From Cyanobium sp. WAJ14-Wanaka (GTDB lineage Bacteria > Cyanobacteriota > Cyanobacteriia > PCC-6307 > Cyanobiaceae), in assembly GCF_024345375.1 (NCBI RefSeq), contig NZ_JAGQAZ010000001.1, positions 1,026,661 through 1,090,660 on the forward strand: 64,000 nucleotides of DNA, in the 5' to 3' direction. The notes below the pieces were generated by a model. That model had not been told where the DNA came from. It did no database searches and was given only the letters and a program-made list of their open reading frames with translations. A program made the position numbers and the translations under genes. Positions 1-64,000 of the stretch are shown one piece after another. Position 1 is the stretch's first letter. Each line of letters starts with the position of its first letter.

Positions 1-116
1 ATCAATCCAGGGCTGGGGTTTCAGCCCGTGTCAACTGGGCCCGCAGAACCCGCCGCCGTTGTTACCATCTCGCGGTATCCATCAGTCCCGCGGGTTTTCC
101 GCACAGTTTCACCACC

Positions 117-1175
117 ATGACGATCGCTGTAGGGCGCCAGCCAGCAGCACGGGGATGGTTCGACATCCTTGATGACTGGCTTAAGCGCGACCGCTTCGTA
201 TTTGTGGGCTGGTCTGGCCTGCTTCTTTTCCCAACTGCCTACTTGGCATTGGGTGGATGGCTAACCGGCACCACCTTTGTTACCTCCTGGTACACCCACG
301 GCATTGCCTCCAGCTACCTGGAGGGTTGCAACTTCCTCACCGCTGCGGTGAGCACCCCGGCTGATGCCATGGGTCACAGCCTTCTGCTCCTATGGGGTCC
401 TGAGGCCCAAGGCGACTTCGTGCGCTGGTGCCAACTGGGTGGCCTCTGGCCCTTCGTGGCCCTGCACGGTGCCTTCTCCCTGATCGGCTTCATGCTGCGT
501 CAGTTTGAGATTGCCCGCCTAGTCGGCATTCGCCCCTACAACGCCATCGCCTTCTCAGGCCCGATTGCGGTGTTCGTCAGTGTTTTCCTGATGTACCCCC
601 TGGGTCAAAGCAGCTGGTTCTTTGCCCCATCCTTTGGTGTGGCAGCAATCTTCCGCTTCCTGCTCTTCCTGCAGGGCTTCCACAACTGGACGCTGAACCC
701 CTTCCACATGATGGGAGTGGCCGGCATCCTCGGCGGTGCCCTGCTGTGCGCCATCCACGGTGCAACGGTGGAGAACACCCTGTTTGAGGACAGCGACCAG
801 GCCAACACCTTCAAGGCGTTTGAGCCGACCCAGGAAGAGGAGACCTATTCGATGGTCACCGCCAACCGCTTCTGGAGCCAGATCTTTGGTATCGCCTTCT
901 CCAACAAGCGCTGGCTGCACTTCTTCATGCTGTTTGTGCCTGTGATGGGTCTTTGGACCAGCAGCATCGGCATCATTGGCCTGGCCCTCAACCTGCGCGC
1001 CTACGACTTCGTGTCGCAGGAAATCCGCGCCGCTGAGGACCCTGAGTTCGAAACCTTCTACACCAAGAACATCTTGCTGAATGAAGGTCTGCGTGCCTGG
1101 ATGGCACCGGCTGACCAGCCGCATGAAAACTTCGTCTTCCCTGAAGAGGTTCTGCCCCGTGGAAACGCCCTTTAA
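117..1175 (+). CDS. psbD: Photosystem II D2 reaction centre protein
   Basis: D2 pairs with D1 in the thylakoid membrane and holds the P680 chlorophylls, a pheophytin and the quinone QA. The 352 residues match the usual D2 length, and five hydrophobic helices are visible. The stretch [15 protein letters not shown] near residue 190 and AIHGATVE just after it carry the histidines expected for the special-pair chlorophyll and the non-haem iron. The start ATG follows a leader of at least 116 bases in which I see no convincing promoter. The gene overlaps psbC by 17 bases, the classical cyanobacterial and plastid arrangement. Confidence 0.98.
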
Positions 1176-2544
1176 TTCCTCCATGGTGGTCGGGGGCAAA
1201 GACCTCGACTCCACCGGTTATGCCTGGTGGGCGGGCAATGCCCGCCTGATCAACCTCTCCGGCCGTTTGCTGGGAGCCCACGTGGCCCACGCCGGCCTGA
1301 TGGTCTTCTGGGCCGGCGCCATGATGCTGTTCGAGGTGAGTCACTTCACCTTCGACAAGCCCATGTACGAGCAGGGTCTGATCCTGTTCCCCCACGTGGC
1401 CACCCTGGGCTACGGCGTGGGACCTGGCGGTGAGGTCACCGACCTCTATCCCTTCTTCGTGGTGGGTGTGCTCCACCTGATCAGCTCAGCTGTGCTGGGA
1501 ATCGGTGGTCTGTACCACGCCCTGCGCGGTCCGGAAATCCTGGAGAACTACTCCTCGTTCTTCGCCCAGGATTGGCGCGACAAGAACCAGATGACCAACA
1601 TCATTGGCTACCACCTGATCCTGCTGGGTGTGGGTGCGCTGCTACTGGTGTTCAAGGCGATGTTCTTTGGCGGCGTCTACGACACCTGGGCCCCAGGTGG
1701 TGGCGACGTTCGGATCATCACCAACCCGACCCTTAGCCCCGGCGTGATCTTCGGCTATCTGACCCGAGCCCCATTTGGTGGCGAAGGCTGGATCATCGGG
1801 GTCAACTCGATGGAAGACATCATCGGCGGCCACATCTGGATCGGCCTGATCTGCATCTTTGGTGGCATTTGGCACGCGATCACCAAGCCTTTCGGTTGGG
1901 TGCGTCGTGCCTTCATCTGGAACGGTGAGGCCTACCTGAGCTACAGCCTCGGCGCCCTGAGCTTCATGAGCTTCATCGCCTCGTCCTACATCTGGTTCAA
2001 CAACACCGCCTATCCCTCGGAGTTCTACGGCCCCACCAACGCCGAGTCCTCCCAGGCCCAGAGCTTCACCTTCCTGGTGCGTGACCAACGCCTGGGCGCC
2101 AACATCGGTTCGGCCATGGGCCCCACCGGTCTTGGTAAATACCTGATGCGCTCCCCCACCGGCGAGATCATCTTTGGTGGTGAAACCATGCGTTTCTGGG
2201 ATTTCCGTGGTCCCTGGCTGGAGCCGCTGCGCGGCCCCAATGGCCTGAGCCTCGACAAGCTCCAGAACGACATTCAGCCCTGGCAAGTGCGCCGCGCGGC
2301 TGAATACATGACCCACGCCCCCAACGCCTCCCTCAACTCCGTGGGCGGCATCATCACCGAGCCCAACTCGGTGAACTTCGTGAACATCCGCCAATGGCTG
2401 GCGTCCACGCAGTTTGTGCTCGCCTTCTTCTTCCTGGTGGGTCACCTCTGGCATGCAGGCCGCGCCCGCGCTGCTGCTGCCGGTTTTGAGAAGGGTATCG
2501 ACCGTCAGGCCGAGCCCACCCTGGCCATGCCAGATCTCGACTGA
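1159..2544 (+). CDS. psbC: Photosystem II CP43 chlorophyll antenna protein
   Basis: CP43 is an inner antenna of photosystem II with six membrane helices and a large lumenal loop that touches the oxygen-evolving cluster. I start it at GTG 1159 (protein begins [17 protein letters not shown], 461 residues). This gives the family length, and GAAGAGGT lies about ten bases upstream as a ribosome site. The open frame extends to an ATG at 1081, but those extra residues are unlike CP43. The gene is co-transcribed with psbD and ends just before a strong terminator. Confidence 0.97.
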
Positions 2545-2593
2545 TCAAGCTCAGCTGATCCGGTTAAACAGATCAGTCAGCCTGATTCGCCTT

Positions 2594-2622
2594 AGCCCCC
2601 GCCCCCCAGGCGGGGGCTTTTT
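2594..2622 (+). terminator. Rho-independent terminator after psbDC
   Basis: A 10-bp perfect GC-rich stem (AGCCCCCGCC / GGCGGGGGCT) with a 5-base loop is followed by a run of five T. It sits 50 bases after the psbC stop and ends the psbDC operon before the convergent maf gene. Confidence 0.9.
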
Positions 2623-2648
2623 GCTGGGAAGGAAAGTGTTAACCCCTG

Positions 2649-3245
2649 CTAAGGCGCCAACCACCGCCTCAGCAGGGGCAGGCTCAGGCCAATCACATTG
2701 GAATAGCAGCCCTCAATTCGCTCCACCAGGCTTCCGCCCCGGCCCTCCAGGGCAAAGCCACCGGCGCACTGCAAAGGCTCACCAGTGGCCACATAGGCAT
2801 GGATCTCAGCTTCGCCCACCGAGGCAAACTGCACCCGGGTGGTGACCGTTGTGAGGCGTTCGCCTTGCCCTTCATCAGCATTTACAGGGGCTGGCAGGAG
2901 GCAATGGCCCGTGTGCAGCTCCGCCCAGGCCCCGGCCATCCGCCGCCAGCGCGCAATCGCCTCTTCTGCATTGGCCGGCTTACCAAACACTTCTCCCTCA
3001 AACACCAAGAGAGAATCGCAGCCCAAAACGGCCTGGCCACCAACGACGTGGCCATCTCGATCGGCGCCGTGGGCCAACAACGAAACCGCCCGGGCCTTGG
3101 CCTGGGCCAAGCGCTGCACCAGGGCAATGGGGTCTGAATCAACGATCGAATCCTCATCAACACCACTCACCTGCACCCGGTGGGGGATGGCGGCCTGCTC
3201 CAGCAGGCGACGGCGGGCAGGGGAAGCTGAAGCAAGAACCAACAT
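2649..3245 (-). CDS. maf: Maf family nucleotide pyrophosphatase
   Basis: Maf proteins hydrolyse non-canonical or modified nucleoside triphosphates to monophosphates. The 198-residue protein opens with [17 protein letters not shown], the family's N-terminal motif, and carries the conserved [10 protein letters not shown] segment near residue 75. Length is normal for the family. The gene converges on psbC and lies divergently from the conserved protein at 3275. A septum-inhibition role is also known for some Maf proteins and cannot be excluded. Confidence 0.93.
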
Positions 3246-3274
3246 CGGCGCAGGGGATTAGGGAGAATCACTCC

Positions 3275-3670
3275 ATGCAACACCAGTCGGCCCCATCCGT
3301 TGGCGATCTGCTCCACGATCAAAGGGCCATCGATCGGGCCTCCCTGGCCCTGCGCTGCCTCCCCTACCTGCGGGCCTTCTATGGGCTTGTGGCTGGCACA
3401 GCCCTTGGCAGCGCTGAACTCAACCAGCGACCTGATGCCCGCAAACTTTGCCCCCGCCCATTGGCTGCCGATCGGATGGAGGCGGATTGGATCTGGCTGA
3501 TCCAACTTGGGGTGCTACGCCGTGAAGTGGATGGCCAGGGCCTCACCCACAGGGTGCGCCTCACCCCAATGGGCCGCCGAGTGTTGCAGGGCTGGCAAGG
3601 GGAGATTCCCCGGGCTGGCCTACTTAAATCGCTGCGCAACGCTTTTAGGAGACACAAACCACGCTGGTAG
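3275..3670 (+). CDS. Conserved cyanobacterial protein, Npun_F0494-like
   Basis: A 131-residue protein with no signal peptide or membrane segment and a basic C-terminal end. The central stretch WIWLIQLGVLRREVDGQGL followed by RLTPMGRRVL resembles, from memory, the cyanobacteria-specific family called Npun_F0494. The fold looks like a small winged helix, which is inference only, and no biochemical role is known to me. It is transcribed divergently from maf, with 29 bases between the two starts. Confidence 0.65.
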   Translation: MQHQSAPSVGDLLHDQRAIDRASLALRCLPYLRAFYGLVAGTALGSAELNQRPDARKLCPRPLAADRMEADWIWLIQLGVLRREVDGQGLTHRVRLTPMGRRVLQGWQGEIPRAGLLKSLRNAFRRHKPRW

Positions 3671-3706
3671 ACGAACCCAGCCCCCTAATTGCGCTGTAGC
3701 ATTTTT

Positions 3707-3719
3707 GTACAACTTGTAC
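3707..3719. promoter_or_regulatory. Candidate operator of the antitoxin-toxin pair
   Basis: GTACAA-C-TTGTAC is a 6-bp inverted repeat with a one-base centre, placed 13 bases before the likely GTG start of the antitoxin. TTGTAC occurs twice here and a partial TTGT follows. Antitoxins of this class commonly bind palindromes in their own promoter, so autoregulation is the likely role. The role is inferred. Confidence 0.5.
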
Positions 3720-3731
3720 GTATTGTCCACG

Positions 3732-3953
3732 GTGGAAATCACGTTGAGGAAAACTGGCGGATCCGTTACCGCCACAATTCCAGGCGAAATGGCACGTCGT
3801 TTCCATCTCGCCCCGGGCGACCGGATCCAGGCCATTGAAACTGAGCAAGGCATACTCCTGACCCCCTTCGATCCAACTGTGCAGGAAGCTCTCGCCCTAG
3901 CTTCCGACGCAGCCCGCCAGTATCAAAACGCCCTCAGAGAGCTCGCCCATTGA
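3732..3953 (+). CDS. AbrB/MazE-type antitoxin
   Basis: A 73-residue antitoxin that would neutralise the Doc toxin encoded next to it and repress the operon. The sequence after the start (VEITLRKTGGSVTATIPGE) is the swapped-hairpin AbrB/MazE DNA-binding fold, with the C-terminal part (DPTVQEALALASDAARQYQ) expected to wrap the toxin. I chose GTG 3732; TTG 3723 in the same frame is an alternative. The stop overlaps the toxin start by four bases, the coupling usual in type II systems. Confidence 0.85.
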   Translation: MEITLRKTGGSVTATIPGEMARRFHLAPGDRIQAIETEQGILLTPFDPTVQEALALASDAARQYQNALRELAH

Positions 3954-4351
3954 ACCTGCTATCGGAACCCCGCTGGGTTCCTGCTATCGCCGTGACAGCG
4001 ATGCACCATCAGCAGATTCTTGAGCATGGTGGTCTTCAGGGCATCCGATCCCAGTCCACATTGGAAGCAGCTCTGGCCAGGCCGCAACAGCGCTGGAGCT
4101 ACGGCGAGCTGCAGTCAATTCCAGCTATTGCAGCAGCCTATGCAGAGGCCATCGTTCGTGCCCACCCATTTTCAGATGGCAACAAGCGCACGGGATTGCT
4201 TGTTGCCTTGGTCTTCCTTGGCCTGAACGGCTGTGCTTTCAATGCGTCCAACGAGAGCGTCGTGTCGACGATCCGGCGGCTCGCGGCAGGAGATTTGGCA
4301 GGGCCGGATTTGGAGGCCTGGTTCAACAGCCACTGCGGCAGCAGAGAATGA
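3950..4351 (+). CDS. doc: Death-on-curing (Doc) family toxin
   Basis: Doc proteins are Fic-fold kinases that phosphorylate elongation factor Tu and stop translation. The 133-residue protein has the intact active motif [11 protein letters not shown] from residue 72, matching HxFx(D/N)GNKRT. The start is TTG, overlapping the antitoxin stop (TTGA). Its stop TGA overlaps the ATG of cobQ, so the pair sits directly in front of a core gene. All key residues are present, so it appears functional. Confidence 0.9.
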
Positions 4352-5898
4352 CCATGGCACGACCCACTCCCCTCATGGTGCTTGGCACCTCCAGCGGTGC
4401 CGGCAAGTCGTTGATGACGGCCGCCCTCTGCAGGGTGTTGCGACGTCGCGGCGAAACGCCCCTGCCCTTCAAGGGGCAAAACATGAGCAACAACGCCTGG
4501 GTGGACCAGGCCGGCGGCGAGATGGCCTATTCCCAGGCGCTGCAGTCGTGGGCGGCGGGCCTGGAGCCCCAGTGCCCCATGAATCCGGTGCTGCTTAAAC
4601 CCCAGGGTGACAGCACCAGCGAGGTAATCCACCTGGGCAAGAGCGTGGGCAATGCCCGGGCTGAGCATTACTACCGGGATTGGTTTCGCCCCGGTTGGGC
4701 CGCCATCCGCACCGGGCTCGAGCAACTGCAGGCCGCCTATCCCGGCGGTCGGCTGGTGCTGGAGGGGGCCGGCAGCCCGGTGGAGGTGAACCTCCAATCC
4801 CGCGACCTGACAAACCTGCGGCTGGCCCAATACCTAAGGGCCCGTTGCATCCTGGTGGCCGACATCGAGCGGGGCGGGGTATTTGCCCAGCTGGTGGGCT
4901 CCCTGGCCCTGCTGCGGCCAGTGGAGCGGCCCCTCATTAGGGGCCTGTTGATCAATCGCTTCCGGGGCCGCCGCGAATTATTTGACGAAGGGCGCCGCTG
5001 GCTGGAAAAGGAAACCGGGATTCCGGTGCTTGGCGTAATGCCCTGGCTGGATGAGTTATTTCCGGCAGAAGACTCCCTCGACTTGCTGGAGCGCCGCGGC
5101 CGCAAGATTGGCGCTGAGCTTGAGATCGTGGTGCTCAAGCTGCCATCGCTCAGCAATTTTTCCGATCTGGATCCCCTGGAGGCCGAACCAAGCGTGCAAC
5201 TGCGCTGGGTCGCCCCGGGGGAGGCGCTGGGCAGCCCCGATGCGGTGATTGTGCCCGGCAGCAAGCAGACCCTGCGGGACCTAAAAGCCCTGCAAGCTGC
5301 GGCCCTATGCAGCGAACTGCAGAGCTTTGCGTCAAAGGGCGGCCACGTCTTTGGTATCTGCGGCGGCATGCAAATCCTTGGCCTGGAGCTCAGTGACCCT
5401 GGCGGACTAGAAGGCGGCGAAGGGGGCGATAACAACCAGGGATTTGGCCAGGGATTTGGCCAAACAGAAGGTCTGGGCCTGCTGCCCCTGCGCACCGTTT
5501 TCGGCGGCCCCAAAGCCCTGCTACAGCGCAGTAGCCAGGCCCTTTGGCCAGCTGCGCTGAGCTTCAACAGCAACGGGAGCAACTGCGAAACCCTCCAAAT
5601 TGAAGGCTTCGAACTTCACCGCGGCAGCACCCAGGCCCTAGCCCCCTGCCAGCCGCTCTGCGCCGACGCCGAGCTGGGCTGGGTGGCAAACAACGTGGCC
5701 GGCACCTACCTACACGGCGTATTTGAGAGCGGCCCCTGGCGAAGGCGCTGGCTCAACCATCTGCGACAGCGCAAAGGATTGGCGTCCCTAAATGAATGCC
5801 AACCCCACCACAGCCAACAAAGGGAGGCATTGCTTGATCGTCTGGCCGATGCCTTTGAGCAGCACGTAAATCTGGAGCCCCTTCTGAACAGGCAATGA
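4348..5898 (+). CDS. cobQ: Cobyric acid synthase (glutamine-hydrolysing)
   Basis: CobQ amidates four side-chain carboxylates of the corrin ring using glutamine and ATP, late in cobalamin synthesis. The 516-residue protein has an N-terminal P-loop-like [18 protein letters not shown] and a C-terminal glutamine amidotransferase domain with the nucleophile elbow [11 protein letters not shown] glycine-rich insertion near residues 350-375 contains a short duplication (GFGQGFGQ), probably a surface loop. The ATG overlaps the toxin stop; ATG 4354 is a second option. Its last 11 codons recur beyond the FUSC insertion at 8032. Confidence 0.96.
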
Positions 5899-5921
5899 GT
5901 GAGGTATTAATCCACTGGCCC
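5862..5921. repeat. Direct repeat, left copy of cobQ-ferredoxin junction
   Basis: These 60 bases match 8032-8091 at 55 positions. The copy spans the last 11 codons of cobQ, its stop overlapping an ATG, and the first nine codons of the ferredoxin gene. The two copies bound the two-gene FUSC insertion exactly: the stop codon of the FUSC gene on the other strand begins at 5922. Confidence 0.93.
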
Positions 5922-5957
5922 CTAATGATTAATTGTCGCCCCGTAACGCCTGGTTGA
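5895..5957 (+). pseudogene. Fragment of the ferredoxin gene start
   Basis: ATG 5895 opens a 20-codon frame whose first nine residues (MSEVLIHWP) are identical to the start of the intact ferredoxin at 8065, using different codons for Val and Leu. After residue nine the frame runs into the inserted DNA and stops. It is the stump left where the insertion separated the ferredoxin from cobQ, and is not expected to be functional. Confidence 0.8.
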
Positions 5958-7055
5958 CAATTCCAGCCAGCGACGATCCATATTCTTGATAATCGACCCA
6001 ACTTGATAACAAAGCAAGCAACGCCGAGCCAATCGGCTAAAATGCACAGAAGACGAAAAAGAAACCTCTTTGTGCTGCGCAATAATAGCCTCTTCTTGAG
6101 TTCGTAACTTATCCATTAGGCGCTCGAGATCGATTCTTATAAATTTAGGTTTCTGCTGTAACTGAATTGAATAAAGTTGAAGTGGATTAGCCTGAAGGCG
6201 CGCTATCCAGTCACCAAGTTGATCGATACATCCTGCCAGAAGTGCCGCTTCTTGACAGTGCAGAATCTCGATTTCAGCAGAAAACTCCTGGGATTCTCTC
6301 AAAGCTCTCAAGGCAGTAATACAGCCAGCAAGTGCCGCACAACAACGTTCCAACTCGTGCCAAAGGTGGGCTAGGGGCTGGCCATAGGGATTAACACCTA
6401 ATTCAACAATCGCGGCAGGGCGACTTTTTTTCAACTCAACCAGAGCATGCATTAACTGCCGATGCATCTGTTTACGTTCGCTTGGCTGCAGCCAAATCTC
6501 CGTAGAACCCGTCATCAAAACCCTCGCCTGAAGCAACGCCTCACGCTGCATTGCCAACAAGGATTGAACATTGCGATGGTGATCTCTAATCGCCGTATTT
6601 GGCCAGAACAGATGCAGGCTGAGCAGCGCCAGCAGAACTCCTAGGGCAGTCCAGATGATCTTTAGCCGTAGCGAACTATCGATAGCAGCGGTGGACTGCA
6701 TCGTCCAACCCATAATCACCACCAAGCCTGCAATTTTATAGCCAGCCTGCAGCCCCAGTAAACCGCCAATCAACCTGATTAGGCCAAGTGTCAGGCCCAG
6801 GCCAAACGGAAATGGCAGCAAGGCTAGGGCTGGCTGACAAATCAACAACACAATGGCTCCAAGCCCCGTGCAGACCACTCGCTGCAGCCCCAAGACGTAG
6901 GAACTTCCGTAGCTTCCAGCCATCACCGCAGCAATCGTTAGCGGCATGTAATAGCCATCTGGCACGGAACTGAGGCTGCCCAGCCCGGCCGCTAAGCCGA
7001 TGGAGATAGCCAAACGCAGGTCTTCGCGCTGAATCAGCGACATGCGTTGCGGCAA
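5922..7055 (-). CDS. FUSC-type membrane protein (aromatic acid exporter-like)
   Basis: A 377-residue inner-membrane protein with about six hydrophobic segments in the first 150 residues (for example IAAVMAGSYGSSYVLGL and VICQPALALLPFPFGLGLTL region), then a long helical cytoplasmic part. This layout is that of the FUSC/aromatic acid exporter superfamily, where two such halves normally form one transporter. The substrate is unknown. It overlaps the upstream FUSC gene by 22 bases, so the two are one operon and probably a heteromeric pair. Base use is more AT-rich than the neighbours, consistent with transfer. Confidence 0.75.
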   Translation of the reverse strand: MPQRMSLIQREDLRLAISIGLAAGLGSLSSVPDGYYMPLTIAAVMAGSYGSSYVLGLQRVVCTGLGAIVLLICQPALALLPFPFGLGLTLGLIRLIGGLLGLQAGYKIAGLVVIMGWTMQSTAAIDSSLRLKIIWTALGVLLALLSLHLFWPNTAIRDHHRNVQSLLAMQREALLQARVLMTGSTEIWLQPSERKQMHRQLMHALVELKKSRPAAIVELGVNPYGQPLAHLWHELERCCAALAGCITALRALRESQEFSAEIEILHCQEAALLAGCIDQLGDWIARLQANPLQLYSIQLQQKPKFIRIDLERLMDKLRTQEEAIIAQHKEVSFSSSVHFSRLARRCLLCYQVGSIIKNMDRRWLELSTRRYGATINH

Positions 7056-7960
7056 AGGGTCATGCTGTGCAAGGCCTGCTGGACCCGCTGCCGCTCATCA
7101 TCGATGGCCGCAGTAAGCAACGGCGAGCGCTTCCCCGATATAAACAGCGCTTGATGGCGTTCAAGTTCTAGGAAATGGTGAAGCAAAGTCTCCCAGAGCA
7201 GCAAACGTTGCCACCAGCGCTTGCGGCGTACTATTGCGGCCTGTTGGCTTCGCATCGCCAATTCAACAAGTCGGGCTAAACGCAGCAGCCCCTCGGTTAG
7301 ATCAATCTCTGCCGATTTTAAAAGACTGCCTTCTGCATTAATCAGGTGTGCTGAAGTTGCCTGTTGAATCGGAGACATCAGATGGAATCCGCCAATCAAT
7401 CTGATTTGATGATCTAGTGCTAGATCAAGCCGCTCCAACTCAACCAGACGATTGCGCGGCCAAAAGAGGAAAGAGACAGTCACAGCCACCACTATTCCGA
7501 TGATTACATCTAGGCTGCGATTGAATACAAAATTCCAGCTGAAATCCGCCTGGCCGGGAATCATCAAAAACATCACTATTATTGTCATCGCAGTGGACAG
7601 ACCGCCTTGCCAACCCATCAGGCGGAGCAAAGGAAGACAAAAAAGACAAGCGATCAAAACCGCCACCCAACCGGATACAATTGTATGCACAAGAAAGGTA
7701 ATTAATGCTCCCAGAATCGTGCCAAAAATTCTTCCCTTAGCTGCCGGGATTGTGAGCTCATCATTGTCATCAACAACGATCAACGCCGCATATAGCGAAT
7801 ACCAGAGATAGGCCGTGCGATCACTCCACAGAGCAATTGCTGCTGTCCCGAACATGACTGCAGCCAGACGTAGACTCTGTCTCAACAAATCCGGCGTCAA
7901 GCGAACGACCTTATTCAAAACCCAACTGACAGGAGAACAAGAACTGTGGGAACTGGACAT
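7034..7960 (-). CDS. FUSC-type membrane protein, partner of the next gene
   Basis: A 308-residue protein counted from ATG 7960 (MSSSHSSCSPVSW). The N-terminal half has about six membrane segments (AVMFGTAAIALWSD, GRIFGTILGALITFLVHTIV, VIIGIVVAVTVSFLFW). The motif FLFWPRNR at the end of the membrane region parallels HLFWPNTA in the partner, so the two are related halves. A soluble helical tail follows. The family exports aromatic acids and similar compounds, but the substrate is not readable here. The frame is open to 8143, but the extra residues overlap the ferredoxin gene and look non-coding. Confidence 0.75.
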   Translation of the reverse strand: MSSSHSSCSPVSWVLNKVVRLTPDLLRQSLRLAAVMFGTAAIALWSDRTAYLWYSLYAALIVVDDNDELTIPAAKGRIFGTILGALITFLVHTIVSGWVAVLIACLFCLPLLRLMGWQGGLSTAMTIIVMFLMIPGQADFSWNFVFNRSLDVIIGIVVAVTVSFLFWPRNRLVELERLDLALDHQIRLIGGFHLMSPIQQATSAHLINAEGSLLKSAEIDLTEGLLRLARLVELAMRSQQAAIVRRKRWWQRLLLWETLLHHFLELERHQALFISGKRSPLLTAAIDDERQRVQQALHSMTLCRNACR

Positions 7961-8031
7961 TTCCCTAGAGTTTGATGCCAAACCACTGATTAGGGAAGAG
8001 GAGATTCCAATTACAAAGGCCTGGTGACCCC

Positions 8032-8091
8032 GCACGTGAATCTGGAGCCCCTTCTGAACACGCCATGAGTGAGGTTTTGATCCACTGGCCC
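8032..8091. repeat. Direct repeat, right copy of cobQ-ferredoxin junction
   Basis: The partner of 5862-5921. It carries a relic of the cobQ 3' end ([11 protein letters not shown] then stop, 8033-8068), with the intact ferredoxin ATG overlapping that stop at 8065. Of five differences from the left copy, three are synonymous (one Val in cobQ, one Val and one Leu in the ferredoxin). The other two change the last two cobQ codons. Confidence 0.93.
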
Positions 8092-8304
8092 GATGGCAGC
8101 AGCTGCCTGGTAGCTGGCGGCACCGATTGGCTTGAGGCCGCAAGCAGGGCCGGTTACGACATTCCGACGGGGTGCTTGGGGGGCAGCTGCGGCGCCTGCG
8201 AAATCGATGTCAACGGTGAAACCGTGCGGGCCTGCATCGCCACTGTTCCTAGTGAAGCAATTAGTGAGATCAGGGTGGAGCTGGTCAGTGATCCCTTCTG
8301 GTAA
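8065..8304 (+). CDS. Small plant-type 2Fe-2S ferredoxin
   Basis: A 79-residue electron carrier. Cysteines at 37, 42, 45 and 57 give CX4CX2CX11C (GCLGGSCGACEIDVNGETVRAC region), a 2Fe-2S ligand set with a much shorter last spacing than photosynthetic ferredoxins. The original arrangement was an ATGA overlap with cobQ, which suggests a shared operon and possibly a redox role in cobalamin synthesis (inference). The FUSC insertion has now separated it from that promoter. Expression must begin in or before the inserted DNA. Confidence 0.9.
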   Translation: MSEVLIHWPDGSSCLVAGGTDWLEAASRAGYDIPTGCLGGSCGACEIDVNGETVRACIATVPSEAISEIRVELVSDPFW

Positions 8305-8334
8305 CTGCTATCACGCTGCCTTAACCAAGCTGCC

Positions 8335-9534
8335 TTAATCGCGCTGAATCAGGCCGCCACCCAGCAACACCTCACCGGCATAGAAAACTGCCGCCTGGCC
8401 AGGGGTGATCGAAAATTGTTCATCGCGAAACTGCAATTGACAGCGACTGGGTCGATCCGCCGCCGCATCAGCATCGGTGGCAGCTAAGGGGGTGAGCAGG
8501 GCCGGCTCAGGGGCACTGCGATAACGCACCTGCGCCTCCACCTGCATCGGCTCCAAGGGGGCCCCAATCGAAACCCAATTCACCGCACCAACAATGCATT
8601 CGGAGCGGGCAGCCTGGGCGCGGGGCGCCACCACCACCCGATTCAAGGCCGCATCTAGCCGCACCACATGCAAGGGTTCGCTCCAGGCCACCCCCAACCC
8701 CTTGCGTTGGCCGATGGTGAAGTGCTCGATGCCATCGTGGCTGCCCACCACAGTGCCATCGACAAGCACGATCTCCCCGGGTCGCTCGGGCAGGTAGGCA
8801 TCCAAAAAGGCCTTCATTGAGCCGTGGTGATCAGCCAAGCAGAGGTCTTGGCTTTCCGGCTTTTGGGCCGTGCGCAAACCGTGGCGGGCAGCCTCCAGGC
8901 GCGTATCGGCCTTGGTGAGCTCCCCCAGGGGAAACACCAGCCGGCCCAAAACCTCCTGGGGCAGGTCGTAGAGGAAGTAGCTCTGGTCTTTTAGGCCGTC
9001 TAGGCCCCGCAAAAGCTGATGGCGGCCGTTGTCGCTTTGGCTGGCCTGGCGCACCCTGGCGTAGTGCCCGGTGGCAATTCGCTCCAGGTCGCGCTCCTGC
9101 TTGGCCCAGGCGAGCATCGGTCCAAATTTGACCTCCCGGTTGCAGCGGGAACAGGGCAGGGGGGTAAGGCCAGAGCCGTAGTCCGCAACAAGGAAATCGA
9201 CGATCTGCTCCTGGAAGTGGGCGCGCAGATCCACCACGTGGTGGGGCACTTCCAACTGCTCACAGATGCCAGCCGCATCAACCAGGCCCTCAGCGCAGCA
9301 GGCCCCCTTGCCACTCATCAACCAAAGGGTGAGGCCTTCCACGTCCCAGCCCGCCTCCACCAACAGAGCTGCGGTGAGCGAACTATCTACCCCGCCGGAA
9401 AGGCCCACCGCCACCCGATGCTCCCCAGGCCAAGAACGCAACCGCTCCAGGGCCTCTGCCCCCGCAGGGGTGGCCGCAACGATCTTTGCCGCCTTAGGCG
9501 AAGCGGCCACTAGGGGGGTAGGGGTAGCGCTCAA
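8335..9534 (-). CDS. mnmA: tRNA-specific 2-thiouridylase
   Basis: MnmA thiolates U34 in the wobble position of Glu, Gln and Lys tRNAs. The 399-residue protein has the PP-loop SGGVDSS at residues 46-52, the catalytic cysteine in PCSRCN and the second cysteine in SQDLC, with the C-terminal beta-barrel domain complete. The N-terminus carries about 35 extra residues before the PP-loop, so a later start is possible. It ends convergently 30 bases after the ferredoxin gene and is divergent from the sigma factor gene. Confidence 0.96.
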
Positions 9535-9748
9535 GGAAAAGACAGGCGGGGCGACGGGCGCCGATTTGCTCCCATCATGGAGGGAATGCCAACCCCAAGC
9601 CGTGCCGCACGCCCCAGGCGGTTGCGTCAGAGTTGGCTAACAAAAAGCCCGCGAATGTGTTGTTTTGCGTTTGAAAGCTAAAGCGTTGATGAAAACATTC
9701 GGCTATTCAAAAAAAGAAGCCCATATTTGCCGCACCCAAACCCAGCCC

Positions 9749-10675
9749 ATGACTTCCACCTCCCCACGGGCTAGCGAGAGCAGTAGGCGTCGAAGTAGCG
9801 ATCCGATCACTTGGTATCTGGCCACAATTGGCCGCGAACCCTTACTAACTCCAGCCGAAGAAATCGAACTCGGCAACCAGGTGCAAGCCATGATGGCGAT
9901 CCTGGAAGATGGAGATCGGGAGCTAACAGAAAAGGAAAAAAGAACAATAAAAATTGGTAAGCGCTCCAAGGCGCGGATGATGAAAGCCAATCTCAGGCTG
10001 GTGGTTAGCGTCGCAAAGAAATATCAAAGCAAAGGCCTTGAATTACTTGACCTAATCCAAGAGGGCTCCCTTGGTTTAGAGCGGGCCGTCGAAAAGTTTG
10101 ACCCCACTAGGGGTTATAAATTCTCCACCTATGCCTTCTGGTGGATTCGCCAAAGCATGACCCGGGCGATTGCCTGCCAATCCCGCACGATCCGCCTGCC
10201 GGTGCACCTGAGCGAACGCCTGACGGCGATTCGCAAGGTGAGCCTGGATCTGGCCCACAAGTTGGGGGCCATGCCGAGCCGCAGTGAAATCTCCGAGGAA
10301 ATGGGGATTTCGATCGAAGAACTCGACAGCGTGCTGCGCCAATCCCTGACCACCTCAAGCCTTGATGCACCAATCAATGGCGATGAAGGCCGCAGCTTCC
10401 TGGGCGATCTGATTGCCGACAACAGCGAAGAGGAGCCCCTGGAGCGGGTCGAGCGGGGCATGCACCAGGAGCAACTGGGCCGCTGGATGAGCCACCTCAG
10501 CGACCAGGAGCGCCAAGTGCTGCACCTGCGCTTTGGCCTGGAAGGGGCAGAGCGCCACACCCTGGCCGAGATCGGCCGGCTGCTGGATGTTTCCCGCGAG
10601 CGGGTGCGCCAGGTGGAATTGAAGGCCTTGCGCAAATTGCGCAACCTGACCAGAAGGATGCCCACCAGCCTCTAG
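9749..10675 (+). CDS. Group 2 RNA polymerase sigma-70 factor
   Basis: An alternative primary-like sigma factor, the type cyanobacteria use for light, nutrient and stress responses. The protein has region 1.2 (PITWYLATIGREPLLTPAEE), the full region 2 with GYKFSTYAFWWIRQ for -10 melting, region 3, and region 4 ending in the helix-turn-helix SRERVRQVELKALRKLRN. There is no long region 1.1, so it is not the housekeeping RpoD. I start at ATG 9749 (308 residues); in-frame ATG 9689 and TTG 9665 would add 20-28 residues. No clear ribosome site decides between them. Confidence 0.93.
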   Translation: MTSTSPRASESSRRRSSDPITWYLATIGREPLLTPAEEIELGNQVQAMMAILEDGDRELTEKEKRTIKIGKRSKARMMKANLRLVVSVAKKYQSKGLELLDLIQEGSLGLERAVEKFDPTRGYKFSTYAFWWIRQSMTRAIACQSRTIRLPVHLSERLTAIRKVSLDLAHKLGAMPSRSEISEEMGISIEELDSVLRQSLTTSSLDAPINGDEGRSFLGDLIADNSEEEPLERVERGMHQEQLGRWMSHLSDQERQVLHLRFGLEGAERHTLAEIGRLLDVSRERVRQVELKALRKLRNLTRRMPTSL

Positions 10676-10704
10676 GGCTCAGTAGGCAATCAGCCAGGGC
10701 TCAG

Positions 10705-11820
10705 TCAGTCTTCTGCCCAGATGTAACGGGTGAGCTCTTCCGGCTTGGGCTCGGGGGCGGCCAGGGCGAATTCAACGCAGTCGGCTATCACCCCATCGAT
10801 TTCCTTCTCGATGGCCTTGAGCTCATCGGCATTGGCCAGCTTTAGTTCAATTAGCTGGGCGGCTAGGCCCTTGATCGGATCACGCTTGGCCCAGAATTCC
10901 TTCTCCTCCTCTGCCCTCAGTTCATCGGGGTCGGCCAAGGAGTGGCCGCGGAAGCGATAGGTGAGACATTCCAAAACGGTTGGGCCTTCCCCGGCCCGGG
11001 CCCGCTCAACCGCTCGCTGGGCGGCAGCCCGCACCGCCAATACATCCATGCCATCGACCTCTTCTCCGGCCATGCCGAAGGCAGCTGCTTTACGCCAGAT
11101 TTCCGGGTCGCTGGTGGCGCGGTTGTGGTCCATGCCAATGGCCCACTTGTTGTTTTCCACCACAAACAAAATCGGCAGCTTCCACACCGCCGCCATGTTT
11201 AGGCATTCATAGAACTGGCCGATATTGCAGGTGCCATCGCCGAAAAAGGCAGCCGTAACTGAGTCGCTGGAGGCATCGCCAAGGGCATCGCGCTTGTAGC
11301 GGCTGGTGAAGGCGGCCCCCAGGGCCACGGGAATTCCCTCGCCAATGAAGGCGTAGCCGCCCAGCAGGTGGTGCTCCTTGGAGAAGAGGTGCATCGAGCC
11401 GCCACGACCCTTGCTGCAGCCGGTCTCCTTACCAAACAGTTCGCTCATAACCTCCCGGGCAGGCACCCCGCAACTAAGGGCATGCACGTGGTCGCGGTAG
11501 GTGCTGCAGAACCAGTCGTGCTGCATCTTCATCGCCTTGATAACGCCCGTGCTGACGGCCTCCTGGCCGTTGTAGAGGTGCACGAAGCCAAACATTTTGC
11601 CCCGGTAATACATCTCGGCGCACTTGTCTTCAAAGCGCCGACCCAGGGTCATGTCGCGGTAGAGCATCAGGCCCTCCTCGCGGTTGATTACGGCGGGCGT
11701 CGCCGGATAGAGATTTTCTAGGCGCTGGGCATGGGGACCGGCCACGTGAGTGGAATCGGCGGAGCAGGAGGGCACACCGGAGGCCGCCGCTGTTTCCTGA
11801 CCCATGTCTGCCTGTGTCAT
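10705..11820 (-). CDS. pdhA: Pyruvate dehydrogenase E1 component, alpha subunit
   Basis: With the beta subunit, this decarboxylates pyruvate using thiamine diphosphate and passes the acetyl group to lipoyl-E2 (encoded at 54946). The 371 residues include the conserved [13 protein letters not shown] region, the phosphate-site loop [12 protein letters not shown], and the diphosphate-binding motif beginning [12 protein letters not shown]. An N-terminal 30-residue extension is low-complexity, so MTQADMG at 11820 may not be the true start. The gene converges on the sigma factor gene and diverges from ftn2. Confidence 0.96.
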
Positions 11821-11931
11821 TTCGGGTGCAATGCCTCAATTAACTGTACGGGGTCCAGCACCAATGGGTCGGCCAATTGCGGCCAAAACCGTTGACCCTG
11901 CCTAAAGTCACCCACCTAAGGGCGATGCAGG

Positions 11932-13947
11932 TTGGAACTACCGATTGATCACTTCCGGTTGCTTGGTGTGGGGCCAACCACCGATGCCCAATCGGTTCTG
12001 CACACCCTGCAGCAACGGCTCGATCGCCCGCCAAGCCAGGGCTTCACCCCGGAAACCCTGCAGGCCAGAGAAGAATTGCTGCGGGCAACGGCAGATCTCC
12101 TCAGTGATAGCGACCGGCGCCTGGCCTACGAAACCGACCTTACGGCCATCTCGACGGCGGCCGGCGCGGCCATTGCAGCCCTGGATGTGTCCTCAAGCCT
12201 GGAGGTGGGTGGTCTGCTGCTGCTGCTCGAGGCAGGCCAGCCCCTGGAGTGCTTTGAACTAGCCAGTCGCAGCCTGCAACCACCCCAGGCACCAGCCCTA
12301 GGCAGTGGGCGCGAGGCAGACCTGGCCCTTCTGGCTGGTCTGGCGGGCCTGGCCGGAGCAGCCGATTTACACGCCCAACGCCGCTATGAGGGCGCCGCCC
12401 AAATCCTCAAGCAGGGTCTGCAGGTGCTCCAGCGCATGGGCCAATGGCCCGCCCTACGCCAGCAACTCAGCGATGAGCTGGAGGGCCTCACCCCCTACCG
12501 GGTACTCGATCTACTGAGCCGCAACCTCACCGCCAGCGGCGAACGGGCCGAGGGCATGGCCTTACTCGAGGACTTGGTCAAACGCCGCGGCGGCCTCGAT
12601 GGAATCGCTGATCCGCTCCTGGACAGCGAGCAATTTGAAGCCTTCTTCAAGCAAATCCGCGCCTTCCTGACCGTTCAAGAACAGGTGGATTTGTTTAGTC
12701 GCTGGGCAGATGAAGGCGAAATGCCCCGCTCGGCCAAGGCCGATTCCCTGGCCACAAAAGCCCTCACCGCCTCGGGCTTTGTCCAACGCAAACCCGATCG
12801 CATTGCCGCCGCCAAACAACGGCTTCAGGCCTGCAAAGAAGCGCAGCCCGAAACCCTGCTGGCCTGCCTGCATTTGCTTCTGGGCGAAGTGGAGCAGGCA
12901 AGGGCCCTGTTTGAAAAGGGTGCCAGCCCGGCCCAAAAGCAGTGGGTAGCCAGCCAGAGCAGCGACCCCCTTGCCCAACTTTGCGCCCACTGCAGCGACT
13001 GGCTCAAGCGCGATGTGCTGCCCGGCTATCGCGACCTGGAGGCCGATGCCGACCTGGAGGCCTACTTCGCCGATCGCGATGTGCAGGCCTACGTGGAACG
13101 CCATGACCCCAAAATCCCAGCACCGTTTGAACAAACGGCCCCGTCCCTGGCCCTAGGGGGCCCCAACCCATTTGCCGTAGGCCCCGCCCAAGCAAATCAG
13201 TACGACCAAGACGACCAAGACGATCAAGACGATCTAGAGGACGAACCCTGGCTGGATTCGCTGCTACCCAATTGGCAGTGGCCGGATAACTGGCGCTGGC
13301 CCGAAAACTTGCAGTGGCCCCAAAACTGGGGCCTGCCCCAAAACCTGATCCCCAGCAGGCCCAGCAAAAACCAATGGGGCGCCGCTGCAGCAGCCCTAGT
13401 CGTGGCAGTGGGGGCAGCTGCGGTGGTTTCGAAGCTCGCAAACCAACCGCAAACCAGCGCCACCAACAAACCGGCACTGGCTATCAAGCCCGCCGCCCCA
13501 AAACCAGCCCCCCCCAAGCCCCCGGAGCTGGTGCCGGCGGCAGTGCCCCTCGTAGCCGCTGAGCCCAACGATGACCAGGTGCGCGCCCTGCTGGAGGCCT
13601 GGCTAGCGGCAAAGGCCGAGGTTTTGGCTGGCAAAAACAGCAAAGAGAGCCTCGAGGCCATGGCCAGGCCAGCGCCGATCGAACACCTCCAGGCCCAACG
13701 GGCCACGGACCAGGCCAGCGGCACCACCCAGCAGATCAGCACCCGCATCACCAATTTTGAGATCGATCAACGCAGGGCCAACCGCATTGCCGCCGACGTG
13801 AGCCTCGAATACCGCGAAACCGTGCTCGATGCGGCCGGCAAGCCCCAGGGCCCCACCAGCACCATGACCCTGCGCAATCGCTACGTTTTTGGCCTGGACG
13901 GAGGCAGTTGGCGACTGGTCTATTACGAAAAAGTCCCTAACCAATAG
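11932..13947 (+). CDS. ftn2: Cell division protein Ftn2/ZipN (ARC6 homologue)
   Basis: Ftn2 anchors FtsZ at the division site in cyanobacteria; ARC6 is its plastid counterpart. The 671-residue protein begins with a DnaJ-like domain (DHFRLLGVGPTTDAQSV) and continues with helical repeats. It has one membrane segment near residues 483-503 (AAAAALVVAVGAAAVV) and a C-terminal IMS-type domain after a Pro/Ala linker. Just before the membrane segment lie an Asp-Gln run (YDQDDQDDQDD) and a Trp-Pro repeat (NWQWPDNWRWPENLQWP). The start is TTG 11932, which gives the conserved MELPIDHF opening. Confidence 0.9.
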   Translation: MELPIDHFRLLGVGPTTDAQSVLHTLQQRLDRPPSQGFTPETLQAREELLRATADLLSDSDRRLAYETDLTAISTAAGAAIAALDVSSSLEVGGLLLLLEAGQPLECFELASRSLQPPQAPALGSGREADLALLAGLAGLAGAADLHAQRRYEGAAQILKQGLQVLQRMGQWPALRQQLSDELEGLTPYRVLDLLSRNLTASGERAEGMALLEDLVKRRGGLDGIADPLLDSEQFEAFFKQIRAFLTVQEQVDLFSRWADEGEMPRSAKADSLATKALTASGFVQRKPDRIAAAKQRLQACKEAQPETLLACLHLLLGEVEQARALFEKGASPAQKQWVASQSSDPLAQLCAHCSDWLKRDVLPGYRDLEADADLEAYFADRDVQAYVERHDPKIPAPFEQTAPSLALGGPNPFAVGPAQANQYDQDDQDDQDDLEDEPWLDSLLPNWQWPDNWRWPENLQWPQNWGLPQNLIPSRPSKNQWGAAAAALVVAVGAAAVVSKLANQPQTSATNKPALAIKPAAPKPAPPKPPELVPAAVPLVAAEPNDDQVRALLEAWLAAKAEVLAGKNSKESLEAMARPAPIEHLQAQRATDQASGTTQQISTRITNFEIDQRRANRIAADVSLEYRETVLDAAGKPQGPTSTMTLRNRYVFGLDGGSWRLVYYEKVPNQ

Positions 13948-14002
13948 CTGCCAAGCCATTGGCCAGTTTTTACGATCCTCTTACTGCTGAGTACCCAGCC
14001 TG

Positions 14003-15466
14003 ATGTTCGACGAGCTATCCCAGCGGTTTGAAGATGCCGTCAAAAGCCTGAGGGGCCAGGCCAGCATCACCGAAACCAATGTGGAGGGCGCCCTCAAACA
14101 GGTGCGCCGGGCCCTGTTGGAGGCCGATGTGAGCCTGCCGGTGGTGCAGGACTTCGTGGCCGAAGTAAGGCGCAAGGCCGTGGGTGAGGAGGTGGTTCGT
14201 GGCATTAGCCCCGACCAGAAATTCATCCAGCTGGTGCACGGCCAGCTGGTCGAGATCATGGGCGGCGAAAACGCGCCGTTGGCCCCAGCCAAGCCCGAGG
14301 GGCAGGGGCCCAGCGTGGTGCTGATGGCGGGCCTCCAGGGGGCAGGTAAAACCACCGCCACCGCCAAGCTCGGCCTCTATCTCAAGGACCAGGGGCGCAA
14401 AACCCTAATGGTGGCTGCGGATGTCTACCGCCCCGCCGCCATCGACCAGCTCACCACCCTGGGCAGCCAGATCGGCGTGGAGGTATTCAGTCTGGGGGCC
14501 GATGCCAAGCCCGAGGCCATTGCTGCCGCCGGTATTGCTAAGGCCAAGGCGGAGGGTTTCGACACCGTGTTGGTCGACACCGCCGGCCGACTCCAGATCG
14601 ATCAGGCGATGATGGAGGAGATGGTTCGCATCCGCGAAGCAGCAGCTCCCGACGAAGTGCTGCTGGTGGTGGATTCGATGATCGGCCAGGAGGCCGCCGA
14701 CCTAACCCGGGCCTTCCATGAACAGGTGGGCATCACCGGGGCGGTGCTGACCAAGCTCGACGGCGACTCCAGGGGTGGCGCGGCCCTTTCGATCCGCAAG
14801 GTGAGTGGCGCTCCGATCAAATTCATCGGCACGGGCGAAAAGGTGGAGGCGCTGCAGCCCTTCCACCCTGAGCGGATGGCGAGCCGGATCCTGGGCATGG
14901 GCGACGTGCTCACCCTGGTGGAGAAGGCCCAAAAGGAGGTGGAACTGGCCGATGTGGAACGGATGCAGCAAAAGCTGCAGGAAGCCAGCTTCGACTTCTC
15001 CGATTTCCTCCAGCAGATGCGCCTGATCAAGCGCATGGGCTCCCTAGGCGGCCTGATGAAAATGATTCCGGGCATGAACAAGCTCGACGACGGCATGCTC
15101 AAGCAGGGGGAGCAGCAGCTCAAAAAAATTGAAGCGATGATCGGCTCGATGACCGAAGCCGAGCGCAATCAGCCCGAGCTGCTCGCCTCGCAACCGTCCA
15201 GAAGGCGGCGCATCGCCTCAGGCAGCGGCCACACCAGCGCAGATGTGGACAAGGTGCTGGCCGACTTCCAAAAAATGCGTGGCTTCATGCAGCAGATGAC
15301 CCGGGGCGGCGGCATGCCCGGGATGCCGGGCATGGGGGGAATGCCCGGAATGCCCGGAATGCCCGGAATGCCTGCCATGGGTGGAGGGCCCGGTGGCGGT
15401 GCCGCTGCTGGCTCGCGCAAATCCCACAAGCCACCCAAAAAGCGCAAGGGCTTCGGACAGCTCTAG
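14003..15466 (+). CDS. ffh: Signal recognition particle protein Ffh
   Basis: Ffh binds 4.5S RNA and signal sequences and targets ribosomes to the membrane. The 487-residue protein has the N domain, the GTPase domain with GLQGAGKTT near residue 110, DTAGRLQID and TKLDGDSRGG, and a methionine-rich M domain. The C-terminal tail is a Gly-Met-Pro repeat (MPGMPGMGGMPGMPGMPGMP), then a basic end KPPKKRKGFGQL. It lies 50 bases upstream of rpsP on the same strand. Confidence 0.97.
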   Translation: MFDELSQRFEDAVKSLRGQASITETNVEGALKQVRRALLEADVSLPVVQDFVAEVRRKAVGEEVVRGISPDQKFIQLVHGQLVEIMGGENAPLAPAKPEGQGPSVVLMAGLQGAGKTTATAKLGLYLKDQGRKTLMVAADVYRPAAIDQLTTLGSQIGVEVFSLGADAKPEAIAAAGIAKAKAEGFDTVLVDTAGRLQIDQAMMEEMVRIREAAAPDEVLLVVDSMIGQEAADLTRAFHEQVGITGAVLTKLDGDSRGGAALSIRKVSGAPIKFIGTGEKVEALQPFHPERMASRILGMGDVLTLVEKAQKEVELADVERMQQKLQEASFDFSDFLQQMRLIKRMGSLGGLMKMIPGMNKLDDGMLKQGEQQLKKIEAMIGSMTEAERNQPELLASQPSRRRRIASGSGHTSADVDKVLADFQKMRGFMQQMTRGGGMPGMPGMGGMPGMPGMPGMPAMGGGPGGGAAAGSRKSHKPPKKRKGFGQL

Positions 15467-15516
15467 GCACCCCAAGAGGTACATTGGTCCACTGGACACC
15501 TAGTGGTTAGGCCTCG

Positions 15517-15987
15517 ATGATCAAGCTCCGCCTGAAGCGGTTCGGTAAGAAGCGGGAAGCGAGTTTCCGCCTCGTCGCGACCAACAGCACCTCCCGTCGG
15601 GATGGCCGGCCCCTAGAAGAGCTGGGCTACTACAACCCCCGCACCAAGGAAACCCGTCTCGACACCGAAGCCATTCGGGCCCGTCTGAGCCAGGGCGCCC
15701 AACCCACCGATTCCGTCCTCTCCCTGCTGGAGAAAGGTGGCCTGGTCGAGAAGACCGTGCGTGCCGCTGAAACCGTTGGCAAGCAAAAGCAGGCCCTGGC
15801 CCGTGAAGCTGCTGATAAGCAGGCCAAGAAGGAAGCTGCCGATGCAGCCGCTGCGGCCAAAGCTGAAGCTGCCGCCCAAGCAGAAGCTGAGGCTGCGGCC
15901 AAGGCTGAAGCTGCTGCCCAAGCTGAAGCTGCCGCCGCAACTGCTGCTACTGAAGAAGCCCCTGCCGAAGAAGCAGCCGAAGCTTGA
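15517..15987 (+). CDS. rpsP: 30S ribosomal protein S16 with Ala/Glu-rich tail
   Basis: S16 helps assemble the body of the small subunit. Residues 1-85 are standard ([20 protein letters not shown], then [16 protein letters not shown]). From about residue 90 to 156 a tail of Ala, Glu, Lys and Gln follows, built from loose repeats such as [14 protein letters not shown], and predicted as a long single helix. Most S16 proteins have only 75-90 residues. The next gene follows directly, its frame overlapping this stop. Confidence 0.96.
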
Positions 15988-15998
15988 TCAGCCGCCCC

Positions 15999-17012
15999 AT
16001 GGCTGAAGCCGAGGGCCTGATCACTTTTTCAATCACCCTGCCCAATCCGGCGGCGGCCCTGGCCATCGCCGGTGATGAGCGGGCCTCCACCCTGCATCGC
16101 CTCGAAGCCCTCACCGGGGCATCGCTGGTTTTGCGGGGTTTGGATTTGGTAATCCGGGCCCAACCCAACCAGCTGGAGCGGGCGGCGGCCTTGGTGGAAC
16201 TACTTAGACCCCTCTGGCAGGAAGGCCAGGCGGTCGGCCAGGTGGATGTGCAAATCGCCCTGCAGGCCCTAGATGCCGGGCGTGGTGAGGAGCACCAACA
16301 ACTGGGCAAGCAGGTGCTGGCCAGGAGCCAGAGCGGCAAGTTGCTGCGGCCCCGCACCCTCAAACAAAAGGCCTATGTGGAGGCGATGGAGCGCCACGAC
16401 CTCACCCTGGCCCTGGGGCCCGCTGGCACGGGCAAAACCTTCTTGGCCACCGTCCATGCGGTGCGGATGCTGAGCGAACGCAAGGTGGAGCGGCTGGTGC
16501 TGACCAGGCCGGCGGTGGAGGCAGGCGAGCGCCTTGGCTTCCTTCCCGGCGACCTGCAGCAGAAGGTTGACCCCTACCTGCGCCCCCTCTACGACGCCCT
16601 CCACGCCCTACTCGGCCCAGAGCGCACCACATCCCTACTGGAGAAGGGCGTAATCGAAGTGGCGCCGCTGGCCTACATGCGTGGCCGCACCCTGGCAGAC
16701 GCCTTTGTGATCCTCGATGAGGCCCAAAACACCACCTGTGCCCAAATGCGGATGGTCTTGACCCGCCTCGGCGAAAACTCGCGGATGGTGGTCACCGGTG
16801 ATCCCACCCAGGTCGACCTACCAAGGGGGGTGGCCAGCGGACTGACGGAGGCGGCCCAGGTGCTGGAAGGTATTGAAGGGATTGCCATCTGCCGGCTTAC
16901 CAGCGCCGATGTGGTGCGCCACCCCCTTGTGCAGCGGCTGGTGGATGCCTATGCCGCCCTGGACGCAAGCAGCCATGGGGAGATCCGCACCCCCAGGCCA
17001 ACCAACAACTAA
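15999..17012 (+). CDS. PhoH-like ATPase
   Basis: PhoH-like proteins are P-loop ATPases linked to RNA metabolism and often encoded near ribosome genes. From ATG 15999 the protein has 337 residues, with an N-terminal KH-like region, Walker A GPAGTGKT near residue 140 and Walker B VILDEAQNTT, then VVTGDPTQVDLP. An in-frame TTG at 15984 overlaps the rpsP stop and could add five residues. Co-transcription with ffh-rpsP is likely. Confidence 0.93.
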   Translation: MAEAEGLITFSITLPNPAAALAIAGDERASTLHRLEALTGASLVLRGLDLVIRAQPNQLERAAALVELLRPLWQEGQAVGQVDVQIALQALDAGRGEEHQQLGKQVLARSQSGKLLRPRTLKQKAYVEAMERHDLTLALGPAGTGKTFLATVHAVRMLSERKVERLVLTRPAVEAGERLGFLPGDLQQKVDPYLRPLYDALHALLGPERTTSLLEKGVIEVAPLAYMRGRTLADAFVILDEAQNTTCAQMRMVLTRLGENSRMVVTGDPTQVDLPRGVASGLTEAAQVLEGIEGIAICRLTSADVVRHPLVQRLVDAYAALDASSHGEIRTPRPTNN

Positions 17013-17055
17013 TCATCACTGCCAGGATGGCTCCAGTTCATCCCCCTGGTGCGCC

Positions 17056-17793
17056 ATGCCGGCCAGCAGCAATTTTCAACAGGCCATCCGCGAGGCGCAA
17101 AGCAGCGCCCTTGTGGGGCCCAATGTGGTCAACAAGGCCCTGCCCTTCGTGGGCGGCGGCATGGTGCTCACAGCCGCAGGAGTGATGGGTGGCCTCGCCC
17201 TTATGGCTAGCAACCCTCCCCTTTTCATGCCGCTCTTTTGGGTGGCCCTGATCGGCAACTTCATCCTCTTCTTCGTGGCGCAAAACGTCGCCATGAAGGG
17301 CAATAACGGCACGGCCCTGCCGTTGCTGACCGCCTACAGCCTGCTCACCGGCTTCACCCTCAGCGGCATCGTGGCCATGGCCATTGGCACCGCAGGGATT
17401 GGGGCCATTGGGGTGGCGGCACTGGCCACCGGAGTCACCTTTGTGGTGGCTTCAGTGGTTGGTCGGCGCATGAGCGACAGCGTCGGCCAATCGCTGACTG
17501 CAGTGGTGGGCCTCGGGATCGTTGGCCTGCTGGTCGCGATGGTGGTGCAGATCATTGGAGGCATCTTTGCCCCCGGCATCTTCCACGGCGGCACCTTTGA
17601 GTTGCTGATCGCCGGCTTTGGCACCGTGTTGTTTGTGGGAGCGGCCTTCGTCGACTTCTACACCATGCCCCGCACCTACAGCGACGACCAGTACCTGGCC
17701 GGCGCCCTGGGCATGTACCTCACCTACATCAACCTGTTCATCTTCATCCTGCGCCTGATCATCGCCCTCAATGGTGGCGGTCGCCGCGACTAG
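17056..17793 (+). CDS. Bax inhibitor-1/YccA family membrane protein
   Basis: A 245-residue integral membrane protein with seven hydrophobic segments and the family signature near the end (GAAFVDFYTMPRTYSDDQYLAGALGMYLTYINLFIFILRLI). Related bacterial proteins act as pH-sensitive calcium leak channels or bind FtsH; the exact role here is unknown. I start at ATG 17056 (MPASSNFQQAIREAQ). The frame is open further upstream but overlaps the phoH-like gene with unlikely sequence. A strong hairpin follows 19 bases after the stop. Confidence 0.9.
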   Translation: MPASSNFQQAIREAQSSALVGPNVVNKALPFVGGGMVLTAAGVMGGLALMASNPPLFMPLFWVALIGNFILFFVAQNVAMKGNNGTALPLLTAYSLLTGFTLSGIVAMAIGTAGIGAIGVAALATGVTFVVASVVGRRMSDSVGQSLTAVVGLGIVGLLVAMVVQIIGGIFAPGIFHGGTFELLIAGFGTVLFVGAAFVDFYTMPRTYSDDQYLAGALGMYLTYINLFIFILRLIIALNGGGRRD

Positions 17794-17800
17794 GCCCTTT

Positions 17801-18334
17801 TCACTCGGCCACGGCCTCGATCGCAGCTGCGATCGAGGCCTTTTGTTCGTCGTCGTAGCCCCAGCGCTCCAGGAAGGCCACATCCTCTCCTTCGCCGTTG
17901 GTGGCCGCCAACAGCTGCTCCAGCCGCTGCTTCACCGCCAGGGGCTCAAGCAGGCGCAGTAGCTCGGTGCAGCGCCCCTGCACCCTTTGGGAGCCCTGCT
18001 GCTGACTCGCATCGCCAACGCGGCCGTGGTGCATGGCCATCGCCGTGCTCATCGCCAGGTTGCGGGCCGAGAGATCGACGACCCCTTCACCAGCTAGGCG
18101 CAGCTGCAGCACCAGGGGTTCGGGCAGCCTGTCCATTAGGGGGCTATCGCCAGCGAGGCTGACCACGAAAAAGCCGCGGGCGCCGTCACGGCTCTCCACC
18201 AGCTCCCCGACCCGATCGGCGAGCACCTCATCGCTGAGTTCGCCCTGCTCCCACAGCAACAACCACTGGGCCGTGATCTCCATCGCCTGCTGAAAACTGG
18301 GTTTTACGGGCTTATCTGGGGCTGAATCCGTCAT
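17801..18334 (-). CDS. Conserved hypothetical protein
   Basis: A 177-residue soluble, acidic, mostly helical protein starting at ATG 18334 (MTDSAPDKPVKPSFQQAM). I do not recognise a domain; such proteins next to era appear confined to cyanobacteria as far as I can recall. There is no signal peptide or membrane segment. The start is 30 bases from the likely era start on the opposite strand, so the two share a very short promoter region. The C-terminal end doubles as a terminator for the neighbouring gene. Confidence 0.7.
   Translation of the reverse strand: MTDSAPDKPVKPSFQQAMEITAQWLLLWEQGELSDEVLADRVGELVESRDGARGFFVVSLAGDSPLMDRLPEPLVLQLRLAGEGVVDLSARNLAMSTAMAMHHGRVGDASQQQGSQRVQGRCTELLRLLEPLAVKQRLEQLLAATNGEGEDVAFLERWGYDDEQKASIAAAIEAVAE
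17813..17845 (+). terminator. Terminator hairpin inside the convergent gene
   Basis: A perfect 28-base palindrome (GGCCTCGATCGCAG / CTGCGATCGAGGCC, 17813-17840) is followed by TTTTG. It would end transcripts from the Bax-inhibitor gene. At the same time it encodes residues near the C-terminus of the protein on the other strand. Confidence 0.75.
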
Positions 18335-18364
18335 TTGGGGCGGCGGGCTGACAGTGTTGAGGTT

Positions 18365-19330
18365 ATGGAGCCAAGCCACCCCCCTGCTTTTCAAGGGCTA
18401 CCGATCCCGGATCCAGCTGCTGCGATCCGCATGCCGGAGCCGCCTGAGGATTTTCGCTCCGGTTTTGTGGCCCTAATTGGCCGGCCCAATGTGGGCAAAA
18501 GCACCCTGCTCAACCAACTGGTTGGAGAGAAGGTGGCGATCACCTCCCCTGTGGCCCAAACCACCCGCAACCGGCTGCGGGCAATCCTGACAACCCCCAC
18601 GGCCCAGCTGGTGCTGCTCGACACGCCAGGCATCCACAAACCCCATCACCTGCTGGGGGAGCGGCTGGTGCAAAGCGCCCGGGGTGCCATTGGCGAGGTG
18701 GATGTGGTGCTGCTGCTGGTGGATGGCAGCGAACCCGCCGGCCGGGGCGATGGCTTCATCGTGGAACTGCTGCGCCAGCGCCAGGTGCCTGTGCATGTGG
18801 CCCTCAATAAAAACGACTTAGTGGATCCGGACCAGGCAGGAGCCCTGGCCCAGAGCTACCGCGACCTGGCGGATTGGCCGCTGCACCCGGTCAGCGCCCT
18901 TCAGGGTGATGGCACGGCGGAGCTGGTGGAGGCCCTGGCCGCCGATCTGCCCCTCGGTCCGCACCTCTATCCAGCCGATGCGGTCAGCGACCAGCCGGAG
19001 GAGTTGCTGATGGCTGAATTGATTCGCGAACAGGTGCTCAGCCACACCAGGGAAGAGGTGCCCCACTCGGTGGCCGTCAGCATCGATCGGGTGGTGGATG
19101 ACGGACCCAGGACGGCGATCTTGGCCACGGTGCTGGTGGAGCGAGCAAGCCAGAAGGGCATCCTGATTGGCAAGGGTGGGTCAATGTTGCGCACCATTGG
19201 CCAGGGGGCCCGGCTGCAGATGGAGAAGGTTTTCTCCGGGCCCGTGTATCTAGAGCTGTTTATAAAAGTGGTGCCGGGCTGGCGGCGCAGTGCGGCCCGC
19301 CTGGCCGAGCTGGGCTATCGAGGCGACTAA
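18365..19330 (+). CDS. era: GTPase Era
   Basis: Era is a GTPase that binds 16S rRNA and helps mature the small ribosomal subunit. The protein has G1 GRPNVGKST, G3 DTPG, G4 NKND and the C-terminal KH domain (RASQKGILIGKGGSMLRTIG). From ATG 18365 it has 321 residues; ATG 18431 (MPEPPEDFRSGF) would give about 300, nearer to E. coli Era. The N-terminal extension is Pro-rich. A decayed toxin-antitoxin pair follows. Confidence 0.96.
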   Translation: MEPSHPPAFQGLPIPDPAAAIRMPEPPEDFRSGFVALIGRPNVGKSTLLNQLVGEKVAITSPVAQTTRNRLRAILTTPTAQLVLLDTPGIHKPHHLLGERLVQSARGAIGEVDVVLLLVDGSEPAGRGDGFIVELLRQRQVPVHVALNKNDLVDPDQAGALAQSYRDLADWPLHPVSALQGDGTAELVEALAADLPLGPHLYPADAVSDQPEELLMAELIREQVLSHTREEVPHSVAVSIDRVVDDGPRTAILATVLVERASQKGILIGKGGSMLRTIGQGARLQMEKVFSGPVYLELFIKVVPGWRRSAARLAELGYRGD

Positions 19331-19364
19331 CGCGGCAAAAGCCAACCAAGCTCATTGCATACAA

Positions 19365-19544
19365 GTGAACCTTCACGACGCCAAAACCCATCTCTCCCGT
19401 TATGTAGAGCAGGCCCTGGTGCGCCTAGTGCCGGTGGATGAGACCCCTCGCAAGCGCGAGCTCGGCTTTCTGCAGGGGGCTGCTGTTCTCGACTGCGAGC
19501 TCAAAGCCGACTTCCAGAAGGACATCGAGGCGATGTTCGGATGA
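19365..19544 (+). pseudogene. Decayed Phd/YefM-type antitoxin
   Basis: The first part reads VNLHDAKTHLSRYVEQAL and the last LVPVDETPRKRELGF...FQKDIEAMFG, both typical of antitoxins that pair with PIN toxins. About 12-15 residues that normally lie between them (the EEVVIARAGKP-like strand) are missing, so the DNA-binding fold is broken in frame. The codon where an ATG would be expected (19359) is ATA, leaving GTG 19365 as a possible start. The stop overlaps the toxin remnant by ATGA. Confidence 0.7.
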
Positions 19545-19714
19545 TGGAGACAACCAGCCCAAGCAAACCAAATTTGAACCCGCAACTGCTCGACACCCAA
19601 CTGCTGCTCTGGCTGGCAATAGACCCGGAACGCCCACCTGCAAAGTTGCCTAGAGACCTCAGCGGCTATGGCCCAGCGGTGACGTGGGTGGGTAACCCAG
19701 CGCCAGGCAACTGA
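19541..19714 (+). pseudogene. Truncated PIN-domain (VapC-type) toxin remnant
   Basis: A 57-codon frame starting in the antitoxin stop. It keeps the PIN opening LLDTQLLLWLAIDPERPPAKL, including the first metal-binding aspartate of the LLDT motif. It then changes to unrelated sequence (RDLSGYGPAVTWVG) and stops. Full PIN toxins have about 130 residues with four acidic residues; three are gone here. It is the expected partner of the decayed antitoxin before it. Confidence 0.65.
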
Positions 19715-19726
19715 GAGAATCGGTCG

Positions 19727-20218
19727 ATGAGCGATAACGGCACCCCCTTTCCGCCCGAGGAGATCGGGGCCTTTTTGCGCCTCTGCGCTGGCGAATGGAT
19801 GGCCCTAAACAGCGATTTTGTGCTGGGCGCCCCAGATGCCAGCGAAGACGACAACAGTTGGCACAGCAGTGAACGGGGCGAATTGGTTGTTGCCTACCTC
19901 GAACCCGAGAGCCCCGGTGAACCCGGCGGCCTGAGCATGGGTGCCAAGGGCGGGCTGGCCCAGAAACTGATTTTTGAAAGCCAGGGGAACTACCGCTGCA
20001 TAAACCCACAGGCCGGCGGGCAAAGCAGCGAAGAGGGCAGCTGGGAGCTGGGTACCGATGGAGGCCTCGAGCTGGTGCTGGCAGGCGGCGAGCGGCGCGA
20101 ACGGATTTGGTTCACCAAGCCCAATTTGCGGCTGCGCTCCTGGGTGCACACACCTACCGGCGGCCTGCCAAGCCAGGCCTACTTCAGCTCGGAAATTCGC
20201 CGGGTCAGCAAGACCTAG
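19727..20218 (+). CDS. CpcS/CpeS-family phycobiliprotein lyase
   Basis: Lyases of this lipocalin-like family attach phycobilins to conserved cysteines of phycobiliproteins. The 163-residue protein shows the family's opening (FLRLCAGEWMALNSDF) and its close (ERIWFTKPNLRLRSWVH then YFSSEIRRV). Length is within the family range. Which bilin and subunit it serves cannot be decided from sequence, so I give no symbol. The ATG lies 12 bases after the toxin remnant and 22 bases before trmD. Confidence 0.8.
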   Translation: MSDNGTPFPPEEIGAFLRLCAGEWMALNSDFVLGAPDASEDDNSWHSSERGELVVAYLEPESPGEPGGLSMGAKGGLAQKLIFESQGNYRCINPQAGGQSSEEGSWELGTDGGLELVLAGGERRERIWFTKPNLRLRSWVHTPTGGLPSQAYFSSEIRRVSKT

Positions 20219-20240
20219 AGCCCATGGGTTTTGCGCTGTG

Positions 20241-20951
20241 ATGCGACTGGATGTGGTCAGCCTGGCCCCGGAGGCCTTCATGCCGCTGCTGGCGCTGGGG
20301 GTTATCGGCCGCGCCTTTAGTGCCGGCATCGCCGAACTCCATACCCACAACCCCCGCGACTTCGCCACGGACCGGTACCGCAAGGTCGACGACGAGCCCT
20401 ATGGCGGTGGGGCGGGGATGGTGCTCAAACCGGAGCCGGTCTTTGCGGCCTTTGAATCCATCCCCCTGCAGCTGCAGCGACGGGTGCTGTTGATGAGCCC
20501 CCAGGGCAAACCGCTGGAGCAGGCCGATTTACGCCGCTGGGCAACGGGCTATGGGCAGCTGGTCTTCCTTTGCGGCCACTACGAGGGCTTCGACGAACGC
20601 ATCCGCAGCCTTGCCGATGAGGAAATTTCGATCGGTGATTTCGTGCTCACCGGTGGGGAGTTACCCGCCGCCGTGATCATCAATGGGGTCGTGCGACTGC
20701 TACCCGGCACCGTGGGTACGGCCGCCTCCCTAGAGGAGGAAAGCCACAGCACCCTGCTGCTCGAGCACCCCCACTACACCCGTCCGGCAGATTTCCGGGG
20801 CATGGAGGTGCCAGCGGTTTTGCGCTCCGGCGACCATGGCGCCATTGCCCGCTGGCGCAACCAACAACAGCAGGAGCGCACGGCACAGCGCCGCCCAGAC
20901 CTATTCAGCCGCTGGGAAGAGCAGCAGCCGAATCGCATCCCGCTCAGCTGA
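20241..20951 (+). CDS. trmD: tRNA (guanine37-N1)-methyltransferase
   Basis: TrmD methylates G37 next to the anticodon and prevents frameshifting. From ATG 20241 the protein has 236 residues, with the trefoil-knot SAM site (LCGHYEGFDERI, then ISIGDFVLTGGELPA) and the conserved YGGGAGMVLKPEP near the start. The frame continues upstream but over the lyase gene. This is the last core gene before the accessory block that runs to ispF. Confidence 0.97.
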   Translation: MRLDVVSLAPEAFMPLLALGVIGRAFSAGIAELHTHNPRDFATDRYRKVDDEPYGGGAGMVLKPEPVFAAFESIPLQLQRRVLLMSPQGKPLEQADLRRWATGYGQLVFLCGHYEGFDERIRSLADEEISIGDFVLTGGELPAAVIINGVVRLLPGTVGTAASLEEESHSTLLLEHPHYTRPADFRGMEVPAVLRSGDHGAIARWRNQQQQERTAQRRPDLFSRWEEQQPNRIPLS

Positions 20952-21128
20952 GGTAATAGCGCCTGGTCTCAGGCCGCGGGGGGTGGGGAAAAAATGGTTG
21001 ATGGAAATTCCCCTGCTTATTGGAGCCTGAACCAGAGGCTCGTAGAGGCGAGGCGCATGTCAGCCAAAAAGCTCTGATCAGGTTTAGAAAAGTGGCTTAG
21101 AGCGGCCCGTAATTGAAAACAGCAACCC

Positions 21129-22391
21129 CTAAATGCGCCACAAAGTGGCGAGCGGGACCGCCCATAACCCCTTACCCATCGGCAAGGTCTCACTGCCGTC
21201 ATACAGCACAAAGCCCCCGATAAACGAATCCCCAGCCAGATCAGCCAATCGCCGCAAGCCATCGAAATCCCGGCCCTGCACCGAGGCCTTGGCCTTCACC
21301 TCAACCCCCACGATCTGGCCAGCACTGTTTTCAATTACCGCATCCACCTCCCTCTGGTCCCTGTCGCGATAGCTCAGCATCTGCAGATCACCATTGCTCC
21401 AGCTGGCCAGCTTGATCAACTCACTGACCACAAAGCTCTCGAGCAATGGACCAAAGCGGGAACGGTCACTCTGCAGGCTGGCCGTGTTGCAGCCGAGCAG
21501 GTTGGCCAGCAGGCCGGAATCCAGGAAATGCAGCTTCGGGGTTTTCACGATTCTCGAGAGGCGGTTGCTCCACCAGGGCTGGATACGCCGCAACAAAAAC
21601 AATTGCTCAAACACCCCCAAATATTTCGATGCCGTCTTGTGGTCCAATCCCACCTGCCCAGCCAGCTGATTCACATTGGTGAGCTGACCTGCCATTGATG
21701 CCAGGGCGCGCAACAGTCGAGGCAGCTGCTCAAGCTTGTCTATATGGGCAATGTCGCGAACATCGCGGCTGAGCAGAGCACCGGTGTACTGACGCAGCCA
21801 AGACTCACGCCGCCTACTTGACTCTCGGGCCACGGCTTCTGGATAGCCGCCGCGCAGCACCCGCTCCACCAGCCCATCGCCCTGGTCGGCAACCATTCGA
21901 CCGCCAGCTAGCCGGGGGACCTCTCCGTTGAAGACCATCTCCAGCCATAGCCCTTCGCTGCCCTCAAGTTCACAACCAGCCAGCGGCAGCAGGGTCTGCA
22001 CCTCCATGCGCCCGGCTAGGGAGTCGGCCACGGCGGGCAGGGTGCGCAGATCAGCTGACCCCGTCAGCAGGAAACGACCCGGTCTGCGGTCGGTATCCAC
22101 AGTTCTCTTTATCGCCAACAGCAGCTCTGGGGCTCGCTGGACCTCATCGATCACGGCCCTATTCAGGCTCTCCACAAAACCAGTGGGATCCTCCCTGGCC
22201 GAGAGCAGTGTGGCGGCATCGTCGAGACTGAGATACCGAAAGCCATCCGAAGCCATTGATGCAGCAAGGGAGCTGGCCAAGGTGGTCTTGCCCGCCTGCC
22301 GCGGTCCGTTGAGCAGCAGCACCGGCGTATCGGCAAGGGCCTCCCGCAGCAAGGGGGTGAGACGGCGCGTCAACAGCGGCCTATTCGCCAT
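21129..22391 (-). CDS. AAA ATPase with DUF4143 domain
   Basis: A 420-residue protein from ATG 22391 (MANRPLLTRRLTPLLREAL). Walker A is GPRQAGKTTL near residue 35 and Walker B AVIDEVQRAPELL near residue 90; the LLTGSADLRTLP sensor follows. The C-terminal half is DUF4143 with EVDAVIENSAGQIVGVEVKAKA, which resembles a PD-(D/E)XK nuclease core (D, E and K present). The family is common in accessory DNA and its role is not settled. It looks intact and sits behind an unusual 22-bp repeat array that may control it. Confidence 0.85.
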   Translation of the reverse strand: MANRPLLTRRLTPLLREALADTPVLLLNGPRQAGKTTLASSLAASMASDGFRYLSLDDAATLLSAREDPTGFVESLNRAVIDEVQRAPELLLAIKRTVDTDRRPGRFLLTGSADLRTLPAVADSLAGRMEVQTLLPLAGCELEGSEGLWLEMVFNGEVPRLAGGRMVADQGDGLVERVLRGGYPEAVARESSRRRESWLRQYTGALLSRDVRDIAHIDKLEQLPRLLRALASMAGQLTNVNQLAGQVGLDHKTASKYLGVFEQLFLLRRIQPWWSNRLSRIVKTPKLHFLDSGLLANLLGCNTASLQSDRSRFGPLLESFVVSELIKLASWSNGDLQMLSYRDRDQREVDAVIENSAGQIVGVEVKAKASVQGRDFDGLRRLADLAGDSFIGGFVLYDGSETLPMGKGLWAVPLATLWRI

Positions 22392-22402
22392 GCTCTCCCC
22401 CC

Positions 22403-22490
22403 GTCCAGATTGGTCCAAGTTAGCGTCCAGATTGGAATCTGCCAGCGGCCAGATTGGAATCTGGGGCCGTCCAGATTGGATTCAAAGGCT
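22403..22490. repeat. Four 22-bp tandem repeats upstream of the ATPase gene
   Basis: The core CCAGATTGG occurs at 22405, 22427, 22449 and 22471, exactly 22 bases apart. The third unit forms a perfect inverted repeat, CCAGATT-GG-AATCTGG, and the second differs from it by one base. The array fills almost all of the 101-base gap between the selO stop and the ATPase start. A spacing of two helical turns places the sites on one DNA face, as in operator arrays. Confidence 0.9.
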
Positions 22491-22492
22491 GG

Positions 22493-24229
22493 TTAAGAAG
22501 AGCAGCTGTAGTGCGACACGCCGCCGGCGTTGAAGAACTGCCTGGGCTTGAGGCGGTCGTATCGCGACGCCAGATCCGCCGGTGGTGCTTCGTAGGGCTG
22601 GCTGAACAGGGCCTGCAGCTCCTGGATCAGGGTCGTGTCCCCTTGGGCCGCCTGTTCATAGGCCGGAGCGACCAGCCACTCACGCCAAGTGATGGCGGGG
22701 TTGACGCGTTTCATGGCCGCAGATGTGGCAGCCAAATCGCCGTTGGCTGAGATCTGCCCACGCCAACGCTTAAGCCAATCGCCCCATTGCCGATCTAGCT
22801 CTGCTGAGCTGGGCAGGTAGAAGCTCTCCTGCAAAGCCGCGTACTGCTCGGGGATGGTGGCGTGCATCTCTGACAGGCGGCGGAAAAAGATCGTGTAATC
22901 CAACTTGGAAGCAAGCATCAGCTCAAGCAGTTCGTTCACCAGGGCGGCATCGGGGCTGCCTAGGCCGAGCTTGCTGGCCCACATCGCCTCGAGCGACCGG
23001 TTCATCGCCTCAGCAAAGCCCTCGCGGATCTGGTCAAGTCGCGTCAGGGCCTGGGTGTTGCCCTCAAGCAGGGGCCGGATCGCAGACCAGAACATCTGGT
23101 AGTTGGCTTCGGCGGCAAGTGGTTGGTTGAAGAAGCTGAAATGCTCGCCGCCACCGGTCCAGGGTTGGAAGCCAGGGTCAAATAGTTCGCAGAAACCAAA
23201 GGGGCCGTAGTCGAGGGTGTAGCCGCCAGCGGCGCAGTTGTCGCTGTTGAAATTGCCCTGGCAGTAGCCCACCCGCAGCCAGTGGGCCACCAGAGACGTG
23301 AGTCGGGCGCGAAACAAACCGGCCAGCTCCAGCACCTGGTCGGTGAAGTCCAGGTTTGGATCGATCTCAGGCCGGTAGTTCCGCTCAATCAGGTGCGCCA
23401 CGATCATGCGCAGTTCGCCCAGTGCAGCTGGATGGGCCTTGCTGCGGACCCTGCGGGCAAACAGCTCCAGCTGGCCCACCCGCAGAAAAGACGGCGCCAC
23501 CCGGGTGGTGATCGCCGCTGGATTGTCCACCAGGATGTCGGGATCAAACGAGCTGGAGTTGGGGGAATACCAGGGCCGGCGCACAGTTTCGGAGCCAGAC
23601 GCATAGAGCGTCAAGGAGCGCGAAGTGGGCACGCCAAGGGCATGCACCAACTCCTGGGCCAAAAACTCGCGCACGCTGGAGCGCAACACGGCCCGACCAT
23701 CGGCGCCGCGGCAGTAGGGCGTTGGGCCGCCGCCCTTGAGCTGCAGCTCCCAGCGCTTGCCATTGAACAGGCCTTCAAAAATGGAGATGGCCCGGCCATC
23801 GCCGTAGCCATTGCCAGTGCCGAAGGGGCACTGCTGGATGTATTCGGTGCCGTAGATCGAGAGGGCATAACCGGTGGCCCAGCCAAACGGCCGCATCGGC
23901 TCCGTGGCAACGCTGATGTCGCCGGAAAACAGCAGGCGGAAGGCCCGGTCGTGGGCCAACTGATCAGCCAAGCCGAGTTCATTGAATAGGGATGGGCTGT
24001 GGGCTATGTATCGCGGCTGCGGCAGCGGCTTCGGCGTCACCGGCACGTAGTGGCCGGAGAACACCTGGCGGGGCCGGTGATCCAGGCCATCGCCGCTGGC
24101 CTGGGGATCCACCTGCAAGGCATCCAGCAGCGAATAGGCGGCGCAGCCGGCAAATTCAGCAAAGGTGGTGGCAGGCATCGGCTCGACCTTGGGGTTGGCT
24201 TCAGTCAGCCTGGTAAGGGGAAATGTCAT
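22493..24229 (-). CDS. selO: Protein adenylyltransferase SelO
   Basis: SelO is a pseudokinase-fold enzyme that transfers AMP to Ser, Thr or Tyr of target proteins, in E. coli as a redox-stress response. The 578 residues include [30 protein letters not shown], the [21 protein letters not shown]-type catalytic region and [10 protein letters not shown]. Cysteine lies third from the C-terminal end (SCSS), where animal SelO carries selenocysteine; the codon here is TGC. The ATG overlaps the stop of the ParE-type toxin; MPATTFAEF at residue 18 is an alternative start. Confidence 0.94.
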
Positions 24230-24522
24230 GCTCGATCACTCCAATAGCCAGGCTGTCGATGGAGATGCATGACGGCCAGAATCAGAACTGTTGATCGTTT
24301 CTCATCAACGAAATAGATCACGCCATAGGGGAAGCGGTGAACCAGGCAGCGACGAACCTCGTAATCCAGCATGGGCCATAGATTTGGGTTGATCTTGATT
24401 CGCTCAACGGCCGCGAATATCTCGACGGCGAATTGATATCCAAGTCTTCGCTCGCTGTCCTCGTAGTGGCTGATGGCACGATTGAGCTCTTCCCGTGCGT
24501 CAGGATGGAAGACGATCTGCAT
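24226..24522 (-). CDS. RelE/ParE-family toxin
   Basis: A 98-residue toxin of the RelE/ParE fold ([17 protein letters not shown], then [18 protein letters not shown] and [12 protein letters not shown]). Members either cleave ribosome-bound mRNA or poison gyrase; the sequence looks nearer to ParE, which is an impression. It begins at the last base of the antitoxin stop and its own stop overlaps the selO start (ATGA). The core strands are intact, so it should be functional. Confidence 0.88.
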
Positions 24523-24743
24523 CAGTTCAATCGCCGCCAGATCTCATCAAAAACGTCATCACCAGCAACGGGCTTAACGGCGCCAGTACGAATGTCTTTC
24601 AATCGCTTTGCAGCCAGATCAGCCCACCGCCGATCAACATCAGAGACCGTTGGATTGAGGGAACGGAGAATACAATCAGCTACTCGAGTCCGTTCCTCTA
24701 CGGGTAGTGATTGAATTTCCAGAATCAGGTCTTCGGTTTTCAT
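24522..24743 (-). CDS. Antitoxin of the addiction-module (Unstab_antitox) type
   Basis: A 73-residue protein from ATG 24743. The opening IQSLPVEERTRVADCILRSLN and the middle ADLAAKRLKDIRTG are characteristic of short antitoxins that accompany ParE/RelE toxins. The stop overlaps the toxin start by one base. The frame is open upstream to 24812, but residues before ATG 24743 are not typical. The antitoxin-first order is the standard one and predicts autoregulation. Confidence 0.87.
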   Translation of the reverse strand: MKTEDLILEIQSLPVEERTRVADCILRSLNPTVSDVDRRWADLAAKRLKDIRTGAVKPVAGDDVFDEIWRRLN

Positions 24744-25224
24744 AATGATTTGCCAGCGTTGGTCCAATCCTAGCTGTTTTTTCCGTGAATGATTGGATGG
24801 GTTGTTGACCATGCTGACCAGCAGCTGAGCATGGGAAAGACCACGGGCAGAATGGCCTATAGGCTGGAGTAGCTGATACCACGAGCCAACTATGGTTTGC
24901 CCTCCTGTCGAACGATCCGATGGGCCTTACTTAGGGCTAGTGATGAAAGGCCTCCTGCAGGAGAGAAGGGGATTACCCCAACCCCGCCATCACAAGCAAG
25001 AATGCCGCCTGCCGGCAGGAGGCATTTGTGCGGATAAGAGCAAGCACCTCAGCCATTCCCTCGGCGGTGACAACGCTAGACGCATTGCAGGCAGTTACGG
25101 CCCAGGCTCATCAATATTCATGGCAAAGATTGCTAATTCTTGGCGGGCAAAGAACAAGATCAACTGGCACGTGTCTCTGAAGCAGGGCTGCTCATCTGAA
25201 CTTAATTTGAGTGTCTTTTTTGCT
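24744..25224. other. Intergenic stretch without a supported gene
   Basis: About 480 bases between the antitoxin start and the restriction-system scar. It contains the near-perfect hairpin at 25001-25026 and a similar short element near 24950 (GGCCTCCTGCAGGAG). An open frame of 134 codons crosses it on the + strand, but its composition is not protein-like. I see no remnant of a known gene. Confidence 0.6.
25001..25026. repeat. Near-perfect inverted repeat
   Basis: AATGCCGCCTGCC is followed at once by GGCAGGAGGCATT: two 13-base arms with one mismatch and no spacer. No T-run follows on either strand, so it is not a standard terminator. It could be a protein-binding site or an element end. Confidence 0.6.
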
Positions 25225-25578
25225 TCAGGCATCGCTGGCGCCATTGGTGGCAGTGGCCTTCTCCTTCAGAGCCTCCCAAAGGTTGAAGCTCCCTAGTAAG
25301 AGCTCCAGCATCCGCTTCTTTAGCTCGGGGGTGTTTAGGGCCTGACTGCTGATGGCTTGCTGCGCGTCGAGGGCGTCGATGATTGCATCCTGCTGGGCTC
25401 GAGCTAGGCCTGGGGAATTGGCGAACTGCTCGCGGCTATTGCTCGCAGCCTGCTGTTGCAGGGTCTTTGATTCGAGGAGTTTGTTGCGAATAACCTTGCC
25501 GTAGTCGCTCTGCTTGTAGTCGCCCCGCAGCAGGTCGTCGACGGACCAGATGAAGGCGGAGAGGTTGGTGTCGGCCAA
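25225..25578 (-). pseudogene. Fused remnant of type I restriction genes hsdM and hsdR
   Basis: The 117-codon frame joins two unrelated ends. Residues 1-30 ([20 protein letters not shown] then DYGKVI) are the N-terminus of a type I methyltransferase subunit, which normally continues LPFTVLRRLD. From residue 31 the sequence ([44 protein letters not shown]) is the C-terminus of a type I restriction subunit. A deletion of several kilobases, inferred from normal gene order, has removed everything between while keeping frame. Whether the short fusion is made is unknown. Confidence 0.72.
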
Positions 25579-25610
25579 GGGATGGGGGAGCCAGCCCCCA
25601 TATTGCGGGT

Positions 25611-26069
25611 TCAGCCCCTTGTTGCCAAAACCGCATTGGCAATGGCTTCAAGCTGGCTCCTTGTGAGCTTCTTCACCTGCAGGGGTGGTGCTGTGACACC
25701 AATAGCTTTCAGCAGCGAGATCAGTTCTTGCTTTTTATATTTTGAGTAGCCCTTAAGCCCAGTTCGAGAGCAAAGGCGCTTCAGCTCCGTAACCGGCAAC
25801 AGGGCTAGGTCACCCTTCACGATCGGTGCAAGGGCAGCTTCCAGGGCTGCTTCGGCGCTCTGGGCCGCTGGAAGGCTTGCCGTTGAAGTCTCCTCAAGGT
25901 CTCGATGGCGCAAGGCCAGGAATGCTTCCTGGTTCTCGAAGTGCTGCTCAAGCGATCTCGTGTGGGCACCAAGAGACGAACCCAGTGACTGGAGCTGTTC
26001 TCGGAACTGATCGGATAGGAGCTTCTTTGCCACTAGCTGGCTGTGGAGCTTTGCGAAGGAGCCACCCAT
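25611..26069 (-). CDS. Hypothetical protein with a Rho-N/SAP-like end
   Basis: A 152-residue protein from ATG 26069 ([17 protein letters not shown]). The first 80 residues are helical and likely coiled coil. Near the end, [20 protein letters not shown] followed by [14 protein letters not shown] is a helix-extended-loop-helix of the Rho N-terminal/SAP kind, which binds nucleic acid. It overlaps the preceding gene by 37 bases in another frame and stops 32 bases before the hsdM/hsdR scar. Function unknown; the two genes could be one ancestral gene split by a frameshift. Confidence 0.6.
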
Positions 26070-26548
26070 TCGTCGTCCATCAGTTGGTCGACTGCCTCTA
26101 GGAAATCGTCCACGCCGGAGCGCAGGTCGTTCTGGGCATTGGCTGACCAATAACCGGCAGAGAGGCTTTGCTCATCGGCCACCAGCTTCAGGCGGCGAAG
26201 CTCATCCACTGCGTTTTCAAAGTGCTCGAGCTTGGCCAGGACAGTACCCATCGATTGGTAGTCCTTGCTGATGGCCTCCAGCTGAGTCGACAGCACCCTC
26301 TTGTCGTGAAGATGGGTCTCCACCTCCACCTCAAGGCGCTTGCGCTCAAGTTCCAGGCCCTCAGCAGTGGTTTTCCAACGCGTTACCCACCCCTTGTAGG
26401 CACCTGCCTGGCGGTTGGAGGCCTTCAATGCCTCACGCATTTCTCCGTAGTAGCGCCTCAGATCAGCGAACTGGACAAGCTTGTGGACTAGGGGAAACCG
26501 CTTTGAGCCAGTACCAGGCTTGTCGGTCGTTGCAGGGGTACTTGCCAC
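26033..26548 (-). CDS. Hypothetical coiled-coil protein
   Basis: A 171-residue protein from GTG 26548; TTG 26566 would add six residues. From about residue 50 on, heptad-like helices dominate (AEGLELERKRLEVEVETHLH, AKLEHFENAVDELRRLKLVA), so a coiled coil is likely. No signal peptide, membrane segment or known domain is visible. It is followed by the Rho-N-like gene with a 37-base overlap. Its position in front of a dead restriction locus suggests it came with that island. Confidence 0.55.
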   Translation of the reverse strand: MASTPATTDKPGTGSKRFPLVHKLVQFADLRRYYGEMREALKASNRQAGAYKGWVTRWKTTAEGLELERKRLEVEVETHLHDKRVLSTQLEAISKDYQSMGTVLAKLEHFENAVDELRRLKLVADEQSLSAGYWSANAQNDLRSGVDDFLEAVDQLMDDEWVAPSQSSTAS

Positions 26549-26645
26549 AGCTCGCTGCCAGATCAAAAGAGCCTAAGGAGTCAATCGGATGCCAGGGCAG
26601 CTGCCGCGACTGGCGATGGGACGACCTGGGCACTGGGTGGTTTGA

Positions 26646-27506
26646 GTGCTGCCCTTATCACCTGTGGCTGTTGTTTCCCCGAAGGTTTCCCAAGAAGAAA
26701 AGCTGGTGGCCGCCCTGATTGCCCTGCTGGAAGCGGGCACAACCCCCTGGCGGCGGGAATGGGACGGCGCCTCTGGCGGCCATCATCTAAATCTGCTTTC
26801 AGGGCGGCGCTACCGCGGCGCTAATCCGGTGTTGCTCACCCTGGGCCTGCACCTACGGGGTTCCGCCATCCCCTACTGGTGCGGGTTTCAAGAAGCCAAG
26901 GCCTTGGGAATCTTTCCCCGCAAGGGCAGCAAGGCGGTGCATGTGCTGCGGCCCCAAGTTCATCAGCGGGGCGAGGGACGGCTGGTTGATGCCAGCTCCA
27001 CAGACGGGGCAAACCCCGGCGGCAGCTGGGTCAGCTATCGCTCCGTGGCGGTATTCAACGTCGTCGATCTGGAAGGTGAGGGGGCTGTGTTGCGGCCCGA
27101 GCCGGAGCGGCTGGTGGCGGCAGAGACGGTGCTCAGTTCGTGACCAGTTGAGGTGCTCTTTGGCGGTGATCGGACCTGTTACTTGCCCAGCCTCGATCGC
27201 ATCCAGCTGCCTGATCGCAGCACCTTCCATTCCGCCGGGGCCCTCTATGCCACCTGGGTCCATGAAGCCATCCATTCCTCAGGCCACAGCTCGCGGCTGG
27301 CCCGCGATCTTTCCGGCGGCAAGGCCTATGCCCGTGAGGAGCTTGTGGTGGAGCTGCTTAAGGAGTCGCCCAAGGTGTTGTTTCAGGTGCTCAGCGATGC
27401 CCGCAAAGCCGCCGACCTGATCTCTCCGGAAACTCCTGCAACCCCACCCTGGCGCTCCGGATCTGTGGCAACCAAATCAACGGGCCAGGCCAAGAACCAC
27501 CATTAG
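26646..27506 (+). pseudogene. Broken ArdC-type antirestriction protein gene
   Basis: The first 165 codons match the ArdC single-strand DNA-binding domain (LIALLEAGTTPWRREWDG, ANPVLL, YWCGFQEAKALG then GSKAVHVLRP). At 27141 an in-frame TGA stops it; the frame then continues with the metallopeptidase domain (CYLPSLDRIQLPDRSTF, ATWVHEAIHSSGHSSRLARD with the zinc motif HEAIH, AREELVVEL). A second lesion follows: the sequence jumps from REELVVEL to LKESPKVLFQVLSDARKAAD, skipping residues seen in full proteins. ArdC proteins come from plasmids and mobile elements. Confidence 0.75.
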
Positions 27507-27806
27507 GGAGCGGTTTAGGCGCAGCAATTGATCGTCACTCAGCTGACCTATGCACTTGCCTAGTCGACTGCGGGGCACGGTGGTGAGTTTGTCCACCATC
27601 AGGCAGCTGGGACTACGTAAACCATTCGCCGGCGAAGGAGACACATCAACCCTCAGGATCGGTGCTTCGATGGCGTGAGTGGTGAGGGGGCAGATCAGCA
27701 CCGAATCGGTTTGATCAAAGGCATCGTCCTGCACCACAAGTACAGGCCTGGGTTTACCGGCATAGCCAGGCCCTCCTGCCATGGTCCAAAGCTCACCTCG
27801 CTTCAC
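27477..27806 (-). CDS. mazF: MazF/PemK-family toxin
   Basis: A 109-residue endoribonuclease toxin that would cut mRNA at short sequence motifs. It has the family opening [26 protein letters not shown], the central PLTTH segment and the DKLTTVPRSRLGKCIGQL core. The ATG overlaps the antitoxin stop by four bases. The 3' end overlaps the tail of the broken ArdC gene on the other strand. It appears intact. Confidence 0.92.
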   Translation of the reverse strand: MKRGELWTMAGGPGYAGKPRPVLVVQDDAFDQTDSVLICPLTTHAIEAPILRVDVSPSPANGLRSPSCLMVDKLTTVPRSRLGKCIGQLSDDQLLRLNRSLMVVLGLAR

Positions 27807-28063
27807 TGGCTGCTGTTGTCAGGCCATTCGTAAACGGAGTCGATAAAGGCCTGGATATCGACCTCGTCTGGGCCTGTCGCCACAAGCTGCGATTGCCGCC
27901 GCGCATCAGTGGCAAATTGTTGGGACCGCACATCTGGCACCCAGATCTGGATCGGCCTCATTCCCTGGGCCCGCAGTCGCTGCCGGTGGGCGTTCACCTT
28001 GCTGCGTATGGCAGCGCGACGGGCATCCTGTCGATCGGTATCAGGAGTCGTTTCTGCAGCCAT
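27803..28063 (-). CDS. MazE-family antitoxin (DUF3018 type)
   Basis: An 86-residue antitoxin from ATG 28063 ([16 protein letters not shown]). The stretch [19 protein letters not shown] is the hallmark of the DUF3018 antitoxin family found before MazF genes. The acidic C-terminus ([17 protein letters not shown]) is the likely toxin-binding part. The frame is open to 28123 upstream without supporting similarity. It is the last gene of the accessory block and is divergent from ispF. Confidence 0.88.
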
Positions 28064-28184
28064 CACCAGCCACCGAAAGTTACATGTAATCCTAGCGGAC
28101 ATCCTGTCTCGTGTTGAATTCATAGGCAGCTGGGTGACAGCCCAAAGTCACTGTCCAGAAACCCAATCCAGCAAAGGGATCTCC

Positions 28185-28670
28185 ATGCAGCTCCGCATCG
28201 GCAACGGCTACGACATGCACCGCCTGGTAACTGGCCGGCCGCTGATCCTGGGGGGCCAAACCCTGCTGCATCCCGATGGGCTGGGGCTGGATGGCCACAG
28301 CGATGCAGACGTCTTGGTGCACGCAATCATGGATGCCCTGCTGGGCGCCCTGAGCCTCGGCGATATTGGCAAATACTTCCCGCCCGACGATCCCCAATGG
28401 CAAGGCGCCGACAGCCTGGTGCTGCTGGAGCAGGTGGTTGCCCTGGTGCGCCAGCGTGGCTGGAGCGTGGTGAATGTGGATTCAGTGGTGATCGCCGAAC
28501 GGCCCAAGCTCAAAGCCCACATCGAAGCGATGCGGGCCGCCATTGCCAGCCGCATCGGCATTACAGCTGAACAGGTGGGGGTAAAGGCCACCACCAATGA
28601 AAAGTTGGGTCCAGAGGGCCGGGAAGAAGGCATCTCCTGCCACGCCGTAGCCCTGTTGCAGATGCCATGA
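28185..28670 (+). CDS. ispF: 2-C-methyl-D-erythritol 2,4-cyclodiphosphate synthase
   Basis: IspF forms the cyclic diphosphate intermediate of the MEP isoprenoid pathway, feeding carotenoids and phytol. From ATG 28185 the protein has 161 residues with the zinc ligands in GYDMHRL and [19 protein letters not shown], and the GDIGKYFPP and [11 protein letters not shown] loops. The stop overlaps the start of the next gene (ATGA). It is the first core gene after the accessory block. Confidence 0.97.
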
Positions 28671-29083
28671 TCCGCTTGTTTTGTATATGTCTGTCGTTGC
28701 TGTTGCTGGCAGCCCATCCGGCCCCAGTGGTGGCGGCCTTCAACGAACCAGACGGCAGCTACGACCTGGTCGTGGTTGAGCAATTGCGCCTAAAAGTGCC
28801 AAGCGAATCTCGCCAGGCCTGGCTTGAGGCGGAACAGGGCAGCTGGGAGCCCTGGCTGGAGCAGCAACCGGGCTTCCTGGGGCGCCAATTGCTCTGGGAT
28901 CCCCAGCGCCAGGAGGGCACCCTGCTGATTCGCTGGGCCAGCCGCGAACAGTGGAAAGCCATCCCAGAGGCCGACCTATCCGCCGTGCAGCAACGATTCG
29001 AAGAACTGGCCCGCGCAGGCACCAAAACCGCCCTCGGCAACCCCTTCCCCCTGGTTTTTGAAGGAGAGCTGCGGCTGCCATGA
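28667..29083 (+). CDS. Exported TIGR03792-like protein
   Basis: A 138-residue protein with a clear signal peptide ([20 protein letters not shown] then VVAA). After it comes a single domain resembling antibiotic-biosynthesis-monooxygenase folds ([19 protein letters not shown], then [20 protein letters not shown]). This corresponds, from memory, to the cyanobacterial family TIGR03792, of unknown function. It overlaps ispF and the methyltransferase gene by four bases each, so it belongs to an operon running to larB. Confidence 0.75.
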
Positions 29084-29913
29084 GCTCGGCGGCCTATGTG
29101 CTCGGCTGCGATGCCGAAGAACAGGGGCGCCTGGCCAGGCAGCACGCCACCTGGAGCGCAGAGATGCGGGCCGGATGGCAACGGGCCGGCATTAGCGCCG
29201 GCCAGCGGCTGCTGGATTTGGGCTGCGGCCCCGGCCACGCCAGCCTCGAGCTGGCTGAACTGGTGGGCCCCACAGGCAGCGTATTGGCGATCGACAGCTC
29301 AGCGGTTTTCCTGGCCCAGCTGGAGCACCAGTGCCTCCAGCGTCAGCTACCGCAGCTGCGGACCCTTGAACACAACCTCAGCAACCCCCTATCCAGCAAC
29401 GCCCTGCTGAATGAACCTGGTTCTGGTGGCTGGGATGGGGCCTGGTGCCGCTGGCTGGCGATGTTCCTGCCCCAGCTTGAGCCCATGCTCGACCTCCTGC
29501 TTGAGGCCCTCCGGCCCGGCGGCAGGTTGGTGATGCATGAATACCTGCGCTGGGACACCTTCTCCCTGCATCCGCGCGGCAGCAACCTGGAGTTGTTTGT
29601 GGGGCGTTGCATTGGCCATTGGCGCTCCCATGGCGGCGATCCCGACGTCGCCCAGCGGCTACCGGCCCTGCTGGAAGAGCGCGGCTTCAGGCTGTTGCAC
29701 AGCCAGAGCCTGATGGCCTGCGCCCCCAGTGACAATCCCAAGGCGCTCTGGCTGCAGGATTTTCTAGGCAGCTATCCGGCCCAGTTGATGGCAGCCGGCT
29801 GCTGGAGCGCCGATGAACAGCAAGCCCTGGAGGCTGAACTCCACTGGGCAAGGCAGCATGCAAGCTTGTGGGTTACCCCGGCCCTGGTGGAAATGGTGTG
29901 GGAGCTGCAATGA
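29080..29913 (+). CDS. Class I SAM-dependent methyltransferase
   Basis: A 277-residue soluble enzyme with SAM motif I LLDLGCGPGHASLEL near residue 43, then GSVLAIDSSAVFLAQLE as the acidic ribose-binding strand, and LRPGGRLVMHEYLR. The substrate is not identifiable. The start ATG overlaps the previous stop and its stop overlaps larB (ATGA). The tight coupling between ispF and larB suggests co-expression, which does not prove a shared pathway. Confidence 0.85.
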   Translation: MSSAAYVLGCDAEEQGRLARQHATWSAEMRAGWQRAGISAGQRLLDLGCGPGHASLELAELVGPTGSVLAIDSSAVFLAQLEHQCLQRQLPQLRTLEHNLSNPLSSNALLNEPGSGGWDGAWCRWLAMFLPQLEPMLDLLLEALRPGGRLVMHEYLRWDTFSLHPRGSNLELFVGRCIGHWRSHGGDPDVAQRLPALLEERGFRLLHSQSLMACAPSDNPKALWLQDFLGSYPAQLMAAGCWSADEQQALEAELHWARQHASLWVTPALVEMVWELQ

Positions 29914-30602
29914 GCATCCAGCACCGACTCGATCTCGGCCGTCGCCAGCGCCTAGGCATGGTGGAGGCGATCTGGGGGGAGCACAAAAGTGCCGAGCAGA
30001 TCGCCCAAATTCTTACCGAGCTCCATACAGCTGGTGAGTTAGCCCTGGCCACCCGCATCAGCCCAGAGAAGGCCGAGGCCGTAGCTGCTGCCCTGGATGG
30101 GGCGGTACAAAAGGCGATGGCCCTGCAGCACCATCCCCAGGCCCGCTGCCTGACTGCGGGAGCGCCGCCAGCGGCCGATCCAAGCCGGGGAGCCGTGGCG
30201 ATTCTCAGCGGCGGCACCAGTGATCTGACCGTAGCCAGCGAAGCCCAGCTAGCCCTGGGCTGCCATGGAATTGCCACCAGCCTCGAGCTCGACGTGGGCG
30301 TGGCCGGCCTCCATCGCCTGCTCGGTCGACTCCCCGCCATAGCCAAGGCCGATGTGCTGCTGGTGTGCGCCGGCATGGAGGGGGCCCTACCCACCGTGGT
30401 CGCCGGGCTCCTTCCCCAACCGGTGATCGGTGTACCGGTGGCTGTTGGCTATGGCGTTAGCGCTGGCGGCCATGCGGCCCTAAACGGCATGCTGGCCAGC
30501 TGCGCCCCGGGCCTCAGCGTGGTCAACATCGACAACGGCTACGGAGCAGCCATGGCGGCCCTAAGAATCCTCAATAGCCGCAGCCCCATCAAGCCCGTTT
30601 AG
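29910..30602 (+). CDS. larB: LarB, pincer nickel cofactor synthesis enzyme
   Basis: LarB carboxylates and hydrolyses nicotinic acid adenine dinucleotide, the first step to the nickel-pincer cofactor. The 230-residue protein has the PurE-like C-terminal half (VAILSGGTSDLTVASEAQL, VCAGMEGALPTVVAGL, VGVP-like GVPVAVGYGVSAGG) and the conserved cysteine in MLASCAPGLSVVNIDNGYGA. I start at ATG 29910, overlapping the methyltransferase stop. No larC or larE lies in this window. The 3' end overlaps the convergent DUF1517 gene by four bases. Confidence 0.93.
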   Translation: MSIQHRLDLGRRQRLGMVEAIWGEHKSAEQIAQILTELHTAGELALATRISPEKAEAVAAALDGAVQKAMALQHHPQARCLTAGAPPAADPSRGAVAILSGGTSDLTVASEAQLALGCHGIATSLELDVGVAGLHRLLGRLPAIAKADVLLVCAGMEGALPTVVAGLLPQPVIGVPVAVGYGVSAGGHAALNGMLASCAPGLSVVNIDNGYGAAMAALRILNSRSPIKPV

Positions 30603-31594
30603 AGGTGCTGGAGCTGGGGATAGGCCGTGATCAGGGCATCGGTGCTGAGCACCTCACCGGCCCCATCGGGCTGCCAGATCACTTCCAGTGCAATCAAGTC
30701 TTCCGCACCCACCCCACCTAGCTGCTGCAGCGATTCCCTGAGCTGATCAGCCGAGCCTGCACCGCTGAGGGTCAAGCGACTGCGGCTGGCCACCAGCAGG
30801 GTGATGGCGATGAAATCACTGCTGGCATCACTATCTCCAGCCTCAACCGTGCCCGCCGGCAGCAGTTGACCGGCCACATTGCTGGTGATCTCGCGATCGA
30901 GCTTGCTGCGCTCTGCCACAGACAAGCGGTTAAACGTGCTCTCAGCACTGGTGAAGGGCACCTGGCCCACTTCTGCATTGGCGTAAACCCACAAATCGGG
31001 ATTACGCAGCAGCGCCAGGCTGGTTTCCTGCAAAACCTGCTGCAGGCCACCGGGGCTATTGGTGTCTGCCCGGCTAGCCAGGCGGCGCAAGTCGGTTTGC
31101 AGATCGCGGGCCGAAGCCAAAAGACCAAGTTGCAGCTGGGCAATCGCCACCGGGCCATCAACCCGGCGGCTGTCCTCACGGGGCACAAGTGCGGAGCGGC
31201 CGCTGCCAACCGCACCGCCACCTCCCCCCCGCACCGCATTGACCAGCAAGCCCACCACGGCCATCAGCACCAAAAAGCCAAACAGGCCGCCACCACCAAA
31301 ACCAAAAAGTGGAATCAGGAAGGGAAAACCAATGCCGCCGCCGTAGCCACCGCGGGCGCCACCCCCATAGCCGCCGCCGTAGCCACCACCCCCGTAGCTG
31401 CGGGGCATCGATGGTGCAGAGCGAAAGCTGCCTCCACCAATTCGGCCACCACTTGCTGCCCAGCTGGGATCAGGCCTGGCCAGCAGCAGCACAACCGTGA
31501 ACAGCGGCAACACCATCCAGCTCAAGCGCCGGCTCCATCGGCGGCCCACTGATGATTTGGATGGGAGCGCCAAGGCGCAGCTGCAAGTGACCAA
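30599..31594 (-). CDS. DUF1517 membrane protein
   Basis: A 331-residue protein of a family found in cyanobacteria and plastids. A hydrophobic N-terminal segment (MVLPLFTVVLLLARPDPSWA) looks like a signal or anchor. It is followed by a Gly-Tyr-rich stretch (SYGGGGYGGGYGGG), a second membrane segment (FGFLVLMAVVGLLVNAV) and a soluble C-terminal domain of about 190 residues. The open frame starts with TTG 31594; ATG 31516 directly before the signal is an alternative. Function unknown. Confidence 0.82.
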   Translation of the reverse strand: MVTCSCALALPSKSSVGRRWSRRLSWMVLPLFTVVLLLARPDPSWAASGGRIGGGSFRSAPSMPRSYGGGGYGGGYGGGARGGYGGGIGFPFLIPLFGFGGGGLFGFLVLMAVVGLLVNAVRGGGGGAVGSGRSALVPREDSRRVDGPVAIAQLQLGLLASARDLQTDLRRLASRADTNSPGGLQQVLQETSLALLRNPDLWVYANAEVGQVPFTSAESTFNRLSVAERSKLDREITSNVAGQLLPAGTVEAGDSDASSDFIAITLLVASRSRLTLSGAGSADQLRESLQQLGGVGAEDLIALEVIWQPDGAGEVLSTDALITAYPQLQHL

Positions 31595-31597
31595 AAT

Positions 31598-31816
31598 CTA
31601 GGAACCACCCCCCACGATGGTGACCACCTCCAGCACATCGGATTCCACCACCACCTGCTGGGGCCAAAGTTGGCGGGGCAAGATCACGCCGTTGAACTCC
31701 ACCACCACCAGCTGGGGGCGGTAGCCCAGCTGCTCCAGCAGTTCCGGCAGGGCCAATCCCGCCGGGCAAGGGCGCGCTTCTCCATTGAGCTGGATCGTGA
31801 TCGTGGTGTTTGGCAT
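31598..31816 (-). CDS. thiS: Sulfur carrier protein ThiS
   Basis: ThiS carries sulfur as a C-terminal thiocarboxylate for the thiazole half of thiamine. The 72-residue protein from ATG 31816 has the ubiquitin-like fold signature (LNGEARPCPAGLALPELLEQ, VVEFNGVILPRQLW) and ends VTIVGGGS. Active ThiS ends in Gly-Gly, so two extra residues (Gly-Ser) lie beyond it here. The gene follows thiE by 25 bases on the same strand. Confidence 0.88.
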   Translation of the reverse strand: MPNTTITIQLNGEARPCPAGLALPELLEQLGYRPQLVVVEFNGVILPRQLWPQQVVVESDVLEVVTIVGGGS

Positions 31817-31841
31817 TTCCCCATTCCCCCCCATCACCGGC

Positions 31842-32924
31842 TCAGGCCCCCTGCCCCAGGGCTTGCAACAGGCCATGGGTGGCGGCCTTGGGATCACTCG
31901 CCTCGGTGATTGCCCGCACCACGGCCACCCGTTGGCCGCCCGCCTGGCGCACCGCAGCAATGGCCGTCTGGTCAATGCCACCAATCGCAAACCAGGGCAG
32001 GGGGCTCTCGGCCGCGGCCTGACGCACATAGTCGAGGCCCACCGGCTCCCGGCCGGGCTTGGTGGGGGTGGCGTTCACCGGGCCCACCCCCACGTAGTCG
32101 CAACCGTCGGCCACGGCCTGGCGCAGCTGCTCCAGGCAATGGGTGCTGCGACCGATCAACTTGGCTGGCCCCAGGAGCTGGCGGGCGATGGCCGGCGGCA
32201 AATCCCCCTGGCCCAAGTGCACCCCATCGGCATCCACCGCCAGGGCGATGTCGATGCGGTCGTTGACCACAAACAGGGCGCCATGGCGGCTGCAGAGCTG
32301 GCGCAGGTTGCGGGCCTGCCCCAATTTCTGGCTGTCATCAAGATCCTGGCTGCCATCTGGACCACCACTTTTTGAGCGGTATTGGACCAGGCGCACACCT
32401 CCCTGCAGGGCCGCCTCCACCATTTCCTCGATCCGGTTGCTGGGGCTCGTAACTAGGTAGAGACGGCATTGGGCCAGCTGGAGCCGGCGCTCCTGGCCGC
32501 CCCGGCAGGCCTGCAAAAGGTCCACCTCCAGGTCGTAGAGGGCGTAGCGCAACAGGGAAGCCTCAGAGGCAAGCTCGCCATCCAGGCTGCGGCCAAATTC
32601 CTCCAGCACCCGCAGGGCCTCGTGCACCCTGCCGGCATTGGCGCCCACCACCTGGCTTGGGGCCTGGCGCTCCGCCTGGGCGGGATGGGCCATGCCGGCG
32701 GCCGGATCGGTGGCGCTATGGCGGGCAAATTTGTATTCGTCTCGGTGCAGGCGGCCCAGCCTTTGGCGCATGTCCTTGCTGCGGGCCACCAGGTCGGCCC
32801 GATCCAGGCCAAAGCGGGCCCAATCCTCCAGAACCCTCAGCCCCTCCCGGGCCCGATCCAGGTTGGCGTCCAGCAACCGCTGCACCGCAAGGAGCCCCGG
32901 ATCAGGTGGTGTGGAAAGCGACAT
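31842..32924 (-). CDS. thiE: Thiamine phosphate synthase with N-terminal ThiD2-like domain
   Basis: ThiE joins the pyrimidine and thiazole phosphates to form thiamine phosphate. From ATG 32924 the protein has 360 residues. The first 140 (LLDANLDRAREGLRVLEDWA, HEALRVLEEFGRSLDG) form the helical extension typical of cyanobacterial ThiE. The rest is the TIM barrel, with LVQYRSK, VNDRIDIALAVDADGVHLGQ, and YVGVGPVNATPTKPGR for diphosphate binding. thiS follows in the same operon. Confidence 0.95.
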   Translation of the reverse strand: MSLSTPPDPGLLAVQRLLDANLDRAREGLRVLEDWARFGLDRADLVARSKDMRQRLGRLHRDEYKFARHSATDPAAGMAHPAQAERQAPSQVVGANAGRVHEALRVLEEFGRSLDGELASEASLLRYALYDLEVDLLQACRGGQERRLQLAQCRLYLVTSPSNRIEEMVEAALQGGVRLVQYRSKSGGPDGSQDLDDSQKLGQARNLRQLCSRHGALFVVNDRIDIALAVDADGVHLGQGDLPPAIARQLLGPAKLIGRSTHCLEQLRQAVADGCDYVGVGPVNATPTKPGREPVGLDYVRQAAAESPLPWFAIGGIDQTAIAAVRQAGGQRVAVVRAITEASDPKAATHGLLQALGQGA

Positions 32925-32977
32925 GGCGAAACGGCGCAAGCTGTTTAGGGTTGGTCCAGTGCACAAGGGCTGTAGCT

Positions 32978-33085
32978 ATGGACCAGGGCAGCCCGATGTT
33001 GGTCTTGATTTCAGGGATTCTGCTGCTGGGCGGCATCGCCACCTTCATCGGCTGGGGTCTCACCCATGCCTACCCGAGCCCATAG
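32978..33085 (+). CDS. Very small single-span membrane protein
   Basis: A 35-codon frame (MDQGSPMLVLISGILLLGG, then IATFIGWGLTHAYPSP) with one clear hydrophobic helix and a short tail. A start at the second ATG (32996) would give 29 residues. It lies between the divergent thiE and the 3' end of ribF, overlapping the latter by 26 bases. The size resembles small subunits of photosynthetic or NDH complexes, but I do not recognise it as any of them. The call rests on the membrane pattern only. Confidence 0.5.
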   Translation: MDQGSPMLVLISGILLLGGIATFIGWGLTHAYPSP

Positions 33086-34049
33086 CGGCCAGCTCCGCCT
33101 GGCCCAGCTGCAGGGCCTGGGCCGCATCAGCCGCAATTTGGGCGCTGAGGGCCTCAAAATTCCCAAACTTCATCTGGGTACGCAGCCAGGCCAGGGGTTC
33201 CACCGTCAACTCCCGCCCGGCCAGCTCCACCCCAACCAACTCCTCGCCCTGGTCGAGCAGATGCACCTCCACGGCTGAGGGGGCCATCGGATCCACGGTC
33301 GGCTGGGGGCCCAGGTTCATCACCGCCGCACAGGTGGGGCCATCCCCCACCGCCGCCAGGGCCGCATAGACCCCTTCCTTAGGCAGAAACTTGCGGCCAT
33401 CCACCTGCAGGTTGGCGGTGGGCCAGCCCAGCTCCCGGCCCAGGCCGCGGCCGCGCACCACCCGGCCACTAAAGCGATAGGGGCGCTCCAGCAGGCGCCG
33501 CGCCTCCGCCACATCCCCGGCGGCCAGGGCCCGGCGAATCCGGCTACTACTCACCCGCTCGGGGCCATCCCACAACATCGGCAGCACCTGCACTGCCATG
33601 CCATGGCGCTCGCCCAGGGTTTTGAGGGTTTGGGCATCGCCGCTGCGGCCGGAGCCAAAACGGAAGTTTTCGCCTACGGCAATGCTTTGGGCCGCCAGCT
33701 GGGCCACCAACACCTGCTCCACAAAGGCCTCTGGCGTCAAGACGGCCAGGGCCCGATCAAAGGGCACAAGCACCAGCTGGCGAATCCCGAGGGGCTCCAG
33801 CAAGGCCAACTTTTCCGAGGGCAGATCGAGGCGCAGGCGAGCCTCACCGTGCAGCACCTCCCTGGGGTGGGGCCAGAAGCTGACAATTGTTGGCACTGGG
33901 CCTAGGGCGGGTTCTGAGCCAGTCACCGCGGCAATTACCCGCCGGTGCCCATGGTGCAAGCCATCAAAACTGCCCAGGGCAATCGCTGTGGGACGGTCAA
34001 CGTCCTGGGGTGATCGCAGGGATATCAACGCTACGGAACCCAAAGGCAA
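33060..34049 (-). CDS. ribF: Bifunctional riboflavin kinase / FAD synthetase
   Basis: RibF converts riboflavin to FMN and FAD. The 329-residue protein has the nucleotidyltransferase N-terminal domain (TAIALGSFDGLHHGHRRVI with the HxGH-type site) and RVSSSRIRRAL. The C-terminal kinase domain (RPYRFSGRVVRGRGLGRELGWPTANL) is also present. RibD, acting earlier in the pathway, is encoded at 43291. The start lies 55 bases from the likely divergent DUF3611 gene start. Confidence 0.96.
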   Translation of the reverse strand: MPLGSVALISLRSPQDVDRPTAIALGSFDGLHHGHRRVIAAVTGSEPALGPVPTIVSFWPHPREVLHGEARLRLDLPSEKLALLEPLGIRQLVLVPFDRALAVLTPEAFVEQVLVAQLAAQSIAVGENFRFGSGRSGDAQTLKTLGERHGMAVQVLPMLWDGPERVSSSRIRRALAAGDVAEARRLLERPYRFSGRVVRGRGLGRELGWPTANLQVDGRKFLPKEGVYAALAAVGDGPTCAAVMNLGPQPTVDPMAPSAVEVHLLDQGEELVGVELAGRELTVEPLAWLRTQMKFGNFEALSAQIAADAAQALQLGQAELAAMGSGRHG

Positions 34050-34104
34050 TGCGGGCTAAAACGATCCTCCCATGGCAACTTTGGGGGCAACCGACTGCAC
34101 CGCG

Positions 34105-34686
34105 ATGGCCGACCGTCTCGACCTCCAGCTGATCTCCGCGGCGCTGCGACGGATGGGCTGGATTCGGTTCTGGATCCAGGTGGTGCTGTCCGTAGTGGTG
34201 GTGGGGGTGCTGGTGTTCAACAACATCGGCGGACGCATGGCCGCCAATTCCTCCAGGGCCCTGGGCCTGGGCCCGGGCATTTCCCTGACGACCCTGTCTT
34301 TCTTCGTGCTGCTCTGGTGCCTCTGGCAGGGCTGGCTGATGATCAAATGCGGCCGCGCCCTCGATAGCGCCGCCCGGCCCAGCAAGGGGGAAACGGCCCG
34401 CCTGATCAAGCGGGGCCTAATCGCCGACCTGGTGGGCCTCACCCTTGCGGTGGTGGGCTATCAGTCCTTGGCCGGCAGCCTCTTTGTGCAGGCCTCCCAA
34501 CAGGTGCCAGGTTTCTTTGGGGCCCAAATCCAGGGCGCCGCCGGTGGCCGGGGCTCAGTGGTGGGGCTGCCGATCACCTCGATTGAGATGTTTTCCGTAC
34601 TGGGCAACACCCAGGTGCTGTTTGCCCACCTGCTTGGCCTGGTGATCAGCCTCTGGCTGCTGCAGAGGATCTACCGGCCCTCCTAG
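34105..34686 (+). CDS. DUF3611 family membrane protein
   Basis: A 193-residue protein from ATG 34105 ([19 protein letters not shown]); ATG 34072 would add eleven residues. Four hydrophobic segments are visible ([69 protein letters not shown]). The family occurs in cyanobacteria and plastids, and its function is unknown to me. It converges on surE with a four-base overlap. Confidence 0.82.
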
Positions 34687-35483
34687 CCGTGGATGCCGCC
34701 CAACTCAGGTAGGTCGGAGCTGGCGCCCCGCCAGAAAATATCCGGTTGCAGGGGGGTGAGCGAGGCACCACCGGCATGGACATGGGCCACATCGGTCGGC
34801 CAATCGACGGGCCCTGAAACCACGGCATCTAAATCATTGGCCACCTCGCCGGCCAGCCAGTAGTAGGTGCGGCCCCGGGGATCAACCCGCTGATCGAATT
34901 GATCGGTGTAGCGGCGCACCGCATTGCGACACCAGCGCAGGGGCCCAATCGCCTCCAGGGGCCTCGGCGGCACGTTGAGGTTGAGCAACATTCCCTCGGG
35001 CCAGCCCCGTTGCAGCATCTGCTCTGCCACATCCAGGGCCATCTGGGCCGCCGGAGCGAACTGGCGCCACTGGAAATCGGCGCTACTGACAGCCAGGGCG
35101 TTTAGCCCCTCGATCGTGCCCTCCATCGCCGCCGAAACGGTGCCGGAATAGAGCACGTCGGTGCCGAGGTTGGGGCCATGGTTGATGCCGGAGAGCACTA
35201 AATCGGGCCACTCATCCAGCAGGCTGAACAAGGCCAACTTGACGCAATCGCTGGGGGTGCCGCTGCAGGCCCAGGCCCGCACCCCATCGTCAAATAATTC
35301 ATCGGCCCGCTCCGCCCTGATCGGGGTGTGGAGGGTGAGGCCATGGCCGGTGGCCGAGCGCTCCTGATCCGGGCAGACCACACTCACCTGGTGGCCGCGG
35401 GCCACGGCCGCATTCGCCAGGGTGCGGATGCCCTCGGCGAAGACCCCGTCGTCGTTGCTGATCAGGATCTTGAGGGGTGCCAT
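34683..35483 (-). CDS. surE: 5'/3'-nucleotidase SurE
   Basis: SurE dephosphorylates nucleoside monophosphates and is linked to stationary-phase survival. The 266 residues include the metal-binding [18 protein letters not shown] at the N-terminus, [18 protein letters not shown], and [28 protein letters not shown], all diagnostic. Length is normal. It is divergent from pheS, with 60 bases between starts. Confidence 0.96.
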
Positions 35484-35543
35484 GGGGGAAAGGCGTGGTT
35501 GCCGGGTCGCATCCTTACAGTCTCAGATCCTTTCGCCCCTGCC

Positions 35544-36551
35544 GTGAGCGCCACCGTGTCCCTGCAGCAGCTCACCGCCCAACTGGAGTCGTTGGAAGCG
35601 GAGGCGGCCCAAGCGATTGCCGCCGCAGCCACCCCGGCCGACCTAGAGGAGCTCAGGGTGGGCCTGCTTGGCAAAAAGGGGAAGCTTTCGGGCGTACTCG
35701 GCGCCATGGGCAAATTGCCGGGCGAGGAGAGACCCCTGGTGGGGCAGCGCGCCAACGTGCTCAAGGAGCAGGTGCAGGGCCTGCTAGCTGAGCGCCTGGG
35801 CGGATTAAAGGGGGCCGCCATGGCCGAGCGCATTGCCACCGAAACCCTTGATGTAACTGCCCCAAGCAGCTACATCCCCGCCGGCCACCGCCACCCCCTG
35901 ATCAGCACCACAGAAGAGATTGTCGACATCTTTGCCGGCCTGGGTTACCGGGTCTCGGAGGGCCCTGAGATTGAGACCGACTACTACAACTTCACCGCCC
36001 TCAACATCCCCGAGCACCATCCAGCCCGGGACATGCAGGACACCTTTTACCTAGGTGACGGCCGCCTGCTGCGCACCCACACCTCACCGGTGCAGATTCG
36101 CTATCTCGAAAACAACCCCCCGCCGGTGCGGGTGATTGCACCGGGCCGGGTTTACCGGCGTGATGCGGTGGATGCCACCCACTCGCCGGTGTTTCACCAG
36201 GTGGAGGTGCTGGCCATTGATGAGGGCCTCGATTTCACCCACCTGCGCGGCACGGTGACTGCCTTCCTGCAGCAGTTCTTTGGCGACCTACCGGTGCGCT
36301 TTCGCGCCAGCTACTTCCCCTTCACCGAACCATCGGCCGAGGTGGATGTGCAGTGGCGCGGCCGCTGGCTGGAGGTGATGGGCTGTGGGATGGTCGACCC
36401 GGCCGTGCTCAGCGGCATGGGCCTGGATCCGGAGCGCTGGAGCGGCTTTGCCGCCGGCCTGGGGGTGGAGCGGTTCTGCATGGTGCGCCACGGCATCGAC
36501 GACATCCGCAGGCTCTACACCAGCGATCTGCGCTTCCTCGAGCAGTTCTGA
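35544..36551 (+). CDS. pheS: Phenylalanine--tRNA ligase alpha subunit
   Basis: The catalytic alpha subunit of the class II enzyme that charges tRNA-Phe; the beta subunit gene is not in the window. I start at GTG 35544 ([20 protein letters not shown]), giving 335 residues, the usual length. Motif 2 region ([40 protein letters not shown]) and motif 3 ([18 protein letters not shown]) are complete, and the N-terminal coiled-coil arm for tRNA binding is present. Confidence 0.97.
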
Positions 36552-36604
36552 GTAGGAAAAGCCGGCAGCGCCCATAAACTCAGGCAACCTTCGCCACCCG
36601 AGCG

Positions 36605-37513
36605 GTGCCCCGGGTTGGTCTGATCGTTAATGACGGCAAGGACGTGGCCATGGCCACTGCCGATGCCATTGAGGCCCGCTTCACCAAGGCGGGCTATGGG
36701 GTGGCGCGGGTCAGCAGCGCCGGCGGCATGGTCGGTTTCGCCAACCCCGACCAACACCTGCGCACCCGCGGCCATGCCGGATGTGTGCCCGCCAGCTTTG
36801 ATGGCGAGATGGCCCTGGCGGTGGTGCTTGGGGGTGATGGCACCGTGCTTTCGGCGGCCCGCCAAACCGCACCGATTGGGGTGCCGATCCTGACGATCAA
36901 CACCGGCCACCTTGGTTTTTTGGCCGAGGCCTATCTCAACGAACTCGACCAGGCCCTCGACCAGGTGCTCAGTGGCGAGTGGAGCGTGGAAGAGCGCACC
37001 ATGTTGATCGTCAGCGTGATGCGCGGCGACCAAAGGCGCTGGGAGGTGCTCTGCCTCAACGAGATGGCCCTGCACCGCGAGCCCCTCACGAGCATGTGCC
37101 ATTTCGAAATTGCCATCGGCCGCCACGTGCCCGTGGATATCGCCGCCGATGGCGTGATCCTCTCCACCCCCACCGGTTCCACCGCCTATGCCCTCAGCGC
37201 CGGCGGTCCGGTGATCAGTCCCGACTGCCCGGTGCTGCAGCTAACGCCAATTGCACCCCACTCGCTGGCCTCTCGGGCCCTGGTCTTTAGCGACAGCGAA
37301 CCGGTGACGGTTTTTCCGGCCACTCCGGAGCGGCTGATGATGGTGGTGGATGGCAGCGCCGGTTGTTACATCTGGCCAGAAGATCGGGTGCTGATCCGCC
37401 GCAGTGACCAGCCGGTGCGCTTCGTGCGGCTGGCCGACCACGAGTTTTTCCAGGTGTTGCGCAACAAATTGGGCTGGGGCCTGCCCCATGTGGCCAAACC
37501 CGGCAATGGCTGA
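36605..37513 (+). CDS. nadK: NAD kinase
   Basis: NadK phosphorylates NAD to NADP. The 302-residue protein starts at GTG 36605 ([16 protein letters not shown]) and has the [11 protein letters not shown] motif near residue 79, [10 protein letters not shown], and the [18 protein letters not shown] loop. Cyanobacteria often have two NAD kinases; this is one full-length member. It overlaps the response-regulator gene by eight bases, so they are co-transcribed. Confidence 0.96.
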
Positions 37514-38189
37514 GGCCCTGATCCTGCTGCTGGGCCAGGAGGCCAGCTGCCTTGCCCCGAGGCTGGAAGCCTCGGGCTATCTCACCTGCGAGCACCCCCC
37601 AGGCGGCCATCCAGAGCTAACCATTGCTCCAGATGCGGTGCTGATCTCCGCCGCTGAAGCAGGCCAGATCCCCTGGCTGCGCCAGCAATTGGGCAGGGTG
37701 CCCCTGCTGCTGGATGTGGAGCAAGACACCATCGAAGCCCGCTCCCTTTGCCTCAGCACCGGCGCCGACGACTTTTGGCTTTCCTGCCTGGGGCCCAGCG
37801 ACCTACTGATGCGCCTGCGGCTCCACCTCAACTTGAGCCAGCAAGTGAGCATTCCGATCCAGTTGCTGCAGGTGGGGGATCTGGTGGTGAACCCCAGCGC
37901 CCGCCAGGTAAAACTCGCCAGCCGCACGGTCAATCTCACCGCCCGCGAATACCAGTTGCTTCTGCTGCTGCTGGAGCGCAAGGGCACCGTGGTGAGCCGC
38001 GAGCAAATCCTGCGCCTGATTTGGGCAGACCAGCAGGGCGCCTCCAGCAACGTGATTGAGGTCTATGTGCGCTACCTGCGCCAAAAACTGGAAGGCGGCG
38101 GCGAGCGTCGCCTGATCCACACTGTGCGGGGCCAGGGCTACTGCCTCAGCGAGCGCCTGCCCCACCTGGAGCCAACCGATGCCCCCTAG
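37506..38189 (+). CDS. Atypical OmpR-type response regulator
   Basis: A 227-residue protein from ATG 37506. The C-terminal winged helix is standard ([56 protein letters not shown]). The N-terminal receiver domain is poorly conserved: where the phosphoaccepting Asp should follow the third strand, the sequence reads [11 protein letters not shown]. Regulation by phosphorylation is therefore unlikely. It overlaps nadK and, by 11 bases, the following DUF192 gene, with no histidine kinase nearby. Confidence 0.88.
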
Positions 38190-38667
38190 CGCCAAAAAAC
38201 TAATCAGGGCAGCCCTTGCCTTAGCGCCAATTTTGGCAGGGGCCAGCTGGGCTGCTCCGCCCCAATATTTGCCGGTGGAGGCCCAGTGGTGCCTGGCCAA
38301 GGGCCCCTGCATCCAGCTCGAAGTGCCCAACACTCCGCAGCAATATGCCTGGGGCCTGCAGCTGCGTCCGCCCCTTTCGCCCCTGCGGGGCATGTGGTTT
38401 CGCTTTGAACCGGCCGGCGTCCAGCGCTTCTGGATGCACCGCACCCCCGAACCCCTCGACATGTTGTTTGTGAGAAACGGCCAGGTGCTGGCGATCGAAG
38501 CCAAGGTGCCGCCCTGCATGCACCTGCCATGCCGCAGCTATGGCCCCGACCTACCCGTGGATGGGGTGATTGAACTGGCAGCCGGCCGCAGCCAGCAGCT
38601 GGGGATTGGCATCGGCAGCCCCGTCACGATTAAGCCCGTTCCCCCCGCAACACGAACACGGGATTGA
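38179..38667 (+). CDS. Exported DUF192 protein
   Basis: A 162-residue protein with an N-terminal signal peptide (KLIRAALALAPILAGASWAA). The rest is the DUF192 domain (QYAWGLQLRPPLSPLRGMWF, FWMHRTPEPLDMLFVRNGQV, then PCMHLPCRSYGP). The family's function is not known. It overlaps the response-regulator gene and, at its 3' end, the convergent cbiET gene by 38 bases. Confidence 0.87.
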   Translation: MPPSAKKLIRAALALAPILAGASWAAPPQYLPVEAQWCLAKGPCIQLEVPNTPQQYAWGLQLRPPLSPLRGMWFRFEPAGVQRFWMHRTPEPLDMLFVRNGQVLAIEAKVPPCMHLPCRSYGPDLPVDGVIELAAGRSQQLGIGIGSPVTIKPVPPATRTRD

Positions 38668-39916
38668 GGGGTGCCAAGCGCGTGCCGCCGGCCAGGGGGG
38701 CCCCGCGCCAGGCCTGGTGTTGGGCCACCTTCACTTCCATCCCGGCCCCGTCCATTACGGAGCGCAGCTCGCCCAGGGCCTCCACCGTGGCCAGGGGAAT
38801 CACCACCACCCCCTTGGGCCGCAGGCGCTCCAGCACCGCCAGCAGGATCGCCGAGCGCCCCTCTCCGCCGCCGCCGATCACCACCCGATCGGGATCCGGC
38901 AGGTCCGCCAGGCCATCGGGCGCCCGGGCTTCCCTAATCCCGGCGGGTTCGACGCCCAGCCGTCCGGCATTGGCAGCGATCAGGCCAGCGGAGCCGCCGC
39001 GGGATTCAAGGGCCCAAAGCTGCAGCTCCGGCCTCAGCCGCAGGGCCTCCAGGCCAATACTGCCCACCCCCGCCCCGATGTCCCAGAGCACCCCCTGGGC
39101 GGGCAGGGCCAGATCCGCCAACAACTGGATACGCACCTCCCGTTTGGTCATTAGCCCGGGCCGATCCGGCAGCTGCAGCCAGAGGCCGTCGTCGAGGCCA
39201 AACAGGGGCAGAGCTGCCGGCTCGATGGCCGCTGGAGCTTCAGCGATCAACAGCACCAGGTGCAGGGGGTCGATCTGCTGGGGCAGCGGTGCTGCAGCAC
39301 TAAGGCGCTGCACCCGCTCCTGGGGATGGCCGAGGCGCTCGCATAGCCAGAAGCCATAGGCGGCCTCCAGGCCAGAAGCCCGCAGGATCTGGCGCACCGC
39401 CTGGGCGCCGCCGCGGCCCGGGTCGGTGAGCACCGCCAGGGCCGGCGGCCGACCTTGCAAAGCCAGGGCCAGGGGTTCGGGATCGCGGCCATGGAGGCTC
39501 ACCCAGCTGGCGTCCTGCCAGGGGCGGCCGATGCGGGCAAAGGCCAGCTGCAGGGAGCTGGGGGCTGGATGGAAGCGCAGCTGGTCCGCCCCAAAGGCCT
39601 GCAGCAGCACCCGACCAATGCCAAACCAAAGCGGATCGCCGCTGGCGAGCACCACCGCCGCCCGGCCCGCCGCCAGGGCCTGCTGCAGGGCCGCAATCAA
39701 CGGCTGGGGTTGGTCGCTGCTGATCCAGGCAGCCCCAGGGCCACCGGCCAGTTCGGCCTGGGCCAGCAGGCGGCTGGGGGCCGCCACCAGCTGGGCCCTC
39801 TCCACCAGGCTGCGCAGCTCTGGATTGAGGCTGGCCAAGCCCGAGGCATCGCAACCCACCACGTCGATGCAGCCGGCGGAATCGGTGATCGTCAAAGCGC
39901 CAGCAGAATGGGGCAA
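38630..39916 (-). CDS. cobL: Bifunctional precorrin-6Y C5,15-methyltransferase (CbiE-CbiT)
   Basis: This enzyme methylates C5 and C15 of the corrin ring and decarboxylates the C12 acetate, within cobalamin synthesis. The 428 residues form an N-terminal tetrapyrrole methylase domain (AVVLASGDPLWFGIGRVLLQ, VSLHGRDPEPLA) and a C-terminal CbiT domain (LWDIGAGVGSIGLEALRL, DRVVIGGGGEGRSAIL). It is a fused form, as in many cyanobacteria. It belongs to the same pathway as cobQ at 4348 but in a separate operon. Confidence 0.95.
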   Translation of the reverse strand: MPHSAGALTITDSAGCIDVVGCDASGLASLNPELRSLVERAQLVAAPSRLLAQAELAGGPGAAWISSDQPQPLIAALQQALAAGRAAVVLASGDPLWFGIGRVLLQAFGADQLRFHPAPSSLQLAFARIGRPWQDASWVSLHGRDPEPLALALQGRPPALAVLTDPGRGGAQAVRQILRASGLEAAYGFWLCERLGHPQERVQRLSAAAPLPQQIDPLHLVLLIAEAPAAIEPAALPLFGLDDGLWLQLPDRPGLMTKREVRIQLLADLALPAQGVLWDIGAGVGSIGLEALRLRPELQLWALESRGGSAGLIAANAGRLGVEPAGIREARAPDGLADLPDPDRVVIGGGGEGRSAILLAVLERLRPKGVVVIPLATVEALGELRSVMDGAGMEVKVAQHQAWRGAPLAGGTRLAPLNPVFVLRGERA

Positions 39917-39935
39917 GTGTGGTCATGTTGCCGCC

Positions 39936-40163
39936 ATGAGCGACCGCCGACAGCGCATCCATGAATTGGTGGTAGCCCTGCTGGGCCAAAAGGGCGAGCT
40001 CGAATTGCTCGATGGCCACGACAACGGCTTCGCTCCCGCCGGCACCGATGCGGCCGGCTGGCTAGATCGCAACCGCCGCCTGGTGCAGCGCTACTCCGCC
40101 CTGGTGCGAACCGCCGTGACCCTCGATGCCCTCGTGGATCAGGAAACAGCCAGCAACCTCTGA
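39936..40163 (+). CDS. Small conserved hypothetical protein
   Basis: A 75-residue protein (MSDRRQRIHELVVALLGQKG, then AAGWLDRNRRLVQRYSALVR). It is soluble and helical, without recognisable motif. It is divergent from cbiET, with 19 bases between starts, and 27 bases upstream of the GH116 gene, so it may be the first gene of that operon. The codon pattern matches the neighbours. Confidence 0.65.
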   Translation: MSDRRQRIHELVVALLGQKGELELLDGHDNGFAPAGTDAAGWLDRNRRLVQRYSALVRTAVTLDALVDQETASNL

Positions 40164-40190
40164 CAAGCTGGGCGCATCTTTTTTGGCCCC

Positions 40191-42764
40191 ATGGCGCGCT
40201 TCGGCCTTTCCGCCCTCAAATCGCTTTTGCGGGGTATTGGCTCCCGGCGAGCTTACTTCCTGCGACCTGGCGCCAGCAGCTGGAAAGCCCCTGCCGCCAG
40301 TTGGCAGCGCCCCATCGGCCTGGGCTGGGAGCAGCCCTACACGGTGCGCTACGCCAGCAACCTCGACGACGGCCCCAGCCATGGCATGCCCCTCGGCGGC
40401 TTTGGGGCTGGCTGCATCGGCAGGGCGCCCGATGGCAACTTCAACCTCTGGCACCTCGATGGCGGTGAGCACTGGTTTGGGGTGATCCCCGATTGCCAGT
40501 TCGCCCTATTCGAGAGCAATGGCCGCAGCAGCCGGGCCCATGCCCTGGCGGTCAAGCCGGATCAAGATGCCAGCCGGCCGGAAAGCGGCGAGCCCCTGGC
40601 CGCCTGGCAGTGGTATCCCGCCAGTAAGCCTGAACAATCCACGGGCACCTATGCGGCCCGCTACCCACTCAGCAGCACCAACTACACGGGGGTCTTTGAC
40701 GCCGAAGTGAGCTGCGAGGCCTTCAGTCCAATCCTGCCCGGCGATTACCAGCGCACCAGCTACCCGGTCGCCGTGTTCGTTTGGCGGCTGAAGAACCCCA
40801 CCAACAAGCCCCTTGATCTCTCCTTACTGCTGAGTTGGCGCAACATTTCAGGCTGGTTCACCAATACCGACCCGAGCGCGGCGGTCGAGTTCCGCGACGA
40901 CGGCAGCCCTGAGCACAACTACGCCCCGGCGATTGGCAGCACCCAGGGCCAACGCCAGCAGCTGGTGGACCAGGCCGATCTCCAGGGAATTTTGCTCGAA
41001 GCTGGGCGCTCCAGCCCGATCGCCGAGGGCCAGGGGCAGTGGTGCATCGCCACCAGCCCCCAGGCCGGGGTGGAAATTCAACGCTGCAGCCGCTGGGACC
41101 CCAGCGGTGATGGCAGTGAGATCTGGGGACCATTCTCCCAGGACGGCTCCATCCCCCAGGGCAACGACACCCGGGTGAGTGGGGCCGCCGATCCGGCCAG
41201 TGCCGCCATGGCGCTGCGCTGCCAACTCGCCCCTGGCCAGAGCATGGAAATTCCAGTGGTGATCAGCTGGGACCTACCGGTCACTGCCTTTGCCACCGGC
41301 ACCCGAGCCCTGCGGCGCTACACCGACTTTTTTGGCGGCAAGGCCGGCGCCACGGAAGGCGCTACTGAAGGCACCAATGCCGCTGCGATCGCCGCCGAGG
41401 CCCTGCGGGATTGGCCCAGCTGGCACAGCCAAATTGAGGCCTGGCAAAAGCCGGTGCTGGAACGCACGGATCTGCCCGAAACCCTGCGGATGGCGCTCTT
41501 CAATGAGCTCTACGACCTCGCCAGTGGCGGCAGCCTCTGGACCGCCTCCAGCCCCCTCGACCCGGTGGGTCAATTCGGGGTGCTCGAGTGCCTGGACTAC
41601 TCCTGGTACGAGAGCTTGGATGTGCGGCTCTACGGCTCCTTCGCCCTGCTGCAGCTCTGGCCCGAGCTCGACAAGGCCGTGCTGCGCAGCTTTGCCCGGG
41701 CCATTCCCGCCGCCGATGCCACCCCCAGGCCCATTGGCTGGTATTTCACCCAGGGCAAGGGGCGGGTCGAGGCCGCCCGCAAGGTCGCAGGTGCCACACC
41801 CCACGATTTAGGGGCCCCCAACGAGCTGCCGTTTGAGGCCACCAACTACACCGCCTACCAGGATTGCAACCTCTGGAAAGACCTGGCCAGCGACTTCGTG
41901 CTGCAGGTTTGGCGCACCTTCTGCCTGGCCCCCAACGGCAATGATCTGCGCTTTTTGGCCGATTGCTGGCCCGCCTGCGTGCAGGCCCTGCGCTATCTCA
42001 AGCGCTTTGATGTCAACAACGACGGCCTGCCCGACAACGGCGGCGCCCCCGACCAAACCTTCGATGACTGGCCCCTCAAAGGGGTCAGTGCCTACTGCGG
42101 CGCCCTCTGGATCGCGGCCCTGGAAGCGGCCCTAGCCATGGCCCAAAGGTTGCAACTCGAGAGCGGGCTCGACACCTCCTCCGAACAGCGGGAATTTGGA
42201 GATTGGCTGGGCCAGTCGCGCCGCAATTTCGATGCCCTGCTCTGGAATGGCGAGTACTACCGGATAGATGCCGAGAGCGGCACCCCCGTGGTGATGGCCG
42301 ACCAACTCTGCGGCGACTTCTACGCCAGGCTGCTGGGCCTGCCGGCGGTGGTGGCCGACGAGCGCGCCAGCTCCTCGCTCCAGGCGGTCAAGGAGGCCTG
42401 CTTCCTCGGCTTCCAAGGCGGCCAGCTGGGGGTCGCCAATGGCCTGCGCCGCGATGGCACCCCCCTCGATCCCAACGGCACCCACCCCCTGGAGGTATGG
42501 ACAGGCATCAACTTCGGCTTGGCCGCCTATTACAGGCTGATGGGCGATGGCAAAACCGCTGAGGCGATCTGCTTGGCTGTGGTCAACCAGGTGTATGCCG
42601 GTGGCCTGCAATTCCGCACCCCAGAGGCGATTACGGCGGTGAACACCTTCCGGGCTTGCCATTACCTGCGGGCGATGGCGATCTGGGCCCTGTGGGCCAC
42701 CCACACCAATTGGCAGCCCATTCCCGGCGCCGAGCGGCCGGCAATTGCCAGCGAAAGGGCATGA
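40191..42764 (+). CDS. GH116 family glycosidase (GBA2-like)
   Basis: An 857-residue protein of glycoside hydrolase family 116, which includes human non-lysosomal glucosylceramidase and bacterial beta-glucosidases. The N-terminal beta-sandwich begins with GMPLGGFGAGCIGRAPDGNFNLW. The (alpha/alpha)6 domain carries Glu 439 in FNELYDLASGGSLW and Asp 625/626 in PDQTFDDWPLKG, the places of the family nucleophile and acid/base. No signal peptide is clear, so it is probably cytoplasmic. The natural substrate is unknown. It overlaps the next gene by four bases. Confidence 0.9.
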   Translation: MARFGLSALKSLLRGIGSRRAYFLRPGASSWKAPAASWQRPIGLGWEQPYTVRYASNLDDGPSHGMPLGGFGAGCIGRAPDGNFNLWHLDGGEHWFGVIPDCQFALFESNGRSSRAHALAVKPDQDASRPESGEPLAAWQWYPASKPEQSTGTYAARYPLSSTNYTGVFDAEVSCEAFSPILPGDYQRTSYPVAVFVWRLKNPTNKPLDLSLLLSWRNISGWFTNTDPSAAVEFRDDGSPEHNYAPAIGSTQGQRQQLVDQADLQGILLEAGRSSPIAEGQGQWCIATSPQAGVEIQRCSRWDPSGDGSEIWGPFSQDGSIPQGNDTRVSGAADPASAAMALRCQLAPGQSMEIPVVISWDLPVTAFATGTRALRRYTDFFGGKAGATEGATEGTNAAAIAAEALRDWPSWHSQIEAWQKPVLERTDLPETLRMALFNELYDLASGGSLWTASSPLDPVGQFGVLECLDYSWYESLDVRLYGSFALLQLWPELDKAVLRSFARAIPAADATPRPIGWYFTQGKGRVEAARKVAGATPHDLGAPNELPFEATNYTAYQDCNLWKDLASDFVLQVWRTFCLAPNGNDLRFLADCWPACVQALRYLKRFDVNNDGLPDNGGAPDQTFDDWPLKGVSAYCGALWIAALEAALAMAQRLQLESGLDTSSEQREFGDWLGQSRRNFDALLWNGEYYRIDAESGTPVVMADQLCGDFYARLLGLPAVVADERASSSLQAVKEACFLGFQGGQLGVANGLRRDGTPLDPNGTHPLEVWTGINFGLAAYYRLMGDGKTAEAICLAVVNQVYAGGLQFRTPEAITAVNTFRACHYLRAMAIWALWATHTNWQPIPGAERPAIASERA

Positions 42765-43294
42765 ACCGGTTTCAAAGGCTGCTTCAAAAGGGGCTCCAGG
42801 CCCTGCTGGCCAGCCTGCTTTTGGCCCTATTGCTTTTGGCGCCCCCGGCGGCCCTATTTCTATTGGCGCCCCCGGCGGCCCAGGCCCAGCTCCACAGCGA
42901 CAACAATTCCCCCCCGGTGATGCGCAGCATCGAGAGCCTGCGCGACCTCGACTACCAGAGCTGGCAGCTGGTGGCCTACAGGGAAGGGCCCCCAGGCGGC
43001 CCCCTGATCCTGCGGATCGTGGGCTATCCCGGCAAGGTGCGGCTCGATCACCCCACGGCCCTACGGGTAAAAAGTGGGCGCCAGCACTGGGATTTAGAGG
43101 ATGTCACCCTGGCCAATCCCCAGCTGCTGGGGGATGGTCGAGCCGCCGCCGCGGAATTTGATTTGGCGCCCCTCCTGGCCGACCTGAAGCAAGATCGCCC
43201 GCTGCGCCTGGCCCTAAACGGGGTGTTCGTGGAACTGCCGGTGCCGCCCTTTGTGGTGGAGGAATGGCGCAGCTTGGCCAAGGCCAAGGCATGA
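42761..43294 (+). CDS. Exported DUF3122 protein
   Basis: A 177-residue protein from ATG 42761 with a long hydrophobic signal peptide (LLASLLLALLLLAPPAALFL, then LAPPAAQAQ) and a single soluble domain (LRDLDYQSWQLVAYREGPPG, LRIVGYPGKVRLDHP). The family is cyanobacterial and unannotated. The signal region contains a 27-bp tandem duplication (LLAPPAALF / LLAPPAAQA). It overlaps the GH116 stop and the ribD start by four bases each. Confidence 0.82.
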   Translation: MNRFQRLLQKGLQALLASLLLALLLLAPPAALFLLAPPAAQAQLHSDNNSPPVMRSIESLRDLDYQSWQLVAYREGPPGGPLILRIVGYPGKVRLDHPTALRVKSGRQHWDLEDVTLANPQLLGDGRAAAAEFDLAPLLADLKQDRPLRLALNGVFVELPVPPFVVEEWRSLAKAKA

Positions 43295-44391
43295 GCGCCT
43301 GGCTGCCCTTGATGGAGCGGGCCCTGCAACTGGCCGCCCTGGGCGCCGGCCGCACCAGCCCCAACCCCATGGTGGGAGCCCTGGTGCTCGATGGCGCCGG
43401 CCAACTGGTGGGCGAAGGCTTCCACGCCAAAGCCGGTGAACCCCATGCCGAGGTGGGGGCCTTGGCCCAGGCGGGCGATCGGGCCCGGGGCGGCACCCTG
43501 GTGGTAACCCTCGAGCCCTGCTGCCACCAGGGGCGCACCCCCCCCTGCAGCGCGGCCGTAATCGCAGCCGGACTGCGGCGGGTAGTTATCGCAATGGCCG
43601 ACCCCAACCCCAAGGTGGCTGGTGGCGGCATTGCCGAACTGCAGCAGGCCGGCCTGGAGGTGATCGTGGGGATCGGCGAAGCCCAGGCCCTCCAACTAAA
43701 TCGGGCCTTCTGCCATCGCCTCGCCCATGGCCGGCCCCTGGCGATCCTGAAGTGGGCGATGAGTGTGGATGGCCGCACGGCCCTCAGCAATGGCGCCAGC
43801 CAATGGATCAGCGGCCCCCAGGCCCGCGCCTGGGTCCACCAGCTGCGGGCCCAATGCGATGCGGTGATCGTCGGCGGTGGCACCTTGCGCGCCGACAACC
43901 CCCTGCTCACCTCCCGCGGCAGGCGCAGCCCCGAGCCCCTGCGGGTGGTACTGAGCCGCAGCCTCGAACTGCCGGCCGAGGCCCAGCTTTGGCAAACGGA
44001 CCTGGCCCCAACCCTGGTGGTCCATGGACCCGAGGCGACCCCGGCTAGGCGGCAAGCCATTGACCAGCTGGCCCAAAAGCCCGGCTCAGAACGGCTGGAG
44101 CGCCTCGAACTGGCCAACTGCGGCCCCCTGGCCCTGCTGGAGGCCCTGGCGGGGCGGGGCTGCAACCAGGTGTTGTGGGAATGCGGCCCTGGCCTGGCAA
44201 CGGCCGCCGTGGCGGCGGGCTGCGTCCAGGAGCTGGCGGCGGTGATCGCCCCCAAGTTGCTGGGGGGTCTGCCAGCCCAAACCCCCCTGGGGGAGTTGGG
44301 CCATACCGCCATGGATCAGCTGGTGGGCTGGGGCAGCCAACCGCCCCAAAGCCTCGGGCCAGACCTGCTTTGGCAGCTCAAGCTTGAATGA
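43291..44391 (+). CDS. ribD: Bifunctional riboflavin deaminase/reductase RibD
   Basis: RibD carries out the second and third steps of riboflavin synthesis. From ATG 43291 (366 residues) the deaminase domain has PHAEVGALAQAGDRARGGTL and the zinc site LEPCCHQGRTPPC. The reductase domain follows (LKWAMSVDGRTALSNGASQW, VGGGTLRADNPLLTSR, LWECGPGLATAAV). It is the third gene of the GH116-DUF3122-ribD string joined by ATGA overlaps, and its 3' end overlaps the convergent Nif11-like gene. Confidence 0.95.
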   Translation: MSAWLPLMERALQLAALGAGRTSPNPMVGALVLDGAGQLVGEGFHAKAGEPHAEVGALAQAGDRARGGTLVVTLEPCCHQGRTPPCSAAVIAAGLRRVVIAMADPNPKVAGGGIAELQQAGLEVIVGIGEAQALQLNRAFCHRLAHGRPLAILKWAMSVDGRTALSNGASQWISGPQARAWVHQLRAQCDAVIVGGGTLRADNPLLTSRGRRSPEPLRVVLSRSLELPAEAQLWQTDLAPTLVVHGPEATPARRQAIDQLAQKPGSERLERLELANCGPLALLEALAGRGCNQVLWECGPGLATAAVAAGCVQELAAVIAPKLLGGLPAQTPLGELGHTAMDQLVGWGSQPPQSLGPDLLWQLKLE

Positions 44392-44623
44392 AATTGCGCA
44401 GCTTGCGGGCTTCCACCCCGGCCCGGGCCTGCAGCTCGCCATCGCTGAGGCTGGATTCCTGGCGCTGCTGCGCGGCGATTACATCAGCCTCATCAAGGGG
44501 ATAACCCGCCCCGCGGGCCAGGGCCAAGAAGGCTTCCAATTCCAGGGGTTCGGCCAGGCTTTGTTGCAGCTTCTGGCAGCTGCGGGCTTGGGCCAAAAAG
44601 GCATCCAATTGCGCAAGGCTCAT
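44378..44623 (-). CDS. Nif11-like small protein
   Basis: An 81-residue protein (MSLAQLDAFLAQARSCQKLQ, then FLALARGAGYPLDEADVIAA) with the helical Nif11 domain pattern: LxxFLxxA, a middle helix and AxxAGYxLxxxD. Nif11 domains occur as free proteins of unknown function and as leader regions of ribosomal peptides in picocyanobacteria. No Gly-Gly cleavage site with Cys-rich core follows, so a free protein is more likely. It converges on ribD with a 14-base overlap. Confidence 0.78.
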   Translation of the reverse strand: MSLAQLDAFLAQARSCQKLQQSLAEPLELEAFLALARGAGYPLDEADVIAAQQRQESSLSDGELQARAGVEARKLRNFIQA

Positions 44624-44758
44624 GGTTTGGCGGCCTCCGATAGCCGATTTGGTCCCAGGTCTAGCCCAGGCCCACCAGCGTTCGGTTCTCCCAACCGGGA
44701 ATCAATTCAGTGGGGTGAGCAGCCGCCCTAGTTTGGATACACCAAGAGCAGCCGCAAA

Positions 44759-46627
44759 ATGGCGATCCGCCAGGACGACAACCGCCCCACGCGGCGATTC
44801 GGCTTGATCAACATCATCCTGATCGGCTTCGGCGTGCTGCTGCTAGTTAGCAATTTCCTGCCAAACCCGGCGACCCAGGTGCCGCGGGTGCCCTATTCCC
44901 TGTTCATTGACCAGGTCAACGGCAACAACGTCAAACGGGCCTTCATCACCCAAGACCAGATCCGCTACGAACTCACCACCGTGGAAGACGGGGCGCCATC
45001 CGTTCTCGCCACCACGCCGATCTTCGACATGGATCTGCCCCAGAGGCTCGAGGCCCATGGGGTGGAATTTGCGGCCGCTCCGCCCAAGCGTCCCAGCTTC
45101 ATCACCACCGCCCTGAGCTGGGTGGTGCCCCCCCTGATCTTCATCCTGGTGCTTCAGTTCTTTGCCCGCCGCCAGATGGGCGGTGCCCAGGGGGCCCTGA
45201 GCTTCACCAAGAGCAAGGCCAAGGTTTACGTGCCCGATGAGGAGTCGAGGGTCACCTTCGCCGATGTGGCTGGGGTGGATGAGGCAAAGGCCGAACTAGC
45301 CGAGATCGTCGATTTTCTGAAGAAGCCCGAGCGCTATGCCGCCATCGGCGCCCGCATCCCCAAGGGTGTGCTGCTGGTGGGCCCCCCTGGCACGGGCAAA
45401 ACCCTGCTCTCCAAGGCTGTAGCCGGCGAAGCGGGCGTGGCCTTTTTCATTATTTCAGGCTCGGAGTTCGTCGAGCTGTTCGTGGGGGCTGGCGCAGCCC
45501 GGGTGCGCGACCTGTTTGAAGAGGCCAAGAAAAAGGCCCCTTGCATCATCTTCATCGACGAACTTGACGCGATCGGCAAGAGCCGTTCCGGCTCAATGGG
45601 AGTGGTGGGCGGCAACGACGAACGTGAGCAGACCCTCAACCAACTGCTCACCGAAATGGACGGTTTCGCCGGCCAGGACAAACCGGTGATCGTGCTTGCG
45701 GCCACCAACCAACCGGAAACCCTCGACGCGGCGCTACTGCGCCCGGGCCGCTTCGACCGCCAGGTGCTGGTCGATCGCCCAGACCTTTCCGGCCGCAAAT
45801 TGATCCTGGATATCTACGCCAAAAAGGTGAAGCTCTCCAGCGCCGTTGACCTCGACAAAATTGCCCAGGCCACCAGTGGCTTTGCCGGTGCTGACCTGGC
45901 CAACCTGGTAAATGAAGCTGCCCTATTGGCCGCCCGCTCCTACCGCACCGAAGTGGAACAGGGCGACCTCAATGAGGCTATCGAGCGGGTGGTGGCTGGC
46001 CTGGAGAAAAAGAGCCGGGTCCTACAGGACGATGAGAAAAAGGTGGTGGCGTACCACGAAGTGGGGCACGCCATCGTCGGGCACCTGATGCCAGGCGGCA
46101 GCAAGGTGGCCAAGATTTCGATTGTGCCCCGGGGCATGAGCGCCCTGGGCTACACCCTCCAGCTCCCCACCGAAGAGCGCTTCCTCAATTCCAAGGAAGA
46201 CCTCGAGGGCCAGATCGCCACCCTGCTGGGCGGCCGCAGCGCCGAGGAAATTGTCTTTGGTGAGGTCACAACCGGTGCCGCCAACGATCTGCAACGGGCC
46301 ACCGACATCGCCGAGCAAATGGTCGGCACCTTCGGCATGAGCGAAACCCTCGGCCCCCTCGCCTACGACAAGCAGGGGGGCAGCCGCTTCCTTGGTGGCG
46401 GCGGCAATCCCAGGCGCGTAGTTAGCGATGCCACGGCCCAGGCAATCGACAAGGAGGTGCGCGGCCTGGTGGATTCAGCCCACGGCAGGGCCCTCGACAT
46501 CCTGCGCCACAACCGCGGCCTGCTCGAGTCAATCTCCCAAAAAATCCTCGAGAAAGAGGTGATCGAAGGAGATGAACTCAAGGACCTGCTCGCCTCCTCA
46601 ATCCTGCCCGGAGCAGTGCCCGCCTGA
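44759..46627 (+). CDS. ftsH: ATP-dependent zinc metalloprotease FtsH
   Basis: FtsH degrades damaged membrane proteins; cyanobacterial FtsH complexes remove photodamaged D1 and other proteins. The 622-residue protein has two membrane segments ([17 protein letters not shown] and [14 protein letters not shown]), Walker A GPPGTGKT near residue 208, [12 protein letters not shown] and the second region of homology. The zinc motif HEVGH lies at residues 433-437. HEVGH rather than HEAGH is, from memory, usual in one of the cyanobacterial FtsH clades. It is monocistronic, as far as visible. Confidence 0.97.
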
Positions 46628-46637
46628 ACCAAAACAC

Positions 46638-46667
46638 TTGACGGCGGGGCCCCCAATCCCGGATAAG
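46638..46667 (+). promoter_or_regulatory. Candidate sigma-70 promoter of argF
   Basis: TTGACG (46638-46643) and GATAAG (46662-46667) are 18 bases apart, giving five of six and four of six matches to the consensus. The argF ATG follows 19 bases later, so the leader would be short. No T-rich terminator is visible after ftsH, so read-through is also possible. Confidence 0.4.
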
Positions 46668-46686
46668 GGTTCTTTGACATAGGCCG

Positions 46687-47634
46687 ATGGCTGCCAGCAG
46701 CGGCTACCCCGCCTTGGCGGAACTCCAGGGGAGTGACTTCCTCTCTTCGGCGGACATCACCGCTGATCAGACCAGGCAGCTGCTGCGGCTCGCCGCCGAC
46801 CTCAAGGCGGAGCGCACAACCATCCACCTTGGTGGCCGCTGTCTCGGCCTGATCTTCAGCAAGGCCTCCACCCGCACCCGGGTCAGCTTCACGGTGGCGA
46901 TGGCCCGGCTAGGCGGGCAAACCATTGATCTCAATCCCCAGGTAAGCCAGGTGGGTAGGGGCGAACCGGTGGCCGACACCGCCCGGGTATTGAGCCGCTA
47001 CGTGGATGCGCTGGCAATTCGCACCTTCGCCCAGGAGGAGCTGGCCGAATATGCCCATTGGGCCTCCATTCCCGTAATCAATGCCCTCACCGACCTGGAG
47101 CATCCCTGTCAGGCCCTGGCCGATTACCTCACCCTGCAGGAAGCCTTCAACGACCTTCCAGGCCTGACCATGGCCTACGTGGGCGATGGCAACAACGTGG
47201 CCCATTCCCTCATGCTCTGCGGTGCCCTGCTGGGGGTAAACGTGCGGATTGGCTGCCCCAAGGGTTTTGAACCAAGTGCAGCGGTGCTGGAGCAGGCCCG
47301 CAGCCTGGCGGCAGGCCACTGCCAGATAGAGGTGCTGCACGATCCCGTCGCCACGGTGCGGGGCGCCCATGGCCTCTACACCGACGTCTGGGCCTCCATG
47401 GGCCAGGAGCAGGAACAGCAGGCCAGGGAAGAGGCCTTCGCGGGCTGGTGCCTCAGTGAAGACCTGGTGGCAGAAGCCGATGGCCGGGCGATCGTGCTCC
47501 ACTGCCTGCCTGCCCACAGGGGCGAAGAAATCAGCGCAGGCGCCATGGAAGGCTCCAGCAGCAGGGTGTTCGACCAGGCCGAAAACCGCCTGCACGCCCA
47601 ACAGGCCCTGCTCGCCGCCCTACTGGCCAACTAA
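46687..47634 (+). CDS. argF: Ornithine carbamoyltransferase
   Basis: ArgF converts ornithine and carbamoyl phosphate to citrulline in arginine synthesis. The 315-residue protein has the carbamoyl phosphate loop SKASTRTRVSF, HPCQALADYLTLQE, and the ornithine/domain-closure motif VLHCLPAHRGEEI. It follows ftsH by 59 bases. Length and motifs are complete. Confidence 0.97.
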   Translation: MAASSGYPALAELQGSDFLSSADITADQTRQLLRLAADLKAERTTIHLGGRCLGLIFSKASTRTRVSFTVAMARLGGQTIDLNPQVSQVGRGEPVADTARVLSRYVDALAIRTFAQEELAEYAHWASIPVINALTDLEHPCQALADYLTLQEAFNDLPGLTMAYVGDGNNVAHSLMLCGALLGVNVRIGCPKGFEPSAAVLEQARSLAAGHCQIEVLHDPVATVRGAHGLYTDVWASMGQEQEQQAREEAFAGWCLSEDLVAEADGRAIVLHCLPAHRGEEISAGAMEGSSSRVFDQAENRLHAQQALLAALLAN

Positions 47635-47685
47635 CAGGGCAGCTGGCAGATCGGGACCAAAAGCTAGACAAAACGCCCGGAAGGC

Positions 47686-47699
47686 GGTACATCTGTATT
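47686..47699. promoter_or_regulatory. Candidate LexA box upstream of lexA
   Basis: GGTACATCTGTATT matches the cyanobacterial LexA site RGTACNNNDGTWCB at every position but one. It lies 56 bases before the GTG start of lexA, a normal place for autoregulation. Confidence 0.5.
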
Positions 47700-47755
47700 A
47701 GCGAGGCCCCGCGCGCCCAATCGCGCTGCCCCCTTCCCTGAGCCAATCCCCCGCC

Positions 47756-48373
47756 GTGCGTCACCCCGACCAAGAAGCCCTCACCTCGGCCCAGCAGGAG
47801 CTCTACGACTGGTTGAGCGACTACATCGGCAACAACCGCCACAGCCCCTCCATCCGCCAGATGATGGAGGCCATGGGCCTGCGCTCACCGGCCCCGATCC
47901 AGAGCCGCCTGCGCCATCTCCAACAGAAGGGCTGGATTACCTGGCAAGAGGGCCAGGCCCGGACCCTGCAGCTACTTGGCGGCCTGACGGGCGGCATCCC
48001 CGTGCTGGGCTCGGTGGCCGCAGGGGGCCTAATCGACACCTTCGACGATGTAAGCGAGCGGCTCGACCTCGCCCCCGTGCTGGAAACGAGGGGCCTGTTC
48101 GCCCTAACCGTGAACGGAGACTCGATGGTGAATGCCCACATTGCCGACGGTGATGTGGTGCTGATGGAGCCCGTAACCGACCCAAGCCGGATCAAGGCGG
48201 GAACGATCGTGAGCGCCCTTGTGCCGGGCAGTGGCACCACCCTCAAACACTTCCATCGCAAGGGCAGCGAGGTGCATCTCGAGGCCGCCAACCCGGCCTA
48301 CGAACCGATCGTGATCCCGGCAGAGCAGGTGGCCGTTCAGGGGAAACTGGTGGCCGTCTGGCGCCAGGTGTGA
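47756..48373 (+). CDS. lexA: LexA-type repressor
   Basis: LexA represses its targets until self-cleavage. The 205-residue protein from GTG 47756 (VRHPDQEALTSAQQELYDW) has an N-terminal winged helix (HSPSIRQMMEAMGLRSPAPI) and the Ala89-Gly90 cleavage site in GSVAAGG. The catalytic pair Ser123 (NGDSMVNAHIADGDVVLM) and Lys164 (TTLKHFHRKG) is present. All residues needed for self-cleavage are there, unlike some cyanobacterial LexA proteins. A candidate LexA box precedes it. Confidence 0.93.
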   Translation: MRHPDQEALTSAQQELYDWLSDYIGNNRHSPSIRQMMEAMGLRSPAPIQSRLRHLQQKGWITWQEGQARTLQLLGGLTGGIPVLGSVAAGGLIDTFDDVSERLDLAPVLETRGLFALTVNGDSMVNAHIADGDVVLMEPVTDPSRIKAGTIVSALVPGSGTTLKHFHRKGSEVHLEAANPAYEPIVIPAEQVAVQGKLVAVWRQV

Positions 48374-48459
48374 CCTGGCGTTGTAAGCTCTGCTAACGCC
48401 AGGCAAGGCCCTCGGGCCAAGGCAGAACGACCAGCGTTCATCCCGCCAAACGTAACTAT

Positions 48460-48532
48460 GGGGCCATAGCTCAGCTGGTAGAGCACCTGCATGGCATGCA
48501 GGGGGTCAGCGGTTCGAATCCGCTTGGCTCCA
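48460..48532 (+). tRNA. tRNA-Ala (anticodon GGC)
   Basis: A 73-base cloverleaf: acceptor GGGGCCA pairs with TGGCTCC with one G-U, D arm GCTCAGCTGGTAGAGC, and anticodon stem CCTGC/GCAGG. The loop ATGGCAT holds GGC, and the T arm is AGCGGTTCGAATCCGCT with discriminator A. The CCA end is not encoded. It lies between lexA and the cyAbrB gene. Confidence 0.97.
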
Positions 48533-48551
48533 TTCAAATTTTACCCTCGAT

Positions 48552-48606
48552 ATCACCCTCCATTTCTGCATGCCCATCGCCCGGGGCGGCAGTAACAGAG
48601 GGTGAT
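48552..48606 (+). other. Candidate structured RNA element
   Basis: ATCACCCTC (48552-48560) pairs perfectly with GAGGGTGAT (48598-48606). Inside the loop CGCCC-G-GGGCG (48578-48588) forms a second hairpin. The element begins 19 bases after tRNA-Ala and ends 72 bases before the cyAbrB start. It could be a leader structure of that gene or a small RNA; no T-run makes it a plain terminator. Confidence 0.4.
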
Positions 48607-48677
48607 CGACAATTTCATCATGCTTCTCGGGTGCCTGAGCCTTGGGTTAACCTTTTCATAACTTATGCAATTTCTGC

Positions 48678-49040
48678 ATGGCGCTGACCGGAGCTGAACT
48701 TGTAGCAAAAGTAAGAGAGCTGGGCGAATCTTCCAAATCCGACATGGTTCGCAGTTGCGGATACGTCAGCACCAAAAAAGACGGCAGCGAAAGGCTTAAT
48801 TTCACCGCCTTCTATGAAGCCCTCCTCGATGCAAAAGGCCTGAACCTCGGTGATCAGCGCGGCAAGGGCAAAGGCGGCCGCAGCCTTAGCTATACCGCCA
48901 AGGTGCACTTCAATGGCAACTTGATGGTTGGCATGGCCTACATGGAAGAGCTGGGCTACAAGCCAGGTGACCAGTTCGAAATCAAGCTCAACCGCAACGA
49001 GATCAAGCTGACCCCCTTGGGTGGTTCAGACGAAGAGTAA
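48678..49040 (+). CDS. Cyanobacterial AbrB-like transcription regulator
   Basis: A 120-residue cyAbrB protein; these regulators control carbon and nitrogen genes in cyanobacteria and carry the AbrB fold at the C-terminus. Visible are the N-terminal LVAKVRELGESSKSDMVRSC and GYVSTKKDGSERLNFTAFYE segments, and the C-terminal DNA-binding VGMAYMEELGYKPGDQFEIK. The ATG at 48678 gives the family's usual length. It stands alone between tRNA-Ala and lnt. Confidence 0.93.
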   Translation: MALTGAELVAKVRELGESSKSDMVRSCGYVSTKKDGSERLNFTAFYEALLDAKGLNLGDQRGKGKGGRSLSYTAKVHFNGNLMVGMAYMEELGYKPGDQFEIKLNRNEIKLTPLGGSDEE

Positions 49041-49050
49041 TAACCAACAA

Positions 49051-49070
49051 AATAATTGCCATCTGGCAAT
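49051..49070 (-). terminator. Candidate terminator after lnt
   Basis: On the minus strand ATTGCCA-GA-TGGCAAT is a 7-bp stem followed by TATTTTG, 12 bases after the lnt stop. The two-base loop implies that the top pair opens. A second palindrome around CCCTAGGG lies at the lnt stop itself. Confidence 0.5.
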
Positions 49071-49082
49071 CACCAAGGGCCC

Positions 49083-50654
49083 CTAGGGCTCTCCCCTAGG
49101 GCGATCCCCTCTTGCCACTCCGGTCCGATTTACCCTCCACAGACCCGCCAGCAGGGTTAAGGCCAGCAGGGGCATTTCACCCCAGCGGTCGTAGGGGGTA
49201 AGGGCGCTGAGCTGGGGCACCTTCACCAGGCCGGTGGCCGCCCCATTTACCGGCAACCTCGTCACCACCAAGCCCCGGGCATTGACCAGGCCACTGGGGC
49301 CGGTGTTGGCAACACTCACCAGGGCCCGGCCGGTTTCGATTGCCCGCAACTGGGCCAGGGCCTCAAATTGGGCCTGCAGCAAGGGCGGATAGGGATCGAG
49401 GTTGGCGCTAACCAGCAACCAACGCGCCCCTTCCCTGGTGGCGGCGGCCAGGGCCGAGCCATCGGATAGCTCGTAGCAAATGGCCGCCCCAATTGCCCCC
49501 TGGGGTCTGGGCAGCAAGCGCGAAGGCTCCCCTGGTTCGAGGCCGCCGACGGCCGAAAGGCCACTCCAGCGCAGCAATCCGCCCAGGGGCACCCATTCCC
49601 CCAAGGGCACCAGACGGTGCTTATCAAGGGCCGCGCCGGCCCTGCTCTCGCCGGGCTCGAAACGCAGCAAGCTGCTGCGCTGCTCCCATTGCCTGCCCCT
49701 TTCCTGCCAGCGGAACCCCCCGCTGATCAGCTGCACCGGTGCCGGCTCAGCCAACAGGGGATCCACCCCCATGGCCCCCTCCGGCAAAAGCACCGCATCC
49801 ACCCCCAGGCGCCGGCCCTCCTCCAGGCCCAGGGCCAGGCGCCTATCCAACAGCGCCTGCTCGGCGGCTTGAAACTTCTGGCGGGTGGGGATTGCTGGCT
49901 GCACCACCAACACCTTTTCTGTGGCCGGGCCCACCAGGGGAATTGCCGCCAGGGCCCAGGCGCCTAGTCCATGGGCGACCAGCACAACCAGGGCGCTGAT
50001 CGAGGCCCATTTGCGCCGTCCGCCGGGGCCCGCCCGCCAAAGCTGCCAAAGGCACCAGCCAATGGCCAACTGCACGGCCGCCAACAGGCCAGCCCCCCCC
50101 CAACTGGCCAACCCCGCCAGGGCCCGGTCGCCCGGCAGGGCCGCCCCGCCCAGGCCGATCCAAAACAGGGGCCCCTTGGCCAGGGCCACCTCCACCAGCC
50201 CCCAGAGGCCAGACATCAACAGAGCTGAGCTGGGCCGAGCCCCATGCAGGCGCTGGGCCAGGGCAACCCAGGTAGCCACCAGCAGCGCCCCAGCTGCCGC
50301 GCAGAAGAGCAAGAGCAACCAACAGAGCGGCAGGCTCAAGGCCATGGGAACCCCAATCCAATCGAGGGGATGGAGGGCCAGTAGCCAGCGGTGGCTCACC
50401 AGCACCGCCAGCCCCCCCCAGATGGCAGCAGCACCAATGGCTGGGCGCCGCTGGCCGCCCTCTGCAGCGGCAAATGACCAAAGGGGCACCAGGGCCAGCC
50501 ACAACAGAGGAGGCAAACCCAACGGCGGCAGGGCCAGCCCCGCCAGCGCTCCAGCAACTAACCCAGCCGAAACACCGCCCATGGCCGGCGAGCCTAGGGG
50601 CGCCAGGTAGGCAGAATCAGCCAATCTTCCGGCGCGATTTCGCCACTTCGCCAT
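49083..50654 (-). CDS. lnt: Apolipoprotein N-acyltransferase
   Basis: Lnt adds the third acyl chain to lipoproteins in the cytoplasmic membrane. The protein has six or more N-terminal membrane segments and a C-terminal nitrilase domain. The catalytic Glu lies in [13 protein letters not shown], the Lys region in [19 protein letters not shown], and the Cys in [14 protein letters not shown] use ATG 50654 (523 residues), which has AGGA upstream. ATG 50663 and ATG 50582 ([15 protein letters not shown]) are alternatives. With the first two starts the gene overlaps the divergent FKBP gene. Confidence 0.93.
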
Positions 50655-51252
50655 GCGCGACATCCTGATCAGCTCGGCCGTGTGTGTGGCCTGCCTGCTG
50701 CTGGCCCTGGTGAGTCAATTGGTCAACCCGACCATCGTGGCAGCGGCCAATCCCGTTGCAGAGACAACCAGCGGCTTCATGAATGCCGTTGCCGCACCCG
50801 CGATCAATAACCGTTTAGAAGTCGATCCGGAAGATCCCAACCCCATCCTTTTTGCCATGGCAACCGACATCGCCCAAGCCAGTGACCTGGGCGGCGACAT
50901 CTCCTCCCCCAAGGCCCGCATCACCCCCAGCGGCCTCAGCATCACCGATTTAGTTGTGGGTGAAGGGGCAGAGGCCGTAAACGGCCAAAACGTGAGCGTC
51001 AACTACCGCGGCACCCTCGAAAACGGCAAGGAGTTCGACAGCAGCTATGGCAGGGGCCCCTTCTCCTTTCCCCTTGGCGGCGGCCGGGTGATTCGTGGAT
51101 GGGATGAAGGCGTGGCCGGGATGAAAGTTGGCGGCAAGCGCAAATTGGTAATTCCCCCGGATCTGGCCTACGGCGAGCGCGGTGCTGGCGGCGTAATTCC
51201 GCCAAACGCCACCTTGATTTTTGAGGTGGAATTACTGAAAGTGGGCGGTTAA
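50653..51252 (+). CDS. FKBP-type peptidyl-prolyl isomerase, exported
   Basis: A 199-residue isomerase with an N-terminal signal or anchor ([20 protein letters not shown]), a 60-residue linker and a C-terminal FKBP domain ([60 protein letters not shown]). It probably acts in the periplasm or thylakoid lumen. The start is divergent from lnt with no intergenic space. Confidence 0.93.
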
Positions 51253-51327
51253 CCGATCTGCCCCCAGCCAGGGCAGCGAAAAGCCATCGGTAGGATTTGC
51301 CCACGGCAAAACGCTCTACCTGAACCC

Positions 51328-51927
51328 ATGGCCCACACGCTGCCCGCGCTGCCCTACGGCCTCGATGAGCTCGAGCCCCATATTTCCCGCTCCACCCTGG
51401 AGTTTCACCACGGCAAGCACCACGCTGGCTACGTCACCAACCTCAACAACCTGGTGGCGGGCTCAGACCTGGAAAGCAAAAGCCTCGAAGACACCGTCAA
51501 GGCAGTTGCCGGTGATGCTGGCAAGGCCGGTGTGTTCAACAACGCCGCCCAGGTTTGGAACCACAGCTTCTACTGGCAGTGCATGAAGCCCGGTGGTGGT
51601 GGCCAACCCACTGGCGCACTGGCCGAGAAGATCACCGCTGACTTCGGCAGCTACGAAGCCTTCGTGGAGCAGTTCAAAACCGCCGGTGCCACCCAGTTCG
51701 GCAGCGGTTGGGCCTGGTTGGTGCTCGATGGCGGCACCCTCAAGGTCACCAAAACCGCCAACGCCGACCTGCCCCTGGCCCACGGTCAAACCGCCCTGCT
51801 GACCATGGATGTCTGGGAGCACGCTTACTACCTCGACTACCAGAACCGCCGCCCCGACTACATGACCACCTTCCTTGAGAAGCTGGTCAACTGGGACTTT
51901 GTGGCAGCAAATCTGGCTGCCGCCTGA
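51328..51927 (+). CDS. sodB: Iron superoxide dismutase
   Basis: SodB converts superoxide to oxygen and hydrogen peroxide in the cytosol. The 199-residue protein has metal ligands in the FHHGKHHAGYV helix, NHSFYW, and DVWEHAYYLDYQNRRPDY. The glutamine in NNAAQVWNHSFYW and the QFGSGWAWLV segment favour iron rather than manganese. It converges on queA, with two bases between stops. katG at 56452 would dispose of the peroxide formed. Confidence 0.96.
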   Translation: MAHTLPALPYGLDELEPHISRSTLEFHHGKHHAGYVTNLNNLVAGSDLESKSLEDTVKAVAGDAGKAGVFNNAAQVWNHSFYWQCMKPGGGGQPTGALAEKITADFGSYEAFVEQFKTAGATQFGSGWAWLVLDGGTLKVTKTANADLPLAHGQTALLTMDVWEHAYYLDYQNRRPDYMTTFLEKLVNWDFVAANLAAA

Positions 51928-51929
51928 AG

Positions 51930-53033
51930 TCAAACTGGCGCTGCTGAACTAAGCACCGCCTCCGGCGGGATCCACATGGCATCCCCATAGGAGAAAAAGC
52001 GATAGCGCTGCCCAATTGCTTCGGCATAGAGATTGAGCAGCCTCCCGCGGCCAATTAGGGCACTGACCAGCAACAAGAGCGAACTTTTCGGCAGGTGGAA
52101 GTTGGTTAGTAGCCCCTGCACCACGGCAAAGCGATAGCCCGGCTGGATCACCAGGTTCACCGGTCCCTGGTGGGGTTGGAGCTGGCCCCCATTAAGTGCT
52201 GCCACGGCCTCCAGGCTGCGCACGCTGGTGGTACCCACCGCAATCACCCGCCCACCCCGCTGCCTACAGGCCTTCACAGCTTCCACAAACTCAGGCTTCA
52301 CCTCCACCCATTCCTGGTGCAACTGGAGTTCACTGAGATCCTCATGTTCGAGGGGCCGGAAGGTGCCAAGGCCCACGTGCAGGGTGATACGGCCCAGCTC
52401 CACACCCCGAGCCTCCAATCGCTCCAATAGGGCATCGCTGAGATGAAGACCTGCCGTGGGTGCTGCCACTGCTCCCGGGGTTGTCGCATAGCGGGTTTGG
52501 TAGCGCTCCTGATCCCGGTCACTGTGCTGGTGGATGTAGGGCGGCAATGGCACTGAGCCATAGCGCACAAGCAATGGTTCCAACGCCGCCGCATCTGCGC
52601 AGTTCGCGGGGAATTGCAGGATGCGGCCACCTGTTTTCTGATCGAAGCCCACAACCAATAGCTCCAGGGCGGGCTCGCCGCTGGCCTCCACACTCAATAC
52701 ATCCCCCGGCTTAAGTTTTTTGGCGGGCTTGGCCAAACAAAGCCAGCGCCCATCCCCCACGGGCTCCAGCACCAGAATTTCGACCGCACCACCAGTCGCG
52801 CGCCGCGCCAAAAGGCGGGCCTGCAAAACCCTGGTGTCGTTAACCACGAGCAGATCACCTGGGCGCAGCTCGTCTGCCAGGTCCCACACGGTTCGGTGGC
52901 GGGCGCCCTCCCCTGGCTCCACCAAAAGCAATCGGGCCCCGTGGCGGGGCTCCGCCGGCAGCTGGGCGATGCGCTCCTCAGGCAGATCAAAGTTATAACT
53001 GGAGAGTTTTAGATCAGCTGGATCAAGCATCAA
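51930..53033 (-). CDS. queA: tRNA preQ1(34) S-adenosylmethionine ribosyltransferase-isomerase
   Basis: QueA makes epoxyqueuosine in tRNA anticodons. The 367-residue protein has [54 protein letters not shown] and [22 protein letters not shown], the family pattern. The ATG overlaps the stop of the upstream APC permease gene (ATGA). A second ATG follows directly, so the start could be one codon later. Confidence 0.96.
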
Positions 53034-54883
53034 GCAGGTAGATAGAAACGGACCAAGGTAAATACCAATTGCTGGTGCTCGGCCAGGGCTTGGCGCAAAT
53101 TAATACCCCTCTGATTGAGCAGCAAAGAATCAAATCGATAGCGAGGTATCGCTAAGGGCATGACAATGGTGATAGTGGTATCACCCCAAAGCTTCGAGAG
53201 GCCATCGACGTAATCGGCAAATGGATTTATCAAGGATGAGTATGGACTTTCAAGGATTTGCAACTCCAGGTTGGGATCGCTGCCAACACTTGAGCGCCAA
53301 GCTGCCAACAAAGGCTCCTCGCTCTCCCCATCTGGCTGCACCCAGACGCCAATCACCCGATCTGAAACGGTGGCTGCATATCTCAATGCCTGCACTGTGG
53401 GCTTAGTCCAAGCGGCAATCCAAACCACACTTATATTGCCAATTTTTAAATCCCGAGCTGGCACATTGATTGCAGACACTTCCCCGGGCGCAATACCTAT
53501 TTCTTGATAAACCTTGCGATAGCGGGCACGAATTTTTACCAGCGCCATCACCAAAAGCGGTATCGCCACAACCACGGTCCAGGCACCTTCCCCAAATTTG
53601 CTGATCACAATCACAATCAGCACCAATAAGGTGCTGATTGCACCAACACCATTCATTAGGGCCCGCGCCAACCAGCTTTGACCACGCTTACGCCACCAGT
53701 GCACCACCATGCCGCCCTGGGAAATGGTGAAGGCTAAAAACACACCAATGGCGTAAAGATTAACGGCAATAGTAGTATTACCCTGGCATACAAGGATGAT
53801 AAATCCAGTTACAACTAGAAGTGCAAAAATACCATTTTGAAAAACCAGACGATCCCCAACCCAGCCCATCTGACGCGGCAAGAAGTTGTCCCGGGCCAGC
53901 AGGGCTGAAAGCCTGGGAAAATCAGCGAATGCCGTATTTGCCGCCAACATCAATATCAGCAGGGTCGTCACCTGCAACAGCACAAACAAGGCACTTTTAG
54001 CTCCAAATAGGCGCATGCCGATCTGGGCCATCACGGTGACATCCGGATTGGGGGCAATTCCATACATGAACCCCAAACCACTCACCACCAAAAACATGCT
54101 GGCCAAAAGCAAGCCCATTACCAAGAGTGTTGCCCTGGCCCGCTTTGCCGCCGGGTCGCGAAAGAGTTGCACCCCATTGGCAATCGCCTCAATGCCGGTC
54201 ATGGCCGAACAACCCGAACTAAAAGCCCTCAAAATCAAAAACAGACCCAGGGGCTCCACCGCTCTGAGCAAGGGTGGTGGATCGGGGGTCCAACCATGGC
54301 TGGTAACCAAATCATGGAAACCTGCCACGCCAAGCAAGGCCACCATTACAACAAAGGCATAGGTGGGCAAAGCAAACAGGCGGCCCGTATCCCCCGCTCC
54401 CCGCAGGTTTGCCCAACCCACCAATACAAGAAGCAGCAAGGCAATTGGCACTTCCCAGGGCAACAGGCCAGGCACCAGGGAAGAAAGGGCCTGGGTTCCC
54501 GCCATCAAACTGACAGCAGAGGTGAGCACATAATCAATTAATAGGCTGGCAGCCGCCACCAGACTTGCCAGCACACCTAAATTTTCACGACCAACAATAT
54601 AGGCTCCGCCTCCTTGAGGATAGGCAGCAATCGTCTGCCTATAGGACATCACCACAATGGCAATTAATATAACAATTGCCAGGGTAATTGGCAATGACAA
54701 TGACAACCTCTGGCTGCCGGCCAGGATTAACACCCCAAGGGCCGCCTCCGTGGCATAGGCCACAGAGGAAAGCGCATCCGAAGACAAAATCGGCAGCGCC
54801 TGAAAACTTGGCAAGGTCTTGGATTCGGTCGCGGCCCGCGGAATTGGCTTACCGAGCAGTTGGACCTGTAATGAATTCTTCAT
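53030..54883 (-). CDS. APC-superfamily permease
   Basis: A 617-residue membrane protein with about twelve helices and a soluble C-terminal region of 170 residues. The first helices ([35 protein letters not shown]) are typical of large APC permeases of the amino acid/potassium transporter type. The substrate is unknown, and the C-terminal domain may bind a regulator. Base use is less GC-rich than in flanking genes. It lies between the E2 gene and queA on one strand and overlaps queA by four bases. Confidence 0.85.
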
Positions 54884-54945
54884 TCAGCCGAATTGAACGG
54901 GTAAATATCTAACGCCCATCAAATCACATTGGCCCTTGTCGAGGC

Positions 54946-56286
54946 TCAGATTGCCAGGCTTTCGGGATTGGTCTCGATCAGTTGGGCCAGGTCCTTGAGG
55001 AAAGCTGCCCCTTGGGCGCCATAGATCACCCGGTGGTCAGCGGTGAGGTTTACCTGCATTTGGCGCTTAACGGAAATGGAGCCATCCTTGCCGGCCACCA
55101 CTGCCGGACGGGAGGCAGCCACCGCGAGAATGGCACCGGTACCCGGGGGAAGGATCGCATCGAAGCGATCAACACCAAACATGCCGAGGTTGGAAAGGGT
55201 GAAGGTGCCGGTGCTGTATTCCTGGGGTTGCAGCTGCTTGGAGCGGGCCCGGGCCACCAAATCAACCCAATTACGCGCCATCGAATAGATATCGGTTTTG
55301 TCGGCGTTGGCAAGCACTGGCGTAATCAGGCCCCCATCCCCCATGGCCACAGCCACTGCCACGTTTACAGCCGTGGGATAAGACATGGCAGATCCATCGG
55401 CGGAAATTGCACAATTGACCTGGGGATGGCGAGCCAGGGTGACACCCACGGCCTTAGCCAACAGGGCCGTCATGGTTACGCCCTTACTTTTCACTTGTTT
55501 ATAGAAAGCATCCAGCTTGTCGGTCGTGATGGTGTAACCCACGTGGAAACAGGGCACGGCCAGGCTGGCCACCATGTTGCGGTTGACCGCGTTTTGGAGG
55601 GTGTTGAAGGCCACGCTGTCACCGGGGGCCCCAAAGGCCTCACCTGCAGGGGCGGGCGCTGCGGAGCCGTTAACACCAGCCGCGCTGACGGCCGGACCGC
55701 TGCCCTCAGCCACCCTGGGAACGGTGATCGGCTGGCCGGTGGCCTTGAGCACGTCCTCGGCCTGGATCCGACCATGGGGTCCACTGCCGCGCAGCGCCTC
55801 CAGCGCCACACCGAGCTGGCTGGCGAGTTTCTTAGCCCGGGGGGATGCCACCAGCCGACCACTGGCACTGGAAGCCACCGCCAGCACAGGAGCTGGTGGG
55901 GCCACGGGCGCTGCCGCAGGCGTAGAAACGGCCACTGCCGCGGGGGCAGCCGCAGGGGCTGGAGGGGCTGGTGCAGCTGCAGGAGCGGCAGCCGGCGCAG
56001 CTGGAGCGGCAGGCGCATTGGCCGCCACCTCGGCAATTTCAGCCTCGGTTTCCACGATCAAGGCAATCGTTTCGCCCACGGGCGCAGTGCCACCGGCGGG
56101 CATCAACACCGCCGCCAGGTAACCCTCGTTAAACGACTCCACATCCATATCCGCCTTATCCGACTCCACCACCAGCACGGATTCACCGCGCTCAACCTTC
56201 TCGCCAGGTTTTTTGAGCCACTCCACAATCTTGCCCTCGGTCATCGTCGACGAGAGGGCCGGCATGAAGATTTCGTGGGTTGCCAA
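54946..56286 (-). CDS. pdhC: Pyruvate dehydrogenase E2, dihydrolipoamide acetyltransferase
   Basis: E2 is the core of the pyruvate dehydrogenase complex and moves acetyl groups to CoA. I start at TTG 56286, giving the conserved ATHEIFMPALSSTMTEGKIV (446 residues). The lipoyl lysine is Lys44 in ESDKADMD, followed by an Ala-Pro linker, a subunit-binding domain (SPRAKKLASQLGVALEALRG) and the acyltransferase domain. The C-terminal motif reads DHRVIYGAQGA, with Tyr where Asp is usual; cyanobacterial and plastid E2 proteins share this, as I recall. LipB and PdhA are encoded nearby. Confidence 0.94.
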   Translation of the reverse strand: MATHEIFMPALSSTMTEGKIVEWLKKPGEKVERGESVLVVESDKADMDVESFNEGYLAAVLMPAGGTAPVGETIALIVETEAEIAEVAANAPAAPAAPAAAPAAAPAPPAPAAAPAAVAVSTPAAAPVAPPAPVLAVASSASGRLVASPRAKKLASQLGVALEALRGSGPHGRIQAEDVLKATGQPITVPRVAEGSGPAVSAAGVNGSAAPAPAGEAFGAPGDSVAFNTLQNAVNRNMVASLAVPCFHVGYTITTDKLDAFYKQVKSKGVTMTALLAKAVGVTLARHPQVNCAISADGSAMSYPTAVNVAVAVAMGDGGLITPVLANADKTDIYSMARNWVDLVARARSKQLQPQEYSTGTFTLSNLGMFGVDRFDAILPPGTGAILAVAASRPAVVAGKDGSISVKRQMQVNLTADHRVIYGAQGAAFLKDLAQLIETNPESLAI

Positions 56287-56391
56287 AGTCCTGTCTCCGC
56301 CTGGGGTTAAAGAGAGTCGCGGCAATCTGGTCTGCGGCAGGCCCAGGGTGGGGCAAACGCAGTGAAAGCAGCTCTTACTTCAACTTTAGAA

Positions 56392-56437
56392 GGGCAGCGG
56401 GCTGCCCGCCAGGATGGGTTTGGCCGCCTAACAGGCG
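56392..56437 (-). terminator. Candidate hairpins after katG
   Basis: Two stems lie 15-60 bases beyond the katG stop on the minus strand: CGCCT-N3-AGGCG (56425-56437) and GGGCAGC-N2-GCTGCCC (56392-56407). No clear T-run follows, so factor-dependent or weak termination is possible. Confidence 0.35.
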
Positions 56438-56451
56438 AGATGCCAGCCCAA

Positions 56452-59176
<2,725 letters not shown>

Positions 59177-59228
59177 GGAATTTGCAAAGCAGCGCCCAGG
59201 TTGTCAGCGCCTACTGCCCGGGTCAACC

Positions 59229-61199
59229 TCAGCGGGCTCCATAGATGGAAGCGATTGCCCCCGTATCTCGCAGCCCAATCCGATCGCGGCGCTGCTTAAG
59301 GGTTTGGGTGAGCAGGCCATTTTCCAAGCTGAAGGGCTCCACCAGGGCCACCCCCGCCAGGCGCTCGTCGGGCCTGGAGCCGGGCCGGGCCGCCAGCAAC
59401 CGGTTGCATTCCCGGGTGAGGGCACGCAGCAAGGCATCCCCGGCCAGCCCCTGCTGGGAGCCAAAGGCCGCCAGGGCATCGGCGCGGGGCACCACCAGGG
59501 CGCCCAACTGCTTGCGGTCCTGGCCCACCACCATCACCTGCTCCACCAGGGGGCTGGCCACCAGGGCCTCCTCCAGGGGGCCTGGCTCGATGTTTTCGCC
59601 GCTGCTGAGCACGATCGTGTCCTTGGCGCGGCCAGTGAGCACCAGGGTGCCGTCCTTGAGCAGATGCCCCAAATCGCCGGTGTCAAACCAGCCGTCGCCA
59701 TCGAGAACCTGGGCCGTGGCCTCTGGTTTGTGGAAATAGCCCGCCATTACCTGGGGGCCCTTGGCCTGCACCAGGCCTGTCATGCCAATGGAGAGAAGCT
59801 GGTGGCCCTGGGGATCCACAATCCGCAGGGCCGTGCCCGGCAGGGGTTGGCCCGCACTGCCGCGGCGGTTGGCCCATCGACGGCGGCAGGTGAGAACGGG
59901 CGAGGTTTCGGTGAGGCCGTAGCCCACCAGCAATTCGATGCCGATCGCCTCGAAAAAGCCATCCACATGCATGGCCAAGGCTCCGCCGCCACTGATGGCG
60001 GTCCGCAGCCGCCCCCCCACCAACTGGCGCCGCAAAGCTGGCCAGAGCACCCCTGCCGCCAACCGGTGTAGGGGCCAACGCAAAACGGCTTCGATTACCG
60101 CAGCCGAGCGCACCCACCAGGCCTCGTCTGAGAGGGTGAGATTGAGGGCCTGGCGGCGCCGCCAGGCATGGGCCCTGCTGTTGGCCAAGCCCACCTGCAG
60201 CAGCCGCTGGCGCGACCGGGGCATGGCAGCCAGGGCATCGTCGAAGCCCGACAGCAGGGCCTCCCAAAGCCTGGGGACACTTATCAAGTAGTGGGGACGC
60301 ACCTTCTGCAAATCAGCGCGCAGGTGCTTGAGCGTGGTGTAGGTCTGCTGGCAACCACAGGCGAGCAGCAAATACTCGGCGGCCCGCTCGTAGGCATGCC
60401 AGATCGGCAGCACGCTCACCACGTGGTCACCTGGCCTGGGCATTACCGCCACGCCGAGGGTGCGGATCTGATGCAAGAGGTTGGCGTGGCTGAGGGGCAC
60501 CCCCTTCGGTTGGCCCGTGGTACCTGAGGTGTAAAGGATCGTCGCCAGGCGGTGGGGGTCGTCGCTGGGGGGCCGCATCACTCCAGCCCCTGCCCCCTGG
60601 GCCATCAACTCCGACCAGCCCAGGCAAGGCAGTGCTGGTGGTAGGGCCCCAAGGCCGGTTGGGCCAGGATCCGGTTCCCCCTCCAAAAGCACCACAAAGC
60701 GCAGGGAGATCGCTGGATCCTCGAACACCCCGGCGGCCTGGAGCTTGGCCAGCAGGACCCCCGATTCCAGCACCAGGCCCATGGCGCCGGAGTCGGCCAG
60801 GATGTAGCGCAGCTCCTCCAGCGGTGCCGAACTGCCCCGCACCGCATCGGCGCCGCCGGCCCGCATCAAGCCCTGGTCTGCCTGCAACCAGCGGGGGCCA
60901 TTTTCGGCAAATAGCGCCACCACGGAGCCAGGACCTACCCCCAGAAGGGAAAAGCCCAGGGCTGCCTGCTCAATCGATTGGTGGAGCTGGCGAAAACTGA
61001 GCCGTTCGGGCGGCTGGCTGTGGGGAGCATCGAGGGCCTGGGCCTCTCCATAGCGACCGGCCAAAACTGGCCATAGCTGCTCCAGCCCGCTGAGGTGGCT
61101 CCAGTCGTCGCGCAGGGCAAGGGCCCGCCGATCGCGGCGGGTGGCCCGCCAGTGAATTTCGGCCTTTGGCAGGGCAGGAGCAGTCACGGGAAGGGGCAC
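59229..61199 (-). CDS. AMP-forming long-chain fatty acid (acyl-ACP/CoA) synthetase
   Basis: A 656-residue adenylating enzyme that activates fatty acids; in cyanobacteria the single enzyme of this kind recycles free fatty acids onto acyl carrier protein. It has the AMP-binding motif ILYTSGTTGQPKGVPLSHAN near residue 220, VGYGLTETSPVLTCR, and DTGDLGHLLKDGTLVLTGRA with VLSSGENIEPGPLEEAL. The start ATG 61199 is 24 bases after lipB ends. Acyl-ACP specificity is inferred from lineage. Confidence 0.93.
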   Translation of the reverse strand: MPLPVTAPALPKAEIHWRATRRDRRALALRDDWSHLSGLEQLWPVLAGRYGEAQALDAPHSQPPERLSFRQLHQSIEQAALGFSLLGVGPGSVVALFAENGPRWLQADQGLMRAGGADAVRGSSAPLEELRYILADSGAMGLVLESGVLLAKLQAAGVFEDPAISLRFVVLLEGEPDPGPTGLGALPPALPCLGWSELMAQGAGAGVMRPPSDDPHRLATILYTSGTTGQPKGVPLSHANLLHQIRTLGVAVMPRPGDHVVSVLPIWHAYERAAEYLLLACGCQQTYTTLKHLRADLQKVRPHYLISVPRLWEALLSGFDDALAAMPRSRQRLLQVGLANSRAHAWRRRQALNLTLSDEAWWVRSAAVIEAVLRWPLHRLAAGVLWPALRRQLVGGRLRTAISGGGALAMHVDGFFEAIGIELLVGYGLTETSPVLTCRRRWANRRGSAGQPLPGTALRIVDPQGHQLLSIGMTGLVQAKGPQVMAGYFHKPEATAQVLDGDGWFDTGDLGHLLKDGTLVLTGRAKDTIVLSSGENIEPGPLEEALVASPLVEQVMVVGQDRKQLGALVVPRADALAAFGSQQGLAGDALLRALTRECNRLLAARPGSRPDERLAGVALVEPFSLENGLLTQTLKQRRDRIGLRDTGAIASIYGAR

Positions 61200-61223
61200 A
61201 ACCGATCTGTTCTGCCCTAAGAA

Positions 61224-61904
61224 TTACCATCCATCGAGGGCTTCCTGGGGCATGGGGGGGCGCAAATTCAAGCCAAATTGGCGGGCTAGGGCCGCAAGCA
61301 ACAGGGGGCGCAGCATCCCGGTGCTGAGCTCCGGCCGCCAATCCACCAGCCGCCCCACCGGCCGATCGGCAATGCCACAGGGCACCACCTGGGCAAACCC
61401 CTCAAGGGCACAGCTCACATTCAGGGCCAAGCCGTGCTGGCTCACCCAGCGCTTGGCCCCCACGCCGATCGCCGCCACCTTTTTGCCCCTTAGCCACACA
61501 CCGGTGAGGCCCTCCAGGCGCTCCCCCCGCAAATCCAGCTCGGCCAACAGCTCAATCACCACCTGCTCCAGGCCCCGCAGGTAGGCGTGGAGGTCGGCTC
61601 CATGGCGAAGCAGGTTGAACACCGGATAGAGCACCAGCTGGCCCGGCAGGTGGTGGGTCACCTCACCGCCCCGATCAATGCGATGCAGCGGTAGGGGGGG
61701 ATGGGCCGGATCAAAAAGCAAAAAATTCGGATCGGCGCCCCGCCCGAGGGTGTAGCAGGCCTGGTGCTCCAACAGCAGCACCGCATCGGGGCCATCGGGA
61801 TCCAGCAACAGGCGCTGCTGCAGTTGCTTCTGGGCTCGCCAACCCTTTTCAAAGGCCAGGGGCTCGCCTGCTTCAAAAAGGATTGCGTCGACCGTTGTCC
61901 CCAT
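61224..61904 (-). CDS. lipB: Octanoyltransferase LipB
   Basis: LipB transfers octanoate from acyl carrier protein to lipoyl domains, the first step in making lipoyl-E2. The 226-residue protein has [16 protein letters not shown], the [17 protein letters not shown] substrate loop, and [20 protein letters not shown] with the catalytic cysteine. A likely client, the E2 subunit, is encoded at 54946. It is divergent from the hibernation factor gene. Confidence 0.96.
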
Positions 61905-61958
61905 GGGTTGGCGTTCCTAGCGTTGATGAGCACCAGCACCGGAGGAAGTAGGCACCTG

Positions 61959-62549
61959 ATGAAACTGCTGATCCATGGACGCAATCTTGACGTCACCCCA
62001 GCCATTCGGGAGTACACCGAAACCAAGTTGGGTCGAGCTATCACCCATTTCGAGGGAATGGTGAAGGAGGCCGATGTGCACCTTTCCGTTGCCCGCAATC
62101 CCCGGGTACCCCAGCAGACCGTGGAAGTCACGGTCTATGCCAATGGCACTGTTATTCGAGCCCAAGAACACAGCGACAACCTCTACGCCAGCATCGACCT
62201 GGCGGCCAACAAACTTCACCGCCAACTGAATCGTTACCACGATCGCCTCAAGGATCACCACCACAGCCCTGGCCACCGGGCAACACCCACTCCCGGCACC
62301 GAGCAAGTGGTGGATGAGCAGGTGGTTGAGGGAGCCCTAACCGATGGCAAGGAGCCCCAACTGCCCAACCGGGGGGTGCGGCGCAAGTACTTCGCCATGC
62401 CGGCGATGGCCCTCGACGACGCCGTGCTCCAGCTGGAGCTGATCGACCACGACTTCTATGTCTTCCGCGATGCGGACAGTGGCCAAATCCAGGTGGTCTA
62501 TCGCCGCAACCATGGGGGATTTGGCTTGATACAAACCAGGGAGTCTTGA
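61959..62549 (+). CDS. hpf: Long-form ribosome hibernation promoting factor (LrtA)
   Basis: This protein joins ribosomes into inactive 100S dimers in the dark or in stationary phase; in cyanobacteria it is known as LrtA. From ATG 61959 it has 196 residues. It has the S30AE-type N-terminal domain (KLLIHGRNLDVTPAIREYTE, DLAANKLHRQLNRYHDRLK), a flexible linker and the C-terminal dimerisation domain (GVRRKYFAMPAMALDDAVLQ, VVYRRNHGGFGLI). A possible ribosome site GGAGGAAG lies 12 bases upstream. Confidence 0.95.
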   Translation: MKLLIHGRNLDVTPAIREYTETKLGRAITHFEGMVKEADVHLSVARNPRVPQQTVEVTVYANGTVIRAQEHSDNLYASIDLAANKLHRQLNRYHDRLKDHHHSPGHRATPTPGTEQVVDEQVVEGALTDGKEPQLPNRGVRRKYFAMPAMALDDAVLQLELIDHDFYVFRDADSGQIQVVYRRNHGGFGLIQTRES

Positions 62550-63256
62550 ATCGGGACCATCCCCATCGGACCTCCGTAGGTGATTTGGCTGCCCTCCTGG
62601 ATCACGCCCTGCTGGATCCCCACCAGGGCAGGGAGGCCGTCATCCGCTGCTGTGATGAGGCCCGCCACTTCGGCTTTGCCGGAGTTTGCGTGGCCTCCCG
62701 CTGGCTCGAGGTGGCCCGCGAACGGCTGCCCCTCTCCGGAACTGGCAGTGGCAGAGGGAGTGGCCAGTCGCCGCGGCTGATCAGCGTGGTGGGGTTCCCC
62801 TTTGGAGCCGTGCCCCAGCCCATCAAGCAGGCCGAGGCAGAAGCGGCCATTGAGGCAGGCGCCGATGAATTGGATGTGGTGCCCGACTTCGGAGCCCTGG
62901 CCGATGGCAACAGTGGCGCCGTGCTGGATGAACTGGCGGCTATCTGCGAACTGGATCGGCCCGTCAAGGTGATCCTGGAGGTGGGAAAGCTCTCCCCAGA
63001 GAACCTGGAGCTGTTAGTGGAGATCGCCATAGACGCCGGTGCCCTCTTCCTGAAAAGCGGCAGTGGCTTTGCCCCCCCCGTCAGCGCGGCCCAGGTGCAA
63101 ACCCTGCGGGACCTGGCCAGGGGCCGGGCCGCAGTTTCCGCCTCCGGGGGGATCAGCGACCTCTGGCACGCCCTGGATCTGGTGGAGGCCGGCGCCACGC
63201 GCCTGGGCACCAGCCGCAGCCTGGCCCTGATGGAAGCCTGGCGCAGCCGTGGCTGA
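62546..63256 (+). CDS. deoC: Deoxyribose-phosphate aldolase, altered active site
   Basis: DeoC splits deoxyribose 5-phosphate into glyceraldehyde 3-phosphate and acetaldehyde. The 236-residue protein has the opening LAALLDHALLDP, the Asp in ADELDVVPDF and the Schiff-base Lys in LFLKSGSGFAPP. The second lysine, which E. coli has in GFKPAGGVRT (Lys201), is Ser here (AVSASGGISD). The start is TTG 62546, overlapping the hpf stop (TTGA). The stop overlaps recO by eight bases. Confidence 0.88.
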   Translation: MNRDHPHRTSVGDLAALLDHALLDPHQGREAVIRCCDEARHFGFAGVCVASRWLEVARERLPLSGTGSGRGSGQSPRLISVVGFPFGAVPQPIKQAEAEAAIEAGADELDVVPDFGALADGNSGAVLDELAAICELDRPVKVILEVGKLSPENLELLVEIAIDAGALFLKSGSGFAPPVSAAQVQTLRDLARGRAAVSASGGISDLWHALDLVEAGATRLGTSRSLALMEAWRSRG

Positions 63257-64000
63257 ACAGCGCCTCGAGGGCCTGGCCCTCAGCTGCAAACCGCTAGGGG
63301 AGCAAGACCGACTGTTGACCCTGCTCAGCGAAGAAGAGGGGCTTACTCGCCTGGCAGTGCCTGGCGCCCGCAGACCCAAAAGCAGCTTGGCCGCGGCCGT
63401 ACCCCTGGCCCACCTACGGCTGCAGGTGGGGGGGGGCGGCAGCAGTGGCACCGGCCTCAAACGGGTGCGCCAACTCAAGGTTGTGCGCAACTACAGCCTG
63501 CTGGGCCAGCGCCTAGAAACCCTCGCCGCAGCCCAGGCCTTGGCCGAAATCTGCCTGGCCCTGGTGCCGAGCGGCAGCCCCGCCCCCGGCATGCTCAATG
63601 CCCTTCTGGTGCAAATCGGCCGACTGGAGGAGCTGCTGAGGGAGAAGGGTCCAAATTTGGAGGCCCTGGCCACGGCGGTGCAGGGCGCCGTCCACCTCTT
63701 GGCCATTGGCGGCTATGCCCTGCCGCTGGCCCATTGCAGCCGCAGCGGCGATCTCCTGGAGCCACCGATCGGCAACTGGGAGTGGCGCTGCAGCCTGCTG
63801 CCCAGCGAGGGGCTGGCCATAGGTGCCATTGCCGGGGCCCGGATCATGCTCAACGCCTCCGAATTGGCGCTTTTGCAAAGGTTGCTCAGGCCAGCCCTTC
63901 CCCGCAAACGCGACGGGGAACTGATGGGCCCTGAGGCGGTTTGGCTCCATTTGCTTTCCCTCGTGGAGAGCTGGTGCAGCGAGCACCTGGGCCGCAAACC
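63249..64000 (+). CDS. recO: DNA repair protein RecO, cut by the window end
   Basis: RecO anneals single strands and loads RecA with RecR. The frame opens at GTG 63249 (VAEQRLEGLALSCKPLGEQD) and has the N-terminal OB fold (RLLTLLSEEEGLTRLAVPGA). It stays open to the last base, 250 codons, ending near VWLHLLSLVESWCSEHLG. RecO proteins have 240-270 residues, so only the last few are missing. It overlaps deoC by eight bases. The region 63420-63450 has a run of G that encodes a short glycine loop. Confidence 0.88.
   Translation, partial: MAEQRLEGLALSCKPLGEQDRLLTLLSEEEGLTRLAVPGARRPKSSLAAAVPLAHLRLQVGGGGSSGTGLKRVRQLKVVRNYSLLGQRLETLAAAQALAEICLALVPSGSPAPGMLNALLVQIGRLEELLREKGPNLEALATAVQGAVHLLAIGGYALPLAHCSRSGDLLEPPIGNWEWRCSLLPSEGLAIGAIAGARIMLNASELALLQRLLRPALPRKRDGELMGPEAVWLHLLSLVESWCSEHLGRK

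Follow-up and report, generated by a model that had tools for sequence, protein, structure and literature searches.

The gene of an AAA_14/DUF4143 ATPase in Cyanobium sp. WAJ14-Wanaka is preceded by an array of four repeats, which is probably the cognate operator of the ATPase encoded directly after it: the units would be read by protomers of the protein at two places, the likeliest use of the array would be autorepression, and array and gene would be mobile together as a cassette. Similar arrays precede related genes in several bacterial phyla. Bases 4, 5, 6 and 12 of the repeat unit track residues 250, 252, 251 and 344 of the protein, respectively, and the repeat travels with the gene; the ATPase, therefore, most likely reads the array and, judging from these sequence comparisons, we hold it very probable that it physically binds its own array. 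Throughout, the window denotes the whole stretch of 64,000 nucleotides that was analysed; the coordinates of the features are collected in Table 1.

On the plus strand, CCAGATTGG is found at 22405, 22427, 22449 and 22471, in exact 22-base steps, giving three pairs at this spacing with zero mismatches in the window. If up to three mismatches are tolerated, one further pair appears, at 51908, which is unrelated; dinucleotide shuffles of the window contain a mean of 0.21 such pairs, and none of 100 reaches four, which bears out the original prediction of a four-unit, 22-bp array. The exact pairs are also the only ones in the 2.14 Mb genome, in which CCAGATTGG, counted by itself irrespective of spacing, occurs 26 times (the array's four counted in). 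A genome-wide search with TTCCAATCTGGMCG, allowing up to two mismatches, returned 29 matches, four of them from the array, versus 8 for the reversed pattern, and no second array is seen among the matches listed. A better description of the repeat unit takes the minus strand, along which the ATPase gene runs, and divides it into a 15-bp core (consensus ATTCCAATCTGGACG or close) and a free 7-bp linker. Elsewhere in the window, at 13273-13344, there is a different tandem repeat, with an 18/36-bp unit that contains GGCCCCAAAACT.

Table 1. Coordinates of the array, its proposed reader and the arrays on viral contigs (window positions, unless a viral contig is named)
Feature	Position	Strand	Basis or remark
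AAA_14/DUF4143 ATPase gene (PADLOC PDC-S01), proposed array reader	21129..22391	-	Pfam, PADLOC profile, AlphaFold
Codon R344, loop preceding E348/D350 of the PD-(D/E)XK-type domain	21360..21362	-	Tracks base 12
Codons D250, H251 and K252, start of helix 251-263	21636..21644	-	Track bases 4, 6 and 5, respectively; codons checked
Array of four 15-bp units, 22-bp steps	22402..22482	-	In register with 76 other loci
Unit 1, AATCCAATCTGGACG	22468..22482	-	Repeat analysis, register with other loci
Unit 2, ATTCCAATCTGGCCG	22446..22460	-	Repeat analysis, register with other loci
Unit 3, ATTCCAATCTGGACG	22424..22438	-	Repeat analysis, register with other loci
Unit 4, GGACCAATCTGGACG	22402..22416	-	Start codon 10 bp further on
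SelO gene, upstream neighbour, outside the array-ATPase unit	22493..24229	-	Pfam; ends just before the array
ATPase-less viral array, L191	8531-8565		
ATPase-less viral array, L192	7171-7205		
ATPase-less viral array, L194	60-94		
ATPase-less viral array, L195	530-564		
ATPase-less viral array, L196	13480-13514		
ATPase-less viral array, L197	1840-1874		
ATPase-less viral array, L198	6599-6633		

The array occupies the gap from the SelO stop (22493) to the ATPase start (22391). The claim that it fills the promoter region goes beyond this: a sigma-70-type consensus scan of 22300-22700 found neither a promoter nor a terminator. The perfect palindrome ascribed to the third unit has arms of 7 bases each, separated by a central GG; we take it as incidental, because the linker supplies part of it and it is not seen in two close orthologues (L034 and L035). 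An RNA-level explanation was considered and rejected: an Rfam search of 20900-25000 gave no match, and the fold of the array RNA is no better than those of shuffles (z = 0.21). On the far side of SelO, a ParE-type toxin gene overlaps the SelO start by 4 bases, with an antitoxin gene upstream of it (24226-24812); no such pair was found in the flanks retrieved for 15 further SelO loci from the genus.

The encoded protein scores well above the curated Pfam cut-offs for both DUF4143 (E = 1.3e-43, 149 bits against 28.1) and AAA_14 (E = 1.5e-23, 83.6 bits against 27), and its residues 5-419 match the PADLOC profile PDLC04790 of the phage-defence candidate PDC-S01 with an E value of 1.6e-166. According to the available part of the source paper, PDC-S01 proteins combine an ATPase with a fused domain of the PD-(D/E)XK superfamily (PMC12988326). 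The AlphaFold model is of high confidence (mean pLDDT 90.4, pTM 0.91) and shows an ATPase domain; helices 220-231, 240-246 and 251-263, the last of them followed by a strand; and a C-terminal alpha/beta domain, the part called PD-(D/E)XK in that paper. In our reading of the model, the helices and strand would form a winged-helix module, with 251-263 as its recognition helix. The top fold matches are the archaeal ATPases 2qen (Z 15.9, 254 residues, rmsd 4.5) and 2fna (Z 15.4, 256 residues, rmsd 3.8), followed by plant and animal NLR-type ATPases by fold (RPP1, Z 14.5; CED-4, Z 13.6) and Avs5 (Z 11.9); RuvB, Cdc6/Orc1 (2qby, Z 10.3) and DnaA are also among the matches. A sequence search of the PDB gave nothing convincing, the best E value being 0.12.

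At least 551 relatives were confirmed in genome contigs. The 80 best of them (best-segment identity 47-80%) served as the sample of homologous genes, and their flanks were compared with themselves by taking the best 16-base match at each lag; 79 of the loci had sufficient upstream DNA. At lag 22, the upstream self-match reaches 11/16 or better in 65 of these 79, and at lags outside 21-23 and 43-46 it does so in a mean of 1.83 loci (maximum 5). On average, the best self-match is 12.57 for lag 22 and 11.52 for lag 44, against 8.10 over the lags outside those two ranges; among lags up to 30, a lag of 22 or 23 comes first or ties for first in 72 of the 79 upstream regions. The lag-22 controls gave 3/80 in the gene body, 8/79 downstream, and 4/76 and 7/77 in two distant regions. 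The search of relatives that the original prediction had called for has, thus, found 22-bp arrays in front of ATPase homologues, and these contradict the possibility that the repeat is absent before all homologous genes. Weak repeats only are seen at L084 and some others of the 79 upstream regions; two Thermus homologues (L131 and L132; 42-44% identity, start codons unsure) have no array, and L130 (44% identity) has a palindrome in its place.

Scanning each locus with its own consensus recovered two or more in-register units between -260 and +20 in 75 of 76 loci. Of the 203 unit pairs in this interval, 188 lie on the gene's strand and 15, a point against the proposed operator, on the opposite strand; outside it there are 2 in 502 kb, one at L050 and one at L075, the latter being AT-rich and, we take it, a chance match. 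At L050, an extra two-unit copy of the array (4373-4409) lies some 178 bp past the ATPase gene and runs in the same direction. Units could be placed in 77 loci, the window included (three of the 80 were left out for frame breaks and one for want of upstream sequence): the step is 22 bp in 72 of them and 23 bp in 5, and 69 have three or four units. The last 100 bp before the genes average 49% GC versus 59% for the loci overall. On the tree, the hosts form 13 groups, with Pseudomonadota in the majority (55 of 78 rows), and the feature of the array that is conserved across the homologues is the two-turn step. As a matter of general knowledge, slippage can yield repeats of this size, and a tandem repeat without function might be entertained on that ground; it is scarcely credible here, as the period is kept despite sequence divergence and the unit covaries with the protein.

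This covariation was scanned over 420 protein columns and 15 repeat positions, i.e. 6300 pairs, in 77 loci weighted for similarity (effective number 32.3). H251 paired with base 6 ranks first (z 14.1), ahead of D250 paired with base 4 (z 10.8) and K252 paired with base 5 (z 9.5), and the residues concerned are consecutive and lie at the start of helix 251-263; the ranking of the columns is a partial control for kinship, because all columns share one ancestry. Asp250 goes with C4 (0.99, n = 36), and Ser, Asn or Thr at this position with T4 (0.78, 0.80 and 1.0; n = 28, 5 and 5, respectively). Lys252 goes with C5 (0.97, n = 45), and Val, Ile or Pro with T or A. At position 251, His (0.84, n = 19) and Arg (1.0, n = 5) are found with C6, Asp and Glu with G6 (0.97 and 1.0; n = 17 and 2, respectively), and Ser with A6 (0.81, n = 25). 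The window is itself an exception: its protein has His251, which goes with C6 elsewhere, but A6 is present in all four units.

When these associations were applied to new loci from viral contigs and plasmids, bases 4-6 were predicted correctly in 26 of 29 cases, versus 8 of 29 by the commonest base, with units placed without the use of bases 4-6. The mispredicted cases are Ser250 in L128 and L129 and Ile252 in L142, and Ala252 of L129 had no prediction. The set comprises 10 of 23 new loci, and the prediction is not fully blind, since these were picked after the upstream regions had been viewed; the others were a copy (L115, of L114) and 12 loci (L130-L141) that belong to other subfamilies or have no clear 22-bp array. 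Tree-independent pairs point the same way. For residue 251, His or Arg accompanies C6 in about 6 of 6, and Ser, Thr or Val accompanies A6 in 6 of 6, with none opposite (median p = 0.031 in each of the two tests, which overlap); for residues 250 and 252, about 3.6 and 1 pairs, respectively, are concordant and none opposite, neither reaching p < 0.05 alone.

The original prediction had envisaged cooperative binding by a repressor, either the ATPase itself or an unlinked regulator. A host regulator that binds the array has in its favour that an association between residues and bases remains a correlation, and that it was one of the two alternatives offered at the outset. It is, nevertheless, very improbable: variation in the motif tracks residues of the ATPase, the best-ranked columns lying in the putative recognition helix, across 13 host groups, plasmids and viral contigs, and a separate regulator would need to change in step. 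The spacing argument of the prediction stands in the conserved two-turn step, the evidence favours the ATPase as the reader, and repression itself is plausible rather than established.

A second contact is indicated at the other end of the unit. Once the new loci are included, which brings the total to 87, no protein column ranks above residue 344 for bases 11 and 12: Lys or Arg at this position is accompanied by G12 in 74 of 74 loci, and other residues by a base other than G in 13 of 13. Three of three tree-independent pairs agree and none is opposite, which does not reach p < 0.05 alone. With weaker support from the tree, Lys or Arg344 tends to occur with A13 or C13 (67 of 74 rows), and Asp345 with G15 (69 of 70 rows with Asp, but also 7 of 17 others). 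Here, too, the window departs from the pattern: Arg344 is mostly found with C13 elsewhere, yet three of its four units have A13. The residues expected to be catalytic are kept, namely, Glu348 (87/87), Asp350 (87/87), Glu364 (85/87) and Lys366 (86/87). One protomer may, thus, span a unit, with the winged helix on its left half and the PD-(D/E)XK-type domain on its right.

The apparent reading of the array by a PD-(D/E)XK-type domain that retains Glu348, Asp350, Glu364 and Lys366 would also suit an assembly or parking platform, which would hold the bound nuclease-ATPase inactive or poised, control of expression being a side effect. STAND-type ATPases are, moreover, among the fold relatives (2qen, 2fna, RPP1, CED-4 and Avs5), and several of these have been solved as oligomers. 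The position of the arrays speaks against such a platform, which we consider unlikely: the median distance from the end of the final unit to the start codon is 11 bp, and in other clades inverted pairs occur at this place, as in operators. Since the arrays lie this close, and reach the start codon itself in 21 of 74 loci, repression is plausible, and autorepression is the use of the array that we think likeliest, with rather better than even confidence on the sequence evidence.

Comparisons of the flanking DNA tie the array to the gene. SelO is present in 15 of 16 genomes of the genus (the present one included), and at 15 SelO loci of the other genomes the similarity to the window stops within a few bases of the SelO stop, with no ATPase found in flanks of up to 1.5 kb. 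Among 388 sampled genomes of the class, seven have a match to the ATPase at E ≤ 1e-40, and below 1e-100 there is only its own genome; the close orthologues L034 and L035 were drawn from another collection. In 16 pairs of related cassettes compared for the extent of shared DNA, five share the array and the gene and little beyond: L034/L035 (-126 to +1), L041/L043 (-92 to +3), L039/L042 (-68 to -2), L066/L072 (-61 to +27, and a separate stretch of 68 bases farther upstream) and L111/L112 (-85 to +63). In the remaining pairs, the similarity runs 140 to about 3000 bases upstream, as expected for the flanks of close relatives. From the five pairs, we conclude that the array travels with the gene. 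L111 and L112 form a natural insertion pair, in which a 95%-identical cassette (approximately 2878-4301 and 2869-4262, respectively) occupies two sites about 1.5 kb apart on a shared backbone, each site being empty in the other locus.

The array might instead serve as a terminal sequence that the ATPase, or some other enzyme, uses to mobilize the cassette. The similarity begins exactly at a unit in four of the five short-flank pairs (the first in L111/L112 and L041/L043, the second in L039/L042 and L066/L072; the start of L034/L035 is not at a unit), the L111/L112 cassette is found at two sites, each empty in the other, and L050 has its second two-unit copy after the gene. However, units are constrained and flanks are not, which alone may end the similarity at a unit; by eye, the empty sites of L111 and L112 have no unit and no clean target duplication, about 20 bp being replaced at one of them; and in the 76 loci scanned, a convincing pair of units after the gene was found in L050 only. 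We, therefore, regard an end sequence as improbable. No transposase was found among the window neighbours examined, i.e. SelO, the ParE-type toxin and its antitoxin, a tRNA m1G methyltransferase, a CpeS-like protein, a GTPase with a KH domain and two small ORFs with no family assignment.

Comparable sites are found before more distant DUF4143 genes. A search of the phylum gave matches in 51 of 291 genomes, from which 30 loci were taken, one per genome and best-scoring (some are near copies, and the window's gene is included). Sites at the start codon, either direct repeats with a step of 22, 23 or 33 bp or nearly perfect inverted pairs, occur in 23 of the 30; the downstream controls gave 3 of 30, with 2.9 expected. 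Inspected by eye, other clades have 23-bp direct arrays or inverted pairs in the same place, often at the start codon, and no clear site was seen at L009, L131, L132, L136 and L140. Repeats at 33 bp, or three turns, precede the start codon of the DUF4143 genes L175, L178, L179, L180, L184, L185, L187 and L189. Three genomes of the phylum (G462, G556 and G425) have 11 or 12 DUF4143 matches each at E ≤ 1e-20. That such genes can be regulated follows from the Thermus DUF4143 gene TT_P0211, which, according to the part of the report available, rises 6.6-fold in the joint presence of Argonaute and plasmid DNA (PMC4406477).

The arrangement has likenesses among characterized systems. The iterons of plasmid Rep proteins are repeated directly, with a step of about 22 bp, next to a gene that encodes a winged-helix protein, and some Rep systems have inverted half-sites in the control region of the gene itself; archaeal Orc1/Cdc6 initiators combine an AAA ATPase with a winged helix and have ORB repeats beside their gene. 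The present locus resembles the former in its ~22-bp direct repeats beside the gene of a putative winged-helix protein and in the inverted sites of other DUF4143 clades, and the latter in an AAA ATPase with a predicted winged helix and repeats beside its own gene. It differs from Rep systems in that the protein is of an AAA, winged-helix and PD-(D/E)XK type and its units are apparently read at two places, and from Orc1/Cdc6 in that the closer folds are the archaeal ATPases 2qen and 2fna. An array with an origin-like function in replication could be argued from the repeat length, the position beside the protein's own gene, and the presence of RuvB, Cdc6/Orc1 and DnaA among the fold matches; we rate this as most improbable, for the gene sits on a 1.2 Mb contig, adjoining SelO, and no initiator family, neither Rep nor Cdc6, is among the Pfam hits at E ≤ 0.001, the likeness to 2qby being one of fold only. 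Restriction controller proteins and BrxR/CapW are separate small regulators that control a defence locus. The ATPase gene would be like these a defence-type gene under a DNA-binding protein of its own locus, but unlike them in that the presumed effector would be its own regulator.

We, thus, prefer an operator read by the ATPase itself. One protomer would bind each 15-bp unit and read it at two places, with residues 250-252 of the recognition helix contacting bases 4-6, and residue 344, in a loop of the C-terminal PD-(D/E)XK-type domain, contacting base 12. The 22-bp step, being two helical turns, would place the protomers on one face of the DNA, so that several could bind side by side near the start codon; the ATPase would, thereby, repress its own gene and keep its own level low, until released by foreign DNA, by a change of nucleotide state or by loss of the protein to other sites. 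Array and gene would move jointly as a cassette. The side-by-side occupancy, the releasing signal and any role in defence are points that we infer.

Arrays of related type are also present on viral contigs. Searches with two-unit, 22-bp patterns identified eight such contigs, one by one type of pattern and seven by another; no array of the window's type was found in viral contigs, and the pattern of the seven gave none when spaced at 25 bp or reversed. The ATPase gene is present on one of the eight (L193, the contig of L117), and the ATPase profile gave no match on the whole records, which may be fragments, of the other seven. These seven represent five distinct phages, since the array of L194 is also that of L195, and L196 and L198 likewise have one in common. 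L195 contains a thymidylate synthase region common to Roseobacter and other marine phages (about 65-75% identity over a quarter of the query at most), and L198 matches, over a short stretch (up to 7% of the query), genes for virion RNA polymerase in Sinorhizobium phage ort11, among others; these similarities do no more than suggest the hosts. The units of L144, which lies on a plasmid of the roseobacter Salipiger, are of one sequence type with those of the viral arrays. Named phages contain seven distant homologues of the ATPase (25-32% identity), and two array-type queries found no match in them. The idea that the viral arrays might be IS21-type ends was set aside, as no such product is evident by eye among the nearby ORFs.

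The ATPase-less viral arrays are possibly decoys, targets or relics. It is conceivable, although we offer this only tentatively, that a suspected defence ATPase-nuclease reads a private array through a winged helix and a nuclease-type domain, by means of a residue-base code and with the array moving along, and that phages infecting the hosts of such genes (L194/L195, L196/L198, L191, L192 and L197) carry cognate arrays, but no ATPase gene, as decoys by which the protein is drawn away; the array would then be a battleground of defence and counter-defence.

As far as the available part of the report extends, PDC-S01 ranks fourth in frequency among the defences of prokaryotes, 29,494 systems having been detected in Bacteria and 9,986 in Archaea, and it counts as a candidate defence, most candidates of this sort still awaiting experimental validation; neither an operator nor an array nor a code for DNA recognition is mentioned there (PMC12988326). 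Nor was a description of such an array found in the parts consulted of the open-licence literature; the names DUF4143 and PDC-S01 are themselves scarce in that literature, despite the reported abundance. The array provides a concrete handle on the family, since both the sequence-specific DNA binding of the ATPase and a counter-defence role for the phage arrays are testable, and a cognate array with a residue-base code would make binding sites predictable from the protein sequence. If the proposal is correct, the family would include a STAND-like ATPase whose winged helix reads DNA.
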